DNA from: a virus
Strand: one strand, 5' to 3'
Virus record (IMG/VR): IMGVR_UViG_3300047551_001131
Coordinates: 1-41,153 of that record
DNA: 41,153 nt
Positions within the stretch are counted from its first letter, which is position 1; each line of letters begins with the position of its first letter. Below the pieces are notes generated by a model, which was given only the letters and a program-made list of their open reading frames with translations, did not search any database and was not told the origin of the DNA. Positions 1 through 41,153 of the stretch are shown here, piece by piece. The position numbers were made by a program, and so were the translations under genes.

Positions 1-2
1 CC

Positions 3-929
3 CCCCCAGCGTCTGACGACTATATCACACCAGTTGACGTCGTGCAATTAGATTACGTTGAGAGAATTGGGAATCGTAGAGAAACTACGAACGAGTTGGT
101 GGTTGCTGCTGGTGACTTCCAGTTTCCATTTGAAGACCCAGAGGTCTACGCCTCGTTCCTTACGTTCCTAGCGCACGAGCGCCCAGACCGCATCGTCCTC
201 ACGGGCGACATCCTTGACCTCACTGCCGTCTCGGCCTACGACAAGGACCCGCGTCTAGGGATGCCTGTGCAGCAGGAGCTGGCGCACACACACCGACGCC
301 TTGCAGAGATCCGTGCATCGGCTGGACCAGAGGCGCAGATCGTGTTCCTCTACGGCAACCACGAGGCCCGCTTCTCCAAGTGGCTGGCGAAGAAGGCCCC
401 AGACCTCGTCGGGCTCTCGGACTCCGAGGGCCGCGAGATCCTGTCTCTTGCTAACCTTCTGCGCCTTGATGCACTGGACATCCAGCCGTGCCTCTCTGAG
501 GGCGTGGCCTACGGTGGCCCAGAGCACCTGCGCTCGTACTACAAGATCGCACCAGACCTCATTGCCACGCACGGGACATATTCCCGAACGACGGGCGGTG
601 GGGCAAGCATTATGCCAATCGTCAAGGCAGCGGGCGTCTCCGTTGTGGGTGGGCACGATCACTCGCAGGGCGTTGCCTTTGAAACCATCGGTGGGTTCGC
701 TGGCTTGGATGCCAAGCGCACCGCCGCTATCTCCACGGGGATGATGTGCCGCCGCACGGAGCTCGGCTACCTCGCCCAACACCAGGTCAGCCGCTGGTCG
801 GCTGGCTTCGCGGTGATTGAGCTTTGGGGGGAAGAGGCTGGCGAATGGCAGCCCGACTTTGCTTCCTGGACTGGGTCAGAGCTCGTCTGGCGCGGCAAGC
901 GTTATGCTCCAAAAAGTGTTATAAAGTAA
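3..929 (+). CDS. Calcineurin-like metallophosphoesterase, 5' end probably cut by the window edge
   Basis: Counting from a GTG at 42, the two-metal phosphoesterase motifs appear in order: GDFQ (24-27, the usual DxH reading DxQ), GDILD (55-59), GNHE (105-108), a lone His at 177 in ATHG, and GHDH (204-207). These families hydrolyse phosphomono- or diesters, and phage versions are often near DNA-metabolism genes. The frame stays open from base 3 to the GTG with no stop, and no good ribosome binding site precedes the GTG, so the true start is probably outside the window. The right edge of the window begins a helix-turn-helix gene on the same strand that could be its N-terminus. Substrate is unknown. 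Confidence 0.85.
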   Translation, partial: PPASDDYITPVDVVQLDYVERIGNRRETTNELVVAAGDFQFPFEDPEVYASFLTFLAHERPDRIVLTGDILDLTAVSAYDKDPRLGMPVQQELAHTHRRLAEIRASAGPEAQIVFLYGNHEARFSKWLAKKAPDLVGLSDSEGREILSLANLLRLDALDIQPCLSEGVAYGGPEHLRSYYKIAPDLIATHGTYSRTTGGGASIMPIVKAAGVSVVGGHDHSQGVAFETIGGFAGLDAKRTAAISTGMMCRRTELGYLAQHQVSRWSAGFAVIELWGEEAGEWQPDFASWTGSELVWRGKRYAPKSVIK

Positions 930-932
930 TCA

Positions 933-975
933 ACACCACTCGCGTGGTCTTGATGTGGCATCACGCGTGTGGTGT
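933..975 (+). promoter_or_regulatory. Long hairpin in the leader of the RmlD-like gene
   Basis: The arms ACACCACTCGCGTG (933-946) and CACGCGTGTGGTGT (962-975) are complementary over 14 positions with one T-T mismatch and a 15-nt loop. Inside, TGATG/CATCA (951-955 with 959-963) gives a competing inner stem. No T-tract follows, so a simple intrinsic terminator is unlikely. It lies between a stop codon at 929 and the AGGAGGG ribosome binding site at 985, so it may stabilise the 5' end of the downstream mRNA, modulate initiation or mark a processing site. Confidence 0.6.
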
Positions 976-995
976 AACTTTACTAGGAGGGTCGG

Positions 996-1838
996 ATGGT
1001 CGGGGTTATCGGGTCGGGACAGGTAGCGCAACACGTCATTGAGGAACTGCGTCGTCGCAACTCCCGCTTTGTGGTATTTACTCGCTCGGTTCAGCCTGAT
1101 GCTGATCCGAGCGTTTTTGTTTCCTATACGCCTGAGACAATCGCCAGTCAGATTAGGGACAGTGACATAACCTCGGTAATCAACTGTGCCGCATTAAGGG
1201 ATATTAACCTTTGCGAGAAGAGCCCAGTGGATGCTGTTCGCGCCAACGTGGACCTGGCGGCCATCATCGGAGACAACGTGCGTCAGCTCTACATCTCCAC
1301 GGATTACGTTTTTGACCGTAACGACGAGGACCGCACCCTTGACGAGGAGGCGGTAAGCCGTGGCGCACTGAGCATCTACGGCCAGACCAAGCTCCAGGGT
1401 GAATCCGAGACCCTGAAGCGCAGCGGCATCGTCGCCCGCATCAGCAGTCCGTTCGGCGTGTACCCGTCGCCAATGAAGCCAAGCTTTGTAGATATGGTGG
1501 TGTCAACAGACAAGCCGATGGACCTGCCAACGGATCAGTTCTTCAGCCCAACGTACCTGCCCGACGTGGCTGGTGCAATCGTTGACCTGGCAACACAGCC
1601 GTCAAACGGCGTGTACCACCTGGTCAATCAGGGCAGAACGAATTGGAAGGACTTCGCTCAGATGGCGAGAAGCCTCAGGCGAAACAAGGGACGCATCACT
1701 GGATCAATGCGATGGGATATGACGCGACCGATGTACGGCGCGTTGGTTAACACAAGGCTGCCGCGACTCCGCACGTGGATGGAGGCGATGCAGGAATATC
1801 TAGCAGGCCCTATGGCCGAAGGAAGGATCAAGCGATGA
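996..1838 (+). CDS. RmlD-like sugar-nucleotide reductase (SDR family)
   Basis: A 280-residue extended short-chain dehydrogenase resembling dTDP-4-dehydrorhamnose reductase. It shows the NAD(P)-binding GVIGSGQV (3-10), NCAA (63-66) with DINLCEKSP (69-77), STDYVFD (101-107, an RmlD hallmark) and the catalytic Y128xxxK132 in YGQTK. RmlD reduces the 4-keto group of the activated deoxysugar in the last step of dTDP-rhamnose synthesis; the exact sugar here is not known. The start is fixed by AGGAGGG at 985-991. The stop overlaps the next ATG (ATGA), so it is translationally coupled to a second SDR. An RmlC-like epimerase lies 3.6 kb downstream. Confidence 0.85.
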   Translation: MVGVIGSGQVAQHVIEELRRRNSRFVVFTRSVQPDADPSVFVSYTPETIASQIRDSDITSVINCAALRDINLCEKSPVDAVRANVDLAAIIGDNVRQLYISTDYVFDRNDEDRTLDEEAVSRGALSIYGQTKLQGESETLKRSGIVARISSPFGVYPSPMKPSFVDMVVSTDKPMDLPTDQFFSPTYLPDVAGAIVDLATQPSNGVYHLVNQGRTNWKDFAQMARSLRRNKGRITGSMRWDMTRPMYGALVNTRLPRLRTWMEAMQEYLAGPMAEGRIKR

Positions 1839-2788
1839 AAGTATTAGTGGTCGGACATCGTGGCTTCATCGGCCCGCTGTTGGTCAAGCATCTCAAGCAC
1901 GCAGGCGCACAGGTCCACGGGATTGACGAGTCGTGGTACGACGAGACGATCCTTGGCCTTAACGCCGAGCACATCCCGCACTCTGAGCGCACTGGCAAGA
2001 ATGCCCGATTTGCGGACATTGACTCAGTCGGATCGTACGACGTTGTCGTATGGCTTGCTGCTGTGAGTAACGACCATATGGGCGACCTTGATGAGTTTGA
2101 CACATTCTGGAACAACTATGAGCTTCCGAAGCTCAAGGCCGAGGAGTTCTGGGAGCGCAATCCGAACGGCCGTTTCGTCTACATCTCGTCGGCTTCGGTC
2201 TACGGGGCGAACGGCGACATTGCCAAGGAAGACACTGCGACTGACCCACTGACCGCGTACTCAAAGAGCAAGGTCAAGATGGACGAGTGGCTCACGACAA
2301 AGCCGTACTCCTGGGTATCGCTGCGCCTCGGAACGCTGTGGGGAGTCTCGCCGAATATGCGACGCGACCTCGTGGTCAACGCTTTTACGTGGGAGGCGAT
2401 TCACAGGAAGCACATTCACCCACAGTCTACGGCCAAGCGCCCGATCCTCAACGTGGATGACGCTGGCTGGATCATCTCGCTTGCTGCCATCCTGCCTGCG
2501 GTTCAGGGGATCTACAATGCCTGTTCAGAGAACGTCACGGTTACACAGCTGGCGGAGCGCATCGGCAACGCGACTGGAGCCGAGGTCTCGCCGTACACTG
2601 GTAGCGACGGCGACAAGCGCGACTACTGGATGGACAACGGACGGATGCTTTACCACTTTGAAATACGCGACGGCGAGTTGGCAAAGACCACAGACATATA
2701 TGAGATCCAGGCTGTTGAGCGATGCCTTGAAGCGTACAATGGTCAACTCCGAACGCGCACCGAGATGTACAAAGAAGGCCTGGAGTGA
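1835..2788 (+). CDS. NAD-dependent epimerase/dehydratase (SDR family)
   Basis: A 317-residue extended SDR. GHRGFIG (7-13) is the Rossmann glycine motif, WLAAVSND (73-80) and SSASVYG (118-124) are strand motifs, and Y142xxxK146 in YSKSK is the catalytic pair. Typical relatives interconvert or dehydrate nucleoside-diphosphate sugars. The ATG at 1835 overlaps the preceding stop and has GGAAGGA about 7 bases upstream; a longer reading from 1775 would overlap the previous gene heavily and is rejected. Coupling with the RmlD-like gene suggests that both act on one activated sugar, but no substrate can be read from sequence. Confidence 0.85.
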   Translation: MKVLVVGHRGFIGPLLVKHLKHAGAQVHGIDESWYDETILGLNAEHIPHSERTGKNARFADIDSVGSYDVVVWLAAVSNDHMGDLDEFDTFWNNYELPKLKAEEFWERNPNGRFVYISSASVYGANGDIAKEDTATDPLTAYSKSKVKMDEWLTTKPYSWVSLRLGTLWGVSPNMRRDLVVNAFTWEAIHRKHIHPQSTAKRPILNVDDAGWIISLAAILPAVQGIYNACSENVTVTQLAERIGNATGAEVSPYTGSDGDKRDYWMDNGRMLYHFEIRDGELAKTTDIYEIQAVERCLEAYNGQLRTRTEMYKEGLE

Positions 2789-3462
2789 GCAACTTCTCAG
2801 CCATCCTTGACGGCTACCTCGCCCGCAAGGCCGAGGTTGGTCGCCCTGCGATTGCACGCTGGCGTGGCTCGCTGTTGGGCGCCTGCGTGCGCCAGCAGTG
2901 GTACGCGGCAGAGAAGGTGGAGCCTAGCAATCCGTTTCCAGACAACCTGTATCGCATCTTTGAGCGTGGCCACGCGGTGGCCGAGATCCTCAACAAGGCT
3001 GGGCGGGACGCCCTAGAGGCTGGCGAGCTCCTGGATTTCCAGGAGGAAGTGCCAATCCTCTTGCCTGAGTACGACTTTTCTGGCAACGTGGACGCGCTGG
3101 TCAAGTGGCCAGACGGCCGACACGAGGTCTGGGAATACAAGTCCACGACCAACCGAGGGATGCAGTATATCCGCGAGGTCAAGCCAGAGCACGCGGTGCA
3201 GGCCTCGGTCTACGCGATGATTCTTGAGGCCGAGCTGGGGGTGCCAGTTGAGGCCCGTGTGATCTATGCCGCAGCCGAGGATTTTAAGCTCCTGGAGTTC
3301 AAGCTGGACCGCGCCTGGAGGGATCGTGCAGTACGTGTCCTAAAGGTGCTAAAGTATTATGGTAAGCGCAAGCCGCCGCGCCTGCCGAGCCGTAGGGGCA
3401 AAGATATGAAGGCGGAGTGGCCCTGCAAGGGCTGCCAATGGTTAAAGGAGTGTAGAGGATGA
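2785..3462 (+). CDS. Cas4/RecB-like PD-(D/E)XK nuclease with probable Fe-S cluster
   Basis: A 225-residue protein with the RecB-type nuclease core: H63, D103 in GNVDALV, E117-Y-K119 in WEYKST, and the following HAVQASVY (136-143), which matches the QxxxY motif. Four cysteines, C34 near the N-terminus and C214, C217 and C223 in CKGCxxxxxC, are placed as in Cas4/AddB-type proteins that hold a 4Fe-4S cluster. Such enzymes resect DNA ends to leave single strands. The next gene is an ERF annealing protein, joined by an ATGA overlap, so the two likely form a recombination pair. The GTG start overlaps the previous stop. No CRISPR array or other cas gene is present, so a spacer-acquisition role is unlikely. 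Confidence 0.85.
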   Translation: MSNFSAILDGYLARKAEVGRPAIARWRGSLLGACVRQQWYAAEKVEPSNPFPDNLYRIFERGHAVAEILNKAGRDALEAGELLDFQEEVPILLPEYDFSGNVDALVKWPDGRHEVWEYKSTTNRGMQYIREVKPEHAVQASVYAMILEAELGVPVEARVIYAAAEDFKLLEFKLDRAWRDRAVRVLKVLKYYGKRKPPRLPSRRGKDMKAEWPCKGCQWLKECRG

Positions 3463-3974
3463 CGCAGCCAGTCAAACTCGCCGCTAAGATTGCCAAGGTG
3501 ATGGAAGCGGTCGGGTATGTAGCCAAGACGGGAACCAACTCAGCACAGGGATACAAGTTCGTGCAGGCCTCGGCTGTTGCCGACAAGGTGCGCGAGCAGC
3601 TCACGAAACTTAACGTCTCAATGACGCCAACCGCGATTGACGTCATCAGCGAGGGCCTCACACCGAGCGGCAAGCAGTCGCTCCTGACCCTGCGCTTTAC
3701 GTGGACCCTAACGGATGGTGATAGTGGAGAGACGATCTCCTTCCAGTCGGTCGGGACTGGCGCAGACTCAGGCGACAAGGCTGCCTACAAGGCGGCCACT
3801 GGCGCACTGAAGTACGCGCTGCTCACTGGCTTCCTCATCCCAACGGGTGATGACCCAGAGGCTGACACTGCTACGGATCGCGTGGGCGATGCGGCCAAGA
3901 AGATCTTCGGGGACGTGGAGAAGGTCGCTCCTGCCCCAGCGAAGAAGCCCGACCTAGACGATTTGGAGTTCTAA
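3459..3974 (+). CDS. ERF-family single-strand annealing recombinase
   Basis: A 171-residue protein with the ERF signature: an N-terminal helix (LAAKIAKVMEAVGYVAKTG), then NSAQGYKFVQASAV, a beta-rich middle ending in GTGADSGDKAAYKAATGALKY, and a divergent acidic tail (LDDLEF) like those that recruit SSB or other partners. ERF proteins anneal complementary single strands during recombination and genome circularisation. The gene sits directly after the Cas4-like nuclease (ATGA overlap) and one base before the next gene, giving an exonuclease-annealase-binding protein order. Confidence 0.88.
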   Translation: MTQPVKLAAKIAKVMEAVGYVAKTGTNSAQGYKFVQASAVADKVREQLTKLNVSMTPTAIDVISEGLTPSGKQSLLTLRFTWTLTDGDSGETISFQSVGTGADSGDKAAYKAATGALKYALLTGFLIPTGDDPEADTATDRVGDAAKKIFGDVEKVAPAPAKKPDLDDLEF

Positions 3975-3975
3975 G

Positions 3976-4392
3976 ATGACGACAGCTAAGCCACGCGGCC
4001 CACAGGTCGCATACGATCTCTGGCTCTCAGACAAGAAGGAGCCAAAGGAAAAGACCTTTGACACGGGCACCACGGCGTATGAGTTCTATGCCTCACGCTC
4101 CACGCAGGAGTACGCCAACTGGAAGGCCCAGCCAAAGGAGGGCAAGGGCGAGGCGCCTGCCAACCGCTACGTTTACGTGACGCTGACGGTCTTTGACAAG
4201 AAGCTTCAGGAGCACCTGTACAAGATTTACTACAAGGTGTCTGAGGCGCGTACCAAGAATCCAAACGAGAAGCGGCCGAACCTGCACGTGACTGGCGAGC
4301 TCCGCAACTCTCGTGATTATGAAGGCAAGGCTTACGAGGACGTCACTGTCCGCGATGCCAGCCCTCTAATCTGGACGCCACTCGGCGAATGA
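3976..4392 (+). CDS. Putative single-stranded DNA-binding protein
   Basis: A 138-residue protein without a firm family match. Its middle and C-terminal halves alternate beta strands (NRYVYVTLTVFDKK, NLHVTGELRNSRDYEGKAYEDVTVRDASPLIW). The HVTGEL...EGKAYEDVTVRD section resembles the later strands of an OB-fold SSB. Its position one base after ERF also fits. It lacks the acidic tip typical of bacterial SSB. The OB-fold assignment is inference; a structure prediction would settle it. Confidence 0.5.
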   Translation: MTTAKPRGPQVAYDLWLSDKKEPKEKTFDTGTTAYEFYASRSTQEYANWKAQPKEGKGEAPANRYVYVTLTVFDKKLQEHLYKIYYKVSEARTKNPNEKRPNLHVTGELRNSRDYEGKAYEDVTVRDASPLIWTPLGE

Positions 4393-4619
4393 TTACGACG
4401 CCAGAAGGGGCAGTAGCCGCCTCTCTTTGCGCGATGGCTAGGATCTCCACTTTCAAGTCCCAAGGGGCGCATAGCGAAGGCTGCTCGTGGTGCGATACGG
4501 ACCCAAGGGAGCTCTGTCGGATGGTGGCCGAGTACGTGGGAGATAAGACGCACGAGGCCGCCATCCGACTCTACGAGAATGGTCAGTCACAGAAGCTGAT
4601 GGAGTCAATGTGGCAGTAA
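4389..4619 (+). CDS. Hypothetical cysteine-containing small protein
   Basis: A 76-residue protein of unknown function. It contains a cysteine cluster, CSWCDTDPRELC (32-43), that could bind a metal, followed by a helical tail (VGDKTHEAAIRLYENG). The ATG overlaps the preceding stop (ATGA), and the next gene begins inside its last codons, so it is part of the same coupled operon. No family was recognised. Confidence 0.6.
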   Translation: MITTPEGAVAASLCAMARISTFKSQGAHSEGCSWCDTDPRELCRMVAEYVGDKTHEAAIRLYENGQSQKLMESMWQ

Positions 4620-4798
4620 AGCAACAGCAGTCGGGGAATAAGAAGGCGCCAGTATTTGTACCGCGCCCTTGCGCCCGTTGCTCTCAGCAGATTACCAAGC
4701 TCGCGGACGGGACTCCTGTGCGCATCCTTGCGTATAGCGGAGCCCACCGCTCAAGCCTATGGGAGTGGTCGCACAAAAGATGTCTAGATACGAAGTAA
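4610..4798 (+). CDS. Hypothetical zinc-finger-like protein
   Basis: A 62-residue basic protein starting with GTG inside the previous gene. CARCSQQI (21-28) and the later WSHKRCLDTK (53-62) place C21, C24, H55 and C58 as a plausible zinc site. The pattern resembles short treble-clef or HNH-like metal-binding mini-proteins, but no catalytic residues are visible. Function unknown. Confidence 0.6.
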   Translation: MAVKQQQSGNKKAPVFVPRPCARCSQQITKLADGTPVRILAYSGAHRSSLWEWSHKRCLDTK

Positions 4799-5070
4799 GC
4801 CGCGGAGCGCGGATGATTGACGACGATCTGGACATTGTCCAGAACGACGACATCTGCTACCTGCTTGATGGTCGATACGGTCGGATCTATGCTGGGCTGT
4901 CGTCCCGTTACGACGGGGCCACTGCACCAGAAGGTTGGTTCTTCCTACGCGAAACGGTGGAGAACCGAGTTTTGAACAAGGAGCTCGTTGCTGCTGGCCT
5001 CATTGAGCTTGGCGACAAGATGATTGTGGGCAGGCGCACTGCCCAGTTAGCGAGGGTCAAGCGTGGGTAA
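4780..5070 (+). CDS. Hypothetical protein
   Basis: A 96-residue protein of unknown function. Start choice is uncertain: ATG at 4759, 4780 and 4813 are all in frame, and none has a strong ribosome binding site; 4780 gives a short overlap with the preceding gene. The body (DDLDIVQNDDICYLLDGRYG, then AGLIELGDKMIVGRRTAQLARVKRG) is mixed alpha/beta. It overlaps the downstream nuclease gene by eight bases. Confidence 0.5.
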   Translation: MSRYEVSRGARMIDDDLDIVQNDDICYLLDGRYGRIYAGLSSRYDGATAPEGWFFLRETVENRVLNKELVAAGLIELGDKMIVGRRTAQLARVKRG

Positions 5071-5434
5071 GATGAAAGACCTGGCGATCCAAGATGCCAA
5101 CGCCGAGCGTTCGTCTCGTGGCAAGCGGGCACGCCAGCGCGGAAACAGCTTTGAGCGCGAGGTAGCCGCACGCCTGAACGGCAAAAGGACTGGAATGTAC
5201 GGCGGCAAGAACGACGTAGAGGCTGGGTACTTCGTGATCCAGTGCAAGGTTGGGCTGTCGTATCCAGAACGCCTGGACAAATGGTTAAGGGAACTTAACC
5301 CAAAGGCTGACCAACTGGCGGTGCTGGTGGTTGGCGATTCACCTGGTGCGGGGAAACGTCGTCGCGCACTGGCGATCATAGACTTTGACGACTTTGTACA
5401 GCATTATGGTAAGGAGGTACCAAGTGAGCTTTGA
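5063..5434 (+). CDS. Holliday-junction-resolvase-like nuclease (PD-(D/E)XK)
   Basis: A 123-residue basic protein. RGNSFEREVAARL (26-38) supplies the first acidic residue (E31), GGKNDVEAGYFVIQCKVG (47-64) supplies D51 and the QxK motif (Q60, K62), in the layout of archaeal Hjc and related restriction-like nucleases. Such enzymes cut branched DNA after recombination or before packaging, fitting the ERF and Cas4-like neighbours. GTG at 5063 overlaps the previous stop. Q in place of the usual E in the ExK motif is worth noting, although it occurs in active relatives. Confidence 0.7.
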   Translation: MGKMKDLAIQDANAERSSRGKRARQRGNSFEREVAARLNGKRTGMYGGKNDVEAGYFVIQCKVGLSYPERLDKWLRELNPKADQLAVLVVGDSPGAGKRRRALAIIDFDDFVQHYGKEVPSEL

Positions 5435-5978
5435 GCCAAAAATTATTAAGGCAAACGTCTACAAGGATAACCGTGGATACTTCAGCGAGGTGCTGAAGGA
5501 CTACGGCTTTGCGCAGATTAATATGTCGTGGAGCATCGGCGGAACCTTCCGTGGCATCCACGCCCAGAGACTAATGGACAAGGCGATGTGGGTCGCCAGC
5601 GGCAAGGCCATCGTCTATGCCGTCAACCTTGACCCATCGTCCATCCTCTACGGCAAAGTCATTGCCGAGACAATGGAGGCTGGCGACGGCAAGGTCTTCT
5701 ATGCCCCGTGGTGGTGGGGTCGTGGCTTCCTCGCACTTGAGGACACCACTGTGACCTACGCCACGACGGACATCTACCGACCAGAACACGAGATCGGTAT
5801 CTCGTACGTCGGGCTTGAGCAGATTGAGAAAGACCTTGAGAAGATCAAGGCGCAACTCATCATCAGCGAGAAAGATCACAAGGCGCAGTCCATCAAGACG
5901 GAGGGCACGTCGGAGACGCTCGCCAACTGGAAGCGTGCTGGCGACGACATCTTGCGCGACAGGTCCGAAGAAGAATGA
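5424..5978 (+). CDS. RmlC-like dTDP-4-dehydrorhamnose 3,5-epimerase family protein
   Basis: A 184-residue cupin. FRGIHAQ carries the catalytic His (H46), matching RGLHxQ in RmlC. The basic K53 and K61, the GRGFLAL segment (99-105), the tyrosines at 112 and 118 before RPEHEIGI, and SEKD with D151 reproduce the RmlC active-site layout including the His-Asp pair. RmlC inverts carbons 3 and 5 of the 4-keto sugar. The GTG at 5424 is chosen because AAGGAGG at 5411-5417 lies directly upstream. With the two SDR genes at 996-2788 it forms part of a sugar-nucleotide set. The lysine/acid-rich tail after residue 155 is unusual. Confidence 0.83.
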   Translation: MSFEPKIIKANVYKDNRGYFSEVLKDYGFAQINMSWSIGGTFRGIHAQRLMDKAMWVASGKAIVYAVNLDPSSILYGKVIAETMEAGDGKVFYAPWWWGRGFLALEDTTVTYATTDIYRPEHEIGISYVGLEQIEKDLEKIKAQLIISEKDHKAQSIKTEGTSETLANWKRAGDDILRDRSEEE

Positions 5979-6148
5979 GCGTACCATCAAGAAAGCGCAA
6001 GCCCGACGCGCTGTTTGTGTCACAGATGTGGTTGCAAATCTACAAGATCTTGCTTGACGGTCTAGACGGACAGCCAAACAAAGAGCAGTTGGCGGCCTAT
6101 GGTGCCAACGCAATTATTAAGGAGGTTGACCTTGGCTACGCAACCTGA
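5975..6148 (+). CDS. Small hypothetical protein (57 aa)
   Basis: An ATG at 5975 overlaps the RmlC-like stop (ATGA) and opens a 57-codon frame starting MSVPSRKRKPDALFVSQMWL and ending VDLGYAT. It is basic at the N-terminus and helical in the middle. The next gene's AAGGAGG and TTG start lie within its 3' end, consistent with the overlapping style of this operon. Function unknown; coding status is inferred from the coupling and the intact frame. Confidence 0.55.
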   Translation: MSVPSRKRKPDALFVSQMWLQIYKILLDGLDGQPNKEQLAAYGANAIIKEVDLGYAT

Positions 6149-6332
6149 GGACAGCGAACAGATCGTTGTGCCTTCAATCCGACAGATCATTACAGCCCCA
6201 GTGGCGACGCAGCAGTCTCGGATGACGCTGGTCTACGGTGCCGCGGCGGCTTTCGCGGCCTTCGCCCCCTTGCCATTTGGCCCGCTCGCCGCTGCGCTGG
6301 TGGCCATCCTCGCAGCTGAACGGAAGAAGTGA
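6132..6332 (+). CDS. Small membrane protein
   Basis: A 66-residue protein from a TTG start with AAGGAGG at 6119-6125 six bases upstream; the longer reading from 6099 has no ribosome binding site. The first 30 residues are polar (MATQPEDSEQIVVPSIRQ), followed by a hydrophobic stretch (VYGAAAAFAAFAPLPFGPLAAALVAILAA) that could make one long or two short membrane helices, then ERKK. It could be a membrane anchor or holin-like protein, but its place in the early module argues against a lysis role. Function unknown. Confidence 0.6.
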   Translation: MATQPEDSEQIVVPSIRQIITAPVATQQSRMTLVYGAAAAFAAFAPLPFGPLAAALVAILAAERKK

Positions 6333-6532
6333 AACTTGGGCTCAAGTGCAACAAGTGCGAGGGAGAGATCAAGCCGCTCCGCCGACCTACTCAGACGCTT
6401 AGAGAGTACACACTTCGCGTCTTCCAGTGTCAGCGATGCAGAAAGAAGGTCGCTGTTGCTTGGTTTATTGTCGGAGAATCAAAAGCCCGATGGCTGGAAA
6501 GGCTCTATGAGGAACACACCGAAGGACTTTGA
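6329..6532 (+). CDS. Zinc-ribbon mini-protein
   Basis: A 67-residue protein with two CxxC knuckles, CNKC (7-10) and CQRC (34-37), separated by a short beta-rich segment: a classic zinc ribbon. These small phage proteins often bind nucleic acid or polymerase, but no specific partner can be read here. It starts with GTG overlapping the preceding stop (GTGA). Confidence 0.65.
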   Translation: MKLGLKCNKCEGEIKPLRRPTQTLREYTLRVFQCQRCRKKVAVAWFIVGESKARWLERLYEEHTEGL

Positions 6533-6857
6533 GCAGTACTTTCAAAGCCTCTACGACGAGGCGCGGGACATCCTTGTGCAGCGCCAGGCCCAGTACGGCC
6601 CATCCAACATTGAGTCCCTTGGCATCCCTGGCGTGTTCTCCAGACTTTCGGACGATAAGATGAGCCGCGTCAAGAAGGCCCTCAACGGGGAGGTCATCAA
6701 GGGGCGCGTGGTCCTTTCTACCGACTCCCTCAAGGAGCTCCAACACCCTTCGGTGCGCGACGCCCTGATGGATGCCGCCAACTACTGCCTGATCCTCGTC
6801 TCCTTGATTGAGAGCGAGTGGTCAAACCTTGAGCTCGCGCCTCAGGATGAGGCCTGA
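6507..6857 (+). CDS. Nucleotide-modification-associated domain 1 (Nmad1/DUF1599-like) protein
   Basis: A 116-residue helical protein. RDILVQRQAQYGPSNI (20-35), GIPGVFSRLSDDKMSRVKKAL and the C-terminal DSLKELQHPSVRDALMDAANYCLILVSL match the Nmad1/DUF1599 pattern (KxxxYGxxNI, GxxGVxxRLxDKxxR, DxxxDxANYxxI). The family occurs in phages with predicted base-modification systems, where it is thought to act on nucleotides; biochemical evidence is thin. The ATG at 6507 is preferred because GGAAAGG lies just upstream; the frame is open further 5' but only as overlap with the zinc-ribbon gene. Confidence 0.72.
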   Translation: MRNTPKDFEQYFQSLYDEARDILVQRQAQYGPSNIESLGIPGVFSRLSDDKMSRVKKALNGEVIKGRVVLSTDSLKELQHPSVRDALMDAANYCLILVSLIESEWSNLELAPQDEA

Positions 6858-7074
6858 CGATGAGGCCCTGGAGCACGATCTAGCTTCGCTCCAGAGGCAC
6901 CTAGGAGCCACGCAGAGCCACGTTTCGTCGTGGGGTGGTGTCCTACCCCTACTTACAGCAGAACAGCGGCTTATGGCCGCATATGGAGTGCACCTAGCAT
7001 TGGAGTTGATCCGTGAGCGAAGACGACAAGGTGATCAGGGAGCTCTTCCGCGAGGCCGCGAAGAAGGAAGGTAA
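6847..7074 (+). CDS. Hypothetical small protein
   Basis: A 75-residue protein whose ATG lies inside the 3' end of the Nmad1-like gene. The first 55 residues form a helical protein (ALEHDLASLQRHLG, then EQRLMAAYGVHLALELIRERRR). The last 20 residues read through the start of the next gene and look like non-selected sequence. Function unknown. Confidence 0.5.
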   Translation: MRPDDEALEHDLASLQRHLGATQSHVSSWGGVLPLLTAEQRLMAAYGVHLALELIRERRRQGDQGALPRGREEGR

Positions 7075-7219
7075 GCCCCTGCGCCAGTGGTGCCGAGAGA
7101 ACGGCATCGTCTACGAGACTCTGATCGGCAGAGAGATCCCTAGCGACACGCCACTTTCTGCTGTGCACGACCACTCAGGAGAGATCTTCGGCCACTGCCC
7201 AGCCTGCGAGGGGAAATAA
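7013..7219 (+). CDS. Hypothetical protein with C-terminal CxxC
   Basis: A 68-residue protein from GTG at 7013, overlapping the preceding gene by 62 bases. The N-terminal half (DDKVIRELFREAAKKEGKPLRQWCRENGIVYETL) is compatible with a small helix-turn-helix. The C-terminus GHCPACEGK gives a CxxC that could bind metal. It is the last plus-strand gene of this module and ends just before the hairpin that separates it from convergent dnaB. Confidence 0.6.
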   Translation: MSEDDKVIRELFREAAKKEGKPLRQWCRENGIVYETLIGREIPSDTPLSAVHDHSGEIFGHCPACEGK

Positions 7220-7222
7220 AAA

Positions 7223-7253
7223 GCCCCTGCTGGGGAGGAAATCCAGCAGGGGC
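7223..7253 (-). terminator. Intrinsic terminator downstream of dnaB
   Basis: GCCCCTGCTGG (7223-7233) and CCAGCAGGGGC (7243-7253) form a perfect 11-bp stem with a 9-base loop. Read on the minus strand the stem is followed at once by TTTTTATTT, giving a standard Rho-independent terminator for the dnaB operon. On the plus strand there is no T-run after the stem, so it would act more weakly, if at all, for the convergent genes. Confidence 0.85.
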
Positions 7254-7281
7254 AGGAGCTCGGTGAGGCTACCGAGCGTAT

Positions 7282-8595
7282 CTAGTGAGGGAGCGCGTCC
7301 CTAAAGGTTGTCGTCGCCTTGGTAAAGAGCAGGTCCAACTCTCCAGTCGGTCCGTTGCGATGCTTCGCCAGTGACAACTTTACCTCTTCCTCCGTCTGTC
7401 CGTGCTCTTGTCCGTGAGGTCGCCAGAGCAGCAGCACGATGTCGGCATCCTGTTCAATCGCACCAGAGTCTCGGAGGTCAGCCAGTCGTGGCTGGCCTCC
7501 TTCTCTATTCTCAGAAGCTCGCGAGAGCTGGCTGAGTGCGATCACTGGGATGTTCAACTCGCGTGCCATTGCCTTGAGGCCTCGGCTGATGTCGCTGGTC
7601 TCCACGACTCGGTTCACGTCCTTGGTCTGGCGTGACGGCATCATCAACTGGAGGTAATCCACGATGATGAGGTCAAGCCCACCGTTGGCCGCAAGTCGGC
7701 GTGCCTTGGAGCGAAGGTCAATCGGCGAGGCCGTCGGGCTGTCGTCAATGAAGATCTTCGCGTGCTCAAGGTGGTGCACCGCAGCGGCGATGCGAGCAAG
7801 GTCAAACCCCTCCACCTCGCCACGTCGGATGCGGAAGATGTCCACACCAGACGCACCTGCGAGGAGGCGCGTGGTCAACTGATCCTTGCTCATCTCAAGG
7901 GAGAAGACGGCGACCCGCTTCCCCTCCTTGATGGCCGCGTGCTGTGCAATGTTGAGTGCCATTGACGTCTTGCCGACGCTAGGCCGAGCCGCGAGGATCG
8001 TCAGGTCGGATGGCTGCCACCCTCCCGTCATACGATCCAGCGACCCGATCCCAGAGCCGACGCCACGAGCAGCACCTCGGTTGGCGCGGAGCCAGTCCAG
8101 CCGAGAGATGGCGTCCCCGATAAGGTCGTCCATCTCACTGAAGGCCTGCCTCCGAGCTTCACGTGCGACCGCAAAAATCTCCGCCTCCGCCCGACCAAGA
8201 GCCTCGTCGGCATCGGTCGGGTTCTCGTAGGCGATCTCCGCGATCTTGGTGGCTGCGTTCAGGAGCCTGCGAAGCGTCGCAGTCCTGCGTACGATTGTTG
8301 CGTACTGCTGCGCGTTGGCTGAGGTTGGCGTCTTGCTGACAAAATCAGCAAGTGCCGCTCGGCCGCCGATCATCTCAATGTGGCCGTTGCGCTCCAGCTC
8401 ATCAGACACGGTGACGATGTCTACGACTTCGCCGCGTGATGATAGTGACTGGATTGCTGCCCAAATGTGTCGGTGCGAGGGCTGGCTCATATCGTCTGGC
8501 TTGATGTCTGAGGCGTCGCCGATGGCGACCTCGTCAATCAGGCACGAGCCGATAAGGCCGACCTCCGCGTCAACGCTTTTTGGTGGTTGGTGCAT
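7282..8595 (-). CDS. dnaB: Replicative DnaB-family DNA helicase
   Basis: A 437-residue hexameric RecA-fold helicase. The N-terminal domain (SVDAEVGLIGSCLID) is followed by the helicase core: Walker A ARPSVGKT (203-210), SLEMS (232-236), Walker B LIIVDYLQL (309-317), SQLSR (355-359) and the C-terminal KHRNGPTG (411-418) with arginine-finger-type residues. It unwinds the fork during phage replication. The ATG at 8595 is chosen for the GGAGGAACAAGG ribosome binding site; frames open further upstream lie inside the preceding gene. It is the last gene of the minus-strand operon and ends at the terminator at 7253. No separate primase or polymerase was recognised, so the phage probably uses host replication enzymes. 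Confidence 0.95.
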   Translation of the reverse strand: MHQPPKSVDAEVGLIGSCLIDEVAIGDASDIKPDDMSQPSHRHIWAAIQSLSSRGEVVDIVTVSDELERNGHIEMIGGRAALADFVSKTPTSANAQQYATIVRRTATLRRLLNAATKIAEIAYENPTDADEALGRAEAEIFAVAREARRQAFSEMDDLIGDAISRLDWLRANRGAARGVGSGIGSLDRMTGGWQPSDLTILAARPSVGKTSMALNIAQHAAIKEGKRVAVFSLEMSKDQLTTRLLAGASGVDIFRIRRGEVEGFDLARIAAAVHHLEHAKIFIDDSPTASPIDLRSKARRLAANGGLDLIIVDYLQLMMPSRQTKDVNRVVETSDISRGLKAMARELNIPVIALSQLSRASENREGGQPRLADLRDSGAIEQDADIVLLLWRPHGQEHGQTEEEVKLSLAKHRNGPTGELDLLFTKATTTFRDALPH

Positions 8596-9058
8596 CCTTG
8601 TTCCTCCATTCTCCTCTCCATCCGCCCGTCTTCTTCTTCGGGTAGATGCGGATCGGCTCATCCTCCCTAGGGTTAAAGATCCACTCGGTAAAATTCCACG
8701 TGGTGGCATTCTCCCAAGGGTCTGTCCGCGTCACGAGATGGCCGTACCTCTTGTGCAACTCGTCGGTAGAGCATCTTACAACTTCGTCAAGGGCTCCGCC
8801 CGCCGAGTCGTATGAGTCCCTGACCCCAGAGATGGATCGGGTACGGTTCAGCCACAGGCCGCACCTCCCGCATCCAATTGCGTACTCCCAACTGCTGTCC
8901 ACGACGATGGTCAGGTCGTCGTGTTCTCGGTCACGCAGTGCCAGTGCGTGCTGCTGCGCCAAGAATCTCCACGCAATCAATGACTTGGCGTACCCGCCAC
9001 GCCGACTGGGGAGAACCACCTCCTCAGCCAGCGTTGGCGAGTCTTCCATCCTGATCAT
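8570..9058 (-). CDS. Hypothetical protein
   Basis: A 162-residue protein of unknown function. It has IGCGRCGLWLN (61-71), a possible metal knuckle, then a polar middle and a C-terminus rich in Trp, Arg and Lys (WRGEWRNKDAPTTKKR). It overlaps dnaB by 26 bases. Its start is an ATGA overlap with the 23-residue membrane ORF; a second ATG three codons in is also possible. A role in replication is only suggested by position. Confidence 0.6.
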   Translation of the reverse strand: MIRMEDSPTLAEEVVLPSRRGGYAKSLIAWRFLAQQHALALRDREHDDLTIVVDSSWEYAIGCGRCGLWLNRTRSISGVRDSYDSAGGALDEVVRCSTDELHKRYGHLVTRTDPWENATTWNFTEWIFNPREDEPIRIYPKKKTGGWRGEWRNKDAPTTKKR

Positions 9059-9126
9059 CGTGAGGCCAGCCCGATGAAGATGATCAACAGCAAGAACTTG
9101 AGAGTCCCAAACAGGCTGTCAATCAT
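9055..9126 (-). CDS. Tiny single-pass membrane peptide (23 aa)
   Basis: The ATG overlaps the stop of the upstream SH3-barrel gene (ATGA at 9126-9123), and its own TGA overlaps the ATG of the downstream gene (ATGA at 9058-9055). It exactly fills the gap between two genes. The peptide reads MIDSLFGTLKF then LLLIIFIGLASR: a single membrane helix with a short polar N-terminus. The double coupling is the main evidence that it is translated. Function unknown. Confidence 0.55.
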   Translation of the reverse strand: MIDSLFGTLKFLLLIIFIGLASR

Positions 9127-9500
9127 CGCACCACCATCCTCTTCCCGCCAAACTTGATCGCGGTGATCGCGTCCGTTGGGATGCTGCGGTACTCGGCCGA
9201 CTTGGCCTCCCACACGATGGCCAGACCGAGCTTTGCGGGGTCGTATGCCTTCTTGCCGCCCTTGAGGTGCTTCGTCACACCAGTGCGGCAGGTCATCACA
9301 CGAGTCTCGCCAGTGGTGCGCTTCGTGAACTCAACGGTCAAGAAGCGACCCTTGGAGCCGTTGAGAATCTCAACAGCCTTCTCCTGACTGATCCGATTGG
9401 CGTGCTCGTCACGCTTCGGGCAGGGCAGTGGGGCGTCGCCCACCTGATACAGCGGGCCATCCCAATCGTGGCCACAGTCGTAGCACTTATAGTTGCTCAT
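9123..9500 (-). CDS. Zinc-ribbon plus Sm/SH3-like beta-barrel (WYL_2-type) protein
   Basis: A 125-residue protein in two parts. CYDCGHDW (6-13) and CPKRDEH (27-33) form a small metal-binding head. From about residue 53, FLTVEFTKRTTGETRVMTCRTGV, GLAIVWEAKSAEYRSIPTDAI and TAIKF fit the short SH3-like barrel family (WYL_2) common in phages. The family is presumed to bind nucleic acid or ligand, but function is unproven. It is coupled by ATGA overlaps on both sides. Confidence 0.65.
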   Translation of the reverse strand: MSNYKCYDCGHDWDGPLYQVGDAPLPCPKRDEHANRISQEKAVEILNGSKGRFLTVEFTKRTTGETRVMTCRTGVTKHLKGGKKAYDPAKLGLAIVWEAKSAEYRSIPTDAITAIKFGGKRMVVR

Positions 9501-9691
9501 AGGTCTCCATCCTCTCTGGCCTCTTCAACGGCCAAATCTTCACGCAAATCAAGGGCTGCGTCTGCCGCCTCCTCGGCGCACCAATTGTGGTACACCGTTA
9601 CTCCATCCTCGTCCCAGTGGTGGTCTTCGTGATCCAGTAGGATCGCGACGTCACACCACCCACACTTTTGTGCGTTTACTTCACCGCTCAT
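9497..9691 (-). CDS. Zinc-binding mini-protein
   Basis: A 64-residue acidic protein. CGWC (10-13) and HNWC (35-38) provide a Cys/His metal site of the short zinc-finger type; the rest is an acidic helix (AEEAADAALDLREDLAVEEAREDGDL). Its start overlaps the upstream stop (TAATG) and its stop overlaps the next start (ATGA). Function unknown. Confidence 0.6.
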   Translation of the reverse strand: MSGEVNAQKCGWCDVAILLDHEDHHWDEDGVTVYHNWCAEEAADAALDLREDLAVEEAREDGDL

Positions 9692-10065
9692 TACCTTCCT
9701 CCTATTATCTGAAACGTGATCTTAATTACGCCGACCCCTAGGCTATGCCCCAAGGCCTTGAATACTGCGGGAGACAGATCAATTATTCTCCCGCCAGTAC
9801 GCTTCTTGCAAGCGTGGCAATAGTCGCGCACGGTGCAGATCGTTGACTTTCCAGTCACCCGACTGGTGATGAGCACCTTGTAAGGGGTGTCTCCCCAACG
9901 CCAACTCCCGACCGCACAGTACCGAGTACGCTCGCCACTGAGATACGGAGAGCAGGTGCGAGGCCTGCCGTCGTGGCAGTCCCCGCCCGCTCCGTACCAC
10001 GTCGCCTTCCCCTCGTACGGCACGCTCGGTGAGAGCAGTGCCGCCGAGAGGATGATGGCGATCAA
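9691..10065 (-). CDS. Secreted RlpA-like double-psi beta-barrel protein
   Basis: A 124-residue protein with a short hydrophobic N-terminus (IAIILSAALLSPSVP) that looks like a signal peptide or anchor. It is followed by GKATWYGAGGDCHDG, SRVTGKSTICTVRDYC and GRIIDLSPAVFKALG, the pattern of RlpA/expansin-like double-psi barrels (WYG, TVRDxC, DLSxxxFxxLG). Bacterial RlpA acts on or binds peptidoglycan. Six cysteines suggest disulfides, fitting export. The start is a TTG overlapping the preceding stop (TTGA). Its place in the early operon rather than the lysis cassette is unusual. Confidence 0.72.
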   Translation of the reverse strand: MIAIILSAALLSPSVPYEGKATWYGAGGDCHDGRPRTCSPYLSGERTRYCAVGSWRWGDTPYKVLITSRVTGKSTICTVRDYCHACKKRTGGRIIDLSPAVFKALGHSLGVGVIKITFQIIGGR

Positions 10066-10310
10066 TTTGAGCTCCCGAAGTATCGGATCCAGTCTTCATC
10101 ACCCTCTTCCGCGAGGACATATACCGACCCAGATCCGTGACCAGCAGGCTCGTCGCCAAGGACGACAGCGTAGTCAGCCTCACCCAGTGCAAGGCTCTCC
10201 GCACTGATTGTTGCTGCAACCTCTGCCGCCTCTGCGTCGTCTTCGGCCTCAACGATGACCCTCTTGATCATCCTGACATCTACTTCAACCAGAAACTTCT
10301 TCTTGCTCAT
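10062..10310 (-). CDS. Hypothetical early protein with EAEDDAEA motif
   Basis: An 82-residue acidic protein. The start at 10310 is set by GGAGGAAGT immediately upstream. The N-terminus (MSKKKFLVEVDVRMIKRVIV) is a beta-strand pair leading into EAEDDAEAAEVAATI, an arrangement also seen in the 58-residue protein at 12220-12396 (FEVFMIRTTDMVATIYAETEDEAREIA). The two may be distant paralogues. Function unknown. Confidence 0.6.
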   Translation of the reverse strand: MSKKKFLVEVDVRMIKRVIVEAEDDAEAAEVAATISAESLALGEADYAVVLGDEPAGHGSGSVYVLAEEGDEDWIRYFGSSN

Positions 10311-10318
10311 ACTTCCTC

Positions 10319-10507
10319 CTAGCAGGTGCAGCCGTTGGCAACATTGCCGCAGTGCTTGCATCCTTGTGGCTCCTGATCCTCTTCTTCAATTTCCTCGGCG
10401 ATCTTCTTCTCAAGCATATCGGCGATCACCTTGTTGGTTTTCTCCGATGCTCCGACGACGACCACCTCAAATCCCAACCCTGGGATGTTCAACCTTCGTG
10501 TGCTCAT
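10319..10507 (-). CDS. Hypothetical small protein with C-terminal cysteine cluster
   Basis: A 62-residue protein starting at an ATG preceded by GGAGGAAAGAA. It is mostly a helix with an acidic run (EEIEEEDQEP) and ends in CKHCGNVANGCTC, four cysteines suited to a zinc site. Function unknown. The start overlaps the stop of the upstream membrane protein. Confidence 0.6.
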   Translation of the reverse strand: MSTRRLNIPGLGFEVVVVGASEKTNKVIADMLEKKIAEEIEEEDQEPQGCKHCGNVANGCTC

Positions 10508-10686
10508 TTCTTTCCTCCTTCTGCTACCTTCAACATAATCCAAGACCCTGATACGGTCAACATTAACGTGATCGCTACCAGATCAGCAGGTGGTTGCTCG
10601 CCGCCTGAGATGTAGTAGAAACCTAGGCCGATGGACAGCAGCAGCGTGGAGAACCACGCCACTGCCACCCATCCCCACCTACCCAC
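10504..10686 (-). CDS. Small two-helix membrane protein
   Basis: A 60-residue protein from a GTG at 10686, which overlaps the stop region of the preceding small gene. Hydrophobic segments WVAVAWFSTLLLSIGLGFYYI and LVAITLMLTVSGSWIML are separated by SGGEQPPAD, with a lysine-rich end. A longer reading to 10758 would fully overlap the upstream gene. Function unknown. Confidence 0.6.
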   Translation of the reverse strand: MGRWGWVAVAWFSTLLLSIGLGFYYISGGEQPPADLVAITLMLTVSGSWIMLKVAEGGKK

Positions 10687-10855
10687 GTCGCACCTGTCCG
10701 AGGTTGGCGACGGCGATGATAGCGGCTCGGCGCACCGCCGCGGCAAGTGCATCAGCACCTGCGCGGTCGGCTGCCTGAGCGAGCATCATCATTGCCTGCT
10801 GAGATCGGGCGATCTCCTGATCCAGTGCGATCTGTTGCTTGCTCTTCTGCGACAT
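10679..10855 (-). CDS. Small helical protein (58 aa)
   Basis: A 58-codon frame from an ATG at 10855 with GGAGGACGT upstream. The protein (MSQKSKQQIALDQEIARSQQ, then AMMMLAQAADRAGADALAAAV and a basic end) is almost entirely helical and could form a coiled coil. It is followed by an overlapping GTG start. Function unknown. Confidence 0.6.
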   Translation of the reverse strand: MSQKSKQQIALDQEIARSQQAMMMLAQAADRAGADALAAAVRRAAIIAVANLGQVRRG

Positions 10856-10863
10856 ACGTCCTC

Positions 10864-11064
10864 CTACTGCTTCTTGTGGTTACGGTACGAGAAGTATCGG
10901 TGCAGGCGACGACCAATCTCGTCACCAATCAACACACCGAAGACAATCGCACCCATCCCACCGAAGAATGCTACTACGCCTGCGAAGCCACTCCCAGTGA
11001 CCACAAACGTACCCACTGCCAGAAGTCCCGACAGCAGAATCGTAATGACCCACTCCTTGTCCAT
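10864..11064 (-). CDS. Small membrane protein
   Basis: A 66-residue protein with two hydrophobic helices (WVITILLSGLLAVGTFVV and GFAGVVAFFGGMGAIVFGVLI) and a basic, His-containing tail (GRRLHRYFSYRNHKKQ). The ATG at 11064 follows AAGGAGGAA; the ribosome binding site lies five bases after the pseudoknot strand of hammerhead ribozyme 1, so this is the first gene of the RNA released downstream of that cleavage site. Function unknown. Confidence 0.65.
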   Translation of the reverse strand: MDKEWVITILLSGLLAVGTFVVTGSGFAGVVAFFGGMGAIVFGVLIGDEIGRRLHRYFSYRNHKKQ

Positions 11065-11082
11065 TTCATTTCCTCCTTGAGG

Positions 11083-11140
11083 TGTCTGCCTCATCAGTGG
11101 CGGGAGACAATCCCCACCAGACCCCTTGCGGGGTTTCGGC
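11083..11140 (-). ncRNA. Type-II hammerhead ribozyme 1 (HHR1)
   Basis: Minus strand, 5' to 3': GCC (11140-11138), GAAA (11137-11134), stem III CCCC-GCAA-GGGG (11133-11122, GNRA loop), U-C (11121-11120) with predicted cleavage after the C, stem I (11119-11098, eight pairs with G-U ends), CUGAUGA (11097-11091) and GGC (11090-11088) pairing with GCC as stem II. The stem I loop segment UGUCU (11109-11105) can pair with AGACA (11087-11083), just before the next gene's AAGGAGG. All invariant core nucleotides are present. It lies between the genes ending at 11151 and starting at 11064. Confidence 0.92.
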
Positions 11141-11150
11141 TAATCCAACC

Positions 11151-11357
11151 CTAGGCGATCACCTCGCCGCCTGTCAACTCCCCTGTCGGGGAGAGCAGGC
11201 CTGCGTTGATCAACTCGTGTGCCGTACGTCCGTACGAGCCCTGTAGAGCCCAGACCGTGCCCGACTGCACGAGGTCGGCGAAGAGGTCAAGGATCTGATC
11301 CTGATCCAACTCGCCTGCCTCATAATCCATCAACCGTCCTACCAGATTTCCCTTCAC
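11151..11357 (-). CDS. Conserved small phage protein of unknown function
   Basis: A 68-residue protein from GTG at 11357 with AAGGAGGAC upstream. MKGNLVGRLMDYEAGELDQD, ILDLFADLVQSG and WALQGSYGRTAHELINAGLL form a compact helical domain resembling a widespread small phage domain of unknown function that I recall from annotated phages. It is nearly fused to the preceding gene, whose stop lies two bases upstream, with no ribozyme between them. HHR1 follows ten bases after its stop. Confidence 0.65.
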   Translation of the reverse strand: MKGNLVGRLMDYEAGELDQDQILDLFADLVQSGTVWALQGSYGRTAHELINAGLLSPTGELTGGEVIA

Positions 11358-11358
11358 G

Positions 11359-11640
11359 TCAGTCCTCCTTCTTCTCAAGCACTTCGCGGGCGAAGGCGAT
11401 ATACCCATCCCGCAACTCGTGCAACTTCTTGATGAGCGAGTCCTTATCCCAGTACTCGTACTCAGCGACGACCACCGCGTCGTCAATCAACTCGTCGCTA
11501 CCAAGAGCGTCAACCAACTGGTTGAACGTGATCTTGTCGCTCCCGAAGGCGAGCACGTCCGCAACCGCAAACTTGCCTGCCGTTGTCCAGATCCTGTGCA
11601 TCAGGGCGTTCTTCCCGTAAGAGACCACCTTTGCTGCCAT
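11359..11640 (-). CDS. Hypothetical protein
   Basis: A 93-residue protein with no recognised domain. It begins MAAKVVSYGKNALMHRIW, has a mixed middle and ends in a charged helix (SLIKKLHELRDGYIAFAREVLEKKED). The start has a clear AGGAGG after hammerhead ribozyme 2. It is translationally adjacent to the 68-residue gene, so the two should stay on one RNA after cleavage. Confidence 0.6.
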   Translation of the reverse strand: MAAKVVSYGKNALMHRIWTTAGKFAVADVLAFGSDKITFNQLVDALGSDELIDDAVVVAEYEYWDKDSLIKKLHELRDGYIAFAREVLEKKED

Positions 11641-11655
11641 CCTGTACCTCCTATT

Positions 11656-11712
11656 TGGTCTGCCTCATCAGAGCAGGACGACCACTTCCTGCTGACCCCG
11701 AAGGGTTTCGGC
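11656..11712 (-). ncRNA. Type-II hammerhead ribozyme 2 (HHR2)
   Basis: Minus strand: GCC (11712-11710), GAAA (11709-11706), stem III CCC-UUCG-GGG (11705-11696, extra-stable tetraloop), U-C (11695-11694) cleavage site, stem I AGCAGGA/UCCUGCU (seven perfect pairs, 11693-11672, eight-base loop), CUGAUGA (11671-11665) and GGC (11664-11662). Loop UGGUC can pair with GACCA (11660-11656) upstream of the next AGGAGG. The first base of stem II (11712) is also the last base of the upstream gene's TAG stop codon. Confidence 0.93.
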
Positions 11713-12125
11713 TATGCGAAGACCAACTCGCCGAAGACAGCGTACTGGACGATCACCTCTGCTCCAGTCGCGTCCACGTCAATCTCGCCATCCCTGATGT
11801 TGATCAGGTGCGCGTACTCACTGTTGAGCACCTTGCAGACAGCGTCTTCAAGGTTGGCAATCGTCAGTGCAAACCAAGGGTTGCCTGCGATGACTGGGTC
11901 GCCGCCGTTGGACTCAATGTCCTCACGTACGTAGACCAGTGCCTCGTCCTGCGGGATGTTGCGGTACTTCTGCTCGTGCAGAAACTTCTGGTCGTCGTAG
12001 TTCTCGTAGAACCCCTTCCAGTTGTAGTCCTTGCACTCACCCCAGTAGTTGATGCCGCCTTCAATCGCCGTCGTGACGATATCTGCCGCATCCTGAACCT
12101 CTAGAACCACGCTCGTGATTTTCAT
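11712..12125 (-). CDS. Hypothetical protein
   Basis: A 137-residue acidic protein of unknown function. It starts MKITSVVLEVQDAADIVTTA, contains IEGGINYWGECKDYNWKGF and YDDQKFLHEQKYRNIPQDEA, and ends in strands (EIDVDATGAEVIVQYAVFGELVFA). The start follows AGGAGGACAGG after ribozyme 3. Its TAG stop is shared with the 5' strand of ribozyme 2, so termination and ribozyme folding may affect each other. Confidence 0.65.
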   Translation of the reverse strand: MKITSVVLEVQDAADIVTTAIEGGINYWGECKDYNWKGFYENYDDQKFLHEQKYRNIPQDEALVYVREDIESNGGDPVIAGNPWFALTIANLEDAVCKVLNSEYAHLINIRDGEIDVDATGAEVIVQYAVFGELVFA

Positions 12126-12138
12126 CCTGTCCTCCTAT

Positions 12139-12202
12139 TCACCTGCCTCATCAGCACTGGTCGGTGATCTCCAGTGGACGTGGGCGCGTCCCACGTTTCG
12201 GC
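12139..12202 (-). ncRNA. Type-II hammerhead ribozyme 3 (HHR3)
   Basis: Minus strand: GCC (12202-12200), GAAA (12199-12196), stem III CGUGGG-ACGCG-CCCACG (12195-12179, six pairs and a five-base loop), U-C (12178-12177) cleavage site, stem I CACUGG/CCAGUG (12176-12155, ten-base loop), CUGAUGA (12154-12148) and GGC (12147-12145). Loop UCACC can pair with GGUGA (12143-12139) just before the AGGAGG of the 137-residue gene. The upstream gene stops 17 bases before the ribozyme. Confidence 0.93.
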
Positions 12203-12219
12203 GCGTTGATGATAGGCGG

Positions 12220-12396
12220 CTACTCCGCCTCTACTGGTCGGATTTCTGTGACATCGTCATTTGTGTCACAGGCCTCCCAGTCAACGTCGCTGCTGTTCTC
12301 AGCGATCTCTCTAGCCTCATCTTCCGTCTCAGCGTAGATGGTCGCAACCATATCCGTCGTACGGATCATGAAGACCTCAAACTTCTTCTCTGCCAT
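12220..12396 (-). CDS. Small acidic early protein (58 aa)
   Basis: A 58-codon frame from an ATG at 12396 with AGGAGGTTGAA upstream. The protein starts MAEKKFEVFMIRTTDMVATI, continues YAETEDEAREIAENSSDVDW and ends VTEIRPVEAE: a beta pair plus an acidic helix, similar in plan to the 82-residue protein at 10062-10310. It is framed by HHR4 upstream and HHR3 downstream, so cleavage at both would give a monocistronic RNA. It contains the only CATG I found in the window. Function unknown. Confidence 0.65.
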   Translation of the reverse strand: MAEKKFEVFMIRTTDMVATIYAETEDEAREIAENSSDVDWEACDTNDDVTEIRPVEAE

Positions 12397-12411
12397 TTCA
12401 ACCTCCTATAT

Positions 12412-12469
12412 GCCCTGCCTCATCAGTCGCAGTCGGGCTTGTCTGCGAGACCCCCGAAGGGGTTTCGGC
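12412..12469 (-). ncRNA. Type-II hammerhead ribozyme 4 (HHR4)
   Basis: Minus strand: GCC (12469-12467), GAAA (12466-12463), stem III CCCC-UUCG-GGGG (12462-12451), U-C (12450-12449) cleavage site, stem I UCGCAG/CUGCGA (12448-12427, ten-base loop), CUGAUGA (12426-12420) and GGC (12419-12417). Loop GCCC can pair with GGGC (12415-12412), upstream of AGGAGG. As in HHR2, the 5' G of stem II is the last base of the upstream TAG stop codon (12471-12469). Confidence 0.93.
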
Positions 12470-12675
12470 TAGATCGCTGTGACCTTGAAGTTGACGCTTG
12501 GTGACATCCGCTTCGGGTCTTCGCGATGGCGATCACAGTGAGCGTTGACGTACGTCTTGCCGTTCACTGTGTACTCCTCAATGACTGAGGCGTACTTGGT
12601 GCACTGCTTGGGTGGTGAGAACCTGCCGCTCAGGCTCATAAAACCGACCTTGGCGGAGCACTTGCGCTTTGCCAT
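12469..12675 (-). CDS. Hypothetical basic protein, first gene of the minus-strand operon
   Basis: A 68-residue basic protein with cysteines at 6, 25 and 47 and two late histidines (AHCDRHRED), a possible metal site. It starts at an ATG after AGGAGGTCAT, directly downstream of HHR5. Being the first gene after the promoter near 12902, it is likely made early and in quantity. Function unknown. Confidence 0.62.
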   Translation of the reverse strand: MAKRKCSAKVGFMSLSGRFSPPKQCTKYASVIEEYTVNGKTYVNAHCDRHREDPKRMSPSVNFKVTAI

Positions 12676-12685
12676 ATGACCTCCT

Positions 12686-12769
12686 GAGCCCTTGCCTCAT
12701 CAGCACGGAGCGGGCTCCGACTCCGTGGACGGTGGGGCTGAAGGGTTGCCTTTGCACCCACCGTTTCGG
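12686..12769 (-). ncRNA. Type-II hammerhead ribozyme 5 (HHR5), in the operon leader
   Basis: Minus strand: CC (12769-12768), GAAA (12767-12764), a long stem III starting CGGUGGG/CCCACCG (12763-12757 with 12736-12730) capped by a 20-base insert containing an AAGG/CCUU mini-stem, U-C (12729-12728) cleavage site, stem I CACGGAG/CUCCGUG (12727-12704), CUGAUGA (12703-12697) and GGC (12696-12694). Stem II is weak: only two G-C pairs, then C-A. Loop GAGCCC can pair with GGGCUC (12691-12686), directly adjacent to AGGAGG. No gene lies upstream, so it would trim the leader of the primary transcript. Confidence 0.85.
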
Positions 12770-12901
12770 TTGGAGGTCTTAGTCCTTATTCACCTGTCAA
12801 GGAGACCGACCTTGCGGCTGACTTATTGGTCTTCTGCCTCAGTTCACCACTGGTCAGTTGACCTTCCGTCAATCAGCGTCGCCGCTGACCTGTCTGAGGA
12901 C

Positions 12902-12932
12902 ACCCTAGCACACCCCTTTCGGAGCCTGTCAA
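12902..12932 (-). promoter_or_regulatory. Predicted sigma-70-type promoter of the minus-strand operon
   Basis: On the minus strand TTGACA (12932-12927) is followed 19 bases later by TAGGGT (12907-12902), with TGC immediately before it as an extended -10. Transcription would start near 12895 and run about 125 bases before HHR5 and the first gene at 12675. Consensus -35 plus extended -10 make this the best promoter in the control region; the 19-base spacer is longer than usual. Confidence 0.6.
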
Positions 12933-13044
12933 CCCCCTATTTCGTGCTCAAATACATAAGTTCTTTTTTATACGTTGATGGTCGGGCTGCCTCCTTATAG
13001 GGCTCCAGACTGGCCAGTAACAATCGTGCTCAATTGACCTAGAA

Positions 13045-13070
13045 CGCCCCTATGAGCCCCGCTAGGGGCG
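13045..13070. other. Hairpin in the control region
   Basis: CGCCCCTA (13045-13052) and TAGGGGCG (13063-13070) form a perfect 8-bp stem with a 10-base loop; an alternative GCCCC/GGGGC stem lies within it (13056-13060 with 13065-13069). No T-tract follows on either strand, so terminator function is unsupported. It could be a protein site or structured RNA. Confidence 0.45.
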
Positions 13071-13257
13071 GGGGGAATGCCAAGGTAGCCAAGAGGGGGT
13101 TACCACGCTCAGAATGGCGGAAAAGTGCCTCTGCGGGGGTTTCCGATTTGTCAAGGGGTTTCTCCATTTGTCTCACCAGACGCAACAGCACTGGTCTGAA
13201 ATAGATCATCTGTTCTGTCGTGCGTGTGTTGGCAGTCGCGGGGGGTAGACTGCTAAC

Positions 13258-13274
13258 TGGCACAGGTTGTGCCA
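13258..13274. promoter_or_regulatory. 17-bp operator-like dyad O1
   Basis: TGGCACA-GGT-TGTGCCA is a perfect 7-bp inverted repeat with a 3-bp spacer. Two imperfect copies with the same geometry lie at 13334 and 13461, so it is probably a binding site for a dimeric regulator. No gene for such a regulator was recognised in the window. Confidence 0.6.
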
Positions 13275-13284
13275 AGGGTAGGAC

Positions 13285-13416
13285 AAGGCTGCCTGTCGTC
13301 GGTGGTCAAGCCTGCCTGTCTGGTCACGAGGGGTGACACGGTCTGTGCCATAGGGGTAACGCCCCCCCTCCCCTCCCCGACAACCCAGCCTGTCCTGTCT
13401 GACAAGCCTGCCTGTC
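13285..13416. repeat. Three 13-bp direct repeats (iteron-like)
   Basis: AAGGCTGCCTGTC (13285-13297), AAGCCTGCCTGTC (13308-13320) and AAGCCTGCCTGTC (13404-13416) are in direct orientation; copies one and three share a leading AC. They interleave with the operator-like dyads and lie about 230 bp from an AT-rich patch, an arrangement seen at iteron-type origins. An origin-binding protein is not recognised, so the role is inferred. Confidence 0.5.
13334..13350. promoter_or_regulatory. 17-bp operator-like dyad O2
   Basis: TGACACG-GTC-TGTGCCA has the same geometry as O1 with two arm mismatches. Its right arm is identical to that of O1. It lies 76 bp after O1. Confidence 0.5.
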
Positions 13417-13460
13417 CTATTGTTACAGTCAGATACTGGGGGGGAGTATGTACTGGTCAG

Positions 13461-13477
13461 TGGCACAAATTGTGTCA
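13461..13477. promoter_or_regulatory. 17-bp operator-like dyad O3
   Basis: TGGCACA-AAT-TGTGTCA has one mismatch between arms and a left arm identical to O1. A weak plus-strand -10-like TATGTA lies just upstream (13447-13452), so the dyad could cover a start site, but that promoter has no good -35 element. Confidence 0.55.
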
Positions 13478-13775
13478 GCCCCCTCCCCCGCCAGCATTTT
13501 GAGCGTAATTTCTGTAGAGTGGAGGAATGCCCCACCGCAACGGACACCCCCTTTGATAACCCGCGGACGGCCAATCCCTTGAAAAGGGCGACCTGGTTTA
13601 CCTGTTAAAGTCGACTTGTCAAGCTGATCCCCTCGTGACTCAAAGATTAAGAAAAATAAATAATGCAACTTTGTGCAAAAACCCCCTGTTTTCCTGGTTA
13701 TATGGGGGGAGACAAGAGGGGGGCAAGATCCAGTGACCCTTCTAGAACGGTCTTAAACTTAAGTACACTGGATCT

Positions 13776-13793
13776 CCTGGCCGCTAGGCCAGG
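13776..13793 (+). promoter_or_regulatory. Leader hairpin before the first rightward gene
   Basis: CCTGGCC-GCTA-GGCCAGG is a perfect 7-bp stem with a tetraloop, 30 bases before the ATG at 13824. AGGAGA at 13810-13815 is the ribosome binding site. With no T-run after the stem it is more likely an mRNA 5' structure than a terminator. A palindrome CTTAA-AC-TTAAG (13752-13763) lies just upstream. Confidence 0.5.
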
Positions 13794-13823
13794 TTAAGTA
13801 TAGGGGTACAGGAGAAATTTAAA

Positions 13824-14288
13824 ATGGCAGAGGATAAGGGCTACGGCTCAGGGAAGCCACGGTCAGCAGCTAACTCGCGAGCACGACAGCGCGTCGCTGC
13901 AAAGCGATACAGCAAGGGCAAGAAGAACCCAGAGTTCAACCTAGTTTCAATTAAGAAGGACCTCAAGAAGAGGTCCTGGGATCCAACTGGATTCGCTGGT
14001 GTTGGGGTTGGGACGATGGCCCGCGCAGCAACATCCCTCCTGAAGGCTGGTTCAAAGGTTGCCTCTCGTGGCGTCCTTGAGCGAGCAAGCGCAAAGGTTC
14101 AGGGTGGAATCGTAGGAAAGCTATACGCACAGCAGAAGGCATCTACGCCAGCTGGGGCACGCGGACCTAAGCTAACCGACAAGTTCTATGCCGATCAAAT
14201 CAAGACAGGGCAGTACCTGAAGGCGCGATCAGCAGTTAATATGGCCAAGTCGCGAGCTCCAAAGCTCCCAGTTAAGCGAGGCCGCTAA
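13824..14288 (+). CDS. Basic hypothetical protein
   Basis: A 154-residue, strongly basic protein with many Lys, Arg and Ser residues and an Ala/Gly-rich centre (FAGVGVGTMARAATSLLKAGSK). It may bind DNA or be a small virion protein; no domain was recognised. Its first residues MAEDKGY resemble MAEDRGY of the basic protein at 19022, hinting at a shared leader or paralogy. It is the first rightward gene after the control region. Confidence 0.6.
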   Translation: MAEDKGYGSGKPRSAANSRARQRVAAKRYSKGKKNPEFNLVSIKKDLKKRSWDPTGFAGVGVGTMARAATSLLKAGSKVASRGVLERASAKVQGGIVGKLYAQQKASTPAGARGPKLTDKFYADQIKTGQYLKARSAVNMAKSRAPKLPVKRGR

Positions 14289-14321
14289 AAGTTACAAAAC
14301 GACCGTTTGAGTGGGGGTAGT

Positions 14322-14714
14322 ATGCATCCAAAGAAGCTTAATGACTACCTCACGCGGGCCAAGAGCATCCTCAATCTGAGCCACTGGGAGATCAAGATCT
14401 CTACAGATTCGCCTCCTGATGACGCTTGGGCCGATGTTGAGGTGTCTCAAAATTTATATGCAGCTACCATCAGGTTCTCTCCTACTCTTTGGAAGGAGAA
14501 ACCAGAGGAAATTAGGCGGGTCATCGCTCACGAGCTCATCCATTGCCACTATGCTGGCGTAGAGAGGCTCGTAGAGACCCTGGAAAAGACCCTCGGATCA
14601 CAGACCTACGAGATTGTGTCAAGTATTTGGGACGTTGAGTCCGAACGGGGAGCAGATTCGCTCTCAACAGTGGTTGCAGAGCTCCTGCCGTTGCCAACAT
14701 TTGGAGAAAGATAA
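14322..14714 (+). CDS. SprT-like zinc metallopeptidase
   Basis: A 130-residue protein with [10 protein letters not shown] at 70-79: the HExxH zinc motif preceded by a helix (PEEIRRVIA), as in SprT/Spartan-type proteases. The N-terminal part ([24 protein letters not shown]) matches the beta segment that precedes the catalytic helix. The ATG at 14322 follows GGGGG about five bases upstream; a TTG at 14307 is possible but poorly placed. In phages such proteins may process virion or DNA-bound proteins; the substrate is unknown. Confidence 0.75.
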
Positions 14715-14857
14715 TGCCTCTTAAGAAGGGTTCATCACAAAAGGTCGTATCAGCCAACATCCGCAAGGAACTGAAGGCTGGCAAGCCGCGTAAGCAGGCT
14801 ATTGCCATCGCCCTCTCTGCTGCTGGTAAGTCAAAGAAGAAGAAAGGGTCACGATAA
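14714..14857 (+). CDS. Small basic phage protein (47 aa)
   Basis: The ATG overlaps the preceding stop. The peptide ([47 protein letters not shown]) matches a widespread small phage family of the form KKGxS..V.S.NI...GKP.KQA.AIAL..AGKS. Highly basic and short; function unknown, possibly nucleic acid or virion associated. Confidence 0.7.
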
Positions 14858-15003
14858 TGCCAATGGTCGAAGGGAAGAAGTTCCCATACACGAAGAAGGG
14901 TATCGCCGCTGCCAAGAAGGCCCAGAAGAAACACGAAAAGTCTGAGGGCAAAATGGAGCGCGAGATTGAATACGGAAAAAAGAAGGGCAAGCGTGCCAAG
15001 TAG
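14857..15003 (+). CDS. Small basic protein (48 aa)
   Basis: The ATG overlaps the previous stop (TAATG). The peptide begins [20 protein letters not shown] and continues KAQKKHEKSEGKMEREIEYG with a KKKGKRAK end. The FPYTKKGIAAAKKA motif is common in small structural-region proteins of tailed phages. Very basic; function unknown. Confidence 0.68.
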   Translation: MPMVEGKKFPYTKKGIAAAKKAQKKHEKSEGKMEREIEYGKKKGKRAK

Positions 15004-15157
15004 GCCAGGTCTCTACGCTAACATCCACGCCAAGCGCAAGCGGATCGCCGCTGGCTCTGGCGAGAAGATGCGTAAGGTAGGTAGTAAGGGAGCTCCCACC
15101 GCTAAAGCGTTTAAGGAGTCTGCCAAGACGGCCAAGAAGGGCAAGCGTGGCGCGTAA
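14993..15157 (+). CDS. Small basic phage protein (54 aa)
   Basis: Starts at GTG 14993 inside the previous gene. RPGLYANIHAKRKRIAAGSG, EKMRKVGSKGAPTAKAFKES and AKTAKKGKRGA match a conserved small phage family (LYANI.AKRKRI..GSGEKMRKPG.KGAPT). Presumed nucleic-acid-binding or virion component; no biochemical role is known to me. Confidence 0.7.
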   Translation: MPSRPGLYANIHAKRKRIAAGSGEKMRKVGSKGAPTAKAFKESAKTAKKGKRGA

Positions 15158-15371
15158 CTACCGCAAAGAGTACGACGAGTACCACGGCACGGACGAACAG
15201 AAGAAGAACCGTGCCTCCCGTAATGCCGCACGCCGAGACGCCGTCAAGAAGCACGGCAAGGCCAAGCTGAGGGGCAAAGAGGTTGACCATAAGGACGGCA
15301 ACCCTAAGAATAACGGCAAGAAAAACCTACAAATCATTAGTCGGTCGGACAATAGGAAAAAGGGTGGATAA
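15147..15371 (+). CDS. Short HNH-like endonuclease
   Basis: A 74-residue protein from GTG at 15147. GKEVDHKDGNPKNNGKKNLQ (43-62) followed by IISRSDNRKK is the beta-beta-alpha metal core of HNH nucleases (DHxDGNxxNN..NLxxxSxxxN). The N-terminal part is a lysine/arginine-rich helix. Similar short HNH proteins may act in packaging or as homing nucleases; there is no intron or intein evidence here. Confidence 0.72.
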   Translation: MARNYRKEYDEYHGTDEQKKNRASRNAARRDAVKKHGKAKLRGKEVDHKDGNPKNNGKKNLQIISRSDNRKKGG

Positions 15372-17707
15372 TGGCAACATTTAAGTTCGGTCGAGCGATT
15401 GACATCCACTGGAATGGATATGACATCCAGGGTCCAGCGGATACAGTCTTCTCTATTCCAGATCAGCTTTACGAGGAGTTTGATGCCGACATCTCTCCAG
15501 TAGAGCCTACCCTCCAATGGATCGATACGAACGAGTTCCAGACTCTTTCTAGCAGCGTCTCGGTCACGACACTTCAATCAACCTTCCCGATTGCGCTCGC
15601 AACCACAACGTCTGGAAAGATCATCTCCATCTCATCGTCCACCAACCCAGCAGGGTACACGATGGTGGCAGATGGAACTGGTGGAGTCATCTTCCAGGCT
15701 GGATCTACTGGCGCACTAACTTCCGTTGTCGGCGTATCCCCAATCAGTTCCATCGTATCTGGCAACACCGCCTCGGTCAGCATTGATCAGGCTCTTCTCT
15801 CCGTTGCCGACGCATCTACTGCGACAACATTGCGGACATACGTCAAGAACTCATCTGGGTCAACGATTACCAAGGGTTCTGTTGTTTATGTAACTGGAGC
15901 AGATGGAACTAACGCCCTGATTGACCTTGCAACAGCATCAACAGAGGCTGGATCATCTAAGGTTCTTGGAATTGCTGCCAGCACAATGACGAACAATGCC
16001 TTCGGATACGTCATTGAAAACGGACAGCTCTCGAATATTGATACCTCAGCGGCAACTGCTGGATCTTCTGTTTGGCTTGGGAATACCCTGGGATCATACG
16101 TCTTTAATTCGCCACCAGCAGAGCCAAGCAACAGCGTTTACCTTGGTGTCGTTACCAAGGCAAATGCCAGCACGGGCGAAGTACTGGTCAAGGTCCAGAA
16201 CGGGTACGAGCTTGACGAACTCCACGACGTGTACGTTGGCGGTGTTAGCACGGCCCTGCCACTTGTCTATAACAGCACATCTTCTGGCTGGATCGCCCAG
16301 GCGCTGACCTCGGTCGGAATCGCAGACAATGCCATCGTTGGCTCAAAGATTATTGACGGCGCGGTTACTTCTGGAAAGATTGCGGACGGATCGGTCACAT
16401 CTGCCAAGATTGCCGCTGGCGCGGTTGGTTCCGCTGCCCTTGGGACTGGTGCAGTTGTTTCTGCATCTATCGCTACTGGAGCAGTCAATTCTTCAATACT
16501 TGCAGACAATGCTGTCGTTGCCGCCAAGATCAACGCTGGTTCGGTCGGTACGGCAAAGATCGACTCTGGTGCAGCAACAAGCGGACAGGTTCTTACTGCA
16601 AATGGCTCTGGCGGGGCATCGTTTAGCACCACATCTGTTTCTGGAACAATCGTAACTGAAACACTTACTGGAACGGGAACTTGGACTGTCCCATCTGGTG
16701 TCAAGTATTTTGATCTGGTTGTAATCGGCGGAGGCGGTGGCGGAGGATCTGGTGGTTTGATTCTATCGTCTGCTGCAACAACCATTGCAAATGGAGGAAA
16801 TAGCGGTAGCACGCCTGGCTCGTTGTTTATCCCATACTACCCAGTTGGATCATCCACATCATTTTCATATTCTGTTGCAACTGGCGGGGCTGGGGGAGCA
16901 TCGGTATCGGCAACGAAGGCTGCTGGCGTGACATATGCTCAAATTCTTACAACTGGCAATTCTGGAAGTGCCGCAAGTGGGGCAACGACCTTTGGATCCA
17001 GGATATCAGTTGGTGCTGGTGCTGGCGGGGTAGGCGGAGGAGCGTATGCGGCAGCAACTGGAACAGCGCAATCTGCCAACGCGGCAACTGCTAGTACGAC
17101 TGCATTTCTTTCTTATAATGCAATTACAGCAACAGTAGGCAGCGGACAAATAGGACAAACAGACGGCGGCACTGCAAACAACGCGGTAAACGCTACCCTT
17201 ACTCAATATCCAAGCCTAACAATTAGTAACACAGCAGTATTTCCACTGGTTCCAACAATCGGTTTGCTTGGAGATCAATCAGTTGCGGCTCAATCTGGAT
17301 CTGTGACAATTTCTGGACCAGGAACGTTTGTGACGGCTGTTGGCGTTGGCGCAAGTTACGACACCACTACTCCTGGGGTATTTGGTCGCGGGGCTGGTGG
17401 TGCTTCTGCCATTGCAAAAAATGCTGCTGCCGCTGGAAATGGTGAAACAGGAGAGGCGCAATCAGGATGTTCTGGAGGGGCAGTCGCCGTTAGGATTTCA
17501 AGCGGGGCAACGACGGCAACATCGATTACGGCAACTGCTGGATCTGGAACCAGTGCAGTTGGCTATGGGGCATCTGGTGCTGGTGGTTCTGGAACGGCAT
17601 TCTCGTATGCATCAACAACGCTTGCAACGGATTCAAGTTATACTGCTTCATCTGGTGCTGGTGGAAATGGATCAAATGGGGTAATTGTGATTAGGTATAT
17701 AAAATGA
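15371..17707 (+). CDS. Tail fibre / receptor-binding-type protein with glycine-rich C-terminus
   Basis: A 778-residue, Ser/Thr/Ala/Gly-rich protein. Residues 1-60 (MATFKFGRAIDIHWNGYDIQ ...) may attach to the virion. Residues about 322-405 contain roughly eight 10-residue repeats of the form IxxGAVxSxK, typical of fibre shafts. From about 430, GTGTWTVPSGVKYFDLVVIG leads into a Gly-rich domain with GGGGGGGSGG and ends GAGGNGSNGVIVIRYIK, the pattern of phage Gly-rich adhesin tips. GC is lower than in neighbouring genes, consistent with exchange of host-range modules. The downstream 81-residue gene overlaps its stop (ATGA). Confidence 0.8.
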   Translation: MATFKFGRAIDIHWNGYDIQGPADTVFSIPDQLYEEFDADISPVEPTLQWIDTNEFQTLSSSVSVTTLQSTFPIALATTTSGKIISISSSTNPAGYTMVADGTGGVIFQAGSTGALTSVVGVSPISSIVSGNTASVSIDQALLSVADASTATTLRTYVKNSSGSTITKGSVVYVTGADGTNALIDLATASTEAGSSKVLGIAASTMTNNAFGYVIENGQLSNIDTSAATAGSSVWLGNTLGSYVFNSPPAEPSNSVYLGVVTKANASTGEVLVKVQNGYELDELHDVYVGGVSTALPLVYNSTSSGWIAQALTSVGIADNAIVGSKIIDGAVTSGKIADGSVTSAKIAAGAVGSAALGTGAVVSASIATGAVNSSILADNAVVAAKINAGSVGTAKIDSGAATSGQVLTANGSGGASFSTTSVSGTIVTETLTGTGTWTVPSGVKYFDLVVIGGGGGGGSGGLILSSAATTIANGGNSGSTPGSLFIPYYPVGSSTSFSYSVATGGAGGASVSATKAAGVTYAQILTTGNSGSAASGATTFGSRISVGAGAGGVGGGAYAAATGTAQSANAATASTTAFLSYNAITATVGSGQIGQTDGGTANNAVNATLTQYPSLTISNTAVFPLVPTIGLLGDQSVAAQSGSVTISGPGTFVTAVGVGASYDTTTPGVFGRGAGGASAIAKNAAAAGNGETGEAQSGCSGGAVAVRISSGATTATSITATAGSGTSAVGYGASGAGGSGTAFSYASTTLATDSSYTASSGAGGNGSNGVIVIRYIK

Positions 17708-17949
17708 AGAAATACGCATTCTATAGTAGTGATAATGTTGTTAAACAAACAATTATTGCAGACTTAGATGTAGATACACTTGCTGCACTTATGTCTGATT
17801 ATGAAACTCTATTTGGGGTTGTTGGAGTTCAAGAGTACGAAGAAAACGACGACATCCAAATTGGATGGTCCGTTGAGACTCATTCACCAGTAGAGGTCAT
17901 CCAAGAGCAGACTGATCCTATCGTTATACAAGAAGAGGCTGCCGAATGA
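17704..17949 (+). CDS. Small acidic protein following the tail fibre
   Basis: An 81-residue acidic protein (MKKYAFYSSDNVVKQTIIAD, ENDDIQIGWSVETHSPVEV, then a Glu-rich tail). Small genes directly after fibres are sometimes fibre chaperones or tip proteins, but there is no domain evidence. It overlaps the fibre stop and the next start, and shares the fibre's AT-rich codon use. Confidence 0.55.
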   Translation: MKKYAFYSSDNVVKQTIIADLDVDTLAALMSDYETLFGVVGVQEYEENDDIQIGWSVETHSPVEVIQEQTDPIVIQEEAAE

Positions 17950-18419
17950 CCGAACTGGCTCCAGTCCTCACTGGATGCCACGTCTGCCGAAGCCCGCTTG
18001 TTGAGACCATCAACAAGAAGATGCGCGATGGTGTACCTGACCTAAAGATCTCAGAGTGGCTCGCAGAAAACGCCCAATACATCAGCCGAATCACACTCGG
18101 TAAGCACAAGCGTGAACATCTGACCGAGCCACACGAGCGTCTTCGACAGAACGCCATCAACGTGATGAAGAAGCAGGCAAAGACCATCAAGGCAACAGGC
18201 GACCTCGCTGGCCTTGTCCGAGACTACGTTCACTCCGCAGTGGAGGAGGGGCTAATGACCCCCACACTGGCAGAGGGGCTACGGGCGCAGGAGATGATTG
18301 ACCGCCGACAGGAGAAGGGCGCAGATCGTGAGATCGCCCTCACCCTTGCAGGCATCCTCGGCGGCGGAGCAACCTACGCGGTTCTGGAAGCCAAAGAGGT
18401 TAAGGAAATTGAAGGATAA
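17946..18419 (+). CDS. Zinc/HTH protein, candidate small terminase subunit
   Basis: A 157-residue protein. CHVCRSP (11-17) is a metal knuckle; PDLKISEWLAENAQYISRIT followed by LGKHKREHL forms a helix-turn-helix with a conserved His. A long helix and a C-terminal Ala/Gly-rich segment (LTLAGILGGGATYAVLEAKEV) could mediate oligomerisation. Short HTH proteins upstream of the large terminase often recognise packaging sites, but here about 3 kb separate them, so the role is only a candidate; a transcription factor is the alternative. Confidence 0.45.
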   Translation: MTELAPVLTGCHVCRSPLVETINKKMRDGVPDLKISEWLAENAQYISRITLGKHKREHLTEPHERLRQNAINVMKKQAKTIKATGDLAGLVRDYVHSAVEEGLMTPTLAEGLRAQEMIDRRQEKGADREIALTLAGILGGGATYAVLEAKEVKEIEG

Positions 18420-18442
18420 CGAAGAAGTTCTGGAGGAATGTG

Positions 18443-19012
18443 GTGCCTAGGCTAAAGATCCGCTCGCAACTCCCCCTCATTGAGAAGGGTGGCGTGCTTG
18501 ACGACTGTGGACCGTCTTCGTGCGCAGCCGCATCTTCGTGGGTTCTCGGTAAGGAGATTACCGCTAGGGAGGGTGTAGCAGCCAAGGAGAAGGCAACGGG
18601 ACGAAAGGATAAGCCTGGTGTTGCAGACAATGCCACTGACCTCTCCGAGATCATCAAGACCTGCAAGGTCCTCGGCGCAAACGGTCGATGGGCGCGGGAC
18701 TGGGACGATGTGGTCAAGAGCCTCAAGGCTGGTGCTGCGGTCGTCATCAACGTCCAGGCTGCTCGGTTCTACCCGCCACAGGCAATCAGCGCGTGGCACA
18801 AGCGGTTCGTCGGTCGGCACGCTGGCGCAACCTATGGCCATATGGTCGCAGCAGTCTGGGACAAGGAGTTCGGGTTCCAGTTTGCTGACCCAACATTCTC
18901 AGGTCTCAAGGCAGAGAAGTATGCCTGCATCGTCACAGAGAAGGAATTGAAGGCAATCGCCTCAAGTAAGGGTGAGGCTCCGTACAAGCGGTGCGTCATC
19001 ATCAAGAAGTAG
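18443..19012 (+). CDS. Papain-like (C39-type) cysteine peptidase, probable endolysin
   Basis: A 189-residue protein. GGVLDDCGPSSCAAASSWVL (16-35) carries the catalytic Cys (C22 in DCGP), GATYGHMVAAVW supplies the His (H133), and QFADP the Asp (D149), the order of C39-like peptidases. Such domains occur in phage endolysins that cut peptidoglycan cross-links. No separate wall-binding domain is visible. The GTG at 18443 sits six bases after GGAGG. A holin-like gene lies 315 bases downstream, supporting a lysis role; virion-protein processing is the alternative. Confidence 0.65.
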   Translation: MPRLKIRSQLPLIEKGGVLDDCGPSSCAAASSWVLGKEITAREGVAAKEKATGRKDKPGVADNATDLSEIIKTCKVLGANGRWARDWDDVVKSLKAGAAVVINVQAARFYPPQAISAWHKRFVGRHAGATYGHMVAAVWDKEFGFQFADPTFSGLKAEKYACIVTEKELKAIASSKGEAPYKRCVIIKK

Positions 19013-19021
19013 GAGATAGAA

Positions 19022-19327
19022 ATGGCAGAAGATCGCGGGTACACAGTAGTAAAGAAGAAAAAGTCCAATACTGGAACTTCAAAAGAAAAAACTACCTCAA
19101 AGATTAAGTATAACTCTAAGGGAAAGCCAGTTTACGCAACTTCAACCGTTAAGGGATATGATTACGAATCTGGTAGAAAGTTTGGTCCTAGAGCTGCTGG
19201 AACGATGCTTGGCGGTGGAAAGTATATGCCAAAGGGTGGAGTTGTTGGACCAAAGACAGCAAAACTAACACCTAAGGCTAGGGCAAAGGCGCTTGCAGAT
19301 GCACGATACCGAAGGATGGTAAAGTAA
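19022..19327 (+). CDS. Basic hypothetical protein
   Basis: A 101-residue Lys/Gly-rich protein (SKGKPVYATSTVKGYDYESG, GGGKYMPKGGVVGPKTAKLT). It lies between the lysis peptidase and the holin. The N-terminal MAEDRGY recalls MAEDKGY at 13824. No domain was recognised; it could be a DNA-binding virion protein. Confidence 0.55.
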   Translation: MAEDRGYTVVKKKKSNTGTSKEKTTSKIKYNSKGKPVYATSTVKGYDYESGRKFGPRAAGTMLGGGKYMPKGGVVGPKTAKLTPKARAKALADARYRRMVK

Positions 19328-19533
19328 TGAGCAAGTCTACTCAGGCAATCATCGCGTCGTGGGGTCGTTCATTCCTCGCCGCCTGCCTTGCGCAGTTCAT
19401 CGCCCTCGGTGGCGGTGCGTTTGACTTCGGAGCTGACGGATGGAAGTCCGTCCTATCTGCTGGCATCGCTGCCGTTGTCCCAGTCATCATCCGCTGGTTG
19501 AACCCAGAGGACAAGGCGTTTGGGTCAAAGTAA
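19327..19533 (+). CDS. Holin-like membrane protein
   Basis: A 68-residue protein with two hydrophobic segments (SFLAACLAQFIALGGGAF and VLSAGIAAVVPVIIRWL) and the ending RWLNPEDKAFGSK. The WGRSFLAA...AGIAAV.PV..RWLNP.D.AFG pattern fits the r1t-type phage holins, which form membrane lesions that release the endolysin. It overlaps the previous stop and follows the C39-like peptidase. Confidence 0.72.
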   Translation: MSKSTQAIIASWGRSFLAACLAQFIALGGGAFDFGADGWKSVLSAGIAAVVPVIIRWLNPEDKAFGSK

Positions 19534-19534
19534 G

Positions 19535-20017
19535 ATGGCAAAGAAGAAGGTTGGACGATACGCCGCGCAGGGCAAAGACAAGGCAGTTGGACAGACTGGT
19601 TGGGACTCTGTTGCCCGCGATGACCTACGAGATGCAGTAAAGAGCAGCCTTCGCGGGTTTGACGTTACCGTTCAGGTAAAGCCTGGTGCGGCAAGGAAGA
19701 ACCGCGCATCAATCGCAAGGGCTCGATCTGCTGGTGTCAACGTTATCGTAAAGAAGGGTCAGCAGTTCTACAGTGCTGCTGGTGCGAGAGATGCAAGTAC
19801 TGGTCTGCGTATTGGATATACGCCTGGTACATCTGCAAGGGCGCAACGAGCCGTTGCCCAGGGTGCTGCAATCTCCAAGCGATTCGCTGGATACAAGCCA
19901 CGACTTGAGGCGGCACGAAAGGCAAACCCAGACGCAAGCAAGGTCAGCATTGAGATGACCAAGGAAGAGAAGAAGACGCTTAAGAACTTTTACCGCAAGG
20001 GCAAGTACAAGGGCTGA
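19535..20017 (+). CDS. Basic hypothetical protein
   Basis: A 160-residue basic protein (MAKKKVGRYAAQGKDKAVGQ; RGFDVTVQVKPGAARKNRAS; ISKRFAGYKPRLEAARKANP). The ATG at 19535 is two bases after the holin stop. The lysine/arginine pattern suggests nucleic-acid binding. No family was recognised. Confidence 0.58.
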   Translation: MAKKKVGRYAAQGKDKAVGQTGWDSVARDDLRDAVKSSLRGFDVTVQVKPGAARKNRASIARARSAGVNVIVKKGQQFYSAAGARDASTGLRIGYTPGTSARAQRAVAQGAAISKRFAGYKPRLEAARKANPDASKVSIEMTKEEKKTLKNFYRKGKYKG

Positions 20018-20520
20018 TGAGTTCCTGGGTCTACGTGGGTGGAACCTTTGACCTGTTCCACTACGGACACGCAAACTTCCTCAAGCGGTGCCGTGAGTAC
20101 GGCAAGGTCATCGTCGCGCTAAACACCGACGACTTCACCAAGCGGTACAAGCGAGAGCCGATCCTCTCACTCGGTGAGCGCATCGAGTCGCTAGAGGCCT
20201 GCCGATGGGTGGACGATGTGACGGTCAACATCGGTGATGAGAACAGCGGCGAGACCATTGACTCAATCAGAGATAAAGAGATTGCCTACATTGCACACGG
20301 GTCGGACTGGCAGGGGGACGATCTCCTCAGGCAACTTGGCATCAACCAAGAATGGCTAGATGCTAGAAACATCAAGATGCTCTATATCCCGTATACACAA
20401 GGCGTATCAACCACAGACATCATAGGGAGAATCCGTGGCGACGTTCACAGCAGTTGTGACTGCTCACGACAGCGAAGTAGGGATGATTCGGACGGTTGCT
20501 GCGCTTCTTGCGCAAAGTAG
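20017..20520 (+). CDS. Cytidylyltransferase-like nucleotidyltransferase (TagD-like)
   Basis: A 167-residue HxGH-type transferase. GGTFDLFHYGHANFLKRC (8-25) contains HYGH, HGSDW lies near residue 93, and YTQGVSTTDIIGRI near 127-140 matches the RTxGISTTDII motif of glycerol-3-phosphate cytidylyltransferase. These enzymes activate a phosphorylated polyol or sugar with CTP. The last 28 residues overlap the next gene and look unselected. Its neighbour is a glycosyltransferase, suggesting an activated-sugar or polyol step before transfer. Confidence 0.82.
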   Translation: MSSWVYVGGTFDLFHYGHANFLKRCREYGKVIVALNTDDFTKRYKREPILSLGERIESLEACRWVDDVTVNIGDENSGETIDSIRDKEIAYIAHGSDWQGDDLLRQLGINQEWLDARNIKMLYIPYTQGVSTTDIIGRIRGDVHSSCDCSRQRSRDDSDGCCASCAK

Positions 20521-20977
20521 ACCGCCAGATGAAATCATTGTTCTTGCTTCTGATACTCCGTTGGACATCGCTCGTAAGCTATACACGGGGGTCACATTCT
20601 ACGCGGAGCCGAACCTCAACGACTGGGGTCACGAAAAACGGGCCAAGGGGCTTGACCTGGCGACATCTGATTACACGGGCTGGTTCAACCACGACGACTC
20701 CTACGACAGGACCTACATCGAAAAGATGATGGCCAGGGCAGAGGATGGCAACGATGTCGTCTTCTGCGGGTGGAGCAAGTCGGCTACTCCAAATTTCAGT
20801 GCTGGAAGTTCAACTTCTGGAAACTACATTGCCAAGACATCATACGCTCGAAGTGTTGGATACAAAGACCGACACTACGAAGCAGACGGGACATTCATCA
20901 ACGGTCTTGCGGATCACGGTGGAAAGATCACAAGGGTCGCGGAAGTACTGTATTTCCACAATGAGGTAAAAGAATGA
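20435..20977 (+). CDS. GT2-like glycosyltransferase
   Basis: A 180-residue GT-A fold protein. FTAVVTAHDSEVGMIRTVAA (4-23) and PPDEIIVLASD (30-40) are the nucleotide-binding strands, WFNHDDSYD (83-91) carries the metal-binding acidic motif, and ADGTFINGL is near the end. It is shorter than typical GT2 enzymes and may be a minimal transferase. The GTG start overlaps the cytidylyltransferase gene by 86 bases, implying tight coupling. Targets could be DNA, capsid or host surface glycan. Confidence 0.72.
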   Translation: MATFTAVVTAHDSEVGMIRTVAALLAQSRPPDEIIVLASDTPLDIARKLYTGVTFYAEPNLNDWGHEKRAKGLDLATSDYTGWFNHDDSYDRTYIEKMMARAEDGNDVVFCGWSKSATPNFSAGSSTSGNYIAKTSYARSVGYKDRHYEADGTFINGLADHGGKITRVAEVLYFHNEVKE

Positions 20978-21279
20978 AGACAGCAGCGTGGCAGCGTAAA
21001 GAGGGACAGAACCCAAAGGGTGGTCTCAACGCAAAGGGTCGGGCCTCGTACAAGGCGCAGACTGGAGGCACACTGAAGGCCCCAGTCAAGAGCGGAGACA
21101 ATCCGCGACGCGCATCATTCCTTGCACGAATGGGCAATGCTCCAGGTCCTGAACGCGATGCGAAGGGGAAGCCGACCCGACTCCTTCTTTCGCTTCAGGC
21201 CTGGGGTGCCAGCAGCAAGGCGGATGCTCGCTCCAAGGCTAAGAACATCTCATCTCGCCTTAAGGCGAAGAAGTCTTGA
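20974..21279 (+). CDS. Conserved small phage protein upstream of terminase (DUF6321-like)
   Basis: A 101-residue basic protein. WQRKEGQNPKGGLNAKGRAS, YKAQTGGTLKAPVKSGDNPR and RASFLARMGNAPGP match a conserved phage family (annotated DUF6321, as I recall). Position immediately before the large terminase is typical and suggests a packaging role; none is proven. It overlaps the previous stop (ATGA) and the terminase TTG start. Confidence 0.7.
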   Translation: MKTAAWQRKEGQNPKGGLNAKGRASYKAQTGGTLKAPVKSGDNPRRASFLARMGNAPGPERDAKGKPTRLLLSLQAWGASSKADARSKAKNISSRLKAKKS

Positions 21280-22775
21280 AGCAGTTAACCAATGAAGTTG
21301 CCATTGATCTGGCTCGCGGTAGAGGCGACATTGAGTTCTTTGCTCGTCGCTGGCTTGGCATTGAAGGGAATCCTGGGCAAGTAGCCTGGTGGAAGGCGTG
21401 CAGTGAAAGAGACGAAACTGGCTATCGTCCTCGGTACATCACAACGGTGGTCTCCGCTGGGAACCGTGCAGGAAAGACTCTTGCTATGGCTGTTGTGTGC
21501 CTCCATCACGCGATATATAAACTAGGACTAGCCAGCCCAACACAAGGCGACCCAGACTCTCACCGACGATGGTCGGAGTCGCCATACGAGTGGTACCACG
21601 TAGGCATCCAGCAGGAGACCGCAGAGCTGGTCTTCCGAGAGATTGAGACCATCCTCTCTGGCTCGCACCCAGCGCAGCGTGGTCGCGGATGTGCTATCAT
21701 CAAGGAACTAGGCAAGGTCATTGAGACCCAGAAGAAGTACCGAGGCGAGTATGCGTGGGTCAAGGTAAACCCAGTACTCGGGGGGGCAAGCATCCACTTC
21801 CGCACCACACAGGATCGAGCGAAGGCTCTCCTCGGTAAGGATATGAATGGCATCTCATTTGACGAGGCGGCGTTTGAGCCGCACTTGCTGATGATTTACC
21901 AAGAGGTTCTGAACCTCCGCCGACTCTCCACTGGCGGTCCACTGCACTTCATCGGGACACCGAGCGAGGGAATCAACGACTACGCGGAACTCTGGGAGAA
22001 GGGTAATCCTGAGAACCCAGCGAAGGATGAGAAGTTCATCAGCTTCCGACTCTCCACCCGCGACAACATTGGCTACGGACTGACGCAGAACAACTTTGAT
22101 GACGTTGTTCGCCAGCAGGCCGAATATCTTATTCCACAAAACATTGACGGGTACTTCATTGAAGCCCGCGATGCCTTCTTCTGGAGCCAGTCAATCCTTG
22201 CGTGCTACAAGACGCTTGAGGATGACGTGAAGCCAGAGCGGAACCACCGATACATTCAGGGAGTAGACCCAGGCATCTCGCACGATTCGACGTGGGCCAT
22301 CACACTGGACATCACCAGCCGCAACAAGATTCGCGGTGTTCGGATCAGGAAGCGCAGCGGAAAGCAGAGCATCTCCGCCGTGGTGAATATGGTCCGCGAG
22401 GGACACCTTCTCTACAGCCAAGACGGAGCCTTCTGCACCACCATCGTGGACTCCACGGGTCTAGGTGGCAGGCTCTTCCAGCAGGAGTTCTCAATGATCC
22501 GCCCGCTCCGAGGGTTTGACTTCGGAGGAACGAAGGCGAAGAAGGTAGAGCTCCTCAACGACCTCAAGGCAGTAATCGATAAGGGTCAACTGGAACTCCC
22601 GATGGGCGGTCCTTGGGATGAACTAAAGAGACAACTCCTCATCTACAAGTTGGACGACAAGAAGCTAGAGCAAGACGCAGTAATGGCATTGGCAATCGCA
22701 GTGCGGCACGCGCTGCGGAATCCTGAGAAGGGCGTAGAGAATCCGACCTTCACCTATTTTGGAGCAAGTGATTGA
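21276..22775 (+). CDS. Terminase large subunit
   Basis: A 499-residue packaging motor. ATPase: Walker A SAGNRAGKT (60-68), Walker B GISFDEA (192-198), coupling motif GTPS (227-230). Nuclease (RNase H-like): GVDPG with D331, IVDSTG with D392 and LEQDAVMALA with D468. It cuts and pumps genomic DNA into the procapsid through the portal encoded next. Translation starts at a TTG that overlaps the previous TGA (TTGA). Confidence 0.95.
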   Translation: MKQLTNEVAIDLARGRGDIEFFARRWLGIEGNPGQVAWWKACSERDETGYRPRYITTVVSAGNRAGKTLAMAVVCLHHAIYKLGLASPTQGDPDSHRRWSESPYEWYHVGIQQETAELVFREIETILSGSHPAQRGRGCAIIKELGKVIETQKKYRGEYAWVKVNPVLGGASIHFRTTQDRAKALLGKDMNGISFDEAAFEPHLLMIYQEVLNLRRLSTGGPLHFIGTPSEGINDYAELWEKGNPENPAKDEKFISFRLSTRDNIGYGLTQNNFDDVVRQQAEYLIPQNIDGYFIEARDAFFWSQSILACYKTLEDDVKPERNHRYIQGVDPGISHDSTWAITLDITSRNKIRGVRIRKRSGKQSISAVVNMVREGHLLYSQDGAFCTTIVDSTGLGGRLFQQEFSMIRPLRGFDFGGTKAKKVELLNDLKAVIDKGQLELPMGGPWDELKRQLLIYKLDDKKLEQDAVMALAIAVRHALRNPEKGVENPTFTYFGASD

Positions 22776-25099
22776 TGGCTAAGATCCGAAAGATCCCAGC
22801 GGCATACGAAGGTACACGAGGCGTACCAGCACAGTATACGACCGACCCTGATGTCGCTACACCAGAGCAGGTCGCAGCCATTGGTGCTGCACTGGATAAG
22901 GCTCGTAAGCTCAGTCGCGGTCAGCGCATCACCAAGTCAATGGTCGGCGCTGCTCCAGTTCCAACCACGCCAGTACGACTCAACCGCACCAGCGGCAGCA
23001 CCCTCCGCTCCCCCGCTGGTGCGCCCAACATTGGCATCGGCGGCGGCGCTCCAATCGCTACCGCCCCTGCCGCGTTCAACGCTACCTCCAAGTCCCCACA
23101 GAAGGCTGGCGACGGATTCTCCGCTGGCTTGAAGGGTGGTCGAGGGACACTCCGCATCCAGCCAAACGTTGAGAAGTTGTCGCCGTCAGAGGCCGCATCG
23201 CTCAAGATGCTGGAGTCCTCACTTGTCGCCCAGGAACTAGACCCGAAGCAGAGCGACGACTACACGCTCCTTCAGGAGATCCTCGGTCGCAAGCAGTTGG
23301 TTGACCCAGAGCAGAACCGCCTCAAGGCGCTGTTCCGCCGAATGGACAACCTCTACCACCCAGAGACGATGACCCTTGGTGGTGCAGACCACTGGTCAGA
23401 AGACCCAAGCGCACGCCTCGCTGGCCGCGCCCACGTGTCGGTCAACATCCACCACGCCTACGTCCAGATCCCTGCGGCGATTCAGGCGGTACGGCCAGTC
23501 ATCAACTACGTCCCAACTGGTAGCACGCCAGAAGATCGACAGGCTGCCGCGTTGCGAGAAAAGCTATTTTTCCGATGGTGGGAGGCAAACGACCTTGACT
23601 TGCAGCTTGAACAGGCCGCCCTCCTTAAAGAGCTTTACGGTCACACCGCAGCCAAAGTATATTGGGACCCAATTGAGAAGTCTCCAAAGATTTCAATCAT
23701 TGAGCGGCCAGAGAACCTCTACCTCGGCTTCGGCAACAGCGACTACAACCGCCTAGACTGGGCACTCTACACTTACGGAATGTCGCCGCAGTCAATCCAA
23801 GAGGACTACGGCGTTGACGTAATCCCTGTAAAGCAGGGCGAGAAGTGGTTCCCGTACACGAGCCGTGGCAGCCACGCTGACCCAATTGGCAACGTGTGGG
23901 CAAACGCCTTCGAGCGAAACCCGCTCCGCCGCGAGACTGCCTACGAGCAGATGCAGGTGGAAGTCTACGATTATTGGTACAAGGTGCCAAAGGGTCCAGG
24001 TAAGGCCCCCCTTGTCTACAACGCCATCTACGTTGGGAACACGCTCGTCAAGAACGATGCGCACCCAGAGTACGGCGGCAAGATCCCGTACATCCACCTT
24101 CCGAACGGCAAGATCCCAGGAAGCCCGTACGGCAAGCCTGCTCTTTATGATCCTGAGCAGCTCCTCCGCGAAAAGGACGAGCGGGTCACCGCAATGGCAC
24201 AGATGATCCAGTCCATCGTGGGCGGACAGATGTGGCAGTTGGTCGGTGCCGAGGCTCCTGACGAAGTACCACCGAACGCGCTACCAAAGCCTGGTCGTGT
24301 GGCAACCCCTGGACCTGGCAACGAACTCCGCGCTATCCAGCCATTCATTCCGCAGTTCCAGATTGAGGCATACGTTGCACGAATCGACCGAGAGTTGACG
24401 GTAGCCACGGGCCTTAACGACCTTCTCCTTGGATTGGCACCAGCGCAGGTACTTGGTTCATCGCGAGCCATTGCTGCTCTTATCGCTAACTATGAGTCGC
24501 GTCTTGCCCCAAAGCGCAAGGTATTCTACTCTTGGATCAAGCAGGTCTGGGAGATGTGCGCCCGCATCTGGGAAGAGAAGGACGCCGCAGTTGATTCAAT
24601 CATTGGCGGAGAATACCGCATTGAGATCATCGCGCCAGAGCTCACCCCGCGAGACACGCTGGAGCTTGCAAGCACCGCAATCAACCTTGTTCAAAACCGC
24701 ATCTGGTCGGCAGAGCGTGCAATGGACCGCGTTGGCGTGGAAGATCCTATTGGCGAGAAGGAGCTCATTCGAGACGAGCAGACCGACGCCACGCTAAATC
24801 CAGCAGCTGTGGCGACGATGGCAAATGTCATTGGAACCTTCAAGCAGCTTAATATGGCGGATCAGCAAATGGCCCAGGCAGCGCAACAGCAACAGATTGA
24901 GGCCCAGCTTGCTATGACGCAAATGCAGGCCTCTAATGCGCAGCGAACGCTGAACCCTGGTGTTCCTGGTTCGCAGTCACTTAACCAACCAGAGAATCAA
25001 GCGCAGCTTCCGCCTGAGGCGAATGCTGCTAATGCGGCGGAGCCTGGTGAAGAGAACCTTCTTCCAGCGCCGACCGCGACCAATGAGGTACAGGCATAA
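22775..25099 (+). CDS. Portal protein
   Basis: A 774-residue protein. The first ~170 residues are low-complexity; the portal core begins near NRLKALFRRMDNLYHPETMT and includes AAIQAVRPVINYVPTGSTPE, KLFFRWWEANDLDLQLEQAA and KELYGHTAAKVYWDP, typical of portals. The C-terminus is Gln/Ala-rich (MADQQMAQAAQQQQIEAQLA), the barrel or core region. It lies directly after the terminase (TGATG overlap). It is longer than average because of the N-terminal extension. Confidence 0.85.
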   Translation: MAKIRKIPAAYEGTRGVPAQYTTDPDVATPEQVAAIGAALDKARKLSRGQRITKSMVGAAPVPTTPVRLNRTSGSTLRSPAGAPNIGIGGGAPIATAPAAFNATSKSPQKAGDGFSAGLKGGRGTLRIQPNVEKLSPSEAASLKMLESSLVAQELDPKQSDDYTLLQEILGRKQLVDPEQNRLKALFRRMDNLYHPETMTLGGADHWSEDPSARLAGRAHVSVNIHHAYVQIPAAIQAVRPVINYVPTGSTPEDRQAAALREKLFFRWWEANDLDLQLEQAALLKELYGHTAAKVYWDPIEKSPKISIIERPENLYLGFGNSDYNRLDWALYTYGMSPQSIQEDYGVDVIPVKQGEKWFPYTSRGSHADPIGNVWANAFERNPLRRETAYEQMQVEVYDYWYKVPKGPGKAPLVYNAIYVGNTLVKNDAHPEYGGKIPYIHLPNGKIPGSPYGKPALYDPEQLLREKDERVTAMAQMIQSIVGGQMWQLVGAEAPDEVPPNALPKPGRVATPGPGNELRAIQPFIPQFQIEAYVARIDRELTVATGLNDLLLGLAPAQVLGSSRAIAALIANYESRLAPKRKVFYSWIKQVWEMCARIWEEKDAAVDSIIGGEYRIEIIAPELTPRDTLELASTAINLVQNRIWSAERAMDRVGVEDPIGEKELIRDEQTDATLNPAAVATMANVIGTFKQLNMADQQMAQAAQQQQIEAQLAMTQMQASNAQRTLNPGVPGSQSLNQPENQAQLPPEANAANAAEPGEENLLPAPTATNEVQA

Positions 25100-27903
25100 T
25101 GGCACGAAGAGGGCGATTCGGAAGATCAGAGACTGGAGCATCTGACCTCTCAGCTGCTATTAGGTCTCTTGTTAGTCAGCAAAAGTCCGCGGAAGAACAG
25201 GCCTTTATGAAGGCGTTCTACGACGGAACAGAGTACAATGGGAAAATTCCAACCATTGCTGATGTTATATCTTTCTACGAAGATATCGCCAGCCTTTCTG
25301 GCATCGACAAAGACAGCGAAGACTTTATATTTCTGCAACAGAAAATTGGGGATGCAAATAACTTTGACATTAAAAGAGATTACAATAACCTAATTGCCGA
25401 GTTTAACTCTAGCGATGGGGCAAACTATTCCGAAATAGTTGATTTCATCTCTGGGAGGGCACAGGATTCTACAAACCAGGATGATGTTAATGACTTTAAG
25501 ACTGGTCTAGACGATATAACTGGAGCCTTCCTAAACTATAAGGGAGAGGCCCTGAAGCGGGGCGAGCTCACCGCCAAGGAATATCAGGCGATTACCCTTG
25601 ATGCCCTACAGGTCCTTGAGCCAGGATCTGCCGCATACAGCAAGGCTGTCTATGACTCGTTTACGTGGGAGTGGAACGCAGAGTCTACTAAGTGGACTAA
25701 CAGAATTAAGGCTGGAAAGGCAACCGCAGCTCAATTTGAAAACTGGGCTAAGGGATTTGCGAAAAGAGCTACCACGTCTGGAATTGAGAAGAAAAGCGAG
25801 CTGTACACTGGAATCTTTGCTACCGTCGCATCTTATAGTGGAAGCTACGGCGGGGGTGGTGGCGGTGGAACACGCGCTGCAAACATCGAGTCTAAGCTCG
25901 GTAAGATCTATGCGGCCGCGCTCAGGGCCCCTGGGATCCAGGGATATGAGCTTACGCAAGGAGATCTTGCTTCTGGTAAAAGCTATAGCGCATCCGACTA
26001 TGCATCAAACCCAGGAGCATTCTCTGGCCTAATTAGGCTCATTGAAAGCGGTGCAATCGAGATGCCGCAGGAGCTTGTAAAGCTTGGATACGAAGATGTC
26101 AATGATCTACAAAGCGGTCTAACAAACCTTGTTCGAGGTTTTGAGGCAGAGGCCGAGTCTCTTGCTGCAACAAGCAATTCCGAGTCAGCTTCATCGCGGT
26201 TGGCACAGGCCAAAACCTTGAGCAGATCAGTTGGTGCCAAGACGCAGGTTGATGAACTCGCTGATGCGGTCAACCAGTTCTCGGCTGACGTACAAAAGTA
26301 TGGGGCAGCAAAAGATGACGTTGGCCTAAAAATTGCTATGGATGAAATGAATAAGTTCTATAAGGGCCAACCTTCTATCTATGGTAAAATTGATCTTTCT
26401 AAGGATCTTGCCCCGAAGGGATTTGCTCAATACGGTCAGTCGCTTAAGGCTGCGTTTGACGCAAGCGCGGCTGCTTTATCTGGAAATGGAATCCCGTCTG
26501 GCGCAGTGGCGCTCGAAGATTTCTTTGGCGTATTTGCTGGGTTTGACGGACAAAGCGGAATTACATTTACAAATGTATATTCTAGTGGAGATATCGAGGA
26601 GACCAACGGAAATTTTGAGCGTTTAACAAACGGACAGGCCGTTCAGGTGGTAACATACGATCCAGTAACTGGAGCTAGAACGTACCCAACATCCGATATG
26701 CCAGCCGTAACATCAACTGGTTTCTTGGGAAACTCGGCCGTCCCAGCAAAGGGCGGAATGCTATCTATTATGACGTTTAAGAAAATGCCAGACGGTAGCT
26801 TTGTTCCAATAATTCAGTCAATCCAAAACATTGGAACAATCCAGACTGCTTCTGGTAGCGGAACTACGGTATGGGGATACCAGTACCAACTTCCAAGCGG
26901 ATCTGCGATTTACGTCAAGACGACAGGAGAGTCGTTTGATGGCGATCCATTCCAAACACAGGCCAGGGCTCTTGGAAATGGTAATTACTTTGTCGACAGC
27001 CCAGCGATCAGGGGCGACGTGACGAAGAGAAGTAGTGTCCCAACCATTGACCTTCAGGCCCTTCTTCTAAGTGCTGGCGGAGAAGATGCTGACTACCAGT
27101 CAATTAGGAACGTCGTAGCCGATGTAAGAAAGAAGATTTCTGATCCTGGATCACCGTGGCAAGCAGCTCTTGGCGTAAGTAATCTTGACGCCATTGAGAA
27201 CGATCTTGGCCAATTGACAACCAGGGCAAACAAGATGGAGCTTGATTCTGTTAACAAGCAGCTTGGGGACATTAAGCGTGGATTCCTTGCTGGCAATCGA
27301 GAAACAATTGTTGAGCTTGAGGCAAGGAAGCTTGACCTTGAGGCTGGTGGCGACATTGGGAATATGTTTATTAAAAATAGGTCCAAGTACGTTGAGACCC
27401 AACCTGGCGTGTTCACGCTCAGGGAGACTGAGTTCAAGGGATCTGCCTTTGAGTTCGCCTCTTTGCTTAATGCCAATCCAGCTGCTCTTCCAACAAGAGA
27501 TGCAAGCGGACGAGAGCTTCCAGATACTGTCGATCTTAGGACCGCTGACGTAAAGGCAGCGGACGCTGCAAGGAAGCAGGCGGAACTCGCTGCCAAGCCA
27601 GTTGCTGACGGATACCCATTCCTACGGAATCTCAACGAGATCAAGCAGCCAATGCAGGTACAAACACCAACTGGTGCTGCGCCGATCTCGCCATACCTTG
27701 CAACGCAGGTCACGCAGCCACAGGTCAGGCCAGCAGCGCCACCAGCTCCAGTCGTTCAGAAGTTCACTGCTCCTCAGGTCCAGCAATCGCTTGTTGACTT
27801 CAGGGCTGGGGAACGAGCACCACTTGGTCCAGTTAAGCCGCCAGTAGCGGTTCAGCCAGCACCTGGGTCATCCCCAAGGCCTGGAGACAGGATTAGACTA
27901 TAA
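25099..27903 (+). CDS. Large virion-type protein of unknown function (934 aa)
   Basis: A 934-residue protein with no domain I recognise. It is mainly helical at the N-terminus, has a Gly-rich linker (YGGGGGGGTRA, about 249-259), a middle with beta strands (GITFTNVYSSGDIEETNG) and a Pro/Gln-rich C-terminus (TAPQVQ, PLGPVKPPVAVQPAPGSSPRP). Overlap with the portal and with the next giant gene suggests co-assembly as internal virion or ejection proteins. Codon use is more AT-rich than in the portal. A tape measure is an alternative, but the position before the scaffold is unusual for one. Confidence 0.6.
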   Translation: MARRGRFGRSETGASDLSAAIRSLVSQQKSAEEQAFMKAFYDGTEYNGKIPTIADVISFYEDIASLSGIDKDSEDFIFLQQKIGDANNFDIKRDYNNLIAEFNSSDGANYSEIVDFISGRAQDSTNQDDVNDFKTGLDDITGAFLNYKGEALKRGELTAKEYQAITLDALQVLEPGSAAYSKAVYDSFTWEWNAESTKWTNRIKAGKATAAQFENWAKGFAKRATTSGIEKKSELYTGIFATVASYSGSYGGGGGGGTRAANIESKLGKIYAAALRAPGIQGYELTQGDLASGKSYSASDYASNPGAFSGLIRLIESGAIEMPQELVKLGYEDVNDLQSGLTNLVRGFEAEAESLAATSNSESASSRLAQAKTLSRSVGAKTQVDELADAVNQFSADVQKYGAAKDDVGLKIAMDEMNKFYKGQPSIYGKIDLSKDLAPKGFAQYGQSLKAAFDASAAALSGNGIPSGAVALEDFFGVFAGFDGQSGITFTNVYSSGDIEETNGNFERLTNGQAVQVVTYDPVTGARTYPTSDMPAVTSTGFLGNSAVPAKGGMLSIMTFKKMPDGSFVPIIQSIQNIGTIQTASGSGTTVWGYQYQLPSGSAIYVKTTGESFDGDPFQTQARALGNGNYFVDSPAIRGDVTKRSSVPTIDLQALLLSAGGEDADYQSIRNVVADVRKKISDPGSPWQAALGVSNLDAIENDLGQLTTRANKMELDSVNKQLGDIKRGFLAGNRETIVELEARKLDLEAGGDIGNMFIKNRSKYVETQPGVFTLRETEFKGSAFEFASLLNANPAALPTRDASGRELPDTVDLRTADVKAADAARKQAELAAKPVADGYPFLRNLNEIKQPMQVQTPTGAAPISPYLATQVTQPQVRPAAPPAPVVQKFTAPQVQQSLVDFRAGERAPLGPVKPPVAVQPAPGSSPRPGDRIRL

Positions 27904-30900
27904 TGCCAATTACAGGAGCAGGAAGCGGCGGTCTGGGCCAGTCTCCAATCGAGACTCCTAAACCAAAGTTTGGCGGAGCATCAAGCAACATTGCTGACAT
28001 TGGAAAGTTTACTATTGATATTACCAAACCAGCTGAAAGCGTGACCAAGGGCGCCGAGGGCGTTGTTGGACTAGCGCAGGGGGTAGGTAAAGCTGCCGTA
28101 AGCGTAATAGAAAACCTACCAATTCTTGGACTTGTGACAAAGCCAGTAATTGGTGCAGTTGGCTCCGTTGTTGATGCGACTATTGGAAAGGGCGTTACTG
28201 CCGTATCCGACAGCGTCATTGGAGAAACTCTTTCCAAGGGAGTCAACACCGCTGCCGAGATTGCATTTGCACCAGTAGGGGCTGGTCTAAAGCTTTTGAC
28301 CGCCCCAGGTGAATTTGTTGCCAAAAGAATTGCTGCTGCGCGTACGATAAATACACTTGAGGCAAAAAACGACCTTATTACCGCAATATTTGGAAACGCA
28401 CCAGATAGCGTAAAAAGCCAATATAGTTCTGGGCAAACAGTCGACGAGATTGCAGAATCATTTGTTGGACAGTTCGGAGTCGGCCCAGCCCAGCAGGGAG
28501 CATTCAGCACGAATGCCTTTGCCAATCTTGTCTGGACACTACTTCTTGACCCAGTAAATCTTGTTCCAATCTCTAAGCCGTTCACCATCGCAGCCAAGGC
28601 GGCCAAGCTTGACGGAGTAGCATCTGGTGCAATCAGGGCTGCGGCAAATGGATTGCGAACCGAGGCCAAAGCAGCTAAGGCAGCTGGTAATGTTGAGCTT
28701 TCTAAGCGCCTTCTGGCGCAGGCTGTTGAGAGAGAAGCTGACGCCGTGCTTGTTGAAAAGTACGCCTGGGCTGGAAAGATGTACAAAAACACCTGGGGTA
28801 AGGTAACCAACGGCTGGTCAAAGCTTACTGGTGGTAGCATTGCACGCCACCTAGCCCAAGAGACCTTCCGAGTTGTTGGAACTGACGAGGCCGCATCATT
28901 CCTTGACGATGCCGCGTCAGAGATCGGCAAGACACAGGTTGACGAGGCGCTTGGGAATGCGGCTCTAACAGCCGCAAACGCCAACAAGGCAGCCGTCGTA
29001 GACGTTGTAGTCAACGCACAGCGCAACGTCGCGCAGGCCTCAGCGCAGAACATTGTCAAAACTATCTACACCGCCATAAAGGCTGGAACCAAGGGCGCCG
29101 ATCTTTTGGCCATCAAGTATGGGGATGACCTTACGCTTGGTGACTTCCTCAAGTCAGCTGGATACCGAGACTCTGATGCCATTGCGCTCATCGGACGCGT
29201 TGAGGGCGATTTCATTGACGCCCCCAAGGCGTTCTTCACGCAAGACGCAGTCAAGTCTACCATTGGCGAGCTGACCGATGTCCTTCAAAAAATTGACGTC
29301 AAGGCACGACCAGACTTCTATGTCAATGCTGGCGCCGCTCTTGGAAAGTCCAACCTACAGTTTGCCGTTGACTCAGGCATTGACTTGATGCAGCGTTCCA
29401 AGGTCGTCCTTCAGCGATACGCTGACAACGCAGAACTCGGCGTTCCATACCTAGCCAGGATGCTCCAGCACGGCTTTAGAATGTCCGAAGAGGCAGCTAC
29501 AAAGCTTGCCACGGCACAGTTTGCCAAGCACGCTGGAGACCCACGAAAGTTACTTAACGTTCTTGAACTCGGCCGTATGACTTCGTTCGGTCGATCTATG
29601 CGCGAGGTTGCCGAGCTCCGCGCAACTCAGGCTATTGAGGTGGAAAAGCTTGCCAAGGCCGCCTCTGGTCGAGAAGCGCTTGTTGCCAAGGCATACTTCA
29701 AAGGCCTTGATCCAGAGAGGGCCGCGGCATCGGCAAAGCTGTACGACGCGATGGCGCAGGCATCGGCAAGGCGACAGGGAATTAGCGTTGAGAAGTGGTA
29801 TTTTGACAACACTTATGGGATCTCAAAGCTCAGTGACCCAGACGCTGCTGTCTCTATTGCAGACGAGTTGTACTCACAGTCAGAGCAGGCAAAGGTTTTA
29901 TTCAGTCAAGCGGTGACGTCCGAAGAGATTCTTGAGGCGTCCAAAGTCATTAAGCCGACCAAGAGAATGGTTGAGGCTGGACTTAGCGGACAGTTGCCAG
30001 TGCAGGTCATTGACACACCAGCTGGTAAGCTGGCACTACCTGGCGGTGAGGCAGCCCTGGCAAGCGACGAGCCGTATAACATCATTGACGAGATTATCAT
30101 TGCGTCGCAGCCAAATAACATCATTGACTCAATCCCAGGAGAGATGCGAGTACGCATCCACAAGAAGATGACTGCGTCAAAGAAGATTGATATGCAGAAC
30201 CCAGTTGAGGTTGTCAACAGGGTTGCGTTTGCGGTGCTCTCGCCACGCAGGACGCTATCATCAAACGCCGCTCTGTACCAAGTTCTGCGCGTCAGAAACC
30301 AGGAGGAGCTTACTGCTTTTGCCGCCAAGTGGGGAGACAGGCTTAAGGTAAAGGGCACATCCGAGTCAGACAACCAGCTCGGCCTTGAGATTGCATCTTC
30401 GTTCGGGTTTGACAAGTCAATCACTGGTATGGTTAGCCAGGTAACAGATGCCGCACGCATAATGGTATTTGCGGCAGAGAATCCAGAGTTCTTCAAGCTC
30501 AAGCCAGGCGAAACGATGACACAGTTTGGCGAGCGTCTCACCCTAATCAACGGTGTCGGACTGAAGGTCGGCATCTTTGCGGCAGAGATGATGGATACTG
30601 CGGCAGCGACTGCTGGTGCAATTGACTCACAGATGTCGGTTATTCTATTCAACTGGGCTGACGAGGCTGGCGTTCTTAATAAGCTTGTTGCAGACCTGCG
30701 GAGGGCAGACCCAGAGGTTGCCGCCAGGTACCTTGATGGATACGAGAACAAGGGAAAACGAACCAAGGGAATGCTTGAGGTCCTTGCCGACGAAAAGGCT
30801 GGAAAGACAGCCACTGGGCAGAATGCAAGTGGTGTCGCCGTCAGCGTCGGACCAAAGGGCATCGCAACAGCAGACGTACCACAGACGATTAAGGACGCAG

Positions 30901-33900
30901 TATCCCAGGTTCCAGACTACGTAAAGGGAACTGGAACTCCTCAAGTATCCAAGCTTGAGGGAAGTATCTTCGAGGTAATGCTTCGTTACCTTGACAATAT
31001 GGCCGTTGACGCATCAAAGAACGCACGCACCGCACTTCGCGGTAAGGCATATCCAGGGGTTGAGGCACTCTCTGGCGCACAGAAGCAGTGGTTCTTCTGG
31101 GATGTTGCGCGACGACAGATTGAACCTCACTTCTGGCTTGCTAAGGGCGTAGACAATATGGCAAAGCCAGATCCAGACGACGTTCGTCGTGCACTTGCGG
31201 CAATTGCTGAGGCTGGAGGCACAAGGCGGTCTCAGTCGTTTGCTGGCATAAATCCAGAGATTATGGCTGAGTTCCTTGAGAAGCGAGGCGCAGAAGTGTT
31301 CGGCGCAACTCGGTTTGACCGAAAGGGACGCTCTGCCATTGAGCTGTTTAAGAACGCTGACGTCACGACAGCCATTCACGAGATTGGCCACGTTGCGCGA
31401 CGCCAGATGGACGCGCAAGACCGCCGAGTAATGCAGGCAATCTACGGAATAAACGACGAGTGGACGGTCGAGGCCGAAGAGCGATTTGCCAAAGACTTCA
31501 CAGAATACCTGTACAGTGGCAAGGCCCCAGTCCGAGAGCTCAATGACCTGTTTGCTAAGATTCGCCAGTGGATGGCGGAGCTATGGGACAAGGTGTCCAA
31601 GGATAAGACCGTCAACATTCATCCAGAGGCACGCGGTGTCTTTGACAGGATTTTGAGCCACAATACCGCGTCGGACATTCCAGATGCCGAGACGTGGTCT
31701 CGCCTGACACTGATCAGCGACCGAAGCCTCACAATGGGCGTACGCGACCGCATCATCCAGACCGTCAACCAGCTTCTTGGAGAGGGAGACGGCAGTCAGA
31801 TCCTCCTCCCGACCGAGGAGGCCAAAGCCCCGCTGCTTAAGAAGATTGACGACGGGCTAGTAAGCGAGGGCGGCGGCGCCACGTTTAACCCAATTAGGGA
31901 CACTGAGCGCAACATCGGTCAGGACAAAGTGTTCCAGGTCTCCCCGTACAAGACCCGCGAGGTATCTTTCACTGGTGCAGACCGTCAACGATTCCTTACG
32001 GACAAGGGATTCCAGCGCCAAGTGCTGACCAAGTTCCTTGAGGACAATCAAGACCTGCTTGCACTGGACAACCATTATATCGGACTCTACGACAGTCCAG
32101 GCACTGGGACGTACTTCATTGACGTCTCCAAGTCCTACGACAGCGCACAGGATGCGATTGAGGCTGGCGTACGCGCTGGCCAGGAGTCTGCATTCGCGCT
32201 CGGCAGCAAGGAGGGGACGATGATCTACCTTGACACCCCGCTCGGAAGGATTGGGGCGGAGGCAGCCAACGACAAGGTAATCCGCCACGCTGGCGAGATC
32301 TCAGGCCTAGATTCACTCTCCAAGGCCGCCCCAGACGAGCAGGCCCTTGAGGCCGCGCTCCGACCGATTGCTGATGAACTCATCAATAAGTACGATGACG
32401 TTGCCACGCTCTTCTACAACAAAGGCGCCTCGGCGCTGGACGTTATTGAGTGGGTTCGCAACCATCCAGAGATCGCCGTACGAGAGCTGACCGAGACGGA
32501 GGCACGCCTCCTACCAGACGCCTTTAAGCTTAAGCAGGCCGACATTGCTCGTGGCGGATATCGATATGGTATCGCTCCGAAGGGCGGCGTCATTGAGCGA
32601 ACGGCTGTAGTGGTAGACGGCTTTGGCCGAGAGCGCATCACAACCAATGCCAACCCGTTTGTGGATATGCTGGACACGGTTGCGATCAACGAGATTGACG
32701 AGCTTGCTGGTGGCTTCTCTAAGCGACCGACGCTGCTCAATCGCTTCCAGGACCTGATGACCTACCAGTACGGTTCCGATGTCATCCGAAACGCGTACAT
32801 TGAGCGGTTCACCACTGGCATTATGAAGAAGGCTAAGATTAGCCAGAGAGACGCGCTTACAATTATGGCCAAGGTAAACAACCTTGCCTCGCGAAAGCAG
32901 ACAACCGTTCGCGGACTCTGGTTTGAGCGTGATCAAGTAGAGAAGATCTTTAGAGACGTTCTTGGTGACTCCGAGTTCTTCAGATACATTGAGACCAACG
33001 ACCCGCTGACCGATTTGTTTGAGGCTGCGCGTGGCGACCTTAGCGTCGTCGGTCTTGCTCCAGGGGTGAGCGGTCGGGCTAAGGCGTGGAAGCCAGTTCT
33101 TGGCGCAATTACCGACCGAGCCTACCCACTCTTCCGATTCGGAAAGGGTAACCCAATTTTCCGACAGCTTCTTGAGCCAGTGGAAACACGACTGATGAAG
33201 CTTGTCTTTGACATTCGCTCTGATATCGCGGATGACTTCCTTGGCGGCAGGCCGTCAACTCTTATCCGAAGGGTGACGACTGACCCACGGGGTGCACAGC
33301 GAGAGATTGCAGAAAGCGTGTTCATTGATCAGGAGAAGAACGCTGTAGCGACGCTCATTGCGGTTAACGAGGCACCAGAGCTGGCCGAGCAGGTTGGCCG
33401 AGTTGCACGTGCGAGAAAGCTCATCAGCAACGGGAAGTGGGCGGTCCTAAACCCAGAAGACTACAAGACCATCTCGCGAGATATGATGGCTTCGGAGTTT
33501 GCGGTAGAGAAGTTCACCGACCTGCTGGCAAAGGCAGCTCCAGACGCTTGGACACACCTCTCAGAGGGTGGGGTCCTGAGCGGACGCCAGGTGATGGCGA
33601 TGATCCTAGAGGACGCGATGGTCGCCTCCAGCCCAGAAGCCCTGACACGGGCCCTCAAGACTGGGGAGCGGGGAACCATCGGACTGTGGGAGCGGGCCTT
33701 GACCGAGACTGGTATGCCAGCCAACAAGGCACGCGAGATTGCCGCGGCAACATACGGCGTCTTCACAGATGCTATGATTAGGGGTACGCGCACTGCTGAC
33801 CGATACCAGTACTTTAGTGCGTACCGCTCGTGGTTTGAGCGTTCAATCAACCACCCGTTCCTTGGCGTTTACCCGTACTCGTATATGACCCAGAAGGCAA

Positions 33901-34337
33901 TTCCGTGGATGCTTCGCGCAATGTTTATGCCAAAGATCGGCGGGTACGTCCGACCTGGATTCGGGTACATCAACTATATGAGGCTGCAAGAGTACCTCGC
34001 CGTTGACGCGAATACCGACCGCAGCTTTATGACGACGATTGCTGAGTTGCGACCTGCCTGGTATGCGCTCAACATTCTTATTCCAGCAACTCCTCAGAAT
34101 ATGGGCTTTGCCCTCCCAAGCTTTGTGCGACAGGGAATCCTGCGCCCAGCGGCAGAAGGCCAGCCAATTAACTTTGAGCAGTTGTCCAAGGTCCCAGGGA
34201 TGATCGGTGAGACCGTTGTCCGTGGTACCGCACTTGGTCAAGCTGGCGCCTTCCTCGGTGCCGCTGGAGCCTTCGGTGAAGGCGTCCAGAAGGAGCTAGA
34301 GGATATTCAGGGCCAGGTGAACAAGTTCCTCCCATAA
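27903..34337 (+). CDS. Giant multidomain virion/ejection-type protein with metallopeptidase motif (2144 aa)
   Basis: A 2144-residue protein. The N-terminus (GGLGQSPIETPKPKFGG ... VTKGAEGVVGLAQGVGKAAV) is Gly/Val-rich and possibly amphipathic. Around 1159-1163 is HEIGH with downstream EAEERFAKDFTEYLYSG, the zinc peptidase pattern seen in phage polyvalent proteins. Around 1389-1434 is a beta domain (YIGLYDSPGTGTYFIDVSKS). The C-terminal 150 residues contain aromatic, membrane-compatible stretches (FLGVYPYSYMTQKAIPWMLR). Such proteins are packaged and injected with DNA. It overlaps the 934-residue gene and is followed by the scaffold leader. A tape measure cannot be excluded. Confidence 0.65.
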   Translation: MPITGAGSGGLGQSPIETPKPKFGGASSNIADIGKFTIDITKPAESVTKGAEGVVGLAQGVGKAAVSVIENLPILGLVTKPVIGAVGSVVDATIGKGVTAVSDSVIGETLSKGVNTAAEIAFAPVGAGLKLLTAPGEFVAKRIAAARTINTLEAKNDLITAIFGNAPDSVKSQYSSGQTVDEIAESFVGQFGVGPAQQGAFSTNAFANLVWTLLLDPVNLVPISKPFTIAAKAAKLDGVASGAIRAAANGLRTEAKAAKAAGNVELSKRLLAQAVEREADAVLVEKYAWAGKMYKNTWGKVTNGWSKLTGGSIARHLAQETFRVVGTDEAASFLDDAASEIGKTQVDEALGNAALTAANANKAAVVDVVVNAQRNVAQASAQNIVKTIYTAIKAGTKGADLLAIKYGDDLTLGDFLKSAGYRDSDAIALIGRVEGDFIDAPKAFFTQDAVKSTIGELTDVLQKIDVKARPDFYVNAGAALGKSNLQFAVDSGIDLMQRSKVVLQRYADNAELGVPYLARMLQHGFRMSEEAATKLATAQFAKHAGDPRKLLNVLELGRMTSFGRSMREVAELRATQAIEVEKLAKAASGREALVAKAYFKGLDPERAAASAKLYDAMAQASARRQGISVEKWYFDNTYGISKLSDPDAAVSIADELYSQSEQAKVLFSQAVTSEEILEASKVIKPTKRMVEAGLSGQLPVQVIDTPAGKLALPGGEAALASDEPYNIIDEIIIASQPNNIIDSIPGEMRVRIHKKMTASKKIDMQNPVEVVNRVAFAVLSPRRTLSSNAALYQVLRVRNQEELTAFAAKWGDRLKVKGTSESDNQLGLEIASSFGFDKSITGMVSQVTDAARIMVFAAENPEFFKLKPGETMTQFGERLTLINGVGLKVGIFAAEMMDTAAATAGAIDSQMSVILFNWADEAGVLNKLVADLRRADPEVAARYLDGYENKGKRTKGMLEVLADEKAGKTATGQNASGVAVSVGPKGIATADVPQTIKDAVSQVPDYVKGTGTPQVSKLEGSIFEVMLRYLDNMAVDASKNARTALRGKAYPGVEALSGAQKQWFFWDVARRQIEPHFWLAKGVDNMAKPDPDDVRRALAAIAEAGGTRRSQSFAGINPEIMAEFLEKRGAEVFGATRFDRKGRSAIELFKNADVTTAIHEIGHVARRQMDAQDRRVMQAIYGINDEWTVEAEERFAKDFTEYLYSGKAPVRELNDLFAKIRQWMAELWDKVSKDKTVNIHPEARGVFDRILSHNTASDIPDAETWSRLTLISDRSLTMGVRDRIIQTVNQLLGEGDGSQILLPTEEAKAPLLKKIDDGLVSEGGGATFNPIRDTERNIGQDKVFQVSPYKTREVSFTGADRQRFLTDKGFQRQVLTKFLEDNQDLLALDNHYIGLYDSPGTGTYFIDVSKSYDSAQDAIEAGVRAGQESAFALGSKEGTMIYLDTPLGRIGAEAANDKVIRHAGEISGLDSLSKAAPDEQALEAALRPIADELINKYDDVATLFYNKGASALDVIEWVRNHPEIAVRELTETEARLLPDAFKLKQADIARGGYRYGIAPKGGVIERTAVVVDGFGRERITTNANPFVDMLDTVAINEIDELAGGFSKRPTLLNRFQDLMTYQYGSDVIRNAYIERFTTGIMKKAKISQRDALTIMAKVNNLASRKQTTVRGLWFERDQVEKIFRDVLGDSEFFRYIETNDPLTDLFEAARGDLSVVGLAPGVSGRAKAWKPVLGAITDRAYPLFRFGKGNPIFRQLLEPVETRLMKLVFDIRSDIADDFLGGRPSTLIRRVTTDPRGAQREIAESVFIDQEKNAVATLIAVNEAPELAEQVGRVARARKLISNGKWAVLNPEDYKTISRDMMASEFAVEKFTDLLAKAAPDAWTHLSEGGVLSGRQVMAMILEDAMVASSPEALTRALKTGERGTIGLWERALTETGMPANKAREIAAATYGVFTDAMIRGTRTADRYQYFSAYRSWFERSINHPFLGVYPYSYMTQKAIPWMLRAMFMPKIGGYVRPGFGYINYMRLQEYLAVDANTDRSFMTTIAELRPAWYALNILIPATPQNMGFALPSFVRQGILRPAAEGQPINFEQLSKVPGMIGETVVRGTALGQAGAFLGAAGAFGEGVQKELEDIQGQVNKFLP

Positions 34338-34345
34338 ATAAATAA

Positions 34346-34364
34346 CCCTGACATTGAGTCGGGG
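34346..34364 (+). promoter_or_regulatory. Hairpin in the scaffold gene leader
   Basis: CCCTGAC (34346-34352) and GTCGGGG (34358-34364) form a 7-bp stem with one G-U pair and a five-base loop, after the AT-rich stretch that follows the giant gene's stop and 25 bases before the scaffold start. With no T-run it probably acts as an mRNA end or leader structure. Confidence 0.5.
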
Positions 34365-34388
34365 AGTAGTAAGGAAAAGGAGAATGCT

Positions 34389-34946
34389 GTGGCTGACGAA
34401 GTCGTGAACAGCGCCCCAGTGCAGTCGGCTGAGGTGGAGACCCCTGAGGTCGCCACTGTGCCCACTGAGAACGAGGCGGATGTCACCACTTGGAAGAAGC
34501 GCCTAGCAGGCAAGGATCAGGCGTTGACGGCAACAAAGAAGGAGCTTGATGAGCTTCGTTCCAGGGCCGAAGAGCTTGCAAAGTGGAAGGCAGAGCAGGA
34601 GCAGGCCTCAATGACCGAATTTGAACGGGCGCAAGCCAAGATTCGGGAGCTTGAGAGCAAGGCCGCTGCGGCTGAACAGGCTGCAAAGGAAGAACGCCTC
34701 GCAAGGGAATACCCACTCGCGTATCAGTTTTTGAAGGACACCAGCAATCTTGATGAGGTTAGTCGCGCTGCTGCGCTAGAAAACTTTGTTAAGCAGGCTG
34801 CTGCCGCTGCTACTCCAGAGTCGGAGCCTTCGCCAGTGGATCCAAACAATGCGCGTCGGGTAACTGCCGCGCCAACTGAAAAGCCCAACTCTAAGAGCAT
34901 CTCTGATGCGCTGAAGGCGTTGGGGAATCCATTCGCTGATAGATAA
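34389..34946 (+). CDS. Capsid scaffolding protein
   Basis: A 185-residue acidic-then-helical protein. An acidic N-terminus (PVQSAEVETPEVATVPTENE) is followed by a long coiled coil (ALTATKKELDELRSRAEELA, KIRELESKAAAAEQAAKEER) and a C-terminal SISDALKALGNPFADR that could contact capsid protein. This plan and its place immediately before the capsid gene fit phage scaffolds, which guide procapsid assembly and leave. GTG start at 34389 with GGAG just upstream. Confidence 0.8.
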   Translation: MADEVVNSAPVQSAEVETPEVATVPTENEADVTTWKKRLAGKDQALTATKKELDELRSRAEELAKWKAEQEQASMTEFERAQAKIRELESKAAAAEQAAKEERLAREYPLAYQFLKDTSNLDEVSRAAALENFVKQAAAAATPESEPSPVDPNNARRVTAAPTEKPNSKSISDALKALGNPFADR

Positions 34947-34959
34947 GGAGTAGCATACA

Positions 34960-35931
34960 ATGGCTACGACAACTACCAGCACGACGAACTTTTCTGATCT
35001 AGTAACGCAGCTTGTTGCTGCGCGTGCTGAAGAGGAATTGCGAGCCCGTGCTGTTCACGCGATGCCAGGACTTTATGTTCCAGCTCGCTTCATCAAGGGT
35101 ACGAACACCCTTCGCTATGCTCGTTATGCCGACCTCGCGGTCAGCACTGCGACGCTGACTGAAGGCACCGCTCCTACGGACGATGCCCTCACGATTTCAT
35201 CCGAGTTCTTCACCGCTGCGCAGTACGGCGCGACGGTCGCGGTCTCGGACCTCGCCAACCTTGACTCGCCACACGACCTCATCAGCATCGCTGCTGAACG
35301 TGTTGCCTACAAGGCTGTCCGCTCGATGGACCACATCGTGCGCGACAACATCCATAGCTCGGCTTCAACCGCTGCTATCTTTGGCGCAACTGGTGCAACG
35401 ACCCTTACGCAGAACACCGCTAACTCGGCAGTTGCGACGGCAGGCCTTCTGTCTGGCTTCTTCGTGAAGCAGATGGTTGCTCGCCTTAAGGGTGCAAACG
35501 TTCCGACCTTCGCGGACGGCACGTACCGCTGCATCATTCACCCAGCACAGGAGTTTGACCTTGTGTCCGACACCGCTGTGAACGGGTGGATCGAGTCCCG
35601 CAAGTATGTTGACAACACTGGTCTGCTCACGGGCGAGATCGGTATGTTCGCTGGCGTGCGCTTCATCGTGTCCTCGGATGCGAAGGTGTACACAACGGCT
35701 GGTGCTTCAAGCGGCAACGTGTACAACGCGCTGTTCCTTGGCCCAGACTCGTACGCAATCGGTGACTCGCAGACCCTCCAGAGCTACTTCGTGGCTCCAG
35801 GTGGCGATCACTCTGACCCACTCGCTCAGAAGGCGATTGTGGGCTACAAGATGCGCTTCGGCTCCCTCCTCCTCGACGAGGCTGGCGCACGCTATCGCAT
35901 CCTGAAGACTCAGGCTACGGTCTCTGTCTAA
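34960..35931 (+). CDS. Major capsid protein, N4-gp56-like family
   Basis: A 323-residue HK97-fold capsid protein resembling the N4 gp56 family: N-terminal arm (MATTTTSTTNFSDLVTQLVA), AVHAMPGLYVPARFIKGTNT, the YGATVAVSDLANLDSP segment, CIIHPAQEFDL and the closing KMRFGSLLLDEAGARYRILK. It forms the icosahedral shell. It sits 13 bases after the scaffold stop with GGAG at 34947-34950, and is followed by a strong hairpin. No maturation protease gene is adjacent; the SprT-like protein or the giant protein's peptidase could serve, but this is speculation. Confidence 0.9.
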   Translation: MATTTTSTTNFSDLVTQLVAARAEEELRARAVHAMPGLYVPARFIKGTNTLRYARYADLAVSTATLTEGTAPTDDALTISSEFFTAAQYGATVAVSDLANLDSPHDLISIAAERVAYKAVRSMDHIVRDNIHSSASTAAIFGATGATTLTQNTANSAVATAGLLSGFFVKQMVARLKGANVPTFADGTYRCIIHPAQEFDLVSDTAVNGWIESRKYVDNTGLLTGEIGMFAGVRFIVSSDAKVYTTAGASSGNVYNALFLGPDSYAIGDSQTLQSYFVAPGGDHSDPLAQKAIVGYKMRFGSLLLDEAGARYRILKTQATVSV

Positions 35932-35938
35932 TCGGCAC

Positions 35939-35988
35939 GGGGGTGCTGATGACCCGCTCCCCTCTTAACTGAGGGGGGCGGGACCCCC
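35939..35988 (+). terminator. Two-tier hairpin after the capsid gene
   Basis: Outer arms GGGGGT (35939-35944) and ACCCCC (35983-35988) enclose an inner 12-bp stem (35953-35964 with 35971-35982, one G-U). An eight-base bulge, GCTGATGA (35945-35952), sits on the 5' side only. The stem is very stable but is followed by ACCATAAAA rather than a T-run, so it may attenuate transcription or protect the capsid mRNA 3' end. The CTGATGA in the bulge is not part of a complete hammerhead. Confidence 0.55.
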
Positions 35989-36074
35989 ACCATAAAATCA
36001 ACGTAGAGGCATCCAGGACGCGCCAGGAGCCTCGAAAAGGTCGGGGGTGGTATGTAGATACCCCCAAAGGATTT

Positions 36075-36092
36075 GCGAGCCTCTATGCTCGC
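36075..36092 (+). promoter_or_regulatory. Leader hairpin abutting the glycosyltransferase ribosome binding site
   Basis: GCGAGC (36075-36080) and GCTCGC (36087-36092) form a perfect 6-bp stem, two bases before AGGAGGG. A second hairpin GGGGGT/ACCCCC lies about 20 bases upstream in the same 170-base gap. The 14-base string AGGAGGGTCGGATG (36095-36108) is identical to the start region of the RmlD-like gene (985-998), so the two leaders may share translational control. Confidence 0.55.
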
Positions 36093-36105
36093 TCAGGAGG
36101 GTCGG

Positions 36106-37344
36106 ATGAACATTCTCGTATGGGGTACTGCCGAGCAGGGACCCTGCGCCTACTTCCGTGGTCATATGTACGACGAGGAATGGGCGAAGATGGGCATTAG
36201 TGTCCGTCACATTGACAAGATCAACTTCGTTGCCAAGCCTGGTGCAGAAGGGCTATCGCAAGACGAAGCAATGCGGAAGGGTCTACTTGCCGTAGACACC
36301 AGCGACATTGAATGGGCGGACATCGTGATGTTCCGTCGCTACTACAACTGTTCTGCCAAATGCAATGAGTGCGGTGCCGCAAGCAAGGACCCAGAGGTCA
36401 TCAAGTCGCACCAGCACCAGATGCAGATTCGGGACTCCATCACTGAGTGGATGTGGCCAGCCTTTGAGTCGGAGAAGTTTGACAAGGCGATGGTCTACGA
36501 GACCGATGACAATCACTTCCAGATCCGCAAGTGGAATGGCTACTGGCCAGATGTTCAGGCAGAGCAACCACTCATTGAGCGGATGGCGCGGAGGGCTGAC
36601 CTCGTTACCGTCAGCACGGGTCCGATCAAGGATGCGTATTCCCATCTCAACGATAACTTCAGGGTGATTAGAAATGCAATCGATCCGTCAATTTATACGA
36701 CAAGTCGTCCTCGCCCAGAACACGGCGGTAGCAAGCCACGTGTGGTCTATTACGGCAGCACGGCGCGAATGCGCGACTACGGCGGATACCCCAACGACCG
36801 AGGAAAGTGGGAGGGCGGATACGCTGGCAAAGCAGTCCAAGACCTTCGCAAGGAACTCTGGAACGTCTTCATCGGAGTAAACCCAGGAACCGAACACGTC
36901 ATTGCTCCGTTCTTTGACGAGGCGTTCCAATACATTGAGAACATCAAGGGTTTTGCCGAGATTCTGGCAGCTAGTCACGGAGACATCGGAATCGCCCCAC
37001 TTGGTGGCGACGAGTTTGACCGATGCAAGTCAGAGCTTCACTGGCTGGAATACGCAATGGTTGGCGCAGCATTCATCGGTGAGCGATTTAAGTATGGTCA
37101 GGCACCGTACTCAATGGTCCGACACGGTGTGGACGGACTGCTTGCCAAGGGACGACAGGAATGGTACGACGCAGTGAAGTCACTGGTCCGAAGCAAGGAC
37201 CTACGAGAGCAGCTCGCGGGGGCTGCCAAGGAACGAGTTCTCAAAGAGTACAACTATAAGGATCGGGCGGTCGAGTGGGCCGATGCCTTCAAGTGGGCAG
37301 TAGAGCATAAGGGGATTTGGAAGAATGGCAGGAGAAACACTTAG
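36106..37344 (+). CDS. GT4-like (group 1) glycosyltransferase
   Basis: A 412-residue two-domain transferase. The N-terminal domain (MNILVWGTAEQGPCAYFRGH, DIEWADIVMFRRYYNC) has a Cys cluster, CSAKCNECG, of unknown purpose. The C-terminal domain carries DLVTVSTGPIKDAYSHL, FRVIRNAIDPSIYT, SHGDIGIAPLGGDEFDRCKS and a late KERVLKEYNYKDRAVEWADA, the fold and acceptor/donor pattern of GT-B group 1 enzymes. It lies between capsid and adaptor genes, so it may glycosylate the virion; DNA or host glycan are alternatives. The ATG at 36106 follows AGGAGGG. Confidence 0.8.
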   Translation: MNILVWGTAEQGPCAYFRGHMYDEEWAKMGISVRHIDKINFVAKPGAEGLSQDEAMRKGLLAVDTSDIEWADIVMFRRYYNCSAKCNECGAASKDPEVIKSHQHQMQIRDSITEWMWPAFESEKFDKAMVYETDDNHFQIRKWNGYWPDVQAEQPLIERMARRADLVTVSTGPIKDAYSHLNDNFRVIRNAIDPSIYTTSRPRPEHGGSKPRVVYYGSTARMRDYGGYPNDRGKWEGGYAGKAVQDLRKELWNVFIGVNPGTEHVIAPFFDEAFQYIENIKGFAEILAASHGDIGIAPLGGDEFDRCKSELHWLEYAMVGAAFIGERFKYGQAPYSMVRHGVDGLLAKGRQEWYDAVKSLVRSKDLREQLAGAAKERVLKEYNYKDRAVEWADAFKWAVEHKGIWKNGRRNT

Positions 37345-37963
37345 CGCACTTAGGACATCGGTACGAGCCGATCTCCGCGACCCGAACGGGGCAACGTGGA
37401 GCGACACCGAGGTCAACGACCTCATCAACTCTGGCATTGACTGGGTCAACGGGTTCTACCCGAAGGAAGCGATCCAGGTCACAGTTTATACGCAGCCAAT
37501 TTCTGGCGAACTGTTCTCTGTTGCATTGACGACGGTGAGCTGGCCGTTCCGAGTGGATGTGTACACAAACGGTGGTCAGTACCAAGAGACCCTCTGGCCG
37601 AGTAGCGGCGACGGCCCAAACTCTGGCTGGGAAGTCCACAACAACATCATCTTCTTCCCGCCGCACTACACTCTTCCAGACACGGGAACGTTCCGCATCT
37701 TCGGCTACTCTGGGTTTGTCCAGCTTTCCGCAAATACTTCTACCACGGATATGGATGTCTCTGCCATTGCATCTGTCCGCGTGTGGGCGCAGGCGGAAGC
37801 GTTCAACCGACTCCTCTCCGACCGCGTTGCCTTCCAGCAATGGCAGGTGCAGTCGGGCAACTCTGATGTCTCCGCTCTCTCTATGAACCAGATCGCGCTC
37901 TCCAACCAGGCGCGAGTGCGCCGCGAGGAGGCACGGCTTCGTAGAATTCGGAGGCTCGGATAA
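37325..37963 (+). CDS. Head-tail adaptor (connector) protein
   Basis: A 212-residue protein. MAGETLSALRTSVRADLRDP, TEVNDLINSGIDWVNGFYPK and the beta-rich middle followed by a helical C-terminus (VRVWAQAEAFNRLLSDRVAF, QARVRREEARLRRIRRLG) match phage adaptor proteins that bind the portal ring. It overlaps the glycosyltransferase by 20 bases and the next tail gene by one base (TAATG). Confidence 0.75.
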   Translation: MAGETLSALRTSVRADLRDPNGATWSDTEVNDLINSGIDWVNGFYPKEAIQVTVYTQPISGELFSVALTTVSWPFRVDVYTNGGQYQETLWPSSGDGPNSGWEVHNNIIFFPPHYTLPDTGTFRIFGYSGFVQLSANTSTTDMDVSAIASVRVWAQAEAFNRLLSDRVAFQQWQVQSGNSDVSALSMNQIALSNQARVRREEARLRRIRRLG

Positions 37964-38934
37964 TGGATTTTAACCGACCGATTACCTACCAGATTGCTGG
38001 TGGTAGCACCATTGACCTCAACAGCATCGGCTCCGCCGAGGTAACGACCAGCGTTCCGCTCGGCGGCTACAAGGTTCTATCTGCGGCATTCAATGAAGTC
38101 CCACTTGTCGGCTATATGGACAAGCGGGCGCTTCGTGACGGCATCGACGCTGCGGACACCTACCTTGGCAACCGCTCACTCTCCATTGTGTGCGGTGTCT
38201 TTGGCACGTCTACAGGGGATCTTGGAGACAGGATTCAGGCGTTGCTTGATGCGATGCGACCAATCCCGCGCACCTATGAGGCGGACTACGGATTCCGCCA
38301 GTTGGCATTCTCCCAGGGGACGATTGACATTGCCAACTTCTCCACTGGCTTTATCCCGATGATGATGCTGGTCAGGCCAGCAAGTCTGCCATCGGTTCAG
38401 TTGACCACCGCACAATCCATCGGCGTGTCCGCCAAGGGCTTTGCCGCCAACGTCGGGTTCACCTTGATGGCCAAGCAGCCGTACAAGTTCTCGGCAACGC
38501 AGAGAAGCCTTAGCATTACCTCGTCTTCGGCAACGACATCATTCCCAAACCTTGGGTCTGCAATTGCGTATCCGACATTTGAGATTATCTATTCTTCGGC
38601 AAGCACCTACGCTGCGGCAACGATCACATCAGTCACATTCACCTTTGACTCGCAATCATTGAAGCTGAACTCTCTTGACTTCCCAGCCAAGACGGCATCC
38701 AGCGAGGTGCGTTGGTATGTTGACTTTGAGAATCAGACGGTGCGGCGAGGAGTTCGGTCAACTGCTGGCGGTGCGTACGTCACATCGCTTCGGCAAGACG
38801 TGATCGACACTACGACCTACAACTTCGGAACGATTCCACCCACAGATGATGCAGCGACAACGATGACGACCACCTACACTGGTGCGAACATTCCTGCGCT
38901 CATCACTGTGACCTACCGTGAGGCGTGGTACTAA
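37963..38934 (+). CDS. Dit-like tail/baseplate hub protein
   Basis: A 323-residue beta-rich protein. The N-terminal half (MDFNRPITYQIAGGSTIDLN; NEVPLVGYMDKRALRDGIDA; RSLSIVCGVFGTS; GDRIQALLDAMRPIPRTYEA) follows the Dit N-terminal barrel pattern, and the C-terminal half is a galectin-like beta domain (IAYPTFEIIYSSAST). Dit hexamers form the hub at the tail end. The following gene is the matching baseplate protein. No tail-tube or tape-measure gene lies between it and the adaptor. Confidence 0.65.
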   Translation: MDFNRPITYQIAGGSTIDLNSIGSAEVTTSVPLGGYKVLSAAFNEVPLVGYMDKRALRDGIDAADTYLGNRSLSIVCGVFGTSTGDLGDRIQALLDAMRPIPRTYEADYGFRQLAFSQGTIDIANFSTGFIPMMMLVRPASLPSVQLTTAQSIGVSAKGFAANVGFTLMAKQPYKFSATQRSLSITSSSATTSFPNLGSAIAYPTFEIIYSSASTYAAATITSVTFTFDSQSLKLNSLDFPAKTASSEVRWYVDFENQTVRRGVRSTAGGAYVTSLRQDVIDTTTYNFGTIPPTDDAATTMTTTYTGANIPALITVTYREAWY

Positions 38935-40826
38935 TGGCGTTTAACTACATCCTCATCACGAGTGCTACGACCCCCGTTGGTCTTGGCACGACTGGTGTCA
39001 TCAGCGCGGCGGTGTATGACAGCACCACGAGCGCAATTGATACTAGCTTTGAGGGTGTTATCAACTTCTCGCTGGACACTACCAGTGCTGGGTCAATCTC
39101 TTTTGCCGCAGCGACGGCGCTCGGAAGTTTCGGGATTGCATCAATCTCCTACACCGCAGCATCTGTCGGTTCGGTAGACATTAGGGCGAACTACGATACC
39201 GTCACCCTTGACGGGACGCAATCGCTACTTATCCATCCTCGGCACATCAACATCACCTCGTCCTCATCCCCGCTCGCTTCTGGCGACAACAGGCTGCTTG
39301 TTGCCGAGATCCTCAATAGCTCCCTTTCGGTAGACACCGCAGACAACACCACGTCCGTCACCTTCTCCCAGACAGGGACTGGTACGCTTGCCAGCCTCGG
39401 TGCTGCCACTGCCGTCAATGGCGTGGCCTCACGACTTGTGACTGGCGACGACATCGGTGTGTTGACCATCTCCGCCACGGCGACCAGCGTTGCGCCAGAC
39501 TCACAGGTGCTAGACGTTGCCAACGGCACGCGAGTCAACACTTCTGGCGCACAAGGAAAGTGGTTTTCGCAGTCGCCATTCCGAATCACACTATGGGATA
39601 CCACTGGGACCAATCGTGGTCGCGGATCAGTCAAGGCAGTGATCTCTGACGCAAAGTATATCGGTGTCTCCTCGTACCTCAATGAGGGCGGGGAGATGTT
39701 CTTTACCCTGCCATACAACCACCCGCAGGTCAACGAGTGCCAGCCACTTCTTCGGCACTACCGCGTCGAGCGATGGGATGAAGAGGACGGCATCTACCGC
39801 ACCGTCGGCAACGGTATCCTTCAGGACTACGAGGCGACGGACAACGAGGTTGTCTTCTATGGCGTTGACTACCTGACGGTCCTCAACCAGACGGTCACGG
39901 ACACGGCATCCGCAATCAGCGGGGCAACGGTGACCTACAACGACAAGACCATCTCAACCATCTTCCAATCCGAGATGAGCGTGGCAAGGACGACCGCAAA
40001 CTCTCGACTTGGGTTCATCAATGTTGAGGCAACGATTAACCCTTCCACTAAAACTTACGACTTCTTCACTGCTGGCGAGCAGCGCACCGACTTCCTCCGC
40101 AACATCTGCGGTATCGCCCAGGAGGGGACGACAACGAAGGTGGTGTTTGGCAACAGGATTGAGTCACCATCGCAAAGCTACAACTCGTTCTTCCTAGATA
40201 TGAACTACGCGACAGCAACGAACAATAGCCTCCGCCTTGTGTATGGCGGCAACGTCAAGCGGTTCTCATACAGTCCAAACTTCAAGAGCCTCCGCACTCG
40301 TGCGGTGGTAATTGCCACCAGCATCTACAACGGCGTTACCCCAACAAAGATCTGGTCAGCCTTCATCACATCCAGCCTTCGGACAACCTACGGAATGATT
40401 GACCGAGTAGACGTTCAAGAGAACATCATCTCCGCAAACACGGTGTCAGCACGGGCTGCGTTCAACCTGTACCAGTCCAGCGAAGAGAAGATCAAGTACA
40501 TCAGCGTTGCCGTCGTGGACGGCTCCATCATCCCGTACAAGAACTACAAGTTGGGTGACGACATCCGCGTAGTCATTAAGCGAGGCATCGTGGATATTAA
40601 CACAAACCTAACCTTGCGCGGGCAGCAGTGGGTTGGTCGAGAGGACGGCTCTGAGACCATTACCTTTGACTTCTTCAACCGCAGCCAGCGCACCTTTGAG
40701 ATCAGCCCGTACATCCCACGCGGTCCTCTGGAACAGATCAACATCGCCAACGCGCAACTCACCCCGACAACGGAATCTGGATCAGACCACCTGTCTGGAC
40801 CCAAGGTTCCAGAGCCTCGGAACTAG
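38934..40826 (+). CDS. Baseplate/minor tail protein with N-terminal Ig-like domains
   Basis: A 630-residue protein. Residues 1-95 and about 100-195 are two Ig-like (invasin/Big-type) domains: ITSATTPVGLGTTGVISAAV and ITSSSSPLASGDNRLLVAEI with matching SIDIRANY/VLTISAT strand endings. From about 205, WFSQSPFRITLWDTTGTN, LNEGGEMFFTLPYNHPQVNE and RVERWDEEDGIYRTVGNGIL correspond to phage tail baseplate/Tal-like proteins. The Ig domains could bind glycan or decorate the tip. The ATG at 38934 overlaps the Dit-like stop (TAATG). Confidence 0.72.
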   Translation: MAFNYILITSATTPVGLGTTGVISAAVYDSTTSAIDTSFEGVINFSLDTTSAGSISFAAATALGSFGIASISYTAASVGSVDIRANYDTVTLDGTQSLLIHPRHINITSSSSPLASGDNRLLVAEILNSSLSVDTADNTTSVTFSQTGTGTLASLGAATAVNGVASRLVTGDDIGVLTISATATSVAPDSQVLDVANGTRVNTSGAQGKWFSQSPFRITLWDTTGTNRGRGSVKAVISDAKYIGVSSYLNEGGEMFFTLPYNHPQVNECQPLLRHYRVERWDEEDGIYRTVGNGILQDYEATDNEVVFYGVDYLTVLNQTVTDTASAISGATVTYNDKTISTIFQSEMSVARTTANSRLGFINVEATINPSTKTYDFFTAGEQRTDFLRNICGIAQEGTTTKVVFGNRIESPSQSYNSFFLDMNYATATNNSLRLVYGGNVKRFSYSPNFKSLRTRAVVIATSIYNGVTPTKIWSAFITSSLRTTYGMIDRVDVQENIISANTVSARAAFNLYQSSEEKIKYISVAVVDGSIIPYKNYKLGDDIRVVIKRGIVDINTNLTLRGQQWVGREDGSETITFDFFNRSQRTFEISPYIPRGPLEQINIANAQLTPTTESGSDHLSGPKVPEPRN

Positions 40827-40827
40827 A

Positions 40828-41070
40828 GTGACTGGAAGTCAGTTTGCAAGCATCCTCAAATCCATCCAAGAGGTCCGAACGGAGATCTCAGCAAGGCTGG
40901 ACCTGATTGACGAGCGCCTACGAGCGGTCGAGGTGGACCTTGCCCGCAATGCAACGGCTGATGAAATCAGCAAGGAAGCTGGCATAGCTGTACGATGGAA
41001 AGTGGGTATTTTGGTGTCCGCTGTGGGCATCATTGTTTCCCTGCTGATGAAAATACTGGAGGCATTGTGA
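40828..41070 (+). CDS. Coiled-coil plus membrane protein (XhlA/holin-like)
   Basis: An 80-residue protein from GTG at 40828. Residues 8-50 form a heptad coiled coil (ILKSIQEVRTEISARLDLID, ERLRAVEVDLARNA), followed by a hydrophobic C-terminal helix (VGILVSAVGIIVSLLMKIL). This plan is like haemolysin XhlA or Rz-type accessory lysis proteins. A second holin-like gene lies at 19327, so it may act as an antiholin or spanin-like partner, or as a tail-tip anchor. Its stop overlaps the next start. Confidence 0.62.
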   Translation: MTGSQFASILKSIQEVRTEISARLDLIDERLRAVEVDLARNATADEISKEAGIAVRWKVGILVSAVGIIVSLLMKILEAL

Positions 41071-41153
41071 GCCTTGAGCAGGACATCCACGAGCTTCGCA
41101 TTCAGGGTCTTTCCTTCTCTGTAATTGGGGCGAGGTTGGGTCTCACCAAGGAC
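41067..41153 (+). CDS. N-terminus of helix-turn-helix protein, cut by the window edge
   Basis: A GTG overlapping the previous stop (GTGA) opens 29 codons that run off the window: MSLEQDIHELRIQGLSFSVI then GARLGLTKD. This is a compact HTH of the resolvase/sigma-like type (LRxxGLSxxxIxxRLGLT). Such HTHs are found at the N-terminus of phage phosphoesterases, and the left edge of the window starts inside one on the same strand, so the two fragments may belong together. Confidence 0.6.
   Translation, partial: MSLEQDIHELRIQGLSFSVIGARLGLTKD

Follow-up and report, generated by a model that had tools for sequence, protein, structure and literature searches.

What purpose is served by five RNA elements that stand in the gaps between the short genes of a single phage operon? 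The locus lies in a window of 41,153 bases, the whole of record IMGVR_UViG_3300047551_001131, and is read on the minus strand (Table 1). Terminase, portal and capsid protein are also encoded on the record, which is thus a tailed-phage contig. tRNA genes were not found in the window. The phage could not be placed by its 778-aa tail-fibre-like protein, which gives remote matches only.

The operon and its five hammerheads

Gene orientation and spacing suggest that the operon is a single transcript. The leader RNA folds weakly (z −1.5), and its 3′ ~95 nt are almost identical in an alignment of the window with contig G012 (IMGVR_UViG_3300010885_027938, 40,771 bp). A promoter-like TTGACA near 12931 was spotted by eye and is absent from the output of the terminator scan. 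Past gene 6, genes are tightly packed up to a DnaB helicase at 7282–8709. The label "early operon" is plausible for such short genes of unknown function leading toward the helicase. No relatives of gene 3 were found among named phages, and a single near-identical contig was found in IMG/VR. Gene 4 is placed like the Ocr-like anti-restriction gene of several Streptomyces phages, a likeness of position without a sequence match.

Table 1. Positions of the operon features in the window, in order of transcription
Feature	Position	Strand	Description	RF02276 match	Predicted cut
Leader RNA	12770..12905	(-)	5′ of ribozyme 1		
Ribozyme 1	12695..12769	(-)	predicted type II hammerhead	12690-12771, 30.9 bits (below gathering score 37)	after C12728
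Ribozyme 1 pseudoknot 3′ strand and SD	12680..12691	(-)	GGGCTC 12691-12686, then AGGAGG 12685-12680		
Gene 1	12469..12675	(-)	68 aa		
Ribozyme 2	12417..12469	(-)	predicted type II hammerhead	12409-12470, 30.1 bits (below gathering score 37)	after C12449
Gene 2	12220..12396	(-)	58 aa; weak phrog_9642 (unknown function) match		
Ribozyme 3	12145..12202	(-)	predicted type II hammerhead	12137-12203, 42.0 bits	after C12177
Gene 3	11712..12125	(-)	137 aa; phrog_2355 (unknown function)		
Ribozyme 4	11662..11712	(-)	predicted type II hammerhead	11654-11713, 54.5 bits	after C11694
Gene 4	11359..11640	(-)	93 aa		
Gene 5	11151..11357	(-)	68 aa; DUF7417 (PF24192) / phrog_3908		
Ribozyme 5	11088..11140	(-)	predicted type II hammerhead	11080-11141, 47.1 bits	after C11120
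Gene 6	10864..11064	(-)	66 aa; no ribozyme beyond it		

Judged from the nucleotide sequence, the operon carries five consecutive type II hammerheads, each directly 5′ of the Shine-Dalgarno sequence (SD) of a gene or gene pair. All five match the Rfam family Hammerhead_II (RF02276) over its full length on the minus strand, with single-family E-values of 3e-12 to 7e-6. Three of the five scores are above the gathering score of 37 bits, and two are below it. A sixth copy was not found in the 41,153 bases. A sequence-only reading of this DNA had named the five elements, their fold type and their cut positions, and had proposed the covariance-model search as a check. Elements and fold type are confirmed by that search, and an independent parse gives the same cut positions to the base. 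In this parse the core (CUGAUGA and GAAA) is intact and the predicted cut site is UC in 5/5 elements. Stems I and III are closed, stem II is open (permutation II). The 10-mer CTGATGAGGC occurs five times in the window, always within the five elements (0.15 expected; five reached in 0/100 shuffles).

The stems had been said to vary in sequence while keeping their pairing, and for stem I this is clearly the case: the sequence of the six core-proximal pairs changes from copy to copy, and of the 120 possible assignments of 5′ to 3′ arms the true one scores higher than all others. Stem III tells less, because three of its copies are nearly alike; 6/120 assignments of its arms score as high as the true one. 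In ribozyme 1, which precedes gene 1, both stems have 8 bp and stem III bears a long insert. Minimum free energy folding, which does not model pseudoknots, recovers all three stems for ribozyme 5 alone of the five.

Upstream stop codons lie 0, 0, 11 and 18 nt from the element that follows. Overlap with the first base of stem II is found in two copies, where this base is the G of the stop codon of gene 1 (ribozyme 2) or of gene 3 (ribozyme 4). The claim that every true gap is occupied agrees with the measured spacing, since the element-free junctions have gaps of 1 nt (11359/11357) and 8 nt (10864/10855). Gene 5, encoding DUF7417, adjoins the preceding gene without a real gap or ribozyme, likewise in the phages Jevington, Salutena, Lika and Caliburn.

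Pseudoknots, leaders and arrays in other phages

In 5/5 window copies loop I can pair with the tail that follows stem II, a pseudoknot absent from the sequence-only description. Pairs in ribozymes 1–5 are GAGCCC/GGGCUC, GCCC/GGGC, UCACC/GGUGA, UGGUC/GACCA and UGUCU/AGACA. Own loop and own tail score 42 in the window copies (permutation mean 26.1; unique best of 120). For 85 distinct loop/tail pairs from 12 phages, pairing stands at z = 7.9 against permuted tails. A loop I–tail pseudoknot is already described for type II hammerheads in the accessible text of Perreault et al. 2011 (PMC3088659). The 3′ strand ends 0–5 nt 5′ of the SD AGGAGG, so that the 3′ product of cutting would start with a compact hairpin-pseudoknot at the ribosome-binding site. 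Predicted leaders after the cut are of 52, 52, 51, 53 and 55 nt in the window and mostly of 50–62 nt in Streptomyces phages.

Contig G012 possesses four hammerheads in a matching operon. Gene 3 and ribozyme 3 are missing from it as one unit, and different genes substitute for gene 2 and DUF7417. Gene 1 (52% identity), gene 4 (61%) and gene 6 (42%) are retained, with a ribozyme before each. The ribozyme before gene 4 has stem I TCGCAG/CTGCGA and the GCCC/GGGC pseudoknot in common with ribozyme 2 of the window, not with ribozyme 4, which suggests recombination between copies. A further contig, L126, repeats all five window elements.

Recurrence is not limited to close relatives. After a scan of IMG/VR with an exact pattern, 50 contigs among the matches listed were searched with RF02276: 40/50 have matches, 13/50 have at least two copies, and up to ten copies are present. 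In the arrays among these listed matches an SD, a start codon and an open reading frame adjoin 43/52 copies, as compared with 17.5% of random positions. The exact pattern also occurs, as a pattern match only, in bacterial genome contigs of many phyla, small arrays included.

DUF7417 links the window with Streptomyces phages. Among the DUF7417 phages tested, ten named, cultivated Streptomyces phages have arrays of 9–14 copies, the largest found: Salutena 12, phiScoe1 10, Jevington 14, Marav 13, Thestral 11, Spernnie 9, Loofah 11, Omar 9, Puginator 10 and Andris 9. In three phages mapped to their annotation, a hammerhead is present in 31/34 co-directional gaps of at least 75 nt and at 1/54 shorter junctions; 0/36 hammerheads lie mostly within a gene, gaps making up only 12–15% of the region. 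The parser sample comprises 117 copies from 12 phages, window and G012 included, with UH required at the cut site and one extra base permitted after A9 (3/117 fail; 48/117 fail without that base). The 114 parsed copies have a median length of 56 nt, the core CUGAYGA in 112, and cut sites UC (99), UU (12) and UA (3). Because the phages are related, these recurrence counts are not independent.

A tRNA-like element in sister phages

Hammerheads were not found with RF02276 in five sister phages, Lika, Endor1, Caliburn, Sitrop and phiCAM. Gaps of their corresponding gene region contain instead a tRNA-like (TL) element of 43 nt, with a 5-bp acceptor, an 11-nt linker with GGCA, a 6-bp T-stem and the T-loop UUCGAGN, followed by AC(U/C). 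The acceptor and T-stem helix covaries strongly: 253 of 253 cells are paired (100%), both sides are changed in 7/11 pairs, and slid partners pair at no more than 54%. The TL model finds 7 copies in Lika, 8 in Endor1, 10 in Caliburn, 9 in Sitrop and 10 in phiCAM, and 0 copies in the ten hammerhead phages, the window, G012 and the other arrays searched. Among the genomes tested, 0 contain both types of element. The exact TL pattern occurs in 9 IMG/VR contigs only, so the element looks lineage-restricted. ARAGORN finds no complete tRNA gene in it, and it has no anticodon arm.

The same genes may be preceded by either element. Orthologs with a hammerhead in one phage and a TL element in another are Jevington 46531–47328 (TL in Lika, Endor1 and Caliburn), the Ocr-like anti-restriction gene (TL in Lika and Caliburn), phiScoe1 48462–48644 (TL in Lika) and phiScoe1 45718–45861 (TL in Endor1). 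For the 5′ boundaries of Jevington and Lika, both have an element at 2, neither at 10, and 0 are discordant, these being small numbers from related phages. The RNR tree is compatible with one change between the two element types (support 72/94), the ThyX tree with two (weak).

In TL phages a hairpin begins 0–2 nt 3′ of the element (mean stem 5.6, shuffled 3.7). A second ends 0–3 nt 5′ of it (5.6, shuffled 4.4), and its loop often contains the stop codon. With these flanking hairpins, cutting in either system would place one hairpin behind the stop of the upstream message and another at the head of the next.

The TL element is probably cut by host RNase P, as indicated by its resemblance in shape to a tRNA and by the A-C that invariably follows the acceptor strand. 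mascRNA, a tRNA-like RNA, is released by RNase P and RNase Z. The TL element resembles the mascRNA/MEN beta family (RF01684) in its acceptor stem, GGCAC-type reduced D region, T-arm and lack of an anticodon arm. It differs in its length of 43 nt, its 5 + 6 bp helix, its phage origin and a processing that is presumed from its form. No Rfam family is matched above threshold; the best match is that of one copy with RF01684 (26.9 bits, gathering score 42.5).

Proposed processing of the operon transcript

The following course is proposed. The minus-strand polycistronic RNA would cut itself during transcription at the five positions of Table 1. Each upstream message would then end with its stop codon and a terminal stem III hairpin with 2′,3′-cyclic phosphate; each downstream message would start with a 5′-OH stem I hairpin, locked by the pseudoknot 0–5 nt before the SD. 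The cut in ribozyme 1 would also strip off the long leader. The unit 11693–11120 would hold two genes, 4 and 5, as the sequence-only reading implied. The products would be separate, mutually insulated mRNAs with leaders of 51–55 nt, a natural counterpart of RiboJ. In the sister phages the TL element, probably cut by RNase P of the host, appears to stand in for the hammerhead.

Separation of cistrons by self-cutting RNA, with uniform leaders, structured ends and the TL element at the corresponding spots of sister phages, is the preferred reading (probability about 0.78). It is based on the family matches, own-copy pseudoknot pairing, placement in gaps, uniform leaders, replacement by TL, a published triple array that cleaves, and the RiboJ data. 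That the two elements are interchangeable separators is rather probable: hammerheads in some lineages and, in their sisters, a tRNA-like minihelix cut by RNase P (perhaps also RNase Z) would both give single-gene messages capped by a hairpin at both ends. Self-cleavage may take place in infected cells, the hairpins may protect the ends, and the two elements may be equivalent in function.

In a rival reading the ribozymes are real and cutting but were selected for stabilisation of the 5′ end and translational insulation, as in a natural RiboJ, with cistron separation a by-product. This is a substantial possibility, if short of even odds: all copies end just 5′ of an SD, the leaders after the cut are a uniform 50–62 nt, ribozyme 1, ahead of gene 1, has no upstream cistron to split off, and RiboJ raises the levels of both transcript and protein (PMC6206723). 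Against it, the stem III hairpin lies 0, 0, 11 and 18 nt from the stop, which gives the upstream message a shaped 3′ end as well, and the stop codon of TL phages is often found within the hairpin on the 5′ side of the element. Gene-by-gene control of cutting, by a ligand or by a ribosome finishing the upstream gene, is unlikely. A terminating ribosome would indeed cover the GAAA core strand in the two copies whose stop codon overlaps stem II, but the 114 parsed copies are of minimal size (median 56 nt) and no conserved aptamer-like domain is present.

Similarly unlikely, and slightly more so, is a role chiefly as recombination joints for gene-plus-ribozyme cassettes, with cleavage of little importance. 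Contig G012 fits such a role in its loss of gene 3 and ribozyme 3 as a unit, its exchange of gene 2 and DUF7417 for other genes between retained elements, and its ribozyme before gene 4, which is like ribozyme 2 of the window and not ribozyme 4. Pure homology would not, however, need pairing to be kept in copies that differ in stems and pseudoknots, nor the intact core CUGAYGA of 112/114 parsed copies. Recombination and processing roles can coexist. Terminators or chance hairpins have a probability close to nil. Each gap has two hairpins, but a terminator scan gives a U-tract at 0/5 elements, and the covariance-model E-values and core motif are far past chance; this explanation is refuted by the match to the RF02276 family.

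The interpretation first made from the sequence is well supported for fold type, cut sites and separator role by covariance-model matches, by covarying pseudoknots, by the placement of the elements and by their recurrence in phages both unrelated and cultivated. Its statement that no phage operon of this kind was described does not stand. The accessible text of Perreault et al. 2011 (PMC3088659) reports prophage genomes in which several hammerheads flank single genes or short blocks of genes, proposes that long phage transcripts are cut to gene-length mRNAs, and reports cleavage of a triple array both in vitro and, once cloned, in E. coli; these points are already known. The present arrays share with those clusters the type II fold (theirs include other types), flanking of single genes, the pseudoknot and the proposed role, the single transcript being here suggested by gene arrangement. 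They differ from the clusters in that text, in which the largest array tested is triple, by a series of five consecutive elements, each placed ahead of the SD of a gene or gene pair, by 9–14 copies in cultivated Streptomyces phages and by TL elements at the same spots in sisters.

RiboJ, an engineered sTRSV hammerhead with a hairpin, likewise stands between upstream sequence and ribosome-binding site and gives a hairpin-capped message with a fixed leader; its hairpin is a separate addition, unlike the stem I and pseudoknot of the ribozyme itself that precede the SD here and are repeated along the operon. HDV-like theta ribozymes of gut phages (PMC10879173) are, in the accessible text, also self-cleaving phage ribozymes tied to RNA maturation; they differ in ribozyme class and are tied to tRNA-based recoding, not to gene gaps. 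Neither hammerheads in Streptomyces phages nor tRNA-like separators were found in open-access literature, the scope of the search, to which subscription papers and preprints did not belong. Ribozymes are not mentioned in the genome announcements of Salutena and Spernnie. Within the same literature, the scale of the arrays in cultivated phages, the near-complete occupancy of gaps, the uniform leaders and the replacement by TL were not found described.

The role of prokaryotic hammerheads is an open question according to a 2017 review (PMC6155905). The largest arrays found belong to cultivated Streptomyces phages, whose close relatives have another RNA element in the equivalent gaps, and the mRNA-processing hypothesis thereby becomes testable in laboratory phage-host pairs. 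The arrays would be a natural precedent for RiboJ-type insulators, with about 100 distinct natural variants catalogued, and the TL element suggests a new, tRNA-like kind of mRNA-processing element. If the proposal is true, one need would be met in these phages by self-cleaving RNA and in their sisters by a recruited ribozyme of the host itself, which would show what phage hammerheads are for.

Operon leader RNA

The operon leader RNA, which matches nothing in Rfam, would be set free by cleavage at ribozyme 1, the hammerhead preceding the first gene. Its 3' ~95 nt are nearly identical in the window and in G012 (related contig IMGVR_UViG_3300010885_027938); the first proteins of their operons share 52% identity. 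It is possibly a small RNA or an antitermination leader.

Coordinates and carriers of the features
Feature	Source	Position	Strand
Operon leader RNA	window	12770-12905	minus
Operon leader RNA	G012	about 22470-22690	
Nucleotide-sugar epimerase/RmlD-like genes and glycosyltransferase	window	996-2788, 36073-37344	plus
Locus with a hammerhead immediately 5' of a gene annotated Ocr-like anti-restriction	Jevington (L156)	43743-44156	
Hammerhead with CCGATGA core	phiScoe1, OQ672741.1	45170-45233	
Tandem hammerhead pair	Streptomyces phages L156, L158, L173, L174, L175		

Tandem hammerheads and neighbouring elements

Near the operon 5' end, Jevington, phiScoe1, Marav, Thestral and Spernnie carry two hammerheads in direct tandem within one gap, with 1-2 nt separating the model matches; cutting by both would release an RNA of ~65 nt. 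Hammerheads adjoin anti-restriction genes both in Jevington (annotated as Ocr-like) and in the triple array of Perreault et al. 2011 (PMC3088659), which flanks ardA. Between genes of the Likavirus and Camvirus sister phages Lika, Endor1, Caliburn, Sitrop and phiCAM lies an apparently undescribed tRNA-like element, composed of acceptor and T-arm without anticodon arm and present in 7-10 copies per genome.

Variant hammerheads

The phiScoe1 copy in which CCGATGA replaces CUGAUGA is likely inactive or else a core variant. Ten hammerheads occupy about 5 kb of contig L127 (IMGVR_UViG_3300038412_000035). Their stem I loops, when parsed, are of 3 nt with no evident pseudoknot, in contrast to the window copies; hammerhead loop contacts may therefore differ from lineage to lineage.
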